A DNA stretch of 64,000 nt. Source: Patiria pectinifera (taxonomy: Eukaryota; Echinodermata; Asteroidea; Valvatida; Asterinidae). The stretch spans positions 28,449,430 to 28,513,429 of the forward strand of contig CM057129.1 of the NCBI GenBank assembly GCA_029964075.1, in the 5' to 3' direction. The notes beneath the pieces were generated by a model. It was not told the DNA's origin. It saw only the letters and a list, made by a program, of their open reading frames with translations, and made no database searches. The position numbers and the translations under genes are program-made. Shown here piece by piece: positions 1-64,000 of the stretch; positions within the stretch are counted from its first letter, which is position 1, and every line of letters starts with the position of its first letter.

Positions 1-1267
1 ACTCGTCGCATATATTACCATACATTTCGACGCTCATCGAAAGGCGATCTAGTCTGAGTATCAATCCGTTGATCAATGGAGCCCTCTCCGTAACAAACGT
101 CTGATGTATCTGAGCATACAAATTGTATGCGACCCCATACAACATCCAATCGGAGTCGACTTTATAAATGTGAGGTCATTTCGGTCAGAAATGTGGACTA
201 AGCTGTTTGTTTGTCAATTTGGCTGCCATGTTTTTGCAAAAAATACTACACGGTTGCAGAAGACCTGATACCAGGCGCGTGCTGAATGGTCAAAATCTCG
301 AGGTCAAGACGCAGTCTTTTATCGCATATTAATCGCTGAATCTGCTCCCATATCGTAGACCCTAAATGCTGTGACAAGGAGATAAGCCATAGACTAGAGG
401 TGACCATGATTTACTCCAAGTTTCGTTGGTTCTCTTTTTTACTTGTAAAACAGATATATATTAGAAAGCACTCAGAGAGCGAAAACCTCCGCCAAGGCTG
501 AACAAGTCCCCGCCATATTTTCAGTACAACCAAAAGAAATACTCTTATACCCACTAGACTTTCATATTTTATTGCACATTTAAAATGTCAACATGATAGC
601 TCATAATATGAATTTATCGAAAAATGGCAATGTTAGTCGCTTTTATCGTGTAAGACAGTGTTAGTTATTCAACAGAACATATCTTTAAATTGAAACATTT
701 TGTACTCTATACATGCATGCCTGTGTCGGTGCATCCCCACTCCCTCGTTGTATAAAATGGTCTAGTCCATTGACCTGTGTGGTTAGATTAGGTGGGTAAT
801 AAGGCATACAGGGTCACCGGGTCAGTGCACGCACACGAAGCTGCTCTGTTGTACACAGAGGTTCATGGTCCTCACACATATCATATTCGCACATACAAAA
901 CGGTGAAGAATCCTTTTAAAACCCCAGATCCAGATCACTGCCAAAATCTAATAGATTTGTACATATACCAAGGACCAGCACTAAAAAACATTTCATGAAA
1001 ATCTGTCCATAACTTTTTGAGTTATCTTGTTCACAGACAAACCAGACAAACAACAAACAAACCAACGCCGATGAAAACATAACCCCATGGCGCCCAGTTA
1101 CCAAGTTGGTTGTGTGATGATTTCAGGTTCAAAACCTACCATATTTTCATTGAAAACCGATGTGACCAAAAACCAGCATATTAACAAATTTAAACCTGAA
1201 TTGTGTGTTTGAAAGCGTAGTTTTGATCGCCACTTTAATTTAAACTGCCTCTTTCCTGACAAAATAG
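1..1267. other. Upstream flank or intron with no exon identified; degraded LINE-tail-like repeat inside
   Basis: No convincing exon was found. Positions ~965-1085 carry 'TCTGTCCATAACTTTTTGAG', 'ACAGACAAACC' and 'CCGATGAAAACATAACC'. This string resembles the 3' ends of RTE-type LINE repeats common in marine invertebrates (recognised from memory, not checked). Two short hydrophobic ATG starts (near 408 and 625) are followed by GT, but neither gives the phase-1 exit needed to join exon a of the lectin gene. Confidence 0.4.
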
Positions 1268-1408
1268 AGTCAGTGCTGCTGTCAAAGAATCGTATTGCCT
1301 GGCAGATTTCGACCCAGACCTACAGGGGCAAGTCCCGTGGAGCGAATCTCGCCGTTGACGGGAAAACGGACGGGAACTTCTTCCGTGGAAACACCTGTAC
1401 TCATACCG
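1268..1408 (+). CDS. Lectin gene exon a: N-terminal part of F-type lectin domain
   Basis: The exon begins after a pyrimidine-containing acceptor (ctgcctctttcctgacaaaatag) and ends at CATACCG|GTAAGAA. It is 141 bp, phase 1 on both sides. It reads ...SKNRIAWQISTQTY, then ANLAVDGKTDGNFF and TCTHT. The 'A-V-D-G-x-T-D-G-x-x-F' block followed by 'CTHT' is the classic start of fucolectin/tachylectin-4/pentraxin (FTP) domains. The His of CTHT is the expected fucose-contacting His. A longer open frame on the same DNA (1295-1483) is an out-of-frame shadow. Confidence 0.88.
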
Positions 1409-4400
1409 GTAAGAAATCCAGTACTTGTCCTTTGTAGATATGCTGTTGTCTGGTTGGCGAATGTGGCCAAGTGGTTAGCGTGACTCATGATCAGAGGGTC
1501 AGGAGTTCGAATTCAGCTGCTGGCCATACGTTGTGTCCTTGGGCAAGCCACTTCACCCCTACTTGCCTCTCTCCACGATCCTTGGTATTATTTTATTAGC
1601 TTTGAAGTAACCGGCAATGGACTGGCATCCCATCCAGAGGGATAGAAATATTCTCAATTGTTCCATGCTCAGAAAACCGGAGACAAACGCTGGCCTGATG
1701 GACTGTAATTGGCTCATGACAGACTAAAACTGTTAGTGTCTCATCATTAACGTGTCTTGGGAGGGAATAAAACAATTGCCTTCCAACAGATTCACACATT
1801 ATCAGGCTATGGTTCGTAGCACTTACTGGGGCACGGGTACACCAAGGTGATCATCGTGTGCCTCCCCTCCTTCATCTCCGATTTCGTCCAGATAAACAAA
1901 GCTTTTTATTATTTGGGGAAACTATGGCCTAATGATTGCGTGCTCCCTTCCTAACAATGAGGAACATACATTGTACTTTTCCCGGCAAAGTAAGCTCTAA
2001 ATTTGCAACAAGTTACAAGTGTGATATTTAGCAATAAGTCATGCCTTCTTTATTTGTCCTAAACGGTCCTCGATAAGTTATTTTGAAAGACATACTTGCT
2101 GACCAGATTCCTGCCATATTAATCTATACCCGCAAACTTAAAAACAACAACAAAAATCAGAAAGTATGTCATTTTTTTGTGCCAGTCCTTTTATATTCAA
2201 AGCTATTTCGCTTGATTTTTTTGATTAGCAAATCAATATCAACCGTGGTGGAAGTTGGACCTGGGAAACAGCTTCGTCGTCACGAAAGTCGTTATTTTTA
2301 ATCGAGCCGGAAGGTTTGGTAAGTGCTTTGAGACCAAAGCAATCTTATGACAACAGTAAATCTCATTGAGTAATAGAGATGTTGATAAACGGTAAAAACT
2401 AAAACATTTTTTTAAAAAAATCGGGATCAGAAGAAAGATGACGTAGAACTTAGAAAGATGGTGATTATAGGCCTAATTGAAGAGAAAAAAATGCACCTTC
2501 GTTAGCGTGTTTCATTCAGCTATTTCTTCGGCACATTATGTGCAATGAATCTGAACTTTGCGGTAACTTCATCAGGTAGACGACTCATTGGCGCTGAGGT
2601 GCGAGTTAGAGGTAGCGCTGTCGCCGCAAGGAATCGCCGCTGCGGGGGGCCTGTGACGAAATCCGAAGCGAAAGCCGGCACCAAGATAACTAGAGAGTGT
2701 CCGGCAAACACGAGGGGTCGCTTCGTCAGCGTGCAGATCCGTAAGAGAAAGGAGTTCCTGACGTTGTGCGAGGTGGAGGTGTTTGGTCACGAGCGATTGG
2801 GTAAGAGCGATGGGTACCACTAGTCCTAAAGTTGTCCATATTTGACGATAACTGAGCTGGCTGTCCTCCATCACTTCGACGCTCCAAAGCTCACTTTGGT
2901 AGTTCACACAACGCACTCCGATCCCCTTTAGTGACGTGTTCTAGAGCTACGCACATGTGCAATTCAGGCATCTGATGGAAGTGCCTCAGTAATAGAACCG
3001 TTAGCGTAGTTTCGAAGGGGTTGGTGAGTTTAAGTCTCACAGTATAGTCACCGACGATAACACTTCATGTGTGCACTTTAGGCCGAACAACATAGACCAA
3101 AGTCCACGGGCGTCGCCAGTATTTTTCGGGGGGGGGGGGCACAGCACATTTTCCCCCCCCCAAAAAAAAAAATCATTGTACTTTCTGTAGCATATTCGAG
3201 GGGGGGGGGACATTTACCCACCCCCGCCCCCATTGACACCCCTGCAGATGCCCATTTTGCTACATGTGTATTAAATTAGGTGCAAATATGACTTCACACC
3301 TCTTTTTCTTTTCTTTTCTTTTCTTTTCTTTTCTTAATTTTTGTTCTTCCTTTGTTTGTTTGTTTGTTTGTTGGGGTGTTGGGGGTGTTTGTTTGTTTGT
3401 TTGTTTATTTGTTTGGCTTTTCGGGGGGAAGCGCCCCCCTTGCCCAATCCTGACGGCGCCCATGGGCCAAATGCTTTTTTTTCTTTTAATTGTTTATATC
3501 TTTCTGGTATGAAACCATTCTGGTATGAAACCAAGGATTTCTCAGAAGCGTTTTCGGCACTGTGGCACGAAAGCCAGAAAAAAAACCTGTCAGATGAAGA
3601 CAATGAGAAGAAATGACAGTTTGAGAGGTGGGAGGAAATCGGAACCCACGGAATCAGGTAGGGACTGAAAACACACAGCGGTGGAAGACGAGAGATGTAA
3701 CCACTGCGCCAACCTGACTCCCCACTTGTTGGCAGTTAAATCAACATCCTCTTGAAAAAAGACACTGTGCTTACACTACATGGTCTTGAGACTGCATGGT
3801 TAAACCAATTTGAAAAAAAAAATCCCTACTCATTGATAAGGATGTCATGACCTAAAATTGAAAATAAAAGAGTGTGATTTGGTGATACAGAATAGGTCTC
3901 TTGATTTTGTCCAAATATACCATTTCTCAGTAAATGTCGAAGATTAAAATGGCATTGTGTTTTTATTTCCAGGAAGCGACGGTGGAGTGATTCCCTTCGA
4001 GGGCTACCCTGCCCTACCCTCTCCTCTGATCTCAAGCCCAGGCTACCCTTCAGGTTTCATACCAGGTTCTCCCGTCACGGGAGGCAATTGTATCGTGCCC
4101 TCCCCACAGGATCGGTTTAGTTACCTTATCATACCTGATGGCGGTGACACGCTGGTAGGCGGCTGCGCCAAATGCAGGTGTACGTCTGTGATCTCGTACA
4201 GCGCTCCAGCAAAGGTAGTCGACAGGTGAGGCAAATGAGGTACCGGCTTAATTAATAACAATGCAAAAGCAAACCAGCATTGTAACCGAGTTTATCACAA
4301 GGCTATCGTAAAAAGTGATGAACCATGAACACGTGTCATAGCGCACTTGTAAAGAAAAAAATAGTTTTAACGAAGTCCGGATGCCGTACCATTGACTGTT

Positions 4401-7400
4401 TACGACGTGATTACAAATGAGCTCCAAATGATGTACAGAAACTTCTTTTAAGATCACTGAAAGAAAGGGCAGGACAGGAGACTGGTAACGAGTCTATGAT
4501 TGGGTGATTTGCTCTCCTTTATTTACTGATTGTTCTCAAAATTAAATGACGAAGACAGTAATGCAGCTTGATAGGTTGATTGATTGATGAAGGCTGAGTT
4601 GTCGTGTAACTTTAAGCCGTGGAATGGGAGCTGTGTACTGTAATCGAGGCTGTGATGGAGACAGTGGAGGCCGTGGTTAAATGCCGTGGGTTTTTGTTAG
4701 TATACGCACGGCCGTTGTGGGACGGCACACGGATGATTAAGAAAATTGGGTTTTACTTGGGATTTAACGTTTGATCGACGAAATAATTGAGAGATTTATC
4801 GGAATGATTTCAGAAAGAATGCGAGTAAAATTGGAGTCACGTTGGAATTGTCTAGATTCATAATCACAAGAGGGCGCTATACAAGTTTATAGCTCACAAT
4901 CATCGCATTTGCAACTGATGCAAAAAGGTAACGCTAACCAAAGTGTCATTTTCTTACGTCACAATCAAAACTGGCCTGTCCAGGGGCGGCAGAACGTGTG
5001 GCGAATTTTTCTTTTCCAAAACGACATCCGCATACATGGTTATTTAGCGCCATCTACGATACTTTTATGATACGTACGCAGGTATATAATTATTTTTTCC
5101 CAACATTTTGGGCAAGTAGTGCGATAGCTCAGTCGATACAGATTCGAGATTTTGCACTGCGAGGTTGCGGGTTCGCAACACGGTTTTGCACCCGATTTTT
5201 TTTCTTCTCTAACCTGAGGCTTTGGAGGATTTTTTTAAAAAGGAAATGAACTCCTAATTTCAAAACGTTCGAATTTATTTCTTTTCTTCTAACTTTGTAT
5301 TTTCTTCTCATCTTTTTAAAAGTTAAGTCCAAAACGCCGTAGCGTACACCCGGCCCATATGCGGATATCGTTTGAGAGAAAAAAAATTACAAAGGGGGGG
5401 GGGCAGATTTTCCCTCTCGCAGTGCCCCTCTCGCAGTTCTAAATGTGCCCCCTCAAGATGAAAACAAAACTGTCCCTCAAACGCACAAGTATGAAAGCAT
5501 TCTCAAATAATAAAAATGTCTCCTCTCTTGTAATGCAAAACTGCCTCTCCAAAACACAAGTACTCCTCTCGCATTAATAAGATTGTGCACCTTCTCGAGA
5601 TGGAAAACTACCCCTCGAAAGCAAAAATACCCCTCTCGCAATAATATAATTGTACCTCTCTCATAAAAATAATAGCGCTCCTTTCGCGATAACTTCTCGA
5701 GATGGAAAACTGCCCCTCGAAAGCACAATTGTTGCCCAACAGCCCAACATTAAAATTGTGCCCCCTCTCAAAATGGTCACTGAACTGGCCTTCCAAAGCA
5801 ACAATGCCCCATCGCGATTAAAACAAAATGGTCTCTCTACAAAACTATAGGTAAAAGAAACACAAAGAGCAGGATGGACAACGTATTCATAATTTGTTCC
5901 TCGTCATATAGGTTTATAGCGAAATGAACGGGACCATATTCTTTTCCTTCACTTCCACATCGGCGGAAGGTGTCCCCTTTTCTGAGCAACCCCTTTTTGG
6001 TGTTGCCCCCCCCCCTCCCCCAGTTTGAAAAGCGTTCCGCCGCCCTGGTCCTACCAAACTCAATTGTTTAATTAAGTTCCTGAAAATTCATCGTTAGGAA
6101 CGGTATAAGGAGCGAAATCGAAAGATCAACAGTCATTTGGAAAGTTCACTCATGAAGTCTGCGCCTGTCTGATACCAGAACTGTCTCTCCTAATACTGTA
6201 TAAAACAACGTCACTCTGAAACGGGTGTAATTTCATTGGACGGGGACTTGTACCGATACATGTATTGCTAATAGACTGACAGGATGGACATACGGATGTA
6301 ACATCAAAGAGACGACACCTCATTCGTAGTGCATATCTTTTTTTTTCTTACGGCGTAATATCGCCATACTATTGCGCTATATCGCAGTAATGTTGCATTT
6401 ATACACCTGAATAAATCCCCGTCATCTAATTGGTGGATCGTTGATCACATGTCATTGAAATATTCGTCCGAACGCACGGCTCGGCCACACTGCAAAAATA
6501 GAAGTTCTTCTGCACGGTGAATATAACTTCCATCGCACGGTTTCATTACTGCCGGTGGTGGCGCTGTAACACGAATCTGATTCACAGAATGGCAAATTGG
6601 CGGACGATACGCGAGAATCTTCGTTTGTTCTCCTCGATTCACAGAAGACGAAATATTGGAACTTGCAGGTGATGCTGACGCTGCTAACACAAAGAATCAA
6701 ATAAGATATCCTGCCAAAGGATTAGACGAATTTGAATATGGTAGTCCTGAACTTGTCGAGATCAGTTTTAAAATACAAAACTTGGATATGAAAGTTCTAA
6801 ACTTAGTTGTGGAACAATTTCAAAACGAGATAAATTGAATATGATAGGCTAGTTCTAAACTTGTCAAACAGTTTTTCATTTGAATAAATTGGATATTGGA
6901 AGTGAACCACCAGTTATTGCCATCTGAAAAAGTAGAAAATTGATGTAAGTAAAAGTTTATAAGTCAACCAATTTTTTAAAAGCAAGGACTTATTCGGGTG
7001 GTATTAAAAAACAAATAATGAATGTTTCACATCCGTGCATTGTCGCAATATAACGCAGTGGCACGGCGATATGACGCAATACTACGGCGATATAGCGCCG
7101 TACACAAAATAGACTTGCACTACGAATTTGTGGATTCGGACCCGCTCCGTCGCACTCATTCGTACTTGAGGCGTTTGAATGATCTACACGATTATTGTCC
7201 TGTTACAGAGGTTGCGATTGCGACTACTCTGGTTGTTGCCAGTACCAGAAAAAGCACTACGCCCCTGCTGATGTCGTGCCCAACTATGACGGGGACCAGT
7301 GTAGACGGACCTGTAGATGCATATCCAGGGCCAACGGCGAGAGACCAGTCATTGCTTGCTCAGCTAACAGCAACGTGTGTGAGTTTGAGAGCAGATGCGT

Positions 7401-9424
7401 GCACTATGAGGTTGATAAATGCGGCTGTCCCTACTGCAAGAAAGGTAATTCAAGGTCATGTACGGTATAAGAAGTACATGTAGTCTGGTTCCCTGTCCCC
7501 ACATGTCCTTCGAACTTCAAATATAGGTAGCGAGCAGTGAATCCTGAATACATGTATGCAAATTATATGCATGATGTGCATAGGTACCACACGTTGGTAG
7601 TTCTGAATCCCGTCTCCGTGCATTCAAAATCACATCGTTAATGTTTGCTCGCAACCAGCCTATTGCAAAATGGCAGTAGGCCACGAATGTGCAGTTTCGG
7701 GGGTGATGAGCTTCGATTTTTTCCTGAATTCAAAAGTATCTCTGGCAAATATCAATAAAGAGAGGGACGTTGCTGTTCAGTATTTAAAACCTCTAGACAG
7801 TTGAAATTCGTGAAAGTTACCTTCATGTAGACACTGATGATTGTGCGTACTTTTTTATGGTAAAGGCAAGATTGAGTTTTTGATAACCATGTATTCATCC
7901 ATCGTCCATGCTTAAAAGCTAAATAGTGATTCAAAAATAAACAATCATAATGGACCATAATGGACCTATTGTTGGCAAATGTGCCCGCACCTCATTCCGG
8001 ATATTTATTGAGACGATTTCTGTATTATAATGAAAAGTACCGGGCCAAAGCTGGAAATCAAGCCGAGGTTTGAAAAATGGTTGGGTCATCTTGATTTATT
8101 TTAATGTCTAGGAGTGAGCGACTGCTGGGGTTACGATCCGTGGAAGCAAAAAGACGTCTGTGTACCAGACGGTCACGGTCCGGTTGTCATCAATCCACAG
8201 CATCCTGACTATACCTGCCAATGCATGTACGTCACTACAATCAAAGTCAACGCCAACACAGTCATTCCACAGAATAAGCTCAGGTAAGGTTAGGTCATTG
8301 TCATTGCCCGCGTAAAAGAAGGGCCAAGTTCTTGGGAGGGGATTAGAAGGGGATGAAAATGCATGGTCTTTTTCAGATGGTAATTGTTTTTTTACGTGGA
8401 TCAAGGCTAGCCTTGTGCATGCGAATCTTTCTGACGTGACTTTCCCAATCGTGTTGGATACATACGACATTGATCTCCATAGTAACAACGGTTTTTACTG
8501 AAAAACAAACTATTTGTTTTTAAGGTGCGAGAATTATTTGAAAAGAATCTACGTCATTTGCTTACGATGGTTGTCATCGCTCTTGCCACAGGTTTACAAA
8601 ACACTTTTCGTTTCTATTATGCAGTTATAAAACCCCCATCCTCAATATCGCACTCTTGGCTAAAATAAACGAAAATATAGCCAGTTCACCTGCCCACGTG
8701 TAAATGGATGAACTCGTCCCATTTTCTGTCTCCCGACGCAAATTCTTTCAATATTCGCCCGAAGAGAATGATATTGATGCTAAATTCCCTGCGATTTCTG
8801 CAGATCCTATTTCCAATACGAAATGATCTTTTTTCGCTTGAAGTGCCCTGGGGTGAGTTAGGTAAACGATACGGAGGAGAAACAAAACACTGAACATTTT
8901 ATCCGGACTAACGACAAAACCCCGCAAATACACAAGAAAAACACTTCTGATGAGTAGCGGGTTCCGATTCGTGCCTGCGAGGAGGTTGGAAACTAATCTT
9001 TACCGCGTCTTTTGGGAGATGTGTAGGCTTCTTTGATTAAGATCTCACATTGCATTGGTTGAAAAGGAAATAAACGAGGATTGAAGGAAATGAGGAGTGC
9101 TAGGGGAATTCAAGGACGTCCAGTCGGATCATTTGCAGGGAGGAGGTGGCTAAGTAGTATGGAGTGTGGGACTTAACAAGCAACATCACATTATATGGAA
9201 AATACAGTGCATTTTGATTAACTTTCTGTGGCTCTGAATCTGATCTGTTTTGAGATTATTGGGGCTCTGAATAGCACCAAGAAAATATTTATTAATTTGA
9301 AAGGGCATGTTGTTTGGGAATAATATACTTTGTTGCTCGTAAGTAACAAGCATTAAGTGGACATTCTTTTTTGTTTACTTTTTCCTATTTCAGGAGAGCA
9401 AGATGTACCGGTCCAGTGCACTAA
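1268..9424 (+). CDS. F-type lectin (fucolectin) gene with VWC-like cysteine-rich modules, seven exons seen, 5' end missing
   Basis: Spliced gene: exons 1268-1408, 2229-2318, 2576-2800, 3973-4225, 7209-7444, 8112-8283 and 9394-9424. All junctions are GT/AG and every phase matches its partner (1-1, 1-1, 1-1, 2-2, 1-1, 2-2), so about 380 residues read without a break to TAA. The first three exons form one F-type lectin domain, a fold that binds fucosylated glycans. The other exons give a Pro/Gly-rich linker and cysteine-rich modules of VWC type with C-x-C and CGCPYC motifs. The product is presumably secreted, but the signal-peptide exon (which must end in phase 1) was not found between 1 and 1267 and may lie upstream of the window. 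The first exon seen starts at residues near the normal lectin-domain N-terminus, so little of the domain is missing. Inferred role: extracellular carbohydrate recognition. No AATAAA lies close to the stop; one occurs near 9908. Confidence 0.88.
1462..1710 (+). repeat. tRNA-derived SINE, copy 1
   Basis: It carries a box A-like 'TGGCCAAGTGGTTAGCG' and a box B-like 'GGTCAGGAGTTCGAATTC' about 40 bp apart, in tRNA order. A non-tRNA body follows with 'CTGGCATCCCATCCAGAGG' and 'GATAGAAATATTCTCA'. The same head and body occur in reverse orientation at about 11265-11475. It sits in the first visible intron of the lectin gene. It is not a functional tRNA gene because the acceptor stem does not pair. 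Confidence 0.75.
2229..2318 (+). CDS. Lectin gene exon b: central F-type lectin strand block
   Basis: The acceptor is cttgatttttttgattag and the donor is TTTG|GTAAGTG; 90 bp, phase 1-1. It reads NQYQPWWKLDLG, then NSFVVTKVVIFNRAGRF. 'PWWK(V/L)DLG' followed by '...V.I.NR' is the strongest signature of the FTP domain. The Arg of NR lies 26 residues after the His of exon a, the spacing I recall for the His-Arg pair in eel agglutinin. The 820-bp intron before it contains a tRNA-derived SINE. Confidence 0.9.
2576..2800 (+). CDS. Lectin gene exon c: C-terminal half of F-type lectin domain
   Basis: The acceptor is acttcatcag and the donor is GATTGG|GTAAGAG; 225 bp, phase 1-1. It reads RRLIGAEVRVRG, then GRFVSVQIRKRKEFLTLCEV and EVFG. 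'RL.GAEVRV', 'GR(Y/F)VSVQ' and 'LTLCEVEVFG' are hallmarks of the fucolectin C-terminal half. Across the exon b/c junction the sequence is NRAGRFGRRL, where typical fucose binders have NRxDCCxxRL. The two Arg are kept, but the Asp and the vicinal Cys-Cys pair are absent, so binding specificity may be altered. An antisense open frame (2572-2916) is a shadow. Confidence 0.92.
3105..3445. repeat. G/C-tract repeat fragment, related to the foldback element, with TTTTC and TTTG simple repeats
   Basis: 'GGCGTCGCCAG', a poly-G run, 'ATCATTGTACTTTCTGTAGC', then 'CACCCCTGCAGATGCCCATT' and 'ATATGACTTCACACCTC' match the right arm of the foldback element (about 26823-27045) in the same order. (TTTTC)n and (TTTG)n arrays follow. 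The open frames here (3260-3616) are translations of simple repeats. Confidence 0.7.
3973..4225 (+). CDS. Lectin gene exon d: Pro/Gly-rich linker plus start of first cysteine-rich module
   Basis: The acceptor is gtgtttttatttccag and the donor is GACAG|GTGAGG; enters in phase 1, exits in phase 2. It encodes a low-complexity linker (GYPALPSPLISSPGYPSGF) followed by a cysteine-bearing segment with CIVP and then GGCAKCRCTS. The C-x-x-C-x-C spacing resembles the middle of a VWC-like domain. The linker probably separates the lectin head from the cysteine-rich tail. The 1172-bp intron before it carries G-tract and TTTG/TTTTC simple repeats. Confidence 0.82.
4226..4980. other. Intron sequence between lectin exons d and e, no feature seen
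   Basis: AT-rich unique-looking intron sequence. No inverted repeat, exon or RNA was recognised before the hAT-like element that begins at 4981. Confidence 0.5.
4997..5385 (+). repeat. Composite inverted-repeat element with tRNA-like core, copy A
   Basis: Diverged inverted ends read 'CCAAAACGACATCCGCATA' on the left and the complement of 'CATATGCGGATATCG' on the right. Inside is a tRNA-like stretch with box A 'TAGCTCAGTCGATA' and box B 'GGTTGCGGGTTCGCAAC' (about 5121-5182). The block 'TTTGGAGGATTTTTTTAAAA' is shared with copies at 10.85-11.27 kb and 15.33-15.73 kb, so this is one family with a tRNA-like core between inverted termini. Confidence 0.55.
5405..5840. repeat. Degenerate minisatellite of CCCCTCTCG-rich units
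   Basis: The motifs 'CCCCTCTCGCA', 'CTCGAGATGGAAAACT' and 'GCCCCTCGAAAGCAC' recur about every 40-60 bp over ~430 bp, with AT-rich stretches between them. The several open frames over this array on both strands are repeat translations, not genes. Confidence 0.7.
6048..7208. other. Rest of the intron between lectin exons d and e, no supported feature
   Basis: AT-rich sequence. Two overlapping antisense open frames (6445-6700) contain a few cysteines but have no recognisable domain or good splice sites. Several 'ATATAGCGC' and 'CGGCGATATGACGC' strings near 6350-6400 and 7050-7100 look like short diverged inverted copies and may mark another decayed element. Confidence 0.35.
7209..7444 (+). CDS. 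Lectin gene exon e: VWC-like cysteine-rich module
   Basis: The acceptor is attattgtcctgttacag and the donor is AAAG|GTAATTC; enters in phase 2, exits in phase 1. It reads GCDCDYSGCCQYQKKHY, then QCRRTCRCISRANGE, VCEFESRC and DKCGCPYCKK. The C-x-x-x-C-x-C centre and the CGCPYC end are diagnostic of VWC-type modules. A - strand exon at 17758-17956 is clearly paralogous, including the same exon end inside CGCPxC..G. A longer open frame over this DNA (7022-7483) is in a different frame and is rejected. Confidence 0.87.
8112..8283 (+). CDS. Lectin gene exon f: further cysteine-rich segment
   Basis: The acceptor is ttttaatgtctag and the donor is CTCAG|GTAAGG; enters in phase 1, exits in phase 2. 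It reads SDCWGYDPWKQKDVCV, then GPVVINPQHPDYTCQCMYV. The C..C..C-x-C spacing suggests a partial second VWC-like unit, but the domain cannot be named with certainty. It lies 667 bp after exon e. The - strand frame across 8108-8488 is a shadow. Confidence 0.8.
9394..9424 (+). CDS. Lectin gene exon g: short terminal exon with stop
   Basis: The acceptor is a very good one (ctttttcctatttcag). In phase 2 the exon reads R-RARCTGPVH and then TAA at 9422-9424. It adds one last cysteine. The short coding tail is followed by 3' UTR-like sequence. No AATAAA lies within 100 bp of the stop; the first clear AATAAA is near 9908, so the polyadenylation site is uncertain. Confidence 0.72.
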
Positions 9425-10019
9425 ACTGTGAGGGTCGTCAGGCTACTTGCAGCTATCATTATAACATTCAAAAGAAGTTAAAAGAAGTTCTCTAGAAATT
9501 TGATTGTGTTTAAATGTGTATTGGTTAGTGCTGGAAAAGAAATGGTGTTTAAAACTTTTCGTAAGGTCATATACGGAGGCGAAACTTCTGTTTCGGAAAG
9601 AAACACAAATTATCATTGAATTTTAATACTTAAAATTATAATTTGGGAGGCTAATCATCCTTACTCACAGGCTTGCAGACCCCCCCCCCTCCCCTCCCCC
9701 TCCAAGAAACATGACTGCAAAAGGACCTTTACAAGTGACATATCGCGTTAGAATCGCATCAACGCAGCTTGTGAAATATTGTCCAATTACATAATGGACA
9801 AAAGGACGCAAAACATTCAAAATCTTAGGCAAACAAAACTTAACGTACAAAGTGCCAAACGGCGATAGGTCAATTGCAGTGTGGAGTTATAACAATAACA
9901 GTATGTACGTAATAATAAATCGCAACGGAAGGTCTAGACGGCAATTCTGCCCCCCGGGAAAACTATTCGGAGACGGAATTCGGGAAGGGCAAGAGAGGTG
10001 CGAAGCCCTATTGCTGTTA

Positions 10020-10170
10020 ATTTGATGGGGGAGGTAGGGCAAATGTTCCCCTGCACACGCTCGGAAAAATGATACATGGAGAATTATGTTGAAAATGTTA
10101 AGGAATTTTGGGGGAAATGTGCTTCTCCCATGGGAAAAATCTTGGTGACGCCCATGGGAATTACCTAGGT
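10020..10170. repeat. Fragment related to the foldback arm
   Basis: 'GGGGGAGGTAGGGCAAATGTT', 'GAATTTTGGGGGAAATGTGCTT' and 'GGTGACGCCCATGG' follow the order seen in the left foldback arm (25712-25860: GGGGTGGGCAAATGACC, GGGATTTTAGGGGAACAATT, CTGGCGACGCCCATG). It is a short diverged piece just downstream of the lectin gene. Confidence 0.5.
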
Positions 10171-10514
10171 AAAAGTGTCCTCCAAACCCTTTATTCTGTC
10201 CCCCTCCCTAGTTTTGCCACGCATAAGGCCCATTCCATAAATTGTTTTGATGAATTCGCTCCACTGGGTAAACGTTTAGGTTCAGGGGCCATATATTCAC
10301 TTGTTCTTGATTCCGGTCATCATATCACATGTTAATGCACCCCCATGTAATCGAGTCTCGACCAATCAGAAGATATCAACTCTCCTACATGGTATGTATT
10401 CATTAGTATTAATATGCCCCCTTATAGTAGCCTGTGCGAAACATAGTAGAACATACAAAGTCTGAGTGCTAGACTTTCATGTCGCAAATGGGTAGACATG
10501 TTGGGGTGCAAACC

Positions 10515-10645
10515 TTTGTTCCCCAATACCGATCTTCCCCAATACCGATCTTCCCGAAAACCTTACCATATAACCCTCACCCTAACCCTTACTCTAATAA
10601 GGATTCGGGGAACATCGGTATTGGGGAACATAAGTATTGAACATC
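10515..10645. repeat. Short inverted repeat with a duplicated arm
   Basis: The left side has 'TTCCCCAATACCGATCTTCC' with its core twice in tandem. The right side has 'GGGGAACATCGGTATTGGGG'. The arms pair around 'ACCCTCACCCTAACCCTTAC'. The centre looks telomere-like by chance but is far too short to be a telomere relic. Confidence 0.6.
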
Positions 10646-10847
10646 GGGTAGACCCCGACATGTTGTATGCATACATAACCGGTGGCTGGCTCAGTAGAGG
10701 CCTACTCGAGTGTTCTTTTGATTAAATCCAATCAATGTGATCATTACAATTCCGACAAGGCACGCATGAGAGAAGCAGCAATTCTCGTCCGCGTTTATTC
10801 TGTCTCAAAGCCAAGTTTTTGCAAAGCATAGGATTATAAAAGCGGCA

Positions 10848-11270
10848 ATTTTTGTTAATGCAAACAAAGTAGAGTCAATGACCATAATTCGCATGCGTCA
10901 AACACATCACGTTAATAACTAAATATATCAGCTGATTCGGAATAGGTTCTTACAGCTTAGATTCCACGACAGTTAGGTGGCGTGTGCGTGAAATCACCGA
11001 TTTGAATGCCGAATGTTCCAGGTTCAATTCCTAAAGGGAATTGTACGTTTTCATTTTTCCCCAAAGGTGAATTTTGTTTCCTAAAAAATTGTGTTTAATA
11101 TACTTCTGGTGTTCGATTTCGATAAAATAAATTCAGCCTACTCTTCACAATTATGCCTCTGGAGGATTTTCAAAGGGAAGTCAAGTCCGAGAACCATTCC
11201 ACTACCAACTGACGCATGCGCATTATGGTCATTGACTATACTTTCTTTGCATAAACAAAATAATTGCATA
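10848..11270 (+). repeat. Composite inverted-repeat element with tRNA-like core, copy B
   Basis: Termini: left 'AATGCAAACAAAGTAGAGTC' and 'AATGACCATAATTCGCATGC'; right 'GCATGCGCATTATGGTCATT' and 'GACTATACTTTCTTTGCAT'. These are inverted copies over roughly 50 bp. The interior keeps a box B-like 'CCAGGTTCAATTCC' and the family block 'TCTGGAGGATTTTCAAAGG'. No coding frame is shared with the other copies. Confidence 0.65.
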
Positions 11271-11475
11271 TATCTCCTGCTTCTGTGTCAAGAAACGACT
11301 GAGAATATTTCTCTCCCCCCACCGGATGGAATGTCAGTTCATCGTAGGCTATACCCGGAGGTGGAAAGATGCACGTGGTGTGGGGTTATCTGCTGGAGGA
11401 CATCACATTATACCTGTCAGCTATAGCTAGGAATCGAACCCCTGACCTTCAGATCATGAGTCTATTTAACCACTC
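11265..11475 (-). repeat. tRNA-derived SINE, copy 2
   Basis: Read on the - strand it has 'GGCGAGTGGTTAAATAGACT', then 'GGTCAGGGGTTCGATTCC' and the body block 'GAGAAATATTCTCAG'. The order and spacing match the + strand SINE at 1462. The two copies share head and body, so they are one SINE family. Copy 2 directly abuts composite element B. Confidence 0.72.
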
Positions 11476-11479
11476 GCCT

Positions 11480-13730
11480 ACACTTCTTCAGTTCGCCTCA
11501 GTTGGCGTCATTTCCTGAATAATCGTGTAGGCAGCTGCAGACGAATATTCTCATGAGACCATCAGCATCTAACCTTACAAGACACTAATCGTCATCATTG
11601 TATCACACGTCAGATCTATGGACTCGTTCTGCTAGGTTGGGCGTGAGGCGATGATGCGCATCGGAGGAAGCTTTTATGACCATCGATACATTTATCGAAG
11701 GGGAATATTTCAAGGAGGGGCGGGGATCCTATGAAAACGAGCACTTTTAAACACTGGATCAAATAAACAGGAATTTTGTGCGAGGGATCGGAGCTATTTA
11801 GGTAATGGGCTAATAAAGTTATATTCTTGTTCATTTCAATTGGTTCAATAGGAAAAGCATTTTATTTCTGGTATTAAAGAGGGATGCTTGTTCACTTTTA
11901 GTCTGTTTGTTTGTGGGTCGGTCGGTAGCTTGACCGGTTGTCATGTAAATGTACATGATTATTGTATCTGGCCGTGCTGCTGCATAGCCACAACCGATCA
12001 CCAGTCATTTTTATAATCTACCGGCCATCTTCAAGCTCAAAGTCAGAGACCTTTCCACATTTCCCCTTCTTCGTTTAGCATTCTTATCAGACAATATTGA
12101 GGATACGTTTGCCCTTCGGCTTTCATAACGACTCTTTTCACTTATTTCCTCGTGTTTTTCCTGCTACGGTTTTTTGTTCCCTGTTTGGTCAGGTTGATCA
12201 CGTTGCCCCCGGCCTACATTCGCGTCGTCGACTCTACAGAATTCATCCTCTCAAAACCAATTTTGTCATCAAATAAAAGTTTCACCTGTTAAATTCATTT
12301 TGCCAGATCCCCAAGGAAGATTACAGTGTTTGATTTATGTTCTCATAGTGTTCTTTCCTACGCAGTGAATTTAATGGTATTGTCATGTCAATACAGGTAG
12401 GGACCTTACTTTAGGCAACGAATTTCAGTGTCTAAATTATTCATATTCGCTTTCGGCAAAGTACGAAGAACTTGATTTCTGTGATTCCGGACCATACCGC
12501 GTGAACGTTCAAAACGAGTTTTCTTATTTATTGAAAATCGATCCAGTGGCGTTCTCATTTGCAGGGGGCACGGGGGGGGGGGCTTGGATTTTTTTCTGAG
12601 GTGACTTGGGGTGGGGGATCGAGCGGGGGAGGGGAACGGTGACCCTATGGCCCCTGCCTGATACGCCACTAAGGTGTTCGTATTACATTTATGTGTTCAT
12701 CCAGTTTTTTCGTCACGACATTATACGACATTCTATTATTCCGTTGTGGCGGACATTTTGTGCTGAATTATAAACCGAATTAAGATAACCAATTTAGAAT
12801 TCGCACCATTCTACACAAGTGATCCAGACCAGTCTTCAAATTCTGGCAAGGAAGATTTTGAACCTGAGTTATATTACAGTCTCTGAGTTATAACCAATTC
12901 CTTCAGATAGCATTTCAAGAAATTCAATCATCGCAAAGATGTAAATTAAAACTGGGCAAGCCACCAGAGGTGAGGCGAGGGGACTGTCGCGTCAATCCGT
13001 CTCATTCGGTGAAAAGAATTTCAAGCCTTAAGTGCGATTCAAGTCTCTAGGCACCCGGCGTCCTGTTTCCAAGACGTCTTGGGCTTCGCTACTTTGGTGC
13101 ACGCACATACAGTAGAAACTTTAGAAGGGGGAATTTTCGAAACGGTGGCATTTAATTCTTGCGCGAATCGTCAGTGCCTATAGTAATTTAGTTTTCCTGG
13201 TTTTTATCCACGAGGAAAACGGGTATTGAACAAAGAAAAATGACCAGCGGGTTTTGAACCTGAAATCAAGTGGACCTTGTCTTGGCAATCCCCTGATACA
13301 TGAAACATTAGTCTGAAGCCACAGGCAGTCTGTTCGATTTTAATTTTAAATTCATTTTAATGTCACCAGGGAGAAGGGCATCGCGGCTCCATTAAGGACG
13401 GGAAACGTTGAAGGAGGGAAACCCATGAGATTTATTGTGATAAATGTCGTTGAGAACTAATGATAACAGCAGAGCAACAGCATGGCGGGAAAAACATTGT
13501 TAGCCGTGATCCTCATAATTTAATTTTACCAGCCGACTGTCTTCAAGTTTCTGTTTTAGAAATAAGAATATATGACCGCAGATCGTCTGATGTTATATCG
13601 TAGGATATAACAATTAATAAATTGTAGTTCTTTTACAGTGCTTTCCGTCGCATCGACAATCTCAAAGCGCTTTTCAATTATTCCCTCGTTCATCAGGCAC
13701 CGAGGCCACGCGGCAGCCGATATCAGCGCA
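11480..13730. other. Gene-free repeat-rich stretch
   Basis: No exon was recognised. A short hAT-like MITE lies at about 12544-12671. The rest is AT-rich unique-looking DNA with scattered G/C tracts. Open frames here (11616-11834, 12406-12669) have no domain and overlap low-complexity sequence. Confidence 0.4.
12544..12671. mobile_element. Short hAT-like MITE with poly-G core
   Basis: The left end is CAGTGGCGTTCTC and the right end is CTGATACGCCACT. The 9-10 bp inverted ends are of the 'CAGNGGCGTA' type used by hAT elements. The interior is G-rich and noncoding. No clear 8-bp target duplication was found, so the assignment is tentative. Confidence 0.45.
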
Positions 13731-13734
13731 CATT

Positions 13735-13890
13735 GCGGTCCTCCACCCTCACAGATACCCATTCTGGATTGAGAGAGACGATTGTAGTTAAGTGTCTTGC
13801 CCAAGGGCACAGACACCATGTTCCTGGCAGGTTTCGAACCTACGCATGCATCGTGCATGAGTCAAACACCTTATTGGACCATGGCAAGTA
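13735..13890 (-). repeat. SINE-like repeat fragment with tRNA-like head
   Basis: 'AAGTGTCTTGCCCAAGGGCA', 'GCAGGTTTCGAACCTACG' and 'GAGTCAAACACC' are the reverse complement of a tRNA-like repeat end. They match the layout of the repeat at 27843-28025. The frames over it (13556-13951) are not genes. Confidence 0.6.
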
Positions 13891-15325
13891 TATGTTTGAA
13901 AAGCATCAGATTCACAGCATGCATCCCGACTGCTATCATGCATGTAATTAGCTGTGTTTCTTGATGACTATGTAATGCTTATACACAGACCGCAGAGATA
14001 TCGTTGTGAATTTCTATTGCTATAGGCAGATTACGAACACTATTTAACTCGTAAATAGAAAATTGTAATGACGCGTTGTGTAATCCACACAAAATTAATG
14101 ACTGCTGACTCCAGATGAAATGGAATTTAAAAGCATATAGAACCAATTGTTTTTCATGCATTTTGGCGGTTTGTAGAAATAGCATTTAGATAACAGCACG
14201 CCAGACAGAATGATTCACGGGGTGTTTAGTACCAGTATGATCTGTCATCCAAGTAGGTTTTATGTTACTAGTGGGATAAATGCAAATGCTCCGCTATACC
14301 TTTGCGCACTTGTGCAATGGGGACATATTTTTGAGCCAAATTTGAGCATTGTAACTACATGTACCGAGGGTTTTTTGGTAGAGACAGTAGCAAAAGCAGC
14401 AATTCAAAGCAGCAATTAGCAATTTTTCTGCGACTGTTTAACTAAAAGATTTTACAGACGTCATTTTTATTTTAATATAGCAACATGTTAACCTACTTCA
14501 ACCTTGAGTTCAACCTAGTCTCATTGAAGCGCCGCGTGTACTAAAACATGGCCCATTCGCTCCGTGTACGGAATCGCTATTTCGGCAATGACAGCTTGGC
14601 TGAATTTGCAAATAAAAACCCTTACGTTATTACAATGTACATTGCTACGCCATCACGTCTAGTACCTAACCAAGTAGCTGAGACTCGCCAGTTTAGCCCC
14701 TCTGTTTCAACCAACCTTGGCGCCGTATTCGTCGTATAATGTAACCAGCATTGCACTCATTCACCAAGCCGGTAATAATAATTATCTGTTTTACAATTAA
14801 AACGAGAACCAGTGAAATTTGGACGAAATCATGATCACCCCTCGGGTCCTTCGAAATGTAGGATAATGGAACGAGTTCTTTACCACAGCATCAGGGATGA
14901 ACAGAATTCCTGTAGACACACCGATACAATTTGTAATCACTCTTGAATGTAGCACACGTACATAATACCGCATGCATCGCTTAGCACACGCGGCGGATGC
15001 ATTTCCGCCCAATGTGAATTAGATAGCCGGTGGCTCGTGTTAATGCGCGCTATAATTATTGCAGTTGAACTGTAGCTACCGACCCAACTGCTAGCTGGCT
15101 CTAATTAAGGTATCAATGCTGGCGGAGTGTTGCGAGCTACTAGTGAAACCCACCCGTTGTAATATATCAGGGGACGAATTGGTCAATTTGCTGGTTGTGG
15201 ATCTAATCAGCGTCTGTTGATCGTCCCCAGACCCGTAAAAACAGGCAAACTGGAGATGCAAGACCACTATTTGATGGAAGAAGGTAAGGAAATTTCGATA
15301 TAGTTTTGTTTAAAAACGAGATATT
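13890..15325. other. Gene-free stretch, no feature seen
   Basis: AT-rich sequence with several short open frames on both strands. None shows a domain, a shared repeat or a consistent splice context. Confidence 0.4.
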
Positions 15326-15329
15326 TTTT

Positions 15330-15735
15330 TCTGCAACTAAGTACAGTCAATGACCGTAATACGCATGCGTACAATATATCACGTGAGTGAATAAATACGT
15401 TACGGGGTTTGAAATAACTGCTTATAGTTTGACTTCACCTTGGCGTGCTACACTAATCTGGTGGTCCAAGTGATGCAGGTTACGGGTTGGAAGCTCTAAA
15501 AAGTCATATTTTCTTTTCTTTTTTTCCGCAAAAGGGAATGTTCTTTCCTAAAAGGTGTATTCAAAATCAAGTGCTGCGGATCGACAAAATACAATTCACC
15601 ATTTGTTTTTCTAATTCATGACTGTGGAGGATTTTTTTAAGGGAAGTTGAGTCCAAAACCCATTCCGTTACCAATTGACGCATGCGCCTTATGGTCACTG
15701 ACTATGCCTAGTTGCACAACAGAATAATTACTAAC
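15330..15735 (+). repeat. Composite inverted-repeat element with tRNA-like core, copy C
   Basis: The left end has 'GTCAATGACCGTAATACGC' and the right end has 'GCGCCTTATGGTCACTGAC', inverted to each other and to the ends of copy B. The interior has a degenerate tRNA-like segment ending 'CAGGTTACGGGTT' and the family block 'GTGGAGGATTTTTTTAAGGG'. Same family as copies A and B. Confidence 0.65.
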
Positions 15736-16210
15736 GGGGACATGACTTGTGCAAGACGTCTTTTTCAAAAAGATATCCGATTAAGTGACAGTTGGCTACT
15801 GGGTTGTATTTTTCAAGGAGGCAGTCTTACCGATTCTACTCTGCTTTGCTCTGATACATTTTGTAAAAGATTTATTGACCCGGTGCCCAAGTGTAAATGA
15901 TCTAACTTCGGGATAAAGTCTTGAATAATTTTTAGCATAGGTCAAATCCTCGGTAGATGCGATCATTTCGAGCGTAATGGCGATTCTATCCTTTTGACAC
16001 TTAGTAGCTCGAGGCGCCCCATCACCCACAAATCGAGATTTCCATCACCTGATATAATCTAAAATGAAATAATATTCTGTCACCCGGTCGTGATGCTGCG
16101 AGCTTTCAAATTAACCCATCAAACAAACTGACGAAATGTGGCCTCAAATAATGGGAACTCATTTATCATAGAAGGGATGACCGTAATAAAATCCTCGCTC
16201 TGACCATGTA

Positions 16211-16874
16211 CAGGGTGAGTCAAAATAAAGCGGAACCCAAACCCCATAAAATGTATTTCATATTTAAAAAAAATATGTAGCACCAAAAATAATAACGACT
16301 GGAAAACCAATTTCAAAAGCTACTTTTTTATGAAAAAAAAATAAAATTGCTCAATCCGTTCAAAGAATATCACCATTTAAACGCAATGACCCTAAAACAT
16401 GTCTCGTCCAAAAAAGCAATTTATTGTGTGTTTTGACTGTTTGGATTAACAAAAAAAAAGAATGGCACAGAATACTTGTTTCAACAACTGTCACCAAATG
16501 TAGCACACATTATTAACCCTGGTTAGGCAAACAGTATGATTTATAAAATCTACTTTTTTTTAAAAGACGGGCCTTCAAAAGGACTTTATTGCGTATTGTT
16601 AACGTTTAAACTAAGATTTCATCGCTGGTAATGTTTGAAGACAATTGTGACGACGATTGTTGAAATCGCATTTTTTGGAAAAGACAGGTTTTAGGGTCAT
16701 TGTGTTTAAATGGCGATATTTTTTTAACTGATTGACCAATTTCAGTAATTTTTTCATCCAAAAGTAGCTTATGAAATTGATTTTCCAGTCTTTATTATTT
16801 CTGGTGCTACATATTTTTTTAAATATGAAATATAATTTTGGGGGTTTCGGTTTCGCTTTTTTTTACTCATCCTG
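16211..16874. mobile_element. Tc1/mariner-like MITE with long inverted repeats, copy 1
   Basis: It starts TA|CAGGGTGAGTCAAAAT and ends ACTCATCCTG|TA, giving a TA target duplication. The arms are inverted over nearly the whole half-length: 'AGCGGAACCCAAACCCC', 'TAGCACCAAAAATAATA' and 'TCCGTTCAAAGAATATCACC' on the left, each with its complement on the right. Length is about 664 bp with no transposase. Two more copies lie at 42.9 and 52.4 kb. The family assignment rests on the TA duplication. Confidence 0.72.
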
Positions 16875-16910
16875 TACTTCGTGAGACCACTTTTATGAAA
16901 GCAATTTAAT

Positions 16911-17353
16911 CAGGGTGACCGTTTTAGCCGATTTTCGGCTTACTTTGACATATTTTTTGTTAAAAAAAAGAGTTTAACAAAAAATTTGACAGATGGATTT
17001 TCTTGGCAGATTTCTGGCAGAATTCTGCAAAAAATGGTTATTTGAGAGAAAAGCAAATTTGAAAAAAAATGTACATTTGTTTGAAAAAGTTTCAATCTTT
17101 TCAAACGCAACCGTCACGCAACCGCGATTTGCCTGGCATAATTTCATAACATCTTTATGTGACTATCGATTGTTTATAATGTAATTTGAACCTTGATTAA
17201 GGCAATACTACAAATCTGCATGTGATTTTAAGTGTTTATATTATAGTGTCTTTCAAGTAATTCTGGGGAATTTGGCAGATTTTTGATAAATTTGACAGAT
17301 TTTTGAAGTGCATTTAGCAGAATTTGGCCATGACCTTAATTACGGTCACCCTG
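16911..17353. mobile_element. hAT-like nonautonomous element with perfect 8-bp target duplication
   Basis: The termini are CAGGGTGACCGT and ACGGTCACCCTG, perfect 12-bp inverted repeats. It is flanked on both sides by AATTTAAT (16903-16910 and 17354-17361), a perfect 8-bp duplication characteristic of hAT transposition. The 443-bp interior is A/T-rich with repeated 'TGGCAGATTT' and 'GACAGATTTTTGA' strings. The open frame at 16993-17184 lies inside it and has no transposase motif. Confidence 0.85.
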
Positions 17354-17757
17354 AATTTAATTTAGGATGTACCAACGGCCGTGCTTCTTTAATGTGGATG
17401 AGAGGTCACATATCATTTTTGATATTGCTGATAAGCTGAAAGCCTGCCTTATCATTGAGAGATGTATTGTGCCCGTGATTGGATTTCAATTGACAAATTG
17501 GCAATCTTTCCTCCCTTAGCTTTAGCCTGTATGAACAAGGTGCCAAAGTCCGCTGCGTTTCCCCAGAGTGCAAAAAGGGGTTAACCGGGCGAAGAGATGG
17601 TTTAACCGGGCTCCAAAAATGGTTTCAGGGTATGATATGGACTAGTACAGTGCAGGTGCACTTTGCCACAATGGTTGATATTGAGATTTGATAGGAATTT
17701 CCATTCAAGTGCACGGTCTCAATCGCCCATCTGCAACTGGAGGCCATATCCAGGCAC

Positions 17758-17956
17758 CGGGTCGGCACTTGGGGCATCCGCAGGTGTCGGTAATTGGATT
17801 AACGCAGAGGTTGTTATACGAGCATTGCCTTTTCAACGCGCACAGAACGTGGCCGGTGCGGCCGAAGAGAGAAGCGAAGCACCGGCACTGGGTCTTGCAG
17901 GGGCTCAGGTCTGGTACCGGGTTTCCTGCCTGGTAGGTCTTCCCGCTGACGGTACA
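17758..17956 (-). CDS. Isolated VWC-like exon, paralogue of lectin exon e
   Basis: On the - strand it reads TCTVSGKTYQAGNPVPDL, then CKTQCRCFASLFGR, QCSYNNLCVNPITD and TCGCPKCRP. This is a full VWC-type module (C.V.GKTY start, C-x-x-x-C-x-C, CGCPxC end). It aligns with lectin exon e and stops at the same codon (G|GT after CGCPxC..). It is richer in GC than its surroundings, which supports coding. The splice sites look weak: the donor is CCG|GTGCCT, and no AG precedes the first Cys codon. The nearest AG is inside CGTCAG|C, after it. It may belong to a - strand gene with the signal exon at 21810-21899, or be a decaying duplicated exon. Confidence 0.65.
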
Positions 17957-17962
17957 CGTACG

Positions 17963-20900
17963 TGAATTTGAAAAGTGAAACACACACAAAAATGTTTACT
18001 ATTAAAATTTCCTTTTCATTTGCGCAATGCCTGTCCAGGGGCATTACGTTGAAGGGGAAGGGGCAGGGGACGTGCTACCCCGCCTCCAATATGTTTTGGG
18101 GGGGGGGGGGCTGTGACGATGCCCCCCATGCATGTAGCTTTTACCAAACCGTTTACCTAAATCGTAACATTATTTCGTATGTGTAATACCGATAAGATAT
18201 TAAAATATGAAGAATAAATTTACGCTGTTAGTTTTGATAAGGACGTCTTTCATTTTAACCAACAGTTGCATACCGCGAAAGGTACGAGGGTTGCACCCTC
18301 TAGAAATAACCGGCCCAGAAATATTCACGTTAGAGCATCAGGAACGATGCGCATAAATACATGGGACGTATAATGCTGAACAAAAAGGTCAGCATTTTGG
18401 GGGTGTTAGTTAATCGTTCTATGCTTCCTTCAGACACAAACTTTAGTGTATGTAATAAAGTCTAATGTACTTTTGGAATTAAGAGTCTGTAGGGGTTTGT
18501 GACTTTCCTATGAATTCTTGTATCCTCTTTAGGGGGGAAAAAAGGTGTTTCATTAAAAGTTGATTTCTGCCTCGTATGCATAACTATATACGCCACTTAT
18601 ACTTTTCTGTGTAAACGCAACCTCGTTTACCTTTTTGTGTAACTTTTGTATAATGTTACGCGGAGAAAATCTGTCAACAAGCAAGAAAAGAGGCCCTCAG
18701 CACAGATCTCTCCTCTACTTTGTCAGCATAATAAATAGTGTACAAGCATCAGATGACAGCATTGACATCATCGTTGCGTTCGCCATGAAAGGATTAGTTG
18801 ACAGTCTGGGATACTCGTCAAACGATCGAGCAACGGGCAATGATTACCTGCAAAGCCGCCATTGAAACTGATACTTTAACCAAAAATTACACTGCGTCAG
18901 TACAGTGGGTTTGAATTTCAGCACGTCTAAACCATAATGTATTATGAGGCTGTTCCTCTCGACAGAGCTTAGTAAATTTTCAAATAACATGTTTCAGAAA
19001 CAAATTGTAATCGCAGATTTGTTTAGTATATTTCGGCTACTGTCACCCGGTATACTTATTCCCATCAGGAAAAACTGTGGGAAAATTGGCTTCAGCTTCA
19101 CATCATTATTTTGATATCACCGGCGTTGTTCATGATACAACTTTAATAGGACACACACATAATTAGCCGTATTCTGTGCAGTCTTTCTGCCAGTGCCAAC
19201 TGTATATTACATTTCGCTTTTTCTTTTCTTTCCTTTTAAACGAAAAAATGTTGATGAATAGATGTTTTTGGGGCGGGATGGTAGAAATGTTTGGTAGGGG
19301 GTTGGTTGGAAGAGTTGACCCCCGAAACCACCCATCACTACTGAGTAGACAATTGACAATATTTGATTATTGCGTCACCGTTATATCAATATCATTATAA
19401 AACATATTTACGTAGCACCCACATGAACACTATTGGGCAATGTCATTTGCTCAACATTGGTTTCAAATTACCTAAATTGTTCATTCATTGGGATAATAAT
19501 TGAACAACGTTTGGGAGAATTAGCCCAAAATTGTTGGCAGTTGGTAAGTTGACCAACATTCTACATTTAATAGCAACCCACTTACTCATTTTAGTTCAAT
19601 AAGCTACAAATAATCTGTAAATTACAGAAATTGGTGTTTTAGTTAAGACAATTAAGGCAAATCTTTCAGCTGAAAACTAAAAACCATTCGCAATACCAAA
19701 AACACTGGCAAACAAACTAAAAAGAAAATTCAAAATAAAACCTCTTTCAATTACATTAAGGCGGTGAAATTCACGGAAATGTAGAGTTAAAATTTGCACT
19801 TGCGTTCCCGTGGCCAAATGGAGGGTATTACATGGAGGGTATTACGCGGGTATAATCCTGACGCTTCCCGGAAGAAAACTAACGACTCGTGCTCCGGTTG
19901 CGTGCACTGCAATTTGACGTGGCGTATCTCGTATCCGCTGCGGGCCGATACATAATTACCAGGGAGTATCAGCCAAAAATACAATCTACGATCGAATCTC
20001 GAGCAATACGAGAGTCAGGGGACTTTTCCTTTGAAGTAACCAGGAAAGCAGATAGCTATTATCAGGTGAAATGCAGCCCCTGAAGTACAAGATTAGCATT
20101 TAAATAGAAGGTTTGTTGATGATTTCTGCTCTGCACAAACAAGGCGAATTTGCAAACTTTTATTTCAAGATAGGCGTCCTTCCTTACAATGAACATGTAC
20201 ATTGTTTTCATGAACTGATTTCTCAAAGTCCTGTTTTACTAAATATTATATTAAATTACCATGTGGCAGATTTACAGTTATTTATTTCGCCGTTGTTTTT
20301 TGTGTGAACGAGGCTTATCGGATGACTGACAGTCCTAAAGTGATTGAACTGGATGACCACTGTGGAATTTTTTAGTGAATTGGCTTCATAATTATTGGCA
20401 GTAACGAAGTGCCAAAAACAAGTCCACAGAACGGATAAACGGATTTGAATGGTAACAACACCGCATGAACAACCCTAAACAAAGAATTATCTGCACGATA
20501 ATGTTTCAGATGTAAGGTGTTTTTATAAACAGTATTGCGCGTTCATTTATACAAGTGTCTAAATATTTAATACGTTACAGATAAGCGTTTATCTTTGTAT
20601 ATGAAGGCCGATATCTGGGTTATATCGTGGATTATGCATAGTTAGCAGTTAGCACCTGTCGGATATGTTTTGATAATTGGTAATTTCCAGGTCGAAAACG
20701 GCAAAAAAGTGTCCCTTGCGATTGCGTTAGGCTAGCAGGCATGGGCTCCGCCAGTATTGTTTAATTATGGGGGAGAGCAAGCCGTTTACTCCCGGAGAGG
20801 GCACTTGCTTACAAGGCGGCTGACGAGGCAAAAAGCCACACCCCACCAACCACCACCCCCCTTTATTTTTGCTTTGACAGAAAAGCAATAAATTCATTCC

Positions 20901-21809
20901 TACTTTTCAAAATTCCTGAAATTTCTGAAAAATCTGTCTAAGACCTTGACACATATGGCAAAATACTTTTAGTTATCGCAATTGTATACTTTACTGGTGA
21001 TGCTTTTGCGGTGAATCCTCAGCGGTGACGTCACAGGGGTTAAACGCTTATTTATTTCATAGAACGAAAAATGCGTTTTCGCAATGATTACAATCACATG
21101 TTATGTGTGCTGTATCACTCGTCATTAAACGGACGAAGTCACACATCTGGTACCTGACAAATTAAATTTAACCCCATGACTCCAGCCGCACACGGTTCAT
21201 TTGAGTATCGTGAAGGTTTGCTTTGAAAGATCTTTCTTATCGCTCGCCAATTTTAGCTGCAAGCATCTATATCTTTTCATATTCTACTGTTCAAAAGTGA
21301 TCAATTTAATCAAGGGGAGCCGAACTCCGCGCCATGACTAATAACACGTTCCGGCAATCAGTATATGATTGGGGCCTCTGGCCTCGCTTGCGTGCTTCAT
21401 CACATAGAAAGCGCAATGTAAATCGCCTCATATTTCTGTATATAATGCAGTCTAAGTGGTTTTCTATTATGTTTATGATAAGCGTATACTCTCGGGAGTG
21501 CAAATAGGCCAGTGTTTCGATGGTTATTATGATATATAACTCTGCTGCACCAAGCCAACTTGAAGCACTAATATAAGTACTCCTGGGATATCAGGTTTAC
21601 TGTTTTAAAAGGCAGATTCAACACACTTTTGATTTTGGCTTCAGGGCTTTAACCCAAAAGAAATCGCACAGTTCTCACTTTGAAATTTAAATGTGCTCTT
21701 CACATTGGCGGCTTACGTGAGACACCGTCAACGAAGACAGTGTTTCAGAATTAACGGGACTTAAGATTCATGGATTACGTGATATGGTGCCACGGCGATA
21801 TCGTGTTAC
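17963..21809. other. Gene-poor stretch, nothing firmly supported
   Basis: AT-rich sequence with a poly-G tract near 18100 and a 14-bp tandem duplication 'GGAGGGTATTACATGGAGGG' near 19818-19845. Open frames at 18635-18865 and 19889-20307 show no recognisable domain. If the - strand exons at 17.8 and 21.8 kb belong to one gene, this is its intron. Confidence 0.35.
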
Positions 21810-21899
21810 CGAAGTTTGAGAGGCATCCGCCCGGCATGGCTTCATCAGTATGCAGCCAGCCAGTAGAAATTGGAGAGCAAATACGACCACACCAGCCAT
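21810..21899 (-). CDS. Candidate signal-peptide first exon
   Basis: Read on the - strand from ATG at 21899 it gives MAGVVVFALQFLLAGCIL then MKPCRADASQTS, followed by TTCG|GTAACA. The hydrophobic core of about 15 residues, then small residues (CRA-DA), look like a secretory signal with a cleavage site. The exon exits in phase 0. It lies 3.9 kb upstream of the VWC exon on the same strand, which could start in phase 0 at its first Cys codon, but no acceptor AG supports that junction. It may instead be a chance hydrophobic frame. Confidence 0.3.
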
Positions 21900-22405
21900 T
21901 CTTGACACTTGGCAGACACTGGTTTTCGTAACGGTGTCTGCATGTGTAAGGCATTGGGTTTTTTTTATACTTAAAAAGTTAAGTCTGTAGGTTGCGGTAG
22001 ACATCACAAAGACTATGGTCAATTAGTCATCGCTGACCTTGCTCGTATGAAATGGATGATAGTTTTGTCATCATGGAAAACTCATTCATTGCACGATGTC
22101 GTCTGTTATGCTTAGCGTACTTGTAATGAGCAACAAGAGCATTGAGCTGTACAAAATCGTACTCGTGTACCATTCCTCAGTGTACCATTCCCTGCCCTAC
22201 AAATAAGTACACAAAAGTTGATTAAAACAAATCTACCTTCGGTACGCCTATTTTTTAAGGTTCTAAAGGGAGAAAACGTCATGAAATCTCACAGAAATCT
22301 TAAATGTCTTCAGTACAGTTCCATCGTGACTGCACCTAGAAAAAAAACCTAAAAAATCGTAGTACTCAGTTATAATTATACCTTCATCAATTATCCAAAT
22401 AGCTA

Positions 22406-22830
22406 ATGCATTATGTTCAGGCTACTCGTAAACCCATCTGGACCAACCCTGGAACAACCCATGACAGCTACCAACTTTGGCAGGAGGATTGGGACAGGAG
22501 CAGCCCCATGAACAAGGAGCTGATCGCCGACCCCACTGTTCGAATCCCTGGTTTCGAAGTCCCACACAACCTCTGGACCAAGTTGAACCGGCTCCGCACT
22601 GGCGCTGGACCCTGTAGGGCTACCGTCCACAGGTGGAACAGCAATGTGTCCCCTCTCTGTACCTGCTGTGCTGAGAAGACGATGGAAAATATTGTTGAGG
22701 AGTGCCCTCCTCCGCAGTTCCAAGGCGGCCTCTCAGCACTTCACCTCGCAGACGACCGGTCGGTCATGTGACTTTGCTAGGCAACCAATGGCAAATAACA
22801 TTCGGGTAACAGCATTCGAGGAGAGAGAGA
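22406..22830 (+). mobile_element. Non-LTR retrotransposon 3' fragment (C-terminal region of the reverse-transcriptase protein)
   Basis: It reads ELIADPTVRIPGFEVPHNLW, then LNRLRTGAGPCRATVHRW, LCTCCAEKTMENIVEECP. This is the conserved C-terminus of a common invertebrate LINE protein: an 'LNR.RTG' helix, then a C..C..H..C zinc-knuckle-like end with 'E.I..(D/E)CP'. It is followed by noncoding sequence, so it is the 3' end of a truncated copy. A second copy of the same region lies at 24400-24750. Confidence 0.75.
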
Positions 22831-22903
22831 TAAATCAATAAAAACATTAATGTTCAAATGTGTTAGATTCCTCGTATGCTAATTAGTACTTAATGTTGCA
22901 AAT

Positions 22904-24780
22904 ATGACAAAGATAAAGGGTTTTGCCTCCAAGTTCTGCCCAGAGAACAAGCTGCCTTCAGACCTGGTAGAAGCTGCGCAGATCAAGTTCTTGCTCTCAC
23001 TAGCAATACAGAGGCTGGCTTCCAACGTGCCCAGAAAACTTGTGTTGCTCTCATTGACCTATCATCAGCTTATGACACTGTATGGTCTGTTGCTGAAAGC
23101 TTCCAGAATCTTGAATCTCAAACCAACATGCGTTTCCTCTCATCTATCCTCAGCAACCGTAAATGTAGGGTCTCGCTTGGGGACTAGACCAGTTCTGTCA
23201 GGACCCTGAAAGATGGTCTCCATCAGGGCTCTGTCCTAGCTCCCCTACTCGTCAACATCTATGTGAGTGATATGCCAACTACCTCTTCCAGGAAGTTTGC
23301 ATATGCAGATGATCTTGCCCTTGCTTACCAAGGGGCTGACCTTGAGGTCTTCAGCAGAGTACAAACCCAAGATCTGAAGGGGATGGAGGAGTATTACCCT
23401 TTTGGCAACTTCGCCCAAGCCCATCTAAGAAAACTGTCACTGCCTTTCACCTGAGCAATCGGCTTGCAGATGCAAAGCTCCGAGTGCCTTTTTGTGTCAA
23501 TTCCCCAAGTACCTCGGAGTCAACCTGTACCGCAACCCTCACCTATCGAGAACATCTGAAGAGGGTGGCTGATAAACTGAAAGCAAGGGTCAACATCATC
23601 AGAAAACGTGCAGGCAACACCTGGGGATACAATGCACACACCCTTCGGACTGCTAGCTTAGCCCTAGTCTACTCGACAGCCGAGTTATGCTCAACAGCTT
23701 GTGGGCTAATGGCTGCCACACCAAACGAGTTGACACTGTCCTTAACTCTTCAATGCGGGTCATCATAGAGAGGCTGAAGTCAACACCTTTGCAATGGCTC
23801 TGTCCTCGCTCAAATTGCCCCTCCCAACATACGCAGAGGGGAGAGGGTGTTGAAGGATTTCAATGGACACGGTGCCAGTTGCGGTGGGGCACAACGCCTT
23901 GGCGTGGGATGATCCGTCCGATGTCATCTATTGTTAATCGTGCTGGCGGACTTCAACTAGTTTTGTCCCATTTTCTGACGTGGTCACCCACGACAAGGGG
24001 TATGGGGATGAAGTCCCGAATCGGGAATGCGTCAGTATCGAGGTCACCATTACGGCTGATCCAGTTCACAGAGGGAGAATGGGATGGCATTTCAGGATAT
24101 AATTGAAAGAAGCCTGATCACTCACCACCTTGGATGGTGTTTCAAAACAATCAACCGTGTTCATAAATAAGAACGCTGTCTCTTTGTTTTGGTCACTTCA
24201 ACAATGGACACGGTCTGCAAATAGACAAACGGAAATGTAATATGATTAAGAAAGGTTGGTAATCCTCTAGATTTGTGCACCATCGAGGCTAAACCCTGAC
24301 CTTCCCATCCATGCAGATTTGAAAAATGCCTGCCCAAAATGCACCTGAAGTCCCGCAACTGGTCTTCAGTCGAAACCCTGGATGATTTTGACCCTAAGTG
24401 GCGCAGACTCTGGGCAGGTGCAACACCATCAATGGAGAGATCACCACAGATCCTACAGTAAAACCACCCAGATTTGACCTCCGTCGCAAGCAACGGCTAA
24501 CCCTGAACATAATCCGAACCCTCCATGCAGGAACAACCCATCACCTGCATAAGTGGGGGATGACAGAGAGCCCTGCTGGTGACTGTGGACATTCAGACCA
24601 GACCATCCAGCACATCGTGAATGACTGCCCATCACTGAGGCATTACCCTGGCGGCATCAATGCCATCCACAGGTAAACTGATGATGCCCTGGCCTGGTTG
24701 TCTACCCTTGGCCTACAACCGTATGCTGTGCGCGCCATACGCAAGAAGAAGACTCCAAGTGTTCGTACACATACTGAATA
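22904..24780 (+). pseudogene. Decayed non-LTR retrotransposon, reverse-transcriptase domain to 3' end
   Basis: Frame-shifted pieces of a reverse transcriptase follow in order: LVLLSLTYHQLMTLY (motif A region; normally DLSSAYDTV), then GLHQGSVLAPLLVNIYVSD (motif B) and KFAYADDLALAYQG (motif C, with an intact YADD). Next come EHLKRVADKLKARVNIIRK, the C-terminal HKWGMTESPAGDCG and QTIQHIVNDCPSLRHY, and the end DDALAWLSTLGLQPYA. At least four frame changes and stops make it non-functional. It ends with an (AAT)n tail at about 24776-24793, typical of some LINE clades. The exact clade is not assigned. Confidence 0.82.
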
Positions 24781-24994
24781 ATAATAATAATAACGGAGTC
24801 TTATATAGCGCATGTATCTACCAACAATTAGGTACTCAAGGCGCTGGAAATTATGTCAATTATTAAAGAAAGGTAAATAAAGTTTATGAGAAATATGAGA
24901 CCCATTATTTCGCACCTTACAATGGTTTACAAGGTGCTGCGGAAACTGCCAGAAACACCGGGGCAAACCCCTTCTCTTAGCGATAAGTGTTACT

Positions 24995-27839
24995 AGCGTT
25001 CTTTCGTTTTGGACGGTTATTCATGACGGTTCGTCATGACAGCTCGTCATGACGGTCGTCCTGCGCAATCACATTCCTCGCTGAAACGAAGGGGGGGGGT
25101 CAATGGAACTTGGCCGATCAACTGGCTCCTCTGTACGGTAACCTTTGTCATTCGTAATAAAGACTTTACATTATTATACACACAAACACACACAGCCAGG
25201 GACTGCCACACGTCGAATGCAACAACAATGGGAAACAAAATGCCCAGTTGCTCAATTTGAATGAGATTAGTACGGGAGTTTCAAAAGCCATACGAGGCCA
25301 TAGGCCCTACATTTATTTGCCACGCAATGTTTAAAATTCTCAAAGAAAAGGTGCAGGAAGAACCTTCTTTCATGCAGTGACTGTCTTAGGGCACCGATGA
25401 ACTCGTACAGAAATATGAGGGATTACAGTGTTTATTGCAAGAATAACTTGGCAAACTGTCACCACTACATGTACTAGTTTTGAATCCAGTGCATAGGTTT
25501 ATATACAATGTACATAAACTAAGTGTTTCAATTTACAGGCAACGACAGCTACAAAGACAAACAAAAACAATTAAAACGAAGTAACCCAAAACATTCTTTC
25601 CGGAAAAGCAAAAGACAAAAAAAACAAAACAAAAACTAAAAGAGGTGTGAAGTCATATTTGCAATTACTTTAATACACATTTAACAAAATGGGCGTCTGC
25701 AGGAGTGTCAATGGGGGTGGGGTGGGCAAATGACCACGCCCACCCTAAACAAAATTATTAATTGAGAATATGCTAGAGAAAGTAAAGGGATTTTAGGGGA
25801 ACAATTTGCTTCGTCCCCTGCTACATCAAAATCCTGGCGACGCCCATGCATGGTCAGGGAGGGAGGGGGGGGGGAGAGCGAAATAACAACACTTATTTTA
25901 GTCCATACACTACTCTCTTTTTTTCGCCATAACTGATTGCATTAGAACCTCACCAGTTTTCATACCTAAATGCTTAAGTTTCAACAGTTCGTACAATATG
26001 GCCTCGAAGCATTCCTTCGTTACCTCAGAGCAACATTTTATTATGCCCTGCAAAAACAAGAAAGCCATATAAAAAAACATGTATTTTTAGATGATAAGCA
26101 TATGTTACATAAACATAAACTCAAGGACTGAGGCTCCGTCAAACTCCAAATTGAAGTCTACCGACACTGTTTCTGTTTTTGAGTAGTTATAATGCGAACC
26201 AAAAAAAATGTACGTCTCCAATATTAGGCAGTTTTTTTTCTGCTTCTCATACTTTGACTGAATGGCTGGCTTTTGACAAAAAATTGTCATCACAAATTAA
26301 TATTCATGAGTAGAAACGAGGAAGAACAGTTTTCATCAAAGACAAATAGACAATAATTTCAACCCTCTCATTTCCAACAAAAGCCAGCCATTCAGTCAAA
26401 GTATGAGACACAGAAAAAAGCTGCCTAATATTGAAGACGTGATCTACTTTTTTGGGGGTTCACATATTGACTACTCAAAAACAGAAACAGTGTCGCTAGA
26501 CTTCAATTTGGAGTTTGACGGAGCCTCAGTCCTTGGAGTTCATGGAACATATGCTTATTATCTAAAAAAAAAAAAAAAAAAAAAAAAAACCAAGCTTTTA
26601 TTAATGGCTTTCTTGTTTTTGCAGGGCATAATAAAATTTTGCTCTGAGCTAACGAAGGAATGGTTTGTGGCTACATTGTACGAACTGTTGAAACTTCTGG
26701 ATTTTGGTATGAAAACTGGTGAGGTACTATTGCAATCGGTTATGGCGAAAAAAGAGAACTGTATGGACTAAAATAAGTCTTGTTATTTCGCCCTCCTCCC
26801 CCCCCCCTCCCTGGCCATGCATGGGCGTCGCCAGGATTTTTTTTTTCTAGCGGGGGGGGGCAAAGCAAATTGTTCCCAAAAATCCTTGTACTTTCTCTAG
26901 CATATTCTCAATTGATAATTTTGTTTAGGGTGGGCGGGGGACATTTGTCCACCCCACCCCCATTGATGACACCCCTGCAGACGCCCATTTTGTTGAATGT
27001 GTATTAAATTAATAACAAATATGACTTCACACCTCTTTTCCCTTTTTTTTTCTTAATTTTTTTTCTAATTTCTAGATTAGTGTAGAAATTTCAAGCCAGG
27101 CAGGAGGCACATGCCGTGCAATGTTTAGAATTCTGAAAGAACAGAATTTGGAAGAAACCTCTTTCATGCAAGACGTTTTTGCAGAAACACAGTCTCTCAG
27201 ATTTACTTTAACTGGTAAAAACAATTATCAAGAATGTTATGGGCTATTTCGTTTTAATTGTTTTTGTTTATTTCTTTGTAGCTGTCGTTGCCTGTAAATT
27301 GAAACACTTAGTTGATGTACATAGTATATAAACCTATGCACTGGGTTCAAAACTACATGTAGTGGTGACAGTTTGCCAAGTTATTCTCGCAATAAACCCT
27401 GTAATCCCTCATATTTCCGTACGAGTTCATCGATGCCCTAAGACAGTCACTGTACGAAAAGAAGGTTCTTCTTGCACCTTTTCTTTGAGAATTTTAAACA
27501 TTGCGTGGCAAATAAATGTAGGGCCTATGGCCTCGTACGTCTTTTGAAACTCCTACACTAATCTCATTCAAAGTTAGCAACTTGGCTTTTAGTTCCCATT
27601 GTTGTTGCATTCGACGTGTTTATGGCAGTCCCTGGCTGTGTGTGTTTGTGTGTATAATAATCTAAAGTCTTTATTACGAATGACAAAGGTTACCGCACAG
27701 AGGAGCCAGTTGATCGGCCAAGTTGCATTGACCCCCCCCCCCCCTCGTTTCAGCGAGGATTGTGATTGTACAGGACGACCGTCATGACGAGCTGTCATGA
27801 CGAACCGTCATGACTAACCGTCCAAAACGAAAGAACGCT
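24995..27839. mobile_element. Large foldback element (about 2.85 kb) with 3-bp target duplication
   Basis: The left arm (24995-about 26280) and right arm (about 26380-27839) are inverted copies with only scattered differences. Termini: AGCGTTCTTTCGTTTTGGAC and its complement. The duplicated target is ACT on each side (24992-24994 and 27840-27842). Subterminal direct repeats 'CGTCATGAC' occur three times per arm. The central spacer is about 100 bp. The right arm is longer by ~170 bp, mostly one block (27075-27250) missing from the left arm. No transposase was recognised. 3-bp duplications occur in several DNA-transposon superfamilies, so it is not assigned. Related fragments lie at 3.1, 10.0, 30.7 and 32.2 kb. 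Confidence 0.85.
26625..27331 (+). pseudogene. Spliceable reading-frame remnant in the right foldback arm
   Basis: Three blocks can be joined in phase. 26625-26718 lies after cttgtttttgcag and ends AACTG|GTGAGG; it reads GIIKFCSELTKEWFVATLYE. 27086-27214 lies after gattagtgtag and ends AACTG|GTAAAA; it reads ISSQAGGTCRAMFRILKEQ then FMQDVFAETQSLRFTLT. 27282-27331 lies after tttctttgtag and reads AVVACKLKHLVDVHSI-stop. An ORF at 26403-26600 upstream (KTETVSLDFNLEFDGASVLG) may be an earlier exon. The protein family was not recognised. It may be a captured host gene fragment or an element-encoded gene. The left arm keeps the first and last blocks in inverted form but lacks the middle one. Confidence 0.4.
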
Positions 27840-28029
27840 ACTGGGTTCTTTAACGTGCATTACACAACACACGGGACCTACGGCTTTACGTCCCATCCGA
27901 AGGACGAAGCAATAATGGTAAAGTGCCTTGCTCAAGAGCACAAGCACCATGTTCCCACGGTCAGGATTCGAATCCATGCACCAGGGCACACGAGTCGAAC
28001 ACCGTAACCATTGGACCACAGCGCCCCAA

Positions 28030-29440
28030 CAACTGAACAATGTAGCTATTTCATTTAATTTTTATACTAACGAATTTACGACAAGTGAAAAAAAAATCTG
28101 AGGAGACTGGTGACGCACTTCGAATTCCAGTGTGCAGTAAGCACTTAATACTGCATGAGAATAAGTTTCAGGACGCTAACCACATCACAAAATATACCAA
28201 GAACAAAATAAAAACACGTATAAGTTCAGAATTTAATCAATAAAGCTAAGTTGGATTCAAACCGGGCAAGTGTGACCCCAGCAAAATGACCTTCCCGACA
28301 TGGAGCACAAGTGGAAATCTGCTAGGAGATTTCAAACAGATGGGACTGAGTGTTCTCCCGACGGCGGGTGAATAAATATAGGCAAGCCCTTTAAAAGTGC
28401 AGTTCAGAATGACCATACGTCAACTCCATTTAGCCTTCTGCGTTGTTGTTCGAACGTGATCGACGTCAGATGCATATTAAACCAGCAGAAATAAGTTAGT
28501 CTTTTTTTAATCCAAGGATCCGTATTTAAGCAATCGAAATACAATAGTGCTTCTAGCGAAATTGTCGACGATAAACAATTTTCCCCAGCTATCTGAAGTG
28601 ATTGATATTGGTCAACGTCCACTCACAAAAACATCACATCGTCCATTGGGGATTCGTACCACGTCATAATTTCTTTGCTTGCTTGTCCAACCCGATAAGT
28701 TTGTAGCTCGCACTTTCAAAAAAGCGCTTGATGTCAATCCAAGATAGAAGGCGCAACGGGGGATGGTTCCAGGTGATATCAGTAGTTCCATTTCAAGATA
28801 ATAACCCCTCAGGGTATTCACGAGAAGATGTTATCCTTGATCATCTCATCAATATTTAATGTTGGAATACAATCCAATCGTTATATGTTAGTTTGGTACC
28901 GACAGATTAACTCCCCGAGGCATTCAAATGAGTCCGAACTCTTCTTAGCAAACCGGGGCCGGTCGGCCACTGAGTCGCGAACCGAATACCACCATAAATG
29001 AGCGTAACACAATCCGATGTTGTAACCATAAGCGTGTTCAAACTCGGCAATAAGGCCCGCCGTACAGGGACCTGTTGGCCAGCCATGCATCAACATTAAT
29101 TAAGAAATGCCTTTCAATGAGTTCCATGCTCATTGGTTCATAATGCCCGGTTGTTTTGTGTTATAAGCAACACCCTGTTGCCGGATCATTGTTCTACGTG
29201 CCTTCTCATTTGTGTATGACTTTGTGGGTTTTCTTTCGGTTGAACGCTTCAACGAAAGAAAATGTCGAGTAAACAAGATGTAGGAAATCCCTGGATAATA
29301 GCAGTCCGGTGAATTCAATCGCAGTAATCATACATGCAGTGGTCAGTACATGGAAGATGAGAAGAGGCCCACCTACCAACTCTTTTGCCCATCAATAATT
29401 GGGTGAGGGGAGTGTGCCCTTTGCTTTCGGTGGGTGATGG
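28030..29440. other. Gene-free stretch, no feature seen
   Basis: AT-rich sequence of mixed composition with only chance open frames on the - strand (28404-29096). No splice-consistent exon, tRNA or inverted repeat was recognised. Confidence 0.4.
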
Positions 29441-29640
29441 TTCGTCCTTAGTAATTTTTCGCAAAAAAAATATTTTTTTTCCTTTCACTGTCTTTTTTTG
29501 GTCAAATGATGAAATGCTCAAACTGATATAAAGTAATCCGAGATTCCTTATTCTGACAATTTCTCGATGATATTGACAACCAAACTAAAACAACGTACAA
29601 CCAAATACAAGCGTCGCGCCCCATCACCCTGCAGGGTTTT
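29440..29640 (+). repeat. Segment repeated in direct orientation at 32.29-32.46 kb
   Basis: 'CCTTTCACTGTC', 'TCAAATGATGAAATGCTCAAACTG', 'AAACAACGTACAACCAAATAC' and 'GCGTCGCGCCCCATCACCCT' all recur in the same order at 32310-32455 with modest divergence. The two copies flank a nested block of other repeats. Confidence 0.75.
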
Positions 29641-29691
29641 TTTTCACAGAAACAAACGCGTACGTCTAGTTTCTGGTGTTTTTATTTATTT

Positions 29692-30598
29692 AGCTGTTTC
29701 GGAGTACACACCGAAACAGCTCTTGTTTTCGTAAAGATTTTTTTCTGGTTTTTTTTTTTTTCCTTTTTCAGACTTTTTTTCCCATGGGTTTTGTACACGT
29801 TTCTTCCACCTGTACACTTTGGCACTTCCGTAAATCCGATGGACTTCAGACTGGGAACATACTAGACTTAGACTTCTACTTACAGATGGTCCTAGAAAAA
29901 AATCGTCATCGTGACGTCATCAGGAGTCAAGTTACGCCATTTTAAAGGTGCACTTTTCCCCCACATATTTTGTACACGTTTTCTTCAAATCAAACACTTT
30001 GGCACTTTCTTAAATCGGTTCGACTTCAGACTTGGCACATAAGAAGAGTAGCCGCAGATGGTCCTAAAAAAATTGTTGTCATCATGACGTCATCAGGTGT
30101 CAAGTTACGATATATTATTTGTGCATATTTCAAAGCCTTATATATTTGGAAGTACAAGTCCGATTGGGTTGAAAATTTGTGGTTACATATAGACATTGTT
30201 ATAAATGAAAATGGAGGTGGCGTCATCACAAGAATTGTGACGTCATATTAAAGGTGCATTTTCTAAATGTCTATATGTACAGTACTATAAGTCGCTGTAA
30301 CTTGATATGTACCTATATCGGGACGAGTTATAGATGAAAATTTAAGTGACGTCATCATGACGTCATTTCACTTTACATTAAAGGGGCATTGATACATAAA
30401 GGCCTATATCTATAGAACTATTGTTGGGTTTGCTTATAACTTGGTAAGTCGGTAGGAACTGAGACCGAGATGTCTTACATTTGAAATTTGAAGTGACGTC
30501 ATGATGAAGGTCATCACAGTCATGTGACATCACATTAAAAGGGCATTTTTAAATCACGTCGTCATCGTCACAGAGTCATTACAAACTCCGAAACAGCT
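29692..30598. mobile_element. Inverted-terminal element containing diverged tandem units and six TGACGTCA palindromes
   Basis: The ends are AGCTGTTTCGGAGT (29692) and ACTCCGAAACAGCT (to 30598). The left end has a second inverted copy of the end 12 bp inside (CCGAAACAGCT, 29712-29722). The interior is a run of diverged units of ~130-165 bp with shared strings 'CATATTTTGTACACGTTT', 'ACTTTGGCAC', 'TTAAAGGTGCA' and 'GTGACGTCATCA'. Full TGACGTCA palindromes lie at 29912, 30085, 30238, 30347, 30358 and 30494. No coding capacity was recognised. Confidence 0.68.
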
Positions 30599-30699
30599 TG
30601 TATTTGTCCGCAAACACATTTCTGTTTGTTTGGTTGTTTATTTGGGGGATTGTTTGGTACTAATTCACAAGTTTTCCATATACTTATATTCTTGTCCAT

Positions 30700-30775
30700 T
30701 TTCAATATATGTTTCGGCATAAATGATTGCAATCGTACCTCACCCACTTTTCATCTCATCGTCACCGTTTTCTCA
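30700..30775 (-). repeat. Diverged fragment of the foldback family, left part
   Basis: 'GGCATAAATGATTGCAATCG', then 'TACCTCACCCACTTTTCATC', aligns with 'GCCATAACTGATTGCATTAG' and 'AACCTCACCAGTTTTCATAC' in the left foldback arm (25927-25966). The alignment stops abruptly. A matching piece resumes at about 32150, so the family copy appears interrupted by the intervening repeats. Confidence 0.5.
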
Positions 30776-31086
30776 AAGTGGCGAATTTAGTATTTCTCTG
30801 TCTGAACAAATTTGAGCGTAGAGATGCATAGAATATGCAAGATTAAGGTATCAAAGGAAAGCAGAGATTCTAATCTAATAATGTAGCAAACGTGAGACAA
30901 ATAGGTGATTAGCTTTGCATAATGAATCAATTAAAAGAAGTAGAAAACGACAAAACGACCAATAAGCAATTCGCCCATGTGGCTGCGAAATTTCAGTACG
31001 TGCAGATTTCGCTCTACTGCGCTTCGGGTCATAATACATTTTATGTAGCCTACAGTACGTGCAAACTTCCTCACTGTGCGTGCGCC

Positions 31087-31577
31087 TTAAAGAGGTTGTG
31101 GAATGCTCTAAGACATTTCCGTCATTTTTCGGTTATATGTAGCCTAAGGTGTGATGAAATAAAAACGACTATTGTTTCGGTCATGAAATGAGTACAAAAG
31201 GTACTTTTGAGAGCTGTTTTTGAAGTCCTGTCATACCTGTTTCGACCCGAACGTGCAATTTGTGTAAAAGGCGTCGTTGCGGGCAGCAAACAAAACACAG
31301 TAAATCGTGACGTAATAAACAGGACTCCCGATGCAGAGTAGCATAAACGAGTCCTGTTTATTACGTCACGATTTACTGTGTTTTGTTTGCTGCCCGCAAC
31401 GACGACTTTTACACAAATTGCACGCTCGGGTCGAAACAGGACCTGAAAAATAGCTCTCAAAAGTACCCTTTGTACTCATTTCATGACAGAAACAATTGTT
31501 TTTATTTCATCACACCTTAGGCTACATATACCCAAAAAATGACGGAAATGTCTTCGAGCATTCCACAACCTCTTTAA
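31087..31577. repeat. Near-perfect hairpin with arms of about 235 bp and a 23-bp loop
   Basis: The left arm (31087-31326) begins TTAAAGAGGTTGTGGAATGC and the right arm (31350-31577) ends with its complement. The inner parts of the arms are almost identical over ~130 bp (for example CAGTAAATCGTGACGTAATA and its complement TATTACGTCACGATTTACTG). The loop is 31327-31349. Open frames on both strands (30922-31191, 31122-31460) simply read the hairpin. A MITE or recent inverted duplication is likely. Confidence 0.9.
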
Positions 31578-32130
31578 AATTCGCCCCTTCGTGAAAATGC
31601 TTCATATGCGCGCGCCTGAAATTCGCCCCTTCATGAAAACCTTCATTGTATTACAATGTATTTATTTACTGACAATTCATTAATACTGTATACTAGAGTG
31701 CTCGGGCGGTTTTTTGGTACTATACAGGGAGTAATACGCAGGGCGGTAGTATTTGCACTAGCTAAATATGAGAATTTATTGCGATTTTGCAACAACAAAA
31801 AAATATACCGTTTCGTCTAAATTTGCTGTTGGTGATATTACAACTGGTATTTCATAGACTCGTCCCGCATCTTATATTATTTCATTTGTTGTCTCTGCAC
31901 ACTGTGACCCGCTTTTACGGAAATTCGCCCCTTAGTGAAAACGCAAAACGACACTTGAGGAAAACTCGCCCCTTCGTTAATTAGGTTAATTGGAATTCTA
32001 ATACATTTTTTGATAGTATAACCTCACCAGGTTGTAGATATTGCTATATTTAATTATTTTTACCAAAAAAATAAACAAATATCGATAAACAGAAAAATTT
32101 TCATGAAATTCGCCCCTTCGTGAAAACGTT
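31578..32130 (+). repeat. Interspersed 'ATTCGCCCCTTCGTGAAAA' motifs
   Basis: The motif starts at about 31579, 31620, 31921, 31962 and 32106, with one or two substitutions each. A weaker form (CAATTCGCCCATGTGG) lies left of the hairpin at about 30968. Spacing is irregular (40-300 bp), so this is not a simple tandem array. AT-rich DNA lies between the motifs. Confidence 0.6.
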
Positions 32131-32149
32131 GACGTCATACCTTAATACA

Positions 32150-32455
32150 GAAAAGTAATATCTCGTACAGTATAACCGCAAACCGTTTTTTCGTTAGCTC
32201 AGAGCAGAATTGTATTATGTCCATGCAAAATATTTTTTAAAAAACATGAAAACAGTCTCTTAGATAAGCATTTGTTGCATAAACTACAAGGACGAAGAAG
32301 TAATCCGAAGAAAACCTTTTCATTTCACTGTCTTTCGACAAATGATTAAATCCTGAAACTGATCAATTAATCTCAGATTTTTTTTACATTGGCATTCATA
32401 ACAGAACTGAAACAACGTACAACCAAATACTAGCGTCGCGCCCCATCACCCTGCG
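32150..32455 (-). repeat. Foldback-family fragment plus second copy of the 29.44-kb segment
   Basis: On the - strand, 'CTCTGAGCTAACGAAAAAAC', then 'GGTTTGCGGTTATACTGTAC', aligns with the right foldback arm (26641-26690) and keeps its reading frame (SELTKKRFAVILYE). From 32290 the + strand repeats the 29440-29640 segment. This marks the far edge of the nested block. Confidence 0.6.
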
Positions 32456-32459
32456 TTTG

Positions 32460-35438
32460 GCACAAAAATAGTGTTTATTACCTTTTGTCAATTAACAAAA
32501 TTCATTATTTTCCAAATGTTCATTTATTTGTATCCTTTTTTCGGGCACAATCGTTTGTAAGTATGTATCAATTTATTTTGACTTATTATATTACTATACT
32601 GTTACACGTACGAACTTAGTGTTCCCGTTCATCTTTTTTTAATAAGTTACAACATTCTCTGACCTAATTAACAAGTAATACATTTGACTTATGATCAATA
32701 ATACAAGACTAAATTATATGTCGTTTAAAATACAACTGCTCCAAAATGTCACAACTCAAATATAATTGGTCAGTTATTTGTGTATACCAATCATTGACGG
32801 CGCAGCTGTTGCCAATAAATTGCTTCATTAAATTGCTTCATTAAGTTAGTAAGGACTCTATCCGCGCTGGTCCTTCGCTTTCAGCGAGCTGATCGTAGCA
32901 TTTGTCTGCAAACCAAACACGTCAGTGGAAAATACCTGTCAAAAGCACAGCTAGCTAGAAAGAGTACCTACTCGTGGGGCACATAACAGGTTGATCGTGG
33001 TTAATGCATTACCCAAGCTGTCTCGAAAGCGAACAACACATCATCAGTGAGACCTTAACCCTAACTCCCTACGGTGTGTGAAAATAGGAGAATTCGTGAA
33101 TTAGTAAACAGCGTCTGTCTTATATTGTCTAACGATTGAGTCGGATTTTCTTCATCTGCTGAAATCCATTTATGTTACCATTTAAAATTTGTTTGATTGG
33201 GTTGTGAATGTTTTACGACCTTGTGACATAAATTGGCTAATTGATTAAGTAGATATCTTTTGTTTTTTGTTTTTTTCCAAGCCAAGTGCGGTTCAACTTG
33301 TACTGGTTGTGAACATCGTAATGGTGGTGATAGTGGGTTGAATATACGTCCCAAATCGTATATCCTATAAAATGTACTTTTATAGTCGAACTTCAATAAA
33401 CAATGGGGGTCTCAAAAGGTTGTTCGAGCTTAGAATAATAATGTGTGTACATAATATCCATGCAGGAGCCAAAATACGTGTTCGTGGAGTATACTTAGTA
33501 TAATGTAGTGATAAACATGTATTTGTAGCTACGTTTATACATACCTCTTTTATTTTACGTTGTCTTTTATTTATTATAGAGAGAATTTTGACATGGTATT
33601 TTAACTAAGTGTGTAACTGGGGGTCGTCCGCTGTAGTGGTTTATGTGTACCGGTGTTCTATAGTACGGTATGGTACAGAGGCATTTCCGAACTCTGCTAA
33701 GTATTATCGAGTTCGACCCTTTGAAAGCTTTCCGACCATATCGAATACGTCCCTACTTTTAAACATGCTTTAATCGAAAGAAAAACGTCAAGTAATTTCC
33801 AGCTAGTTATGTGTTTTCTTGCGAGTGGATTACGTTTGTCCGTTGTGCCAGGCCTCCATACTTTCGGGGCATTAACCGATTGCATTATGGAAAAGGTCAT
33901 GCCCTTGTCGGTATATGATGACTCTAATGAGCCGACCCATACGCATGTGATCATACCAGATCGTTATTTCATGATTGCTAGACATCTTGACCGGTCTTGC
34001 GCTGATGTCCCATTTCGAACCCTTATACACTAACCCCGTTCAAATATGGATTTTAAGAGGGTCACGCTCCCCCGTTGTCGTTGAACGTCACACTCAAGTG
34101 TGGTCGTCGGTCATACGACGGCCACTATACCATTACGCTCATAAATGATTATAGCAGCTAAGCAGAATATCCTTACACCTCATCACGTATTGTAAATGAA
34201 CCTTGACGAATGTCCGTGGTTTTTTTAATTGCCATCAGGCAAGGGATTGATCCCGATCGCTTAGTTTACATGTGAAATAACAGGTGTTATTTTGTCAAGA
34301 AATCTTTTAATACATTGTACATCATGCAGCAAGATGAATGAAGATCTCTGTAAGTGAGCAACTTTCCCTATACGAGAGCAATTGATATCACCATGTTGGC
34401 AACCAGGTTACAAACATCTGGCATTTGTGAAAAAAAAAAGGCCGTCAGCGTGTGTTTAAATGTGAAGCTGGTTAAGCCAAAACTCGCTGAAAGCCTGTCG
34501 CCAAAACTAGATGGGTAAAGCCTCGTAGAGGCGGTATCGGAAGATAAATGGATCCCCGGCCCTTTTGGTGTTAACTTGATTGCTGCTTGTACACCATCCC
34601 GCTCAGAATATTCGGGAAGACCAATATAAAAAGACCTTTTACTGATAATCCATAACGTGCTCCCTCCATAAGTAAGCCCCACACGGCCTTAAGTGTCTCG
34701 CGTACCCCCATTAGATCCTTGTTACGCCACTGCCTATCTTCACCACATCTTTTTCTAAAACCTTTTACAACGGAGTAGACAGCCCAAGCATTGGATGGAG
34801 AAGAGTCCGATGCAGGTCATTGAAAAAATGCAAGAAGGTACTCTCCAGTTCCAGACGTAGGCGAGCGCTTGCAGTTCCTGTGTAGTCTAACCGGCTATCG
34901 ATTGAAGCGCATTATGGCGGCGTCCGGAGAGCAACCATTAGAGCCCGATGATGAATGTGACCTGCGAGTCAATAAAACATTGGACGTTTTGGGTAAACTC
35001 GAGGAAAAATGGTTGGATATTTGTAATTGCGCTATTCGTATGGAGTAGGACATACAAATGACTCATTTTGGAGTCGGACCGGTGTAGTTTAGTCAGTGAA
35101 GTGTAAAACATATTACTGCTTGTTTTGCACCAGTCACTATACTTTTTAAACGTGTCCTTGAAGTAATTAATTTTTGAGTTTGAGCTCACAACTCTCAGTT
35201 GAAACATGGACTGCAAGGTTTTTTTTCGGATGCGTTTTTGGAAATATCGGGTTATACCGTATTTACTTTCTCCATGTCCTTTAATGAAGCCTCGCTTTTG
35301 CTAGGTCACAGCCGTAAGTGGCCATGAGTAGAACTTAAAGAATTCACTCCCCCCAAAAATGTCCAACTATCAAATTAAGATAGTCAACAGACAGCTACCA
35401 AAAAAAAAACACAAAACGTGAACATAATTCCTCAATAC
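32460..35438. other. Gene-free stretch, no feature seen
   Basis: AT-rich sequence with several unremarkable open frames (33175-33396, 33697-34033, 34368-34682, 34938-35216). None has a recognisable domain or matching splice partners. There is a short direct repeat 'TTGCTTCATTAAATTGCTTC' near 32820-32845. Confidence 0.4.
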
Positions 35439-35780
35439 TCAGGAATGTAACGTAGTTCGCAAAATATGTTGCCAACTATAGGCTACAGACGTTTTCATGT
35501 TGACACACTCGGCGTTTACATCACATATAAAAGCCCATAACACTTCAGATGTAGGCCGCATTGGTCGTTTTCCGACTACAAGTACACTTGCAGTGTGTAA
35601 AGTAAATCCAGTATAGTTACACATGGCTTTGGTTGATAAACTTCCTGCGTGCGTCAGGGCACCGTGAGATGAATTCACACAAAGCAGACTTGCCGCTGAC
35701 TCGTGCTGGAGTACGATGTACCAGGGTTTTACGTTATCATCAATATGTTGTGGTGCCTCAATCCGGAACTGCATCAAGAC
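35439..35780 (-). CDS. Unclassified exon-like open frame
   Basis: On the - strand an acceptor (catctatctcactagttacag) at 35781 is followed by an open frame of about 113 residues: LMQFRIEAPQHI, then PWYIVLQHESAASLLCVNSS, MCNYTGFTLHTASVLVVG and VLWAFICDVNAECVN, ending at a stop. Composition looks protein-like, with cysteines and N-x-S/T sites (NSS, NYT), which suggests an extracellular segment. No family was recognised. It could be a terminal exon, could use an internal donor (TGTGAT|GTAAAC), or could be chance. Confidence 0.3.
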   Translation of the reverse strand, partial: VLMQFRIEAPQHIDDNVKPWYIVLQHESAASLLCVNSSHGALTHAGSLSTKAMCNYTGFTLHTASVLVVGKRPMRPTSEVLWAFICDVNAECVNMKTSVAYSWQHILRTTLHS

Positions 35781-35789
35781 CTGTAACTA

Positions 35790-37718
35790 GTGAGATAGAT
35801 GGATGACGTCTACAGATAAGTAGGACATGGGTGTCAACGTCAGTTTTAGAAGTGTCTCTTTGAATAAAATCTTTTTGTAAGGCAACTTTTCTTTTGTAAC
35901 TTTCATATTTACATGTACATGTACTTCCTTGAAACATGTTCGACTTCGCCTAAATATGAACGTTCTGAACAAGTGCAAAAGACAATCTGATTAGGAAAAG
36001 TGCGCGTTTCATAACTTCACCCACGCCCGCCTACAAAACTTGTTTTATAGGCTGTCCAACTAGGATAAACCGTCATAACCCTTCCTTGTTTTAATTGTGT
36101 GCAATTTCAAATATTATGAACAGGGTGTGTGACAAACTGGAAGTGGGGCTATTTCCAACACACTCAACAATTACCTGATTTGGTTAAGTCGTGCGCGCCG
36201 GCTCGCATATCTGATTACACCTACTCAGTCTCTGTGTCTATGCTATTTCACCATATTTCTTCGTACAAAGGCAGTCCAACCTGTCAAGCTCATTTCCTCT
36301 ACGCGTTGGGGTATGGTATGAGGCTATCAGCACTGATAGTAACGATAATCTACGTTGAGGGGTTGATCGACGGAATGAAATCATGTTTCAACGGATGCCT
36401 CTGGGCAACATTGCCGTACGCGCCTCACAAGCTAATCGACTCGTCGTCGAAAGCGGAATTCTGATGCCTTACGATTCAATATTGAATTTCATTCACTAAA
36501 AAATGTCAGTCTACAGTGGAAAGAATCTGCAGTTTCTCCAAGAATCGTCGAACCACCTGACGTGTGAAAGGCTCAAACATTTACGGGACAGCTCCTTTAA
36601 ATGTGTATTTCCCTGAACAGTGGAAATCGCGGCTGACCCGACAGAACTATCTCACTTTTTTTTCTGCAGCCAAATAGCTGTATAATCCCTAGATGGGCTC
36701 CGATACAAATCCACGTATTGGTAGCCGTGTGAGCTGACGTGGTTGATCATGTTATTTCAGCCGAGATGCATTGTGCATGGTGTCCAAGGAGTTGGGGAAA
36801 ACCAACAAACCAACCAACCAAAAAACCACAAACCAACCAAAGTGTATTTTTGTTTCCTTTTATTGCACAGCGCATTGGGACTCTAAATGAAACTAGCAAG
36901 AAAAATTGGATTTAATATTATTAAAGGTAATGGACCGTTTGCAAAAATTCAAAAACGAAACTATCAAAATATCATGAAATATCCTACTTGATTAAAAACA
37001 AATAATATGATCATGCATCCTGTAAACTCATTGTTTCCTGTGTGCTGTTATTTTCGAGAAAAGAGAAATTTCCATCATTTCTTTGCGATGGTTGAGACAA
37101 ACCATCGTATACTTTCACTGGAAAACTGTGCTTTGCTTCGTAAAAAAGACGAAGTGGTTAACAATTTGTTTTTAAATGTGACATTTACTGAGCTGACATT
37201 TCGACAGGTTATTTTTTTTAAACCCACTTCAGATTTATTGTGTTGTTATTTCTGGAATCGGCAAAACACATTTTGTTTCAAATGGGGTCCGTTGCCTTTA
37301 AAGCGACTTTTGCTTACATTCAAATAAATTTGAAAGTCCTTGAAGCAATCATCACTGACACCATACAATCGTTGTGTATTTCTCAAGGGAAGGTGTGACG
37401 TCTACAAACATCTTAAAGGCGTGATCACCGGAGTAACAAATCTTGAAGACAAAAATGACGGTGCCGGTTTCAGAACATTAGTTTTGCAGGTGTTACTTTG
37501 TACATCAGATTGAAGAGATTGACCTACAAAGCAGTTAATAATTGTCCGAATCGAATGTTCGCATTTCAACAAAACTATACTCAAACAAATGACGTGATAC
37601 GCGTGACAAAATTTCCAAGTTCACCCAACGAACACAGGAACGTCAACAACATGACGCTGGTACACATTCCGAAAAAGAGTTAATTCATTTAATATGTAAT
37701 GTCCTTTATTCCCAAAAG
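35790..37718. other. Gene-free stretch, no feature seen
   Basis: AT-rich. An (ACCAA)n-like short repeat lies near 36805-36840. The open frames at 36129-36464 and 37007-37327 have no recognisable domain. Confidence 0.4.
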
Positions 37719-37799
37719 TCTGCCGCATATCGGGATGCGTCACGGAGTGTGATGGCAACGGCGTGCGTAAAATGCACACGTGCCTGGTGAGATTGCGCA
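37719..37799 (+). CDS. Probable short cysteine-rich exon of an unidentified gene
   Basis: It lies between a pyrimidine-rich acceptor (gtcctttattcccaaaag) and a consensus donor (GCGCA|GTAAGT). It is 81 bp, phase 1 on both sides, reading VCRISGCVTECDGNGVRK then MHTCLVRLR. Four cysteines in 27 residues and symmetrical phase-1 ends are typical of shuffled extracellular modules. The family is not assigned and no neighbouring exons were found within several kb. A longer - strand frame over the same DNA (37621-37998) is considered a shadow. Confidence 0.45.
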
Positions 37800-38241
37800 G
37801 TAAGTACCTGGGGATAATTAGGGAACGGCAGCCAGCTCGCAGCACGTCCCTCCGCTCGACCGACGGGGACAATCTCCACTCAGATATCAACCAACACACA
37901 GAGTACGGCACAAACAAAAGCAAGGCCTTCATGCCTACATGAGGCGGACAGAACAACAATACTGCTTTTAGTTTGAGAACTTTAAGTGGCACATTCACTT
38001 AAAGAACATTAGTAAAAGAACTTCAGAATAGTCGTCTATTCTGGCCAATCGCGTTTGCTTTTGTCTTCTTTTCTTTAGTTCTTTGAACGAATTCACCTGA
38101 GGTGTTCTTCGTAAGGATTCACTTGAGACTTCCTATAAAGGTAAGACGATTCATTTTCAAATTTCTAAAGATTGATCAACTGGTATTGCAGTGTTACAAC
38201 CTGTCAGATTTTCTTCAAATAGAGGATACTTGCATTGTATT

Positions 38242-38551
38242 ATGCGCCTATCAAATGTTCCCCCCCTCCCCCCCCCCCTCCCCCCGCTGCCCCAGGTCCG
38301 ATGTCGGGATTTGGTCACGTTTTTCATGCCCCATGGTCGGGATTTTAGTCACTAAAATTACATTGTTAACATTGGTGTACTACATGGAAAGGCAATCACT
38401 AGTGCGCCTCACGTATGTATGTCGGGCATGGTCGGGGATTGTCACTTCAAATTTTGCCCGAGGGTGGGGATTTTGTCACTTCATAATTGACAATCCCCAC
38501 GTCTTGGGTGGGGCAGCCCGGGGGGAAGGGGTGGGGAAAACAATTGATAGG
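38242..38551. mobile_element. PIF/Harbinger-like MITE with TTA target duplication
   Basis: The ends are TTA|TGCGCCTATCAAATGTTCCC and GGGGAAAACAATTGATAGGCGCA|TTA. The inverted ends run for about 20 bp and the 3-bp TTA duplication is typical of PIF/Harbinger. The interior has repeated 'GGGGATTTTGTCACTTC' and 'GGGATTTTAGTCACT' motifs. The 162-residue open frame across it (38102-38590) is a read-through of this repeat, not a gene. Confidence 0.65.
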
Positions 38552-38599
38552 CGCATTATAGTTTCGTGTTTGTGGACCCGAACACAATAATGAGCATGT

Positions 38600-39285
38600 A
38601 CTTGGAAAATGAATTGCTATGCTGGTATTTCTATTCAATATGGCTCTATAAGGAATGTGAAAAAAAGGAACTTGTTTTAGGCTATAATATCAGAGGCATT
38701 TAACTGCCAACAGACCTGTTTACCTTCAGTCATTTCTATATTATATGAACCTTTTAGAGGAACGTGTCAAGATGAGTTGGGTTACTCTCGTCTCGGCACG
38801 TCCCTCCTCGATTCGTACTCTAAGGATACATTAGTTGGGAATTGTTCTTGCATTGCTCCTCCCAAACACTCCAGCTAAGACGTCTTCTGTCAACATCCAC
38901 CTCGGCAATTTATCATCAAATGACTCCGCGACAAAGAGACAAACGGATGCGCGAGCTTCCTACGTTATACGTCAATATCCAAAGTTGTTTGTCTTTAATT
39001 CAACAAAGATGCTTAGATTAGATTGGTCCACTGTTTATGAAAATACTAATTTGCTGTAATGACGTAAAACTGCTTCGGTTAGTCTACAGCCGACGGTACA
39101 CACATTGCAGTTATGGCCGTCATTTGTTCATACAATTACTTGGTAAACTAACGCACGTCATGCATTGTGGGATAATTAATTTTCTCATTTTAACAGCATA
39201 TGGTGATCTTATATTGTTTGTTCACGCAGTAATGCCCATGGTACTCAATGATACTAAAAATTGAACAACATGCCATGTCATCCCG
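38600..39285. other. Gene-free stretch, no feature seen
   Basis: AT-rich sequence without recognised exons or repeats. Two open frames (38835-39059 and 39037-39264) have no domain. Confidence 0.4.
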
Positions 39286-39289
39286 CTGT

Positions 39290-40090
39290 CTAAGCACTCG
39301 TACTCAAACTCGGACTCGAATACGAATTGTCATACTGTCTCGCACTCGAACTCATTCACATGCAGCGGCGTACCCAGGGTTCTCATCCTAAGGGGGCGTT
39401 GGGGGGGGGGGGGCTTGAGGTAACAATGGAGGGGCACTCACAAATTTCATCCGTGCAGAAAGGTGGACAGGTTTCTTTCACCGGACACCCGCTCACCGTA
39501 AAATCAAATAGTGGGGTGGGGGGGGGCGGGGCTGGACACCATCTTTTCATGGGGGCGCTGTTAAAACGAATATCATGGCTAAATTAGGCTGCATCCGAAT
39601 CAACTGTCTAGGTCTAGGTCTAGTTAACTGGGTCTAGTCAACTGTCTGGGTCTAGGTCCGCGCCCATTGAAAATACGCGGGGACGCGCTGACAATAGACG
39701 TAGCCGTAGCTCTGGAAGCCCGTTTCGGACACGGCCTTAGACAACAACTATCGCTCTTGACTTTCCAGGGGACGTTACAATGAACAACCACTTGCGAAAA
39801 AAAAAGAGTTTCTGTAAAAAATACTCACAACATTGCGGAAAAAGGCACTTTATATTCTTCTAGCTAATCACGGTAGCTCATATGGATGTGTTTTCTCTAA
39901 GGATTCCAAATTTTCAGTGGGGGGGGGGGGCGACTAGGGGGGTGCAAACTTTTGATGGGGGGCGTGCGCCCCCCACGCCCCCTGTAGCTACGCCGCTGTA
40001 CTCATGGGAATATTCTTTCGTTCATCGTACGCGCAAAAAAATACCCTGTACTCACACTCGTATACTAGCATACTCGTAGCACAGCACTCT
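39290..40090. repeat. ACTCG-type simple repeat interrupted by a hAT-like element
   Basis: 'CACTCGTACTCAAACTCGG' and 'GTCTCGCACTCGAACTC' (39290-39350) and 'ACTCACACTCGTATACTAGC' and 'ATACTCGTAGCACAGCAC' (40045-40088) form a degenerate array. A hAT-like element (39362-40000) lies between the halves. Confidence 0.55.
39362..40000. mobile_element. hAT-like nonautonomous element, G-rich
   Basis: The ends are CAGCGGCGTACCC and GTAGCTACGCCGCTG. Flanking 8-mers TTCACATG and TACTCATG match at 6 of 8 positions, consistent with an aged hAT target duplication. The left third contains poly-G, 'AGGTGGACAGGTTTCTTTCA' and 'GGGGGCGCTGTT'. These strings recur in order at 58640-58800 and partly at 42190, so there are at least three fragments of the family. 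No transposase is present. Confidence 0.62.
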
Positions 40091-40099
40091 TGGCAAAGT

Positions 40100-41040
40100 G
40101 ATCTACTCCTGAAAATATTATCTCGCAAAAAAAGTGTGTTTTTGTTCTAGAAGCAGGAAAGAGCAACATTTTAGTTTGGTAGGCTTTGGCATGTGTATGT
40201 TAATGCCAAGACAGTCTGACATCAAAACGTCCTTGGAAATGTGATCGCTCACGGAAATGTGATCGTACTCACACCATACGGAAATGTACTTGTACTCATA
40301 GGGCTATATTAAAGGGACGTTGGTTTCCTTTCAACCAGATGTTTGAAATAAGATTAGTAAACAATCAAAAACATGAAATTCTCGGGGATTTCAGGACCTA
40401 GTGTGTGACTCGATGTACAAATTGATGCCTGCTGGGTCCATCCGTGTTTGTGCACAAACCTAAGGAAAATCGAAATTTGTCTTGATCATTGTACGATGTC
40501 TGTGAATACGCCCAAAGCGAAACACACATTCCTTCAGAATTAGCTTTTTATTTCATTCAGTAAATGAGCGTTGTATTTTGCCATGCGCAAACAACGCAAA
40601 CGCCTGTGCGTATCTGCTGTGGATTATTTTGTTAACCGCCATGGCGCGCTTAAGCTGTCATTCTTGAGTGTTGCAGTAAGAGTATACTTTCAAAATGTAT
40701 TTCCTTTCATTACGTTTTACAAACACGCCATGAATTCAAAATGTCTGCGTGCAGAACGGATTTAAAGTATCTAGATCTCCAAGCCTTAGAATGAGGAGTT
40801 AGCGCTCTTGTAATGAAATATTTAACAATAAGCAAGTTAGGTATCTTGATAAAGTAGTCCAAATCAAATGTCATTCGGGATAAAATCGCTGTTAAAAAAT
40901 GTTTTTTTACGCGGACGCACATTCTGGTAGTAATAAGCGCAAGAGCATCGCGCGCCCGTCTCCGTGCGCGTTCATACGCCTTCGATTATCCCAAATGATT
41001 TATGACCCATATAAGTGTGCGCATGCGTAGTTAAAAAATC
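40100..41040. other. Gene-free stretch, no feature seen
   Basis: AT-rich sequence with more diverged ACTC strings to about 40300. No recognised exon, repeat or RNA beyond that. Confidence 0.4.
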
Positions 41041-41048
41041 GACCTGGT

Positions 41049-41172
41049 TTATTGTTGACTGCTGTGATGATGTGGGATATAACGTTTTTAAACACCCGAG
41101 GCGAATCCGAGGGTGCTATGGAAAACAAAAGAGGCATATCTCACATCACAGCAGTTGTAAAACAACATAAAG
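41049..41172. repeat. Short palindromic MITE-like repeat
   Basis: The arms 'TTGACTGCTGTGATG' and 'CATCACAGCAGTTG' surround an inner near-palindrome CACCCGAGGCGAATCCGAGG. The total is about 124 bp. 'CCGAGGGTGCTAT' is a string I associate with small dispersed repeats of marine invertebrates (from memory). The open frame at 41052-41351 begins inside it. Confidence 0.6.
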
Positions 41173-41359
41173 TAAAGCGCTTGCAAGGTGCTTTGTCTGG
41201 GCCCCTGGTTTTCGCGCTGAAAAAACATTCTAGGGACTATCCATCCTCCCTAAACAGAGAAGAAAATAAGTTACAAATTGTCTTCCCGGTAAAATGGAGA
41301 ATTTACCCACGGATTTCCCTTGCGCTTGGCCGCTGCACACAACACATGTAATAGCCATT

Positions 41360-42115
41360 CAGACATTTCCCTGGTGGGACATGACTTGTGCGCTCGGCCA
41401 CGAATCGTTATTAGGTGTATATATCAAGGCACCATATTGAGATTTAAAGGCTTATTCCTTAATGAGTAATCGCGCCACATCATGCTACGTTGATGGGAAA
41501 GAAAGATCAAGTTGTTTATTGCATCCTTTGAGGTTTTCCTTTCTATGTTTCGCACCCGGTCATTTAGGTATCCTCCACCGAGGACGATGATCTCAAATCG
41601 AGCTAGCTGGGTAGAATTTGCACAAGGACAAACAAGATCTTTCTTCTTCTTCTTTTAAAATCTACTAAGTTGAACGCTCAAAGTTGGATACAGTGGAAAT
41701 CAACCGATGGAACCTTCCATTTACTAGAATGAAGAACTCAGTGGTATCAAGTTGTTTCTTGACGATTCAATCAGTAGTTTCAGACCCATATCAGCCCAAT
41801 TAACCTTTTGAAAGACATGACGGGACCAAGCAGGAAATAACACGCAGTGAACGGCGTCAATATTTTGAAATGATTGATTGAGTCTGTCGTAGAGGTGGTT
41901 GTCTTGCGTGACATCATACGCGTCAGAGGGAAACGAATGATGAGCACGTTAATCTTGGAGTTCGGTTAAAATGCAAACTATGGCAGTGGCTAGCGATTGT
42001 AAGATAATTTGCTGCTTTCGTGGTAATGACTGTAAAATCCTGAGGAATCTTTCGAGATACGTAACGTGTGTGTGAGCGACTGAATAATTTGGAGAAATAT
42101 TAAGCTTGTCAAGCA
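41360..42115. other. Gene-free stretch, no feature seen
   Basis: No exon, tRNA or inverted repeat was recognised. There is a short CTT run near 41640. Confidence 0.4.
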
Positions 42116-42116
42116 C

Positions 42117-42245
42117 GCAGTGGCGTAAGTCTGTGTCGGCGAGTGGGGATGGGGGATGGCCGGCGGGGGCTGGAAACCATGTGACACTGGGGGCGCTGTT
42201 CATTGGTGGCGTTAATATGTGTTCCCCCCTCCCCCACCCCCGAAC
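42117..42245. repeat. Fragment of the CAGTGGCGTA hAT-like family
   Basis: The left end CAGTGGCGTAAGTCTGTG and the internal 'GGGGGCGCTGTTCA' match the element at 39362. The right terminus is not seen. Overlapping open frames (41949-42318) on both strands read this G/C-rich repeat. Confidence 0.5.
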
Positions 42246-42903
42246 AAAAATAAAAGTGCGATTCATAGGATCCGTGCATTTTTTCCGATGCTGTGAAATT
42301 CCCTGGTATTATCATCATGTATCATACTATTAGGTCAACTGAAAAACGTATGTCTAAATGTTCTCCCATTTTTTTAGCAAGAAAACCTATAATTATATGA
42401 GCCTAATAGATGACGTATGTAATTATGATTGGCTCCTCAACTCTATACTAATGAAATGGCCGAAAGTAATTCGGATTGTTGGAAAGCCATCCAAATTATG
42501 AAAAACATCTTAATAAAAGCACGGCGATCTTATCCTGTATTCCTCCCATCTATCTTCTCTTAAACCAATGCTAAGGCACAAAAGACTGGGGGTGATCCTA
42601 TGGCCCATCTCCCCCATAGTAAAAGTGAGGGATATATATTCCCCGGGATTTACGCTCTGGCAAGCGCGTCTCAACGTAGCATTTCCGCAGGGATTTGAAC
42701 ACTTGTCATACAATCATTGGGATAATTGGAAAACCATACATCTGCCTAGTCAGCCGTTACGATAATCGTTGCAGATGTATTGAAATGTATGTGAGTTGGT
42801 ATTCCAATACATGTACAAAGAATGCAGATATACATGTACATTATGCGGTGTATGATGTTACCAGAGAAAGGTTGCACGTACAACCTGTCAAAACATGTTT
42901 ATA

Positions 42904-43586
42904 CATTGTGGGTCAAAAAAGCGGAACCCAAACCCCAAAAATTACATTTCATATTTAAAGAAAAAACATGTAGCACCAAAAAATAAAAATGACTGAAAAG
43001 CCAATTGCATAAGGTACTTTAAGATAACAAAAAAAAAATGACTGAAATTGGTCAATCCGTTCAGAAAATATCACCATTTAAACACAATTACTCTAAAACC
43101 TGTCTCGTCCCCCCAAAAAATGCGATTTCAAGAATCGTCGTCGCAATTTTCTTCAAACATCACCAGCGATAAAATCTCAGTTTAAACGTTAAAAGTATTA
43201 AACAGAATCCTTTTGAAGGCCCGTCCTTTAAAAAAAAAGTCGATTTTATAAATCATATTGTTTGCCTAACCAGGGTTTTTAATAAAGATGTTGTGTCCTA
43301 CAGTTGGTGACAGTTGTTGAAACAAGTATTCTGTGTCATTTTCTTTGTTGTTCCAAACAGTCAAAACACACTGTGACAATGAATTGCTTTTTTTTGGACG
43401 AGACAGGTTTAAGGGTCATTGTATTTTAATGGTGATATTCTTTGAACGTTTTTTTAGCAATTTCAGTAAGTTTTTCACGTAGCTTATGAAATTGGCTTTC
43501 CAGTCATTATTTGTTTGTGTGCTACATATTTTGTTATATGAAATATATTTTATGGGGTTTGGGTTCCGCTTTTTTTACTCACCCTG
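42904..43586. mobile_element. Tc1/mariner-like MITE with long inverted repeats, copy 2
   Basis: It starts TA|CATTGTGGGTCAAAAAAGCG and ends TTTACTCACCCTG|TA. The same arm strings as copy 1 appear in both halves (CGGAACCCAAACCCC, TAGCACCAAAAAATAA, ATCCGTTCAGAAAATATCACC). About 683 bp, noncoding. The left terminus has several substitutions while the right is near consensus. Confidence 0.72.
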
Positions 43587-43589
43587 TAC

Positions 43590-46200
43590 GTTCCTGTGAT
43601 CGAGGTAAAATGTGAAACACTATTTTCTAAATAATTAGTCCAAGGATTGACACTTTGTGTGAATTTACACCTGCGATATATTTTGAAATATGTGGAGGAA
43701 CAACAAACAGAAACAATACAAGCTGACGCATTTTTGAAATTGTAAAAGTCGGACTTTCTTGAGTTTTAAATAGCGAGTATTGGCCTACTCATGACATCCT
43801 TGATGATTAATGGGAAGTGTGTTAAATTGAAAATAGAAGGCGCTGTATCGTGACCGTGCAATAGAAAGCTTCATGATTGTAGGCATGTCCTTTGAATCCC
43901 ATTGTACCTTTGTTTGTCATGTCTGATGTATTGCTACTTCTGCAGTTTATATTGCGAATTTCAGATTCATGAGCAAGCATTCATCAATGTCATCTTAGGC
44001 AGAGCCTTCGTTGTTACAGCTTCTTTAGAAAAACAATTCTGATGTAATTGTGGTTTGCTACGTTTCATAGTACTGGTACCATTTTATGGTGACAACCAGT
44101 AACTCAGCATGGCAGGGCTCTACCATTATTTGCAGATTTATCGATGTAATTGTCGTCGATTTGTTATTGAGATGCCTATACTTGTGTAAAATGTTTGGTC
44201 TCCGGTTGATAACTATGCAGTGAGAAGCGAGGTAGACGATAAAGTCGGAACACGCAAGCCTACTGGCGCATGCTCTAGTTTCCGTTTGTAATCCGTCCCC
44301 GCATACGATATGCCACTAGGCAACCCAGTTTTAGCAACAAGGACAGTGCATTGTGTCTGACGCAACAACACTTTGACAAGAAGGCCTTGGGTCCCGTCCT
44401 CATTTATCGATGGAATATGCTCGACGAGTTAGAAATGCTTAATTTTAGTTATCAGCTGAAGCAGGACAAACACAAAGCGGCAGTTTCTGGGCGAGTTGCA
44501 CACCCCTGCAAAAACAGAGCCTTAAGAGCGTGTTTGCCTTTGTTTGTCATCGCACTGATGTGGACATCATATCAACTAGTCGTGAATCAACCACGCCGTA
44601 CCGCGCTGTATATTGAAGATTCTTCCGTCAGCACGATATCCAGAAATGCAGGCGATTATTCATCTTGCCTCGTTTATCTTTTTTTCCTTTAGAAGCAACC
44701 GTCCTTTTAGTAGACCGCAGTCCACATGCCGCTGGAGCTAGACATTTTTTCTCTTTTTTTTTTGCATGAAACGTGCATGTCGGAAACTTTTGTTTTGTTT
44801 AAAAAGTGGTATGTTTTTACAGATAATTTACGTTGTGCCTGTATGTACGGAGCTTTCGAAGTGATATCAAGATGACTAGATGAGTAGTATACAGGCATTC
44901 CTTCTCAATTTTATCATAATGCAATGGCGATATATTTACATGCACAAAAAAAACATAAGGGGCCCAGGTTTGTATCCTTAGGCCTCCGTCTCAGACTGAG
45001 ATATTATAAGTCACGTATTTGGATGCGATTACCCCATTAAGCGAATACAACACCAGCTCGCATGCAGGAAGTCGGAACTCAACTCCGACTTACTGAGGAT
45101 GTCAGCACATCGTGACAGATAATCCCAGATTGTTTGTAACGACATCAAAAAGTCATAATATTTGCAGTTTCACAGGTCCATGGAAAGCCCACAAGCCGCC
45201 TCTTTCAATCCAAAGCACAAATTATAGATAGTTCATCCATCGGAAAAGAGGATTCAGATGACATGGTGATAAGAAAAAGCTTGTAGAGAGGTTCATTTTT
45301 AATATTTACAAAACCTTCGAATTATTCCAGACTTCAGCACACACCAGTTGTCAATCGAATTTGGTATCTAATGCTAAGGTGGCAAGGAGTCAGGGCCGAT
45401 ATCGAGCGAGGCACAGTTTTTTCAGGCGCCTCGCATATAAAGATAAAATCTCTCCCAAAAGAACAAAAACAATTCAGCCGCCTGCCCAAACTGTCGGCTG
45501 ATCGTCATCAGGCATTAAGATCGCGAACAACATCCTTGGTTACTTCCTTGGATGGAAAATTACAATCTGCAAGGCTTCAATTTCTAATCCCTTTGCGATA
45601 TCAAATCTACGGATTGATTTAAAACCAAAATCCGTGACATTTTCTCTTTGGGACTTTTCCCGAAGGTTTCCAATGCTTCACTGCTCAGTTTGGGACAGAA
45701 TACCGCTGCTCGTTATTTCGCAAAGAAAACGTCGTTCAGTCGAAACAATGCCTTTAGACATTCTTTTACCTGGTACAGAATCCATGGCAGTGCAAGTGAT
45801 ATATAAATATATTTACACGTATATAAACCGTAATAGTTTCTAGATCCCTAACTTGTGTTGATACAAATATATTACGATTGGTAAGATTTGAGGCTTTGAA
45901 TGGAGAAGATACTAATGAGTGAAGGTACAGTTTTAGTCTGCCAATGATATATCGGGGGTCTATTAGGCGTCACACTCAAAACAACAAAACGCAGAGAGCC
46001 ATGCCCTCGGCTGTTATATATACTTGAGGCAAATGCCTACATGGGTTTTAACGGTACATTAAGCCTGACATCGAATTTCGCAAATGCGAGCTTCGTTATC
46101 AAGTCAAAGATTTGTCGTAATTACAAGTATAACAGTCATTTTGCTAGCAAAGCGAATAGGCCTATGGCGTCAGAAAACATTCGGTGCAAAATTTCTTCTT
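43590..46200. other. Gene-poor stretch, no supported feature
   Basis: AT-rich. The longest frame (44351-44692, 113 residues) has one hydrophobic stretch but no signal peptide, domain or splice support. A frame at 45371-45622 is also unassigned. Confidence 0.35.
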
Positions 46201-46234
46201 TTTTTTAATTTGAAGCAAATACATGGCCTGAAGT

Positions 46235-46385
46235 CACAAAATCTAACCTAAGAATCGCCTACGTGACCTACAATTCGTTTAGATTACGTCTTAAAGATTC
46301 GCCTACTTGACCTACAATTCGCCTACCTTATCTAAGATAAGACTACCTGACCTAAGATTTGCCTTCCTGACCAATGATTACTTTG
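46235..46385 (+). repeat. Short minisatellite of ~20-bp 'GATTCGCCTACCTGACCTAA' units
   Basis: About six diverged units can be followed: 'AATCGCCTACGTGACCTAC', 'GATTCGCCTACTTGACCTAC', 'AATTCGCCTACCTTATCTAA', 'GACTACCTGACCTAA', 'GATTTGCCTTCCTGACC'. It is noncoding and locally tandem. Confidence 0.75.
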
Positions 46386-46617
46386 AACACGACAAAGATG
46401 CGGATGCGTTTTAGCAAGTTGCTACTTTTAACTGAGCAAGTTGTAACCGAAGGACTTAGTGCGCACTTGCAACCTGCGTGTGAGCGTACGTGACACCACC
46501 TTGGGAGTGCCTGATGTATGGTGTACCTTTGTGGCAGTCCGACGAGAATCGACCTGATGATCGTTACCATATTTCTCAAGATTAATCTACAATCCTGGCC
46601 AAATCTCGCTGGGGCCC

Positions 46618-46710
46618 CTAAACCCCCCAGTCCCCGCTCAATGTTGTCTCTCATTGCGCGGTGTGTGCTCCATCCGCTGGAGAGAACAACATTGACCGGG
46701 GGAGCGGGGG
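46618..46710. repeat. Short hairpin
   Basis: 'CCCCGCTCAATGTTGTCTCTC' (near 46634) pairs with 'GAGAGAACAACATTGACCGG' and 'GGGGAGCGGGGG' (46680-46710) around a ~25-nt loop. It could be a small MITE or a structured RNA segment; nothing else supports a gene. Confidence 0.5.
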
Positions 46711-46739
46711 AGTTGGTGACCGTTGGAGGCTAAGGTTAT

Positions 46740-49580
46740 TTCCAAGTGTCCCAACCATTTTGGCCGGGGTTGTAGATACGAACCTGTCTAACAGTATCTG
46801 TTGACAATTATTTACCAAAATGTTTGATCTCTTATTCGGCAGTTGTTCTTTTGGAAACTTTACCTATTTGACAAATTCATGGACAAGGCTGACGACGCAA
46901 TGTCCGCTTTCGCTTTATTTACCGTTTCGTGAAGGACGTTGGTGGTCACTTGCGATGTTGAAGTGGGCGGTGGGTACGAGTGAAATGTCAATGTGCAGGT
47001 GTAGGCCTACTTGCCACCGAAACAAACATTCATCCAAGGATAGTCAGATGGTTTGAGAATGTCAAATTGTCAAGGTGTCAAATGCATTGTCAACAAGGTT
47101 GAGGCTAAGGCTATGGCGTGCCAAAGCCATACTCAGACATGGCCTGTGACTGACGTTGTCGGCAAGGTGACACGAACTTCGTTAATTGTTCCTTTTATTT
47201 AAAAGAATATCACTAATATATTTGGTATTTCACTGATTTTTTTAATAAGTTCCCGAGAACTTTTGCTCTAAACCTTGCAGTCTCCGAATACTTCTACCCT
47301 GTGTAGTTATGAAACTCATATCATGTTAGGCCAAATGAGAGAATCACTCTCACACAAAAAAGAGCGGTGACACGACGAATATATCAATTTAAAAAGCTTC
47401 AAGGTGACGTCGTTGGATTGCGCTGTCACTTGCCACTGGAACAGATACCAAATGTTAAAAGAAAAAGATTGATTTCAGGGCAAGTAGAAACAGGCCGTGG
47501 GTAGGATACCGTTCTGTGTCTTTGGTTACAATTCCTTGGGCCAACGATGAATCTCGAGGTGCTACCCCATCACTGAGCCGTGCATCTGATAATAATAAGT
47601 GAATCCATTGCCCCAGAACAGGTTTTGTGTAAATGAGCAAGCTTTACAGTTCCCCCTGGGAGCAAGCCCGTCGAGCTACCCTTGATCCAATCTCGGCTGT
47701 TATCCCCCCTTGAAGCTGTCGAACGAAAGAAATATGATATGCGGTTCATTTCGAAGATCGATACCTGTAAATCGTTGCTCACGCACGATTGCGGACGTTG
47801 TAATCCAGGCTTGGTGAACACTGTCCAGTATCCCAACAGGATTAGGTGGCAACGCCCTTAAACAAGAATATAACCAATCAGAACACAGCTACCGATATTT
47901 GAGCAACCCAAGACCCCAACAACATATTTGAATATTGAGCAGATTTCAATGTGAATTCTCAAAGGGATGAATAATTCACTTTGTCTGGAAAAACATGCGT
48001 CAAATAACTTTCCCCATTGTCCATTTCTTGGCGCATTTTTGTACAATCCTCTCTCACTTTCGTCAGTATTGATATCCAGTTAAAAATAGGAAGGGCCTCA
48101 AGGGAGGAGCAAAATTGAGTCGTCCAGATCATGTGCCTGAGACTTTATATGTCTGAACCAATTTAACTTTCAATGTAGACGAAATACTGCCTTTTTTAAT
48201 TACACTAATGTTCTCGTTGAAATCAGTTTTACTGCCAGCGTGCGACGCAAAACCATTCCGCAAAGTTGTATTTAGTCCCGTTTAGAGTTTACATCAGCCA
48301 GTTATGGACGGATCCAAACCCCTTACAATTAAAGCTTCGTTTGAATATTGTAAAGAACGAATTCGTTAGGTAAAATCTGAAACATTCTGTTTATTAGATC
48401 CCCTAATGTGGTAGCAATGATGACTTAAATAGTCTGATTTGATGATATTCTTGAACATTATTGTTAGGCCTACTACCACTGAGGTAAATAAAAATTGTAG
48501 GCTTACACCTCCCTAGTCATGAAAAGGCTGAAAAAAAGGCGGACCTGAGTGTATTGACGGCCCATGTTGCGTTATTATTAAATATATGCGGCTTTCCAGA
48601 TTTCCAGTCGTCAATAACGGGTGGCACTTCTGCTCATTATTCCATAATACACAGTGGCCACCTGTCATAAGAAACACACGACTAAAAGAAGCACATCAAT
48701 GACAAATCATGCAGATCGTCCAAAAGGGCTAAATACTCCTTTCCGTAATTAAACAGTGTTGTCTTTCTCACATTGTCTGAAAGTGCACTCCGGGGAAGAA
48801 GCACGAGTGGAATATTAAACAGTGCGTGTCGATCAAAGCTTGCGGTAATAAAGGCGTTAATAGAATTACACTCACCGCTAAAAGCCTGCCCTCTCCTACC
48901 CAGTCCCTAAAGTACAGCAGGTACCAATCAATCAGCTAAATGTGCAATCATGAACGTAATTGTTAGGGTCGCAGGCTTCGTAAAAGTAGTTAGCGCTAAA
49001 ACTGTTAAGTGTTTTGGGGTTTGTGTGTTCTCATGAATGTGTTTTCCTGACTACATTTATGCTTTTGGTGCAAGTAAAGCGTTATTTTCTCGGATTTATT
49101 ATAGCTTCACCCGAATCTGAACAACATGGCGCCTCCATCAAAACAGCTACTCCGTAAGGACATCTGTTCTTCCATTAACATGTACTACCAAAACCGACAT
49201 TTTCAACACAATTGGAATACAAACTCTCACAAAACCACGCAGACATCTGATGATTCTGCGCTTAAGTAAACAGTCCCCGATTGGGTTGTGTATCCATCCA
49301 AGTAATTGCTTGCTGTCTACCAGAGCTAGCAGAGTTGCTTAATTCGCGAGAAAGCCTGCATGCATGGAGTTTTACTGATGTTATAATTTTTGCTCCGATA
49401 TTGAGAGGTATAATAGTTATAGGTGTGAAATATGTAAGGACTGACGCTTCGGTTTGTCGCAGCTTCGTTGGATCTAAACTGTTGTTAAAACTATAATCTC
49501 GAAGCTTAAGGCTAACGTTAAGGTCTGTCCTTGTACTTAGTTTGTTCTTCATTTATTCTGTGGTTGACCTATTTTATTCG
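46740..49580. other. Gene-poor stretch, no supported feature
   Basis: Mixed AT-rich sequence. Short open frames (46820-47056, 47570-47836, 49262-49552) show no domain. A possible tiny coding start at 49126 (MAPPSKQLL, then a GTAAGG donor) has no partner. Confidence 0.35.
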
Positions 49581-49585
49581 ATGCA

Positions 49586-50112
49586 ATGGACTGTGTGCCT
49601 GTCACGTGTTGCACTCTGCCAAATTGCCAAATTTCCCCCAAGGTTTGCAGCATTGCTAATGTTGCTATAGCGTCGCGTGACTTTAAAATAAACGCCACTT
49701 GCTCAAATGTTACGAATACCAAAACAGTTAGACCAATAAAGCAATCGTCTGTGCGTGAATTTGGTCAATGGATTACACAGTATGAACGGTCTGAGGTTAG
49801 ATTTACTCTACATCTGGTACTCAGCATAAATGTGACATATTTTAGAGTATTTTGAATGACGCAATTAGTAGGTACCTTCCATCTAAATCTATCAAATTAC
49901 ATGTCAATGACAAACCCTGGATGACAACTGAAATTAAGTCTTTGATTAAGCGTAGACAAGTGCTTTTCTCACAGGTCAATATTAGATGGAAATCAACAAG
50001 AAACAAGATCATTTGTCTTATTGCCTCTGCTAAGAAAGATTATTATCATAATAGGGACTTTGGGCGTAATCCCTGGCTACATGGCATAATTATACAGGTT
50101 TATGGCTTCTAA
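49586..50112 (+). pseudogene. Decayed non-LTR retrotransposon fragment (region between endonuclease and reverse transcriptase)
   Basis: Two overlapping frames read TVRPIKQSSVREFGQWIT, then LPSKSIKLHVNDKPWMTTE, IKSLIKRRQVLF and RNKIICLIASAKKDYYHNR. 'RPxxQSxxxxFGxWI' and 'DKPWxTxE(I/L)KxLIxxRQ...KxxYY' are the conserved linker of CR1/Jockey-like LINE proteins just before the reverse transcriptase. At least one frameshift is present, and neither the endonuclease nor the polymerase is preserved. Confidence 0.8.
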
Positions 50113-50690
50113 CTAGCACTCCTTGTACAAAGGACAACAGAAAGGGCTGGATAGCTCAGATGAGGTCGCAGGTTTCAACCCCGCTTCAATAAATCTCTTT
50201 TTTCAACTTTTAGAATATATATAGTAATAATTAACCTAGACAGTTTCCCTTTGGAGTTTATTTTAAAAGCAAACAATTAATTAGGTTTTGTAGTGAAAAA
50301 AAAAGGTAAAAACGTTCCCCAAAAAGACAAATTTCCATTATGGAATGCGATGTATTTGTTATAATTTTATTACTGACACAGTGTAAAGAATGTCCTCATC
50401 ATATTCAAGCCTCGATTGCATTACTGCTTTTTCTTTCTTCTCTGTTGATACTAAAGGTCGGGCTGAGCGTTATTGCTTCTTTTTTTTGAGCTGGCATAAG
50501 CAAGGCTAAACTCACTGCACGTAAACACATACCTTTGAGCCGAGGAGCAGGAAATTAAAAATCACGACGGTAAATGAAGACTGCCCTGATCCTTGGGCAA
50601 CTCCCCGGTGCAATTTGGCTCAGGCTTGAGTAAAAACAATTAACGTGCGGCGCTGCAGCTGCCTTAATCACACGGTTGATTAACGGTAAA
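50113..50690. other. Gene-free stretch with a possible short tRNA-like remnant
   Basis: 'GGGCTGGATAGCTCAGATGAGG' followed by 'TCGCAGGTTTCAACCCC' (50141-50182) has box A- and box B-like strings but lacks a proper tRNA length and stem. It is probably a SINE scrap. Nothing else was recognised. Confidence 0.4.
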
Positions 50691-50975
50691 TCCTGAAGAA
50701 TTATACGGCTGAATTAAGAGGAATTGCCTTTGTTTTGTCACAAAAATGCACAGGACTTTCACGCTCTATGACGCTTTTTCTATGTGTCATAACCCATCCC
50801 GGAAAACAATTAAAATAAAACAATAATAATAAATAACAAAACCAACCCCAATATTGAATCAAAACGATAATTATATGGTTGTATTAAGAGGGACTGCCTT
50901 TGTTTTAACAAATCCACAAGAATTTATCACAACCCCAACAATTTCAGTTTATGACGCTGATAACACTCCAGTAAA
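50690..50975 (+). repeat. Diverged tandem duplication of about 180-190 bp
   Basis: 'GAATTATACGGCTGAATTAAG' with 'AGGAATTGCCTTTGTTTTG' (50697-50740) recurs as 'ATAATTATATGGTTGTATTAA' with 'GAGGGACTGCCTTTGTTTTA' (50868-50912). Each is followed by 'CACAGGACTTTC...TATGACGCT' or 'CACAAGAATTTATC...TATGACGCT'. Noncoding. Confidence 0.55.
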
Positions 50976-50979
50976 CTAT

Positions 50980-52370
50980 AAGGGTTTTTTCTCCATTCAA
51001 TACTCCAGCCCAGTAAAATACGCGAAATAGCGAACTATGGAAACATAAACTAAAAAGACTAAAATTTCCAATTTAGAGAATGCTAATCACAGCATTTTCC
51101 CGTGCCATAAAAAAACTGCATATTTTGTTTTCCTAACTGCGATTTTTCATCCTTTTATTTTACGAATCGCAACCGTGATGAAGTACGCATGATCAAAAAC
51201 TCACGAAATTTTTGGGATAAATTGTTTTTAATCGTGTTAATATTTGTAGTATCTCCGCTGCTTGTTCCTCTCCTTATACCCTTTGTTTGTAAAGGTTTTA
51301 CTCAGATTTGTATCTGCAGCGGGAAAAAAATGACAAGACGGAAACTTGATATTATGAGCGGACACGCTGGAAAAAATAACAGCTCCCTATATAATGTAAG
51401 CGTCTCGAGCAAAATTTATTGTACTTCTCTACTGCCTTCTTTGTTTATCTTAGACGTCTTCCCAAATCATCTACTCAAGTTACATTCAGTTACAAGTCTG
51501 GCAGGAGTGCTTCTCGGACGCATGTTTTTTTTTCCTTTGTGAATTTTTTCAATAATATTGATACTCATAATAATCGTGTAATTGAGTGTAGCTTTTGACA
51601 GTTACGCCATACACTCAAGATGAGAAAATCGCTCTCTTTTTTTTACCAAGGACTGGCATCCTCTGCATCAAACATAATATGATTTGATGAGAGGCGAATA
51701 TTGCAGAGAAAATTGCTTTTGCAAGAAACAGCTGATATTCATTTTTGGAAACATTCCCCCTCCCCCTGGACCAACGGGAAAAGGTCGCAGCCGCAGTTTG
51801 AAGAAGTTAATTTATACAACCGGGGATGTTTTTGACAAATGCCTCGTCGAAAGTAAACACGCCTCACACAATCTGAAGCACATTAGGATTTCTGATTTCA
51901 CGCATTGTGGATGAGCAATATGAAAGTGTTGAGTTGACAGCTCCGACCAAAAGTGATTAAACTTTTCTTGGAGCTGGGTCTGTCGACAGCAATATAATGA
52001 TAGGAATTTGTTTTGAGAACTACAAACAAGAGGCAAGCTCGTGTTTGTCGGTTTGCCGTTCACAGCCCCCGTAATCTGTGGGCGCCTTTAAGAGCACTCC
52101 AAGGTGAATATTGGGCCAACACAATATGCACGTGTGACTGCAAATACACTGGAACAAAACAACAATAAACCCTGAGAACAAATATAGTAATGCCAGCTGC
52201 TCAGACATGAATTTTTAAAGCATTAGTAGTATTTAAAGGAGGCCTACTACTAAATGAGGCTTATGGTCTAGTTTTCCACAGACGTTTACTGTGGAAATTC
52301 CATCTCAATCATTATGTGTTCAGCATCACTGTTCAAGCAGCTTCCTAAATGTTAATGTATAAGTACAGGG
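50980..52370. other. Gene-poor stretch, no supported feature
   Basis: AT-rich. One frame (51189-51542) has a hydrophobic N-terminal third but no other support. No recognised repeat. Confidence 0.35.
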
Positions 52371-52375
52371 TGAGT

Positions 52376-53270
52376 CCAAAAAAGCGGAACCCAAACCCCC
52401 AAAATATATTCATATTTTAAAAGATATATATTATATGTGGCTCCAAAAATAATAATGACGGGAAATCCAATTCTTAGAAACTACTTTTAGCTGAACAAAA
52501 ATTACTGAAATTGATCAATCCGTTCAAGTACTATGACCGTTAAAAGCAATAACCTTAAAACCTGTTTCGTCAAAAAAAAAGCAACCTACTGTGTGTTCTG
52601 ACTGGTTGGAACAACAAATAAAATGACACAGAATACTTGTTTCAACAACTGTCAACAACCGTGTAGTACACAATTTCTTTATTAATTCTTAGGCAAAAAA
52701 ATGTGATTTATAAGGCCGAATAAAATAAAAAAATTCTTGTCCGGGTTTTTTGAGAAAAAAAAGGAGGAAGAGGTGTTTTTATTTTTTATTTTTTATTTTT
52801 TCAAGATGGCCGCCATTTTGAAATCTCTTGCAACCGTTGGTGTTTCCACTGTTCAAAGACACTTTCAAAATGAAAGACAAGTTGGACAAGACAACTGAAC
52901 ATATTTACAGTGTCATTTAGAGTTGTACTGGTATTGGTATTTATTTTCCGATGAATTTGTGGACTTTTTTGGTGTTTTTTACTGCATTTTTCAAAAATAA
53001 AAAAATAATACGAAAATCCAGGCGGCCTCCAAAAAGAAAGCGGGCGGGGAACATGTTGGGTTTTTTTACTTCGCCTAAAATCCACTTTCTTTTCAAAAGA
53101 CGGGCCTTCAAAAGCACTTTGTTAAATATTTTTATCTTTTAAACTGAGGTTTTATCGCTGGTGATGTTTGAAGGCAATTGTGACGATCGACGTTTCTTGA
53201 AATCACAATTGTGTACGTAAGAGGTTTTAGGGTCATTGTGTTTTAATGGTGATATACTTTGAACGGATTG
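52376..53270. mobile_element. Tc1/mariner-like MITE with long inverted repeats, copy 3, interrupted and 3'-truncated
   Basis: It starts TA|CAGGGTGAGTCCAAAAAAGC like copy 1. The right half ends near 'TATACTTTGAACGGATTG' (53270), before the usual terminus. In the middle (about 52740-53090) there is extra sequence with 'CAAGATGGCCGCCATTTTG' and 'GGCGGCCTCCAAAAAG', also seen at 60.99-61.23 kb. So another element apparently inserted into this copy. Confidence 0.65.
52740..53095. mobile_element. Inserted 'GATGGCCGCC' repeat, copy 1
   Basis: It begins around 'TTTTTTGAGAAAAAAAAGGAGG', contains 'TTTTCAAGATGGCCGCC' and ends around 'GGCGGCCTCCAAAAAGAAAG'. The order of these strings is shared with 60990-61240. 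'GCCGCCATTTTG' matches the complement of the known YY1 consensus (CAAnATGGCGGC). The ends are inverted to each other (GGCCGCC / GGCGGCC). The superfamily is unclear. Confidence 0.45.
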
Positions 53271-53274
53271 TATT

Positions 53275-55490
53275 TAAATTGTAGCTGTAAAAGGTCATAT
53301 ACTTGCAATAAAACGAATATGAAAGAACAATGCCTACTGGCGTTAGTACAAAGCTCTATTCAAAATACTTGTGCGGACCGTGCTTCAATATAAAGAAGAC
53401 GGCGCTAAACACCTCGGGGTGGTCACCGTTACTAATTGCGAAATTGGATACACTGAAAGCTCTTTCCTGCCTTGAAAGAGTTGACTTTTCACAGCATTTT
53501 GTGACGTACTTGGTTCAGGGCACTTTCGAGTGATAAAACTGTTCGGCACGTTGATTCTTGCCAATTCATGTGTTGGTTGGTTATTTGATCTCAATAATCA
53601 ACCATAAGCCTCCAATATTGTTGGTATCTTAGCAGAGGGTTAGTGGAGCGAGGAAAGAAAAATTCCAAATTGTTACCAGATGAAAACAAACTGTGTTGAA
53701 GGCAAGCTCAGTAGGAAAATTAAAAGAAGAGGGTGTAAAAAAAAAATTGTCGCACCTGACACAGCTCAGAAAAGTACATAGGCCAATAGTGCATATAGAT
53801 ATAACACAATCATGACAGGGGTAAGATCTATCGGTGTCGGCGGACTCTAGAATTAATTGAAGGACATGCCAGTATCTTCCTACAGTATCTCCGATCAGAA
53901 TTTAATATCGCGTTCTATGAATGGTATAGCACTACCTTTGACCAAAGAAATCTTTCGCTGTTAAAATTAACAGTTACATGTGCAGAGATGCAAACAGCGC
54001 AGATATATAGAAATCAATCACGTTAGTTGGAGCTACGCAATATTTAAGGGGAGATGTAGGTGTCAATGTTGTAGTTTGAATATCAGTGAAACTATTATGT
54101 TAAACTGAGTTACGACGTAAAAGGGCTTTCCGTATCTTTTCCATGCCCCCTTAAAATAATCATTAAAACGAAGATCGAAGGATTTTTCACCGAATACTGC
54201 ATCCGGGCAACAATGTTTGGATACGCAAGTTCATAGCTTAACCACGAGACTACGTTGAGCTTCCGTTGTTTTGTACATTTTTTTTTCAGCTTGTCGGGCG
54301 ATTACTTTGTGGAGGGAATTTCCATATTGGCTGTACATCTTCGTTCTATCAAACGTCCTGATATCTTGATTGTCCTTCTTCGGCCTTCTGAAGTTTGGCC
54401 GAAGGTGGAGGGCCAACTTACTCGCGATCTTGTTGATGGACAAGAGATTGGACTTTCAATTAGACACTATCGAAGGCTGGTCCTGTCGCACAACATAAAA
54501 AAGTAAAAAGGAAAATCCTAATAAATCGACTGGATACCGCATCTATAACCCTCCTGCATGATTGAATATGCGCGGCTTCAGATCCCACTGAGAGATATGT
54601 ACATTTACAAAATCCTTGCGAGAATTGATTTGACAATTCGTGCAACTAGAGTCTTGTATAGAGATTCCTTTTGCGTCTGTAGGCGCAGCTCATGCATACT
54701 TTATTCGTTTCGGCTGGTATTAGCGTTGTTGTTAACCCGACCAGAGGCACTTTATGCAAGAAAATAAAATTGAAAGGAATTAAAGGCTCACACGGCCGAA
54801 AGGTTTGTGACATCATAAGTTATTACCCTTTTAGAAGATGAACCCAGTAGGGATGAAAGACAGGAAATCCCAGTGACGCACTAAGTTAATGGAGTAAAAC
54901 TCCTGTCATTTTGTTCAGAATGTGGACATTTACCAGACTTGATATTTGTCGTAGATTACAATTTAAAAGATAAAATTGTTAAAACAGATGAACAATGAAC
55001 TGAAACTCAGTAGGTCGGGGATGATTTTTTGAATTTGAGATCGTCAATATTATCTGTACAGGGGTATATTCCTGTTGACCGATTGCCTATTAGCGTCCTA
55101 TGTTCTTTGAAGTGGGGTTTTGGATAACACCCATAATTCGGAATTGATCAAGAAAATGGAGAATTTTTTTTCAAATTTTGTTCTTGGATGCCAAGTTTTA
55201 TACATGGGACTGATACAGACAACACGTCCCTGGTAGGCCTATACGCCTGTCCAGATCGATAAGTAGATTTTGTCAAGTGTGAATCGACTGGACGTCAAGC
55301 CCACGCCTGCAGGATCTTCAGGAGAAGTTGAGAAAAAAAATCCAATGCTTCCGCCTCTAATATTACTGCCTCGAGTAACCATTAAGTCATCCAGTTTACA
55401 GCACTTCCTGCCCCATATTTTCACCCTTTTTAACTGTATTGACAACCTGAAACCTAGATGGCGTTTTTCCTCAGGTGATGAGTTACCCTT
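53275..55490. other. Gene-poor stretch, no supported feature
   Basis: AT-rich. A small hairpin 'CTTCGGCCTTCTGAAG' / 'TTTGGCCGAAGG' lies near 54379-54405. Open frames (53330-53533, 54255-54506, 54558-54767) have no domain. Confidence 0.35.
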
Positions 55491-55501
55491 TTTCTTCTTT
55501 C

Positions 55502-55569
55502 TTTATTAATGTCACTTTTTTATTTCTCTTATGGTTTATTAATGTCACTTTTTTATTTCTCTTATGGTT
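55502..55569 (+). repeat. Exact tandem duplication, two units of ~33-35 bp
   Basis: 'TTTATTAATGTCACTTTTTT' with 'ATTTCTCTTATGG' occurs twice back to back without a mismatch. The identity suggests a recent slippage or duplication event. Confidence 0.85.
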
Positions 55570-55574
55570 AACTT

Positions 55575-58500
55575 GTTTTTCAACACAGATTTTTTCGACC
55601 GTCCAGGGCCTATTTTTTCATCAATGGCAACTTTCAAACACTTAGTGGCACCTAAATTTGGCATTTATTTTCTCCGTACATGATTACAATTGACTGAGCA
55701 CGCGAAAGACAATGTTCTCTCTTTTCAAAGTGTGAAAAATCATTGTCACTCACTGAAACTAGAAACCAGACGACTTGGTGTGAAAGTGTTACATTGAAAG
55801 ACTTTGTAAAGACATCATACTAGAGTGAACCTCGATGTATTCAATTGAAGCTGAATGGTGCGTGACGAGTAAGGTGGTAACTTCTCTGCTCCCCCTCAAT
55901 AATTAATTTCCTCAGCGCATATTACAAACAAATATTGCCAAGTCATTACCAGCTAATGGCCAACCACTTCTGACCATGTCTGACAACCAATCGATTAAGA
56001 AAACAGCCAGACGTCGCCGCACCGGAAACCGAAAACTGAATGTCCAAGCCTGAGTTACAGTAAACGAGATGGCGGCAGTGGCTGGAAAACTGCAGAAAAA
56101 AATCCGAATGGTCTTGGGAATTAAAAGTCCTAGACGTTTTCATCCTCAGACTGGCTACTGCGATACGCCAACCTTTCTCGTTTTGGACGGGCAGTATAAT
56201 TGTTTCTGCACCGAAGAACCGACGCAACGCCCATTTCCCCGTTGTTGCGGAATAGTCCAGCAACCTCCAAAGCAAAGAACACAATTACTATGGGTATGCG
56301 AGATGGGAGGTATTAAACACTCTGGTTAAGACCGGTAAGAGTCTGCATGCTGATAATTACCCGAGCCGAAGGAACTCATAGAATCGGATAGGGAGTGAAC
56401 AACTCAATCCGTGCTTGTTGGCCTCAGGCCGAACTTGAAACCGCGTCACAGCGGAGGAAGGCGAGGAATGTATCGCCCGCCATCCTTGCTTAGCAAGGGA
56501 AGTCTTATTCCCGTATACGTTATTTATAAGACGATTCTTGCAAACCGAGTCCGTATCCTTACTATGGTGACACTCATCACCCGCCAATCAGCTTTGCTAA
56601 CTGCGCATGTTTTTCCAACTCAATGAATATTCATGATTGCAGAAGTACAGGATCAACTTTCTGGAAGACTGTTAACAATGACAGCTTGCTAGGCAATGGG
56701 AGGGAGAGTGTTACATGACAATGTAGCCTTGGGTGTGATTTGGTATAAGCAACAGCAATTATGGTGACCGATGTGTGCTCGCGGGAACGAAATGTTTAGT
56801 AATTAGCACCGCCAATTCGAACGTCACTTCGAAGTTTAAATAGGTTTATACATGTACCTGCTCGATCAGATGCGATACATATTTCAATCCATCGCCAAAG
56901 CAGTTTCTCTTTTACCAACTCCTTTGGCTTTTTAAGCATTTTGCTTTGTCCAAATACTCAAATTTCTACCTATATATCAAAAGCTAATACTAAAACCACT
57001 CCTTCTAATTATTCAGGATTAATATCCCTAATACAGCAGCTCATATTTCAGTGCACCCTTCGGACAGCGAAAAGGACTTGACTTCAATACTTGTTACTAG
57101 ATATTTGTAATATGACGTCAATTGTGACGTGTGCTTTCAGATCGTTCACCTCTTGTGCGCGTTCTGGCCATGTGGGTAGGCAGCTTGAAATTTCCATTAC
57201 ATAGGCTTACACAGAGCCTTGGAGAACTTATATGCGGAAGAATCTTTCTTGAAATTTGAACGCTAGATAACGAAACTTGTTCCCGTTTGTTACACCTAAA
57301 TCCCACCCGACAGATCAGATATATGTCATTGACACTTTCATGGATTTTCCAGGTCTTTTGCTGTAGTCTGGACTCGTACAACTTTCAATTACCTCCTCAA
57401 GCAAAACATCACATCCCTGACAACAAGTCAACACATGGCTCCGGAATCTCTGGGTAGTTAGTGTGAAGGAAATGATGGTGTTCATGAGGGGTTTAAGCGC
57501 AAAAAAAGCTGGAATTTCTCGAGTCTGAAATTAATCAAATATTTCTGTATCACCGATGGAAACGTTCACGCACTTTGCATCAGAATTGATGTCTGGGCGC
57601 GACGCCTGGTTGCTGACTTAGAAACTGGGCCAACTTTCATTATGTTGGTGCAATTTTAATTGTTTTCCATGACGCTCATATAAACTTTGAAAATTAAAGA
57701 CGCAGGGAAGTTCAATACAGTACGGCCCCGTCAAACTCACGAAGCCCGTTTAAAACTGGATCGGGGACTAAGGTACCATATGAATCTGTAACAATTCAAA
57801 TCGGAAATAGCCAACTAACACTGAAAATGGAAATAAGCATTTTCAATATTTAGGCATCTTTGATGCAATAAAATTTCAAGTCTAAACTCGTCTAGGACAA
57901 GTTGGCGAATGACGATCAGCGCACACTGACTGAAACGTCGAGTAAGCACCTCTGGTCCTTCTCACCCCCCCCCTCCCCTCCCCACCATGCGTGTTAGGGG
58001 TAGTCTCTTCATGTGAAAACTTCTCGCAAGTTGCACTCTCTGCAATGAACAGTATGATATTACGTTCATCTTTGTCAGTGCTATGTAATAGTTAAAATAC
58101 AAGCACCGTCATTCTAGTATGTAGTTGTCCCTATGGTGTTTTAGATTTCAGTGATTTCTCATTTTCAAAAGTCTCAGTTCCCCAAACATGTTCAGTCCCT
58201 TCGTAATCATGAGTTTTCCTCAGCATGCTCTGTCGGGGTTTGTCCTTTCTCAAGTTCAGTATACTTTTCCATTATTCTCTTAGCATGATTCTTGGCTCGA
58301 AGTGTCGTCACCTTTTTTCTTTCTTTTTAAAGTACCACATTGGTCTGTTTCAGAGAAAATGATTTTGTTTATACAATTATTTCAGATTTGTCAGTTGAAT
58401 TTTATCTATCATTGGCAGTCCATGGCTCGTCTCTCTGGGTTTGCTCAGAGAGCGATCACATTGAACAACAACCGCCTCTTGACCTCTAAATTTTGACCAA

Positions 58501-58600
58501 TCAGCGGGCGCTTTCTATATCCGGTCTTCGGTCATTAACCCGTTGCGCGTCATAGACAATGGATTTTTAAAAAAACCTGTGTCACGCGCTATGTATCTGT
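55575..58600. other. Gene-poor stretch, no supported feature
   Basis: A short frame at 56069-56329 starts in a good context (gagATGGCGGC) and has several cysteines (YCDTPTFLVLDGQYNCFC), but it lacks a family match or splice support. Other frames (56357-56626, 57118-57381) look like chance. There is a C-tract near 57965. Confidence 0.3.
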
Positions 58601-58629
58601 TACGCTCCGTGGATAACAGGTGATACTCC

Positions 58630-59095
58630 AAGGGCGAAGCACGGTCATTTTTATTGGGGGGCGGGGGGATTTGTTGAAAAGGGCACTTGCACATCCGTTG
58701 TGAAATGTAGACAGGTTTTTTTCTCCGGACACTTGGCCTCCGTAAAATCAAAAAGCGGGGAGGGGGGTACCATCTATCAATGGGGGCGCTGTTCAAAACC
58801 GACAATTATGCACAAAAAGGGCCAATATATGGTGCTTTTCAGGGTGATACATGTGCGAAATTCTGAAAAAGGCACCCAAAAAGGCAGTTGCCACAAAAAG
58901 GGCACAACTTCTTTTTTGAAAAGGGCACTTTTTCAGAAAAAAAGGGCACTTCGTAAAAAAAGGGCACTCTTTACAAATGATTGGGGGGGGTAAGCCCGTT
59001 GAAAAGAGGGCATTTGAATGTAAAAAGGCATTCTTTACAAAATATTTGGGGGTAAATACCCCCCTTAACCCCCCCCCCCCCCCATGAATTGTTAT
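58630..59095. repeat. hAT-family fragment followed by 'AAAAAGGGCAC' low-complexity array
   Basis: 'TGTAGACAGGTTTTTTTCTC', 'CCGTAAAATCAAAAAGCGGGG' and 'TGGGGGCGCTGTTCAAAA' match the left part of the element at 39362. From 58808 'AAAAAGGGCAC(T)' recurs about ten times with spacers, then poly-G and poly-C tracts. The open frames across it are artefacts of the repeat. Confidence 0.65.
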
Positions 59096-59099
59096 GGGA

Positions 59100-60980
59100 G
59101 TGGTAATTAAAGTGGAAGGTGACTGCACTTCTTACAGCCAAAGGGCTATGCAGATTTAGATCAGTGGATCTGGGACATTTGGCAGTGCTTAGAACTTTCT
59201 TATTTCAGAAAAAGTGGCATTTGCGCCATGAAAATACACAGTAGGCTACAAGGGTTAGGATGCATCTCCCAATTTTTGAAAATCAGGAATTTTGCCTGAC
59301 AATGTTTGGCTCCTATAGAAAAGCACAGCGGTACAAATTGATAGAATAGATTAGCAACGCGACAGAGTAGGGCCTACGTCGACTGATCCATGTAGTTTTT
59401 GACCACGATGAACATTGCAGCAGAAGGTCTGCCTCGAGACGATTTCGAATTATTTTCCGGCCAGAATTAATAAAAAACCACAGAGAGACGTTCCACCGCC
59501 ATCGGCTTGAATTTTGGCAACTTTGACAGGCAGATCTTGTTATTAGCCTCATGTGTGAATAGAATCGGATAATTCTCCTCTACATAGGAATAAAGCCTTC
59601 TAAACTCACATGGGATTATTTCACATGGCACCGTCCAAAACTTCCAAAGGCATATTTTTATTGATTCAGCTCTTCTGTACAATCATGTCTATAGTTTCGC
59701 AATGTATGAAATGTACAACAAGTTTAGAAGTGTAAGGGGTATCTTCAAAATCGAAATCCTCTCCAGGGATGATTCTCTTGTCTACTGCCTTACAGAAAGA
59801 AGCCCCTGGAAAGATTCACTTCCATTTGCACAACTCTGAATAACTGAAGACGCTCGAGCTGAATTACTTGCTACTTTGTTTTCTCTCCAAATTTGGTTAA
59901 GAAGATGAACAGAGCATTGATTCTTGTATCACTTAACCTGGAAATTTCCCAGGGCATCGCCGGAAATAGAGCAAGATACATACACTAGCTGAATTAGCAA
60001 CTATTTGTTTCTAAGATGACCAACAAGATGATCAACAGAATATTGATTCTTGTATCCATTAACCTGGAATTAGTAAGGGCAACACAAAACCTATAATGAA
60101 CTTTGTTGAGACCTTTACAGCCAAATGGTCATTTTGCTTTTCATACATTTTATTCGTTTCCCATAAATATTAACACCACTCAAAACTCAAAGAAGAATGC
60201 TCAAAACTTAAGCTGTTGAAGTTTCAGCTCAGCGGATACTACACTTTTTGAGAAACCAGTACAAAACCATGCGCAACATTTTGATCACGGAACACGATTT
60301 CGCTAATATAATTCAGACAAAATAATTTCATATAATAATATATACAAATAAAATAACAATTTTAATCCAAGTAAGCTTTATGATAACAAAATCGGTAGGT
60401 TACTTTTGGGGTAAATGCAAATGATCATATGTATTTAAGTAATTTCCCCATAACGAGCTGTCTTATTTGAACAGATGGCTAGCTGAGATTTCGAAGACAC
60501 GTCTTTGGTTTTGTGTCAGAGACCAATGTCTTCCAAGGAGGTTTTCTCCAAAGCTGAGATTACTGCAGTGTACGGAGACCGGTAGCAGGAGATGACATAT
60601 CGTGCCAGTTTGTACCACACGTTCCAGAACAAAAACTTGGCTTTGAACATCTTACTTTCCACTCTTTGATGTAAACTGTGTTCAAACACGAGCTGATGTA
60701 TTAACAGACTCTGAAAAATTCAAGTGTGGAAAATATTCGACAATTGCACTCTGAAGAATGTGACTCCAAGCTTAATTAACTAACTTCTTCATTAATTAAC
60801 TCCAGGTGTTAAACATATTTTCCCTAAATTCCTGCAGTTTAATGGACTTTTCTGACTGACAACATCTACTCCTGTTTCATTAATCCCTCTTGAGTGCAAC
60901 TTTTTCTTGAAGAATTTAATCAATGAAGAGATAACTGAACAGGTTCGTCAGTAATTAAGGCCAAATAACAAAAAAACATA
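59100..60980. other. Gene-poor stretch with one diverged tandem duplication
   Basis: 'GATGAACAGAGCATTGATTC' with 'TTGTATCACTTAACCTGGAA' (59905-59945) recurs as 'GATGATCAACAGAATATTGA' with 'TTCTTGTATCCATTAACCTGG' (60027-60068). No exon was recognised. The - strand frames 59313-59682 are unassigned. Confidence 0.4.
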
Positions 60981-60984
60981 TTCA

Positions 60985-61240
60985 GCGTCCTGCCTTTTTG
61001 AAAAAAAAGGAAGGAGGAGGGCTTTTTTTTCTCCAAAACGACCTGCCGGGCTATTTTTCAAGATGGCCGCCAGCTTTTTTTTAGATGGCCGCCACTTGGA
61101 CTCGGGAAATGACATACCAGCTTTTATATGGGCTAGATGCAACAGACAAAGGAGCCAAAAAGATGTCACCTTTTAAAATTTATCACTTTCTCTCAACAAC
61201 AAAGGAGCTAGTCGGCGGTGGCCTCCAAAAAGGAAGTTCG
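60985..61240. repeat. 'GATGGCCGCC' repeat, copy 2
   Basis: It shares 'TTTTTGAAAAAAAAGGAAGG', 'TTTTTCAAGATGGCCGCCAG', a second 'TTTAGATGGCCGCCA' and 'GGTGGCCTCCAAAAAGGAAG' with the insertion in MITE copy 3 at 52.74 kb. The 118-residue open frame 61085-61441 begins inside it and is probably not a gene. Confidence 0.5.
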
Positions 61241-61682
61241 GTGATGAAGTTTTCAACAGAGTCAAATACTAACGACTCATATTACCATGGCTTTAACCGG
61301 GCGCAAAATCAATTCGCATTTTTGGTTCTTCGGACGGACCGCAAGCCTGAAGTATCAGAATTTATCGTCCACAAAAGCCCCGCTGGGCCCGCTCGATGCA
61401 GATTCCCTCAGTCCGTCGTTGGGTCCGTAGTTTTGCACTAAGGATTTCATCGGTCATCCCCGTTTGGCATGAAATGAACAGCGCGCACTCTTAAGCCTAC
61501 GTAAACATGTGCATGGCGGACGGGTTCGCCTCTCAGATTTGTCGCCGGCTAAATTGATCGATTCTCTAATCTAGAAGGTTCTTGTCGCTCTGCGCACTTT
61601 ATCAGGGGATCAAGTTCACCTAAATGACTTTTGAAATACAGAGTCATCTAATCTTACATTTCCAATCACTGTGTACTTTCAG

Positions 61683-61788
61683 GGCAGACTGGCAGCTAGA
61701 TTCAGCATGAGGGCATTCTTCAGTGACCTAGTTCTGTTTCTAATTATTCTACCTTCCCCATGTATGGCAGGTTTTTGCATCCACCAAG
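61683..61788 (+). CDS. Signal-peptide exon of a secreted or membrane protein
   Basis: The acceptor is cactgtgtactttcag, so an untranslated first exon probably lies upstream. A 24-bp leader follows, then ATG at 61707. It reads MRAFFSDLVLFLIILPSPC then MAGFCIHQ, and the donor is CCAAG|GTAACT in phase 1. The n-, h- and c-regions are all present, with likely cleavage after ...CMA-GF. It joins in phase to the exon at 63094. This is the start of a gene that runs past the end of the window. Confidence 0.75.
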
Positions 61789-62030
61789 GTAACTTTATAC
61801 AGCACTTTTAAGTCTTAAAATGTAAAGACGTCAACCAATGCCAAACTATTTTAAGAAGCGTCTTATTATGCCTGGTTAGTAGGTTGGGACATTTTTTGGT
61901 TGGGGTGGCACCAGTTTTTCCGTTCGCATAAAGTGGGGAGGATTAGGCAGATGCTTTCGCTTCCTAAAAAAGGAAGCATGTCGGTATTCTGAGTTGTTAT
62001 CGAATTAACGAATATGCCATTCTACAATTT

Positions 62031-62039
62031 CAGGTAAGT
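62031..62039 (+). promoter_or_regulatory. Juxtaposed acceptor/donor (possible recursive splice site)
   Basis: 'CCATTCTACAATTTCAGGTAAGTG' places a good acceptor (cag) directly against a consensus donor (GTAAGT), with zero exon length, in the 1.3-kb intron between the signal exon and the second exon. Such sites are known as ratchet points, mainly in very long introns, so here it could equally be coincidence. Confidence 0.25.
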
Positions 62040-62401
62040 GATGTGGCTTAGTGTCGAATCTGAGAATCGTATTGAAGGCGAAAACTGACTATCTGCTCGC
62101 TGTTATCCATTGCTGATAATGAGGGGGGATAAATAGACTATATGGTTCAGATATATCGTAAATTGCCCAGCTTGAGAGGTTGGGTTAGACCAGGCCATTA
62201 GGATATCGATTGATCGGCATTAATTCTAACGAGGAACAGTCGGTATGGCAAGACCAAAGGGTGAGATGGCCAGTGTATCGTCTCAGAAGTGGCGTACATT
62301 GTATTCCATATTAAAGTTTGCAAGCAATTTAAAGTTCAGACGCATTTCAAATTCGTTCTCGAAAGTAGGGTTATACTTCGAAAAATATAAATAACGTAGC
62401 T

Positions 62402-62780
62402 TAGGCCCAAAAAAAAGTCTCCGGTTTCTGGTATGCGCGCGCGTCGCCGTAGCCATGCGCGTCGGCAAAATGAAAAAGTTTTTTTTTCAATACAAGATGA
62501 TGTTTCAAAACCGCCAAACTCACTGGTTTGACTGGAATTCTGCTGCTGCACAATTTTAACGTGTTTTTAGAAGGGGTTATGATCGAGAATAAGATTTATG
62601 TGGCCTCTCTGGACTCCCATATATTTGCACTAAGTTTAGTCGGGCACCATTTGCAGTCATCAGCCGACATTTGAAGCCAAAAAAAAAAAAAAACAGGTAA
62701 AAAAAAACAAAGCCGCGTCGCCGCACCACTTTTGGGGCAAGCTCCATACCAGAAACCGGAGACTTTTTTTTTTTGGCCTT
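62402..62780. mobile_element. PIF/Harbinger-like MITE in the intron of the receptor-like gene
   Basis: The termini are GGCCCAAAAAAAAGTCTCCG and its continuation GTTTCTGGTATG, inverted at the right end (CATACCAGAAACCGGAGACT, then poly-T, then GGCC). TTA flanks both sides (TTA|GGCCC and GGCC|TTA). The 3-bp TTA duplication and GG-starting ends point to PIF/Harbinger. The interior is noncoding, and the - strand frames over it are repeat-derived. Confidence 0.65.
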
Positions 62781-63093
62781 AGTCATTTCAATGGAAAAAT
62801 CGAGTGAAGTTTAAAAGATGAGATTATCTGATAAAGCGTATCTTCTTTGAGGTGGCGTACTCTGTGAATTTGGAAGCCTGTTAAATCAGACTCATTTGAA
62901 ATTTCAGATTAAGGCTATAATTGGATTAAACTTAATGGTTTAGTTATTGAACTTTTGAGCTTTTGAACAAAATTACAATTTCCATTGTAAGTGTGCATGC
63001 CAAATATATAATCTAAGTGATTCTAGAGTTCATTTGATTTGATTTTATTTCCCATTAGACTATATTGTTCTTTTCTGTGAACAATCTTTTCAG

Positions 63094-63213
63094 TTATTCC
63101 ACCTAAAACGATGGAAGTGGATTTTCAGACTCGACAGATACCATCTGAAGACGGTGGCAGCCAATGGGAACTCGTTGCAAACGTCACGTGGCAGAGGAGT
63201 CAATACATTAGTG
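63094..63213 (+). CDS. Second exon: start of an extracellular fibronectin-III or cytokine-receptor-like domain
   Basis: The acceptor is tgtgaacaatcttttcag and the donor is ATTAGTG|GTATGG; 120 bp, phase 1 on both sides. It reads IPPKTMEVDFQTRQIPSE, then WELVANVTWQRSQYISG. 'xPxx..V......L.(A/L)NVTWQ' looks like the first strands of an FN3-type domain. N-termini of interleukin-17 receptor-type ectodomains have this look, but I cannot confirm it. NVT is a possible N-glycosylation site. It follows the signal exon with a consistent junction (G|TT). Confidence 0.72.
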
Positions 63214-63618
63214 GTATGGTCCTCGTTCCATTGTTAAGTTGGGTTTGTGTCCGTTGAACGATTGCATTTTTAACAGGCAGGCATTTTTTTCTGCAGTCAG
63301 TTGTAGTCGTTTCTCATGGATCTACATAATAGGTCTTGGACTTTAATTCCTTTTAAGAGTTCTCCGAATCTGTGAGACAAAAAGAGAGGATACCAAAAGA
63401 TGAGATCTACTTCAACGGAAAATACGATTTAATTAAGCCTAATACAATAAAAATACAATTAAGTATTTATTTATTTGAAATCATCTTTATTGAGGGTAAC
63501 CCATCCAGCAACAGCTGATCATTTGGGACACTATTTTGTTCCTAATTCAAAACAGGCCAATAATAAAACATCCAAAATGACATGATAAAGCCCTTTTACT
63601 GCTTTCATTCCGTGCGAG

Positions 63619-63686
63619 TTTTATGCATGCACGTTGAGGTTTCTAAGAGCTGTGGTTTCACCTTCCAATCGGATTGCGCTCAACAG
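63619..63686 (+). CDS. Possible third exon of the same receptor-like gene
   Basis: A candidate acceptor (ttttactgctttcattccgtgcgag) opens in phase 1, as the second exon requires. It reads LCMHVEVSKSCGFTFQSD then CAQQ, before a CAACAG|GTACCG donor. Cysteines and alternating hydrophobics would fit a continued ectodomain. The donor is weak and the exon end is uncertain; it could extend further within the open frame to 63797. Confidence 0.3.
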
Positions 63687-64000
63687 GTACCGTGCAAGGC
63701 TATATTATTTTCTAATATAAGGGCTAAACCAACGACGAACATACTAGACCTTATCCCTTGCAGGTATTTCAGATGGTGTTGTGTTATTATTAAGTAATAA
63801 TTAATGCATAAAGTGTTTCCTTATGCCTGTGCAAGCGGTACAAACATTACCCTTTAATCCCTTCTCAACACATAAAATCTATGTGGAAAAAATCTCGACA
63901 GCTTCAGAAAATGTAAAAACTCTGCGTAACTAATAGATATGTGTAGAGGAAAAGGCAGAAGCCAGTGCCGTACCAATAAATGTAAATGGTATTTTGTAAT

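Follow-up and report, generated by a model that had tools for sequence, protein, structure and literature searches.

What kind of transposon is the 2845-bp foldback at positions 24995-27839 of the window, the whole 64,000-nucleotide stretch of Patiria pectinifera DNA analysed here, and which enzyme could move it? Based on its insertion site, its relatives elsewhere in the genome, and a candidate parent, we conclude, with a probability of roughly 0.87, that it is a non-autonomous derivative of a PHIS-superfamily (PIF/Harbinger-like) cut-and-paste DNA transposon and that Pangu is the closest group by target and terminus. Self-comparison of the window for repeats delimited the inverted-repeat element, whose parts are as follows.

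24995..26275, plus strand: left arm, beginning AGCGTTCTTTCG, 1281 bp, from the inverted-repeat comparison
26276..26377, no strand: loop between the arms, 102 bp
26378..27839, minus strand: right arm, ending CGAAAGAACGCT, 1462 bp, from the inverted-repeat comparison
27061..27229, no strand: right-arm segment that has no inverted counterpart in the left arm, about 169 bp
25021..25053, plus strand: three subterminal TCATGAC repeats of the left end, starting at 25021, 25034, and 25047 (13-bp spacing)
27782..27814, minus strand: three subterminal TCATGAC repeats of the right end, starting at 27782, 27795, and 27808 (13-bp spacing)
25993..26684, no strand: inner-arm module, lying to either side of the loop, with about 67-74% nucleotide identity, in pieces, to the tandem array L047

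The inverted match runs from 24995 inward to 26234-26275 / 26378-26419, and a one-base extension reaches 24994/27840. Both ends of the foldback carry AGCGTTCTTTCGTTTTGGACGGTT, directly inside which lie the TCATGAC repeats; the outermost left repeat reads TTCATGAC and not GTCATGAC. With up to three mismatches, the 18-base end occurs at two places in the window, namely the two element ends, against a chance expectation of 0.10. Within the unpaired right-arm segment, 59 bp (27112-27170) are 80% like 25318-25376 in direct orientation. The two long inverted arms make up most of the element, and no recognisable coding gene, transposase included, lies inside it, which places it in the foldback structural class. 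Thus, the arms of over 1.2 kb announced in the preliminary description are confirmed, with exact coordinates; its wording of few differences between them is generous: aligned over 1274 positions, left and right arms are 90.5% alike.

The insertion site lies in an older repeat, which the element splits as follows.

24915..24994, no strand: 5' part of the interrupted SINE-like repeat, its extent given as far as it was compared with paralogues
24992..24994, no strand: left copy of the ACT target-site duplication
27840..27842, no strand: right copy of the ACT target-site duplication
27843..28030, no strand: 3' part of the interrupted SINE-like repeat, likeness fading at about 28027

Rejoined with one ACT, the element flanks make up a SINE-like repeat with many copies genome-wide (of 2269 first-look candidates, 40 were scored). 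Across the insertion point, all six of the fetched SINE paralogues read GTGTTACTGGGTTC. Because each of the six holds a single ACT, the triplet was single before the insertion and is now present in two copies, as the preliminary description had proposed together with the rejoining of the repeat at ACT. A TA duplication (TA|GCG...CGC|TA; Tc1/mariner-like) was considered and rejected, since it would predict GTGTTACTACTGGGTTC and the paralogues read otherwise. A 12-base gap elsewhere in the interrupted SINE copy is common to L049 and has no connection with the insertion.

To place the element in a family, we scanned the whole genome with its 24-base end at up to three mismatches, which gave 58 forward and 53 reverse places (111 in total, 100 of them listed), while the reversed-pattern control gave 0. 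The outer 406 bp have at least 41 genome matches (of the 171 candidates, 40 were scored). Sequence around copies was retrieved for 20 stretches at first and for others later. Full copies with the same left/right asymmetry were found at other sites, L011 at 2846 bp and L020 at 2797 bp. The search for other copies and an autonomous partner suggested in the preliminary description therefore yielded both, sharing the ends, the partner being a candidate only.

Seventeen distinct end pairs are readable at both sides; the pair test omitted L028 (a duplicate of L027) and L061/L062 (a duplicate of L025), and some pairs share one flank (L027, L058, and L069 on the left; the left of L059 with the right of L027). 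The 3-bp flanks are identical in 6 of the 17 (shuffle mean 1.93, p = 0.006), with the triplets ACT, ATT, ATT, AAT, AAC, and AGA, four of which are ANT and two (AAC, AGA) not. The other 11 pairs lack identical triplets, including the candidate parent L055 (GTT/ACT) and both of its deletion derivatives; in 5 of these 11 (L011, L029, L063/L064, L065/L066, and L067/L068), both triplets are ANT. Several flanks reappear at other loci, shared in the same orientation or inverted. We infer that many copies were probably rearranged after insertion, when they exchanged sequence with one another or were duplicated along with their flanks. Accordingly, the expectation of the preliminary description that other copies would share these boundaries and a 3-bp duplication is upheld for the boundaries, since the SINE comparison places the ends correctly and the flanks of the copies differ, but only partly for the duplication, given identical triplets in only 6 of 17 pairs.

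Two flanking sequences recur beside the ends of L027, L028, L030, L058, L059, L069, L076, and L077 in varied combinations and orientations, and the length between equal flanks differs (2304 bp in L027, 2995 bp in L028). These recurrent flanks suggest amplification or rearrangement of the L027-group copies together with flanking DNA.

Over 34 distinct ends, the first 40 bases agree at 0.96 on average, and the blocks after them at 0.93, 0.91, and 0.91. The TCATGAC repeats recur with base changes at family ends, the candidate parent included; among the same 34 ends, they are no better conserved than their neighbours. The earlier suggestion that they bind a transposase thus gains from their recurrence and not from their conservation, and we regard them as candidate binding sites for the transposase or a Myb-like helper.

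The flanks also reveal a target preference, the 13-bp palindrome GTYYN-ANT-NRRAC centred on the duplicated triplet. For this logo, 58 flanks were reduced to 41 distinct ones by likeness of their last 16 bases, with the left flank of L057 omitted. Counting back from the end, G-8 is present in 32 of the 41 (binomial p = 1.5e-15), T-7 in 29 (2.3e-6), A-3 in 33 (4.9e-14), and T-1 in 32 (1.3e-8), and left and right ends are alike in the motif. The palindrome provides separate support for a 3-bp stagger. In 43 distinct flanks, the triplet adjoining the end is ANT in 25 and TWA in 0. At the insertion site in the window, the left side fits the palindrome (GTGTTACT), and the right side is without GT. 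By inspection, two more copies, at L018 1572 and L073, seem to lie inside the same SINE family; their SINE site is GTYYCAT, which resembles the target palindrome and may be a hotspot. PIF in maize reportedly has an extended target, which was not found in the literature looked at. A term search found 'palindrom' absent from PMC2213677.

A candidate autonomous parent, L055, lies at C7:14,200,676-14,210,165, where a convergent pair of AGCG ends encloses 9.49 kb. It contains a transposase gene in two exons (HTH/DDE_Tnp_4) and, in the opposed orientation, a second gene, one exon of which is Myb-like. Exon 1 of the transposase matches HTH_Tnp_4 (E 6.5e-8) and exon 2 matches DDE_Tnp_4 (E 3.3e-10), both above the Pfam cut-off, and the exons are in phase across a GT-AG intron. 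The TIRs of L055 are about 300 bp long at 80%. The window element matches L055 in its outer and subterminal parts only, at about 69-84%, and its positions 605-2079 have no match there. Moreover, L056 and L057 (1.23 kb, same ends) are 98% like the first 850 bp of L055 and 92% like its right end, and they carry 60 residues of its transposase at 95%; judged from sequence, both are deletion derivatives of L055. Because L056 and L057 hold L055 sequence between AGCG ends, these ends are tied to the transposase. Among the 100 listed of the 111 ends, L055 has the only full transposase gene found between AGCG ends; there are further convergent pairs, one of them spanning 15 kb on C13. Genome searches turned up no close autonomous version of the window element, and a parent nearer than L055 may exist or may have been lost. 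Matches to transposase exon 1 are unevenly spread, with 12 of 30 on C7, which holds only about 7% of the assembly.

The Myb-like exon of the second gene matches Pfam Myb at E 0.005, below the cut-off. Modelled from a single sequence, it forms three helices (mean pLDDT 71), and its weak structural matches include SANT and Myb domains, the best row not being a Myb domain. Relatives of this exon lie near transposase relatives at two of five other places (C22:20.60 Mb and C7:11.35 Mb).

To classify the family, we compared it with the groups of the PHIS superfamily, in most of which the target duplication is 2-3 bp and in one of which, Spy, there is none (PMC4482050). An element with these ends, L055 with its two derivatives, carries a DDE_Tnp_4-type transposase with an HTH, and a 3-bp duplication is present at the window locus, with 11 of the 17 family pairs not identical. 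We therefore hold with high confidence that the family works like a PHIS transposon. Neither the AT duplication and GG terminus of ISL2EU nor the insertion without duplication within AAATTT of Spy is found here. Pangu, as described by Han et al. (2015), duplicates 5'-ANT-3' targets; its TIRs measure 11-40 bp and usually begin with AG or GG, and its autonomous candidates, of about 3.5 kb, have a second ORF without a known motif (PMC4482050). Similarly, our family has an ANT target (ACT at the window, A-3 and T-1 prevailing in the flanks), ends starting with AGCG, a DDE_Tnp_4-type transposase, and a two-gene candidate parent. The claim of the preliminary description that known superfamilies with 3-bp duplications do not obviously match the AGCG terminus is thus not supported, given Pangu. 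In contrast, the arms of 1.28-1.46 kb and the TIRs of L055 exceed 11-40 bp, which is a reported range and perhaps no strict limit; the candidate parent is also far longer than 3.5 kb, and its second gene has a Myb-like exon, albeit with a match below the Pfam cut-off. We file the family as Pangu-like and not as Pangu because its target and terminus match but its TIR length does not.

Other foldbacks offer partial parallels. The Tetris/DAIBAM system of Drosophila virilis likewise comprises a non-autonomous foldback and a short relative sharing only the final TIR parts, and its arm sequence is also related to separate tandem arrays; in contrast, Tetris has 220-bp tandem units inside its arms, whereas the array relation here is about 70% (PMC4079207). 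Galileo shares long foldback-like arms and several protein-binding sites (candidate sites here) but belongs to the P-element superfamily, with a THAP-domain transposase (PMC3688188). The word 'foldback' is absent from the whole text of PMC4482050 by term search. In the open-licence literature, including that on sea star and sea urchin foldbacks and on palindromic targets of PIF/Harbinger, no title was found that concerned a Pangu or Harbinger foldback. The TU elements of the sea urchin resemble our element as long-arm foldbacks and differ from it in their 8-bp duplications. The element is thus of a known kind, a PHIS transposon; what is unusual is its arm length and the mixture of a Pangu target and terminus with a probable Myb helper.

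The same traits could be read differently. The family might be part of the classic PIF/Harbinger group, its target preference having drifted. That group combines a TWA target, a Myb/SANT second ORF, and TIRs of 5-1042 bp (PMC4482050), and it resembles our family in its 3-bp duplication, HTH and DDE transposase, probable Myb-like second protein, and first TIR base A/G (PMC4482050, PMC9179366, PMC2213677). The two-gene layout with a Myb-like exon and the TIRs of up to 1042 bp, compared with 11-40 bp in Pangu, speak for this assignment, although our arms are longer than the TIR ranges of both groups. However, TWA adjoins none of the 43 distinct flanks and ANT adjoins 25, which makes a drifted PIF/Harbinger element somewhat unlikely. 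It is much harder to sustain that a transposase of another superfamily (e.g. P/Galileo-like or Mutator-like) moves the foldback and that the DDE_Tnp_4 gene on C7 is an unrelated passenger. Foldback-like P and Mutator elements are on record (PMC3688188, PMC3169594), and only one full transposase gene was found among the listed ends; nevertheless, L056 and L057 are further AGCG elements derived from L055, and a PHIS element would be expected to leave a 3-bp duplication within an ANT palindrome. The target duplications of P and Mutator are longer than 3 bp, which also counts against this reading, and we consider it highly improbable.

Finally, the palindrome could have been made by the host during repair and never have transposed as a unit. 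At L011, 105 bp of flanking DNA occur on the two sides as inverted copies (1412-1516 and 4363-4467, 95%), reaching both ends, as if inverted copying had passed the element end; this occurs in one of the eight elements examined and indicates that inverted copying is possible at such loci. Against a host origin, the empty-site test disfavours it, with a clean insertion and a 3-bp duplication in the SINE, and the same left/right asymmetry recurs in copies at different sites (2845, 2846, and 2797 bp). A host-made palindrome is therefore scarcely credible.

For the preferred PHIS reading, the following mechanism can be proposed. A DDE transposase from an AGCG-ended relative, such as L055, would, probably together with the Myb-like partner protein, recognise the end of about 24 bp that both elements have in common, along with the subterminal repeats. 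For Harbinger transposons, TIR binding by the Myb-like protein has been reported, as has its involvement, alongside the transposase, in nuclear import (PMC9179366). The foldback would be cut out and joined to the GTYYN-ANT-NRRAC palindrome with a 3-bp stagger, and gap filling of this stagger would produce the 3-bp duplication. The arms may have arisen by inverted duplication of one element end and been kept alike by conversion. We infer from the shared ends that an L055-type transposase moves the foldback. No new transposition mechanism is revealed; rather, one genome supplies a raw foldback, usually an orphan structure, with a plausible enzyme as well as a defined end and target palindrome, so that the origin, homogenisation, and movement of foldback arms by an ordinary DDE transposase are now directly testable. 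The combination of traits also suggests that, across PHIS transposons, the choice of target can be uncoupled from the helper protein.

To reveal the history of the arms, we compared them by zone within and between copies. In the window element, the outer 600 bp agree at 94.5% (595 positions) and the part further in at 87.0% (679 positions). Between the window copy, L011, and L020, the inner arms agree at 93-96% (left with left) and 92-95% (right with right), while left and right inner arms of one element agree at 87-89%. In contrast, the outer 600 bp are 94-96% alike between left and right in one element and 93-96% alike between the same arms of different elements. Of the inner-arm left/right differences in the window, 51 of 85 comparable ones are identical in L011, compared with 8 of 33 for the outer arms. 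Since 51 of 85 are shared, most inner-arm differences predate the insertion in the window; as these shared differences indicate, the inner-arm divergence is largely inherited, and the outer arms look homogenised. Collectively, these results mean that the arms cannot date the insertion, and the recent insertion that the preliminary description deduced from their likeness does not follow. The closest full copy that was found is about 4-6% different, which bounds the age loosely from above.

The inner-arm module has a distribution of its own. Its array relative, L047, is at C15:4040000-4044000, in an array at C15:4.04-4.06 Mb. Self-comparison gives repeat offsets of about 1.05 and 1.85 kb, and Tandem Repeats Finder reported no repeat with a period of 500 or less; a plain satellite was rejected on these grounds. 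Tandem arrays related to the module also lie at other genome places among those listed for its 24-base piece. A 24-base piece of the module occurs at 276 genome places at up to two mismatches (100 of them listed) vs 111 ends at up to three. Mirrored module pairs occur at some places on C7, C6, and C16, for which the 100 listed include no AGCG end. The Tetris foldback is reported to have donated sequence to arrays (PMC4079207); here, the element may have donated to the arrays or taken from them. The module might also be a captured host gene, with short exons and splice-like borders in a gene-capturing element, and short open stretches with AG/GT borders indeed recur in many copies. However, the likeness to L047 extends past the supposed exons, in several frames and on both strands, stops are common in the copies, and no Pfam family is above the cut-off in the short open stretches, which argues against a captured gene and a remnant transposase alike. 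The weak Pfam rows, including a coronavirus model at E 0.013 and 0.048, fall below the cut-off and are taken as chance. Gene capture is therefore improbable.

A broader proposal, which we regard as tentative and rather unlikely, is that the family represents an in-between PHIS lineage combining an IS5/Pangu-type ANT target, extended into a 13-bp palindrome, with a Harbinger-type Myb helper, and that its outer foldback arms are kept alike by inverted copying able to enter host DNA. Copying past the element end is suggested by the inverted flank at L011; if it does occur, host sequence next to such elements would become duplicated in inverted form as well. Inverted matches are also seen in L012 and L027, where they fail to reach the ends in register, and an older AGCG-like end is present at L011 1380.
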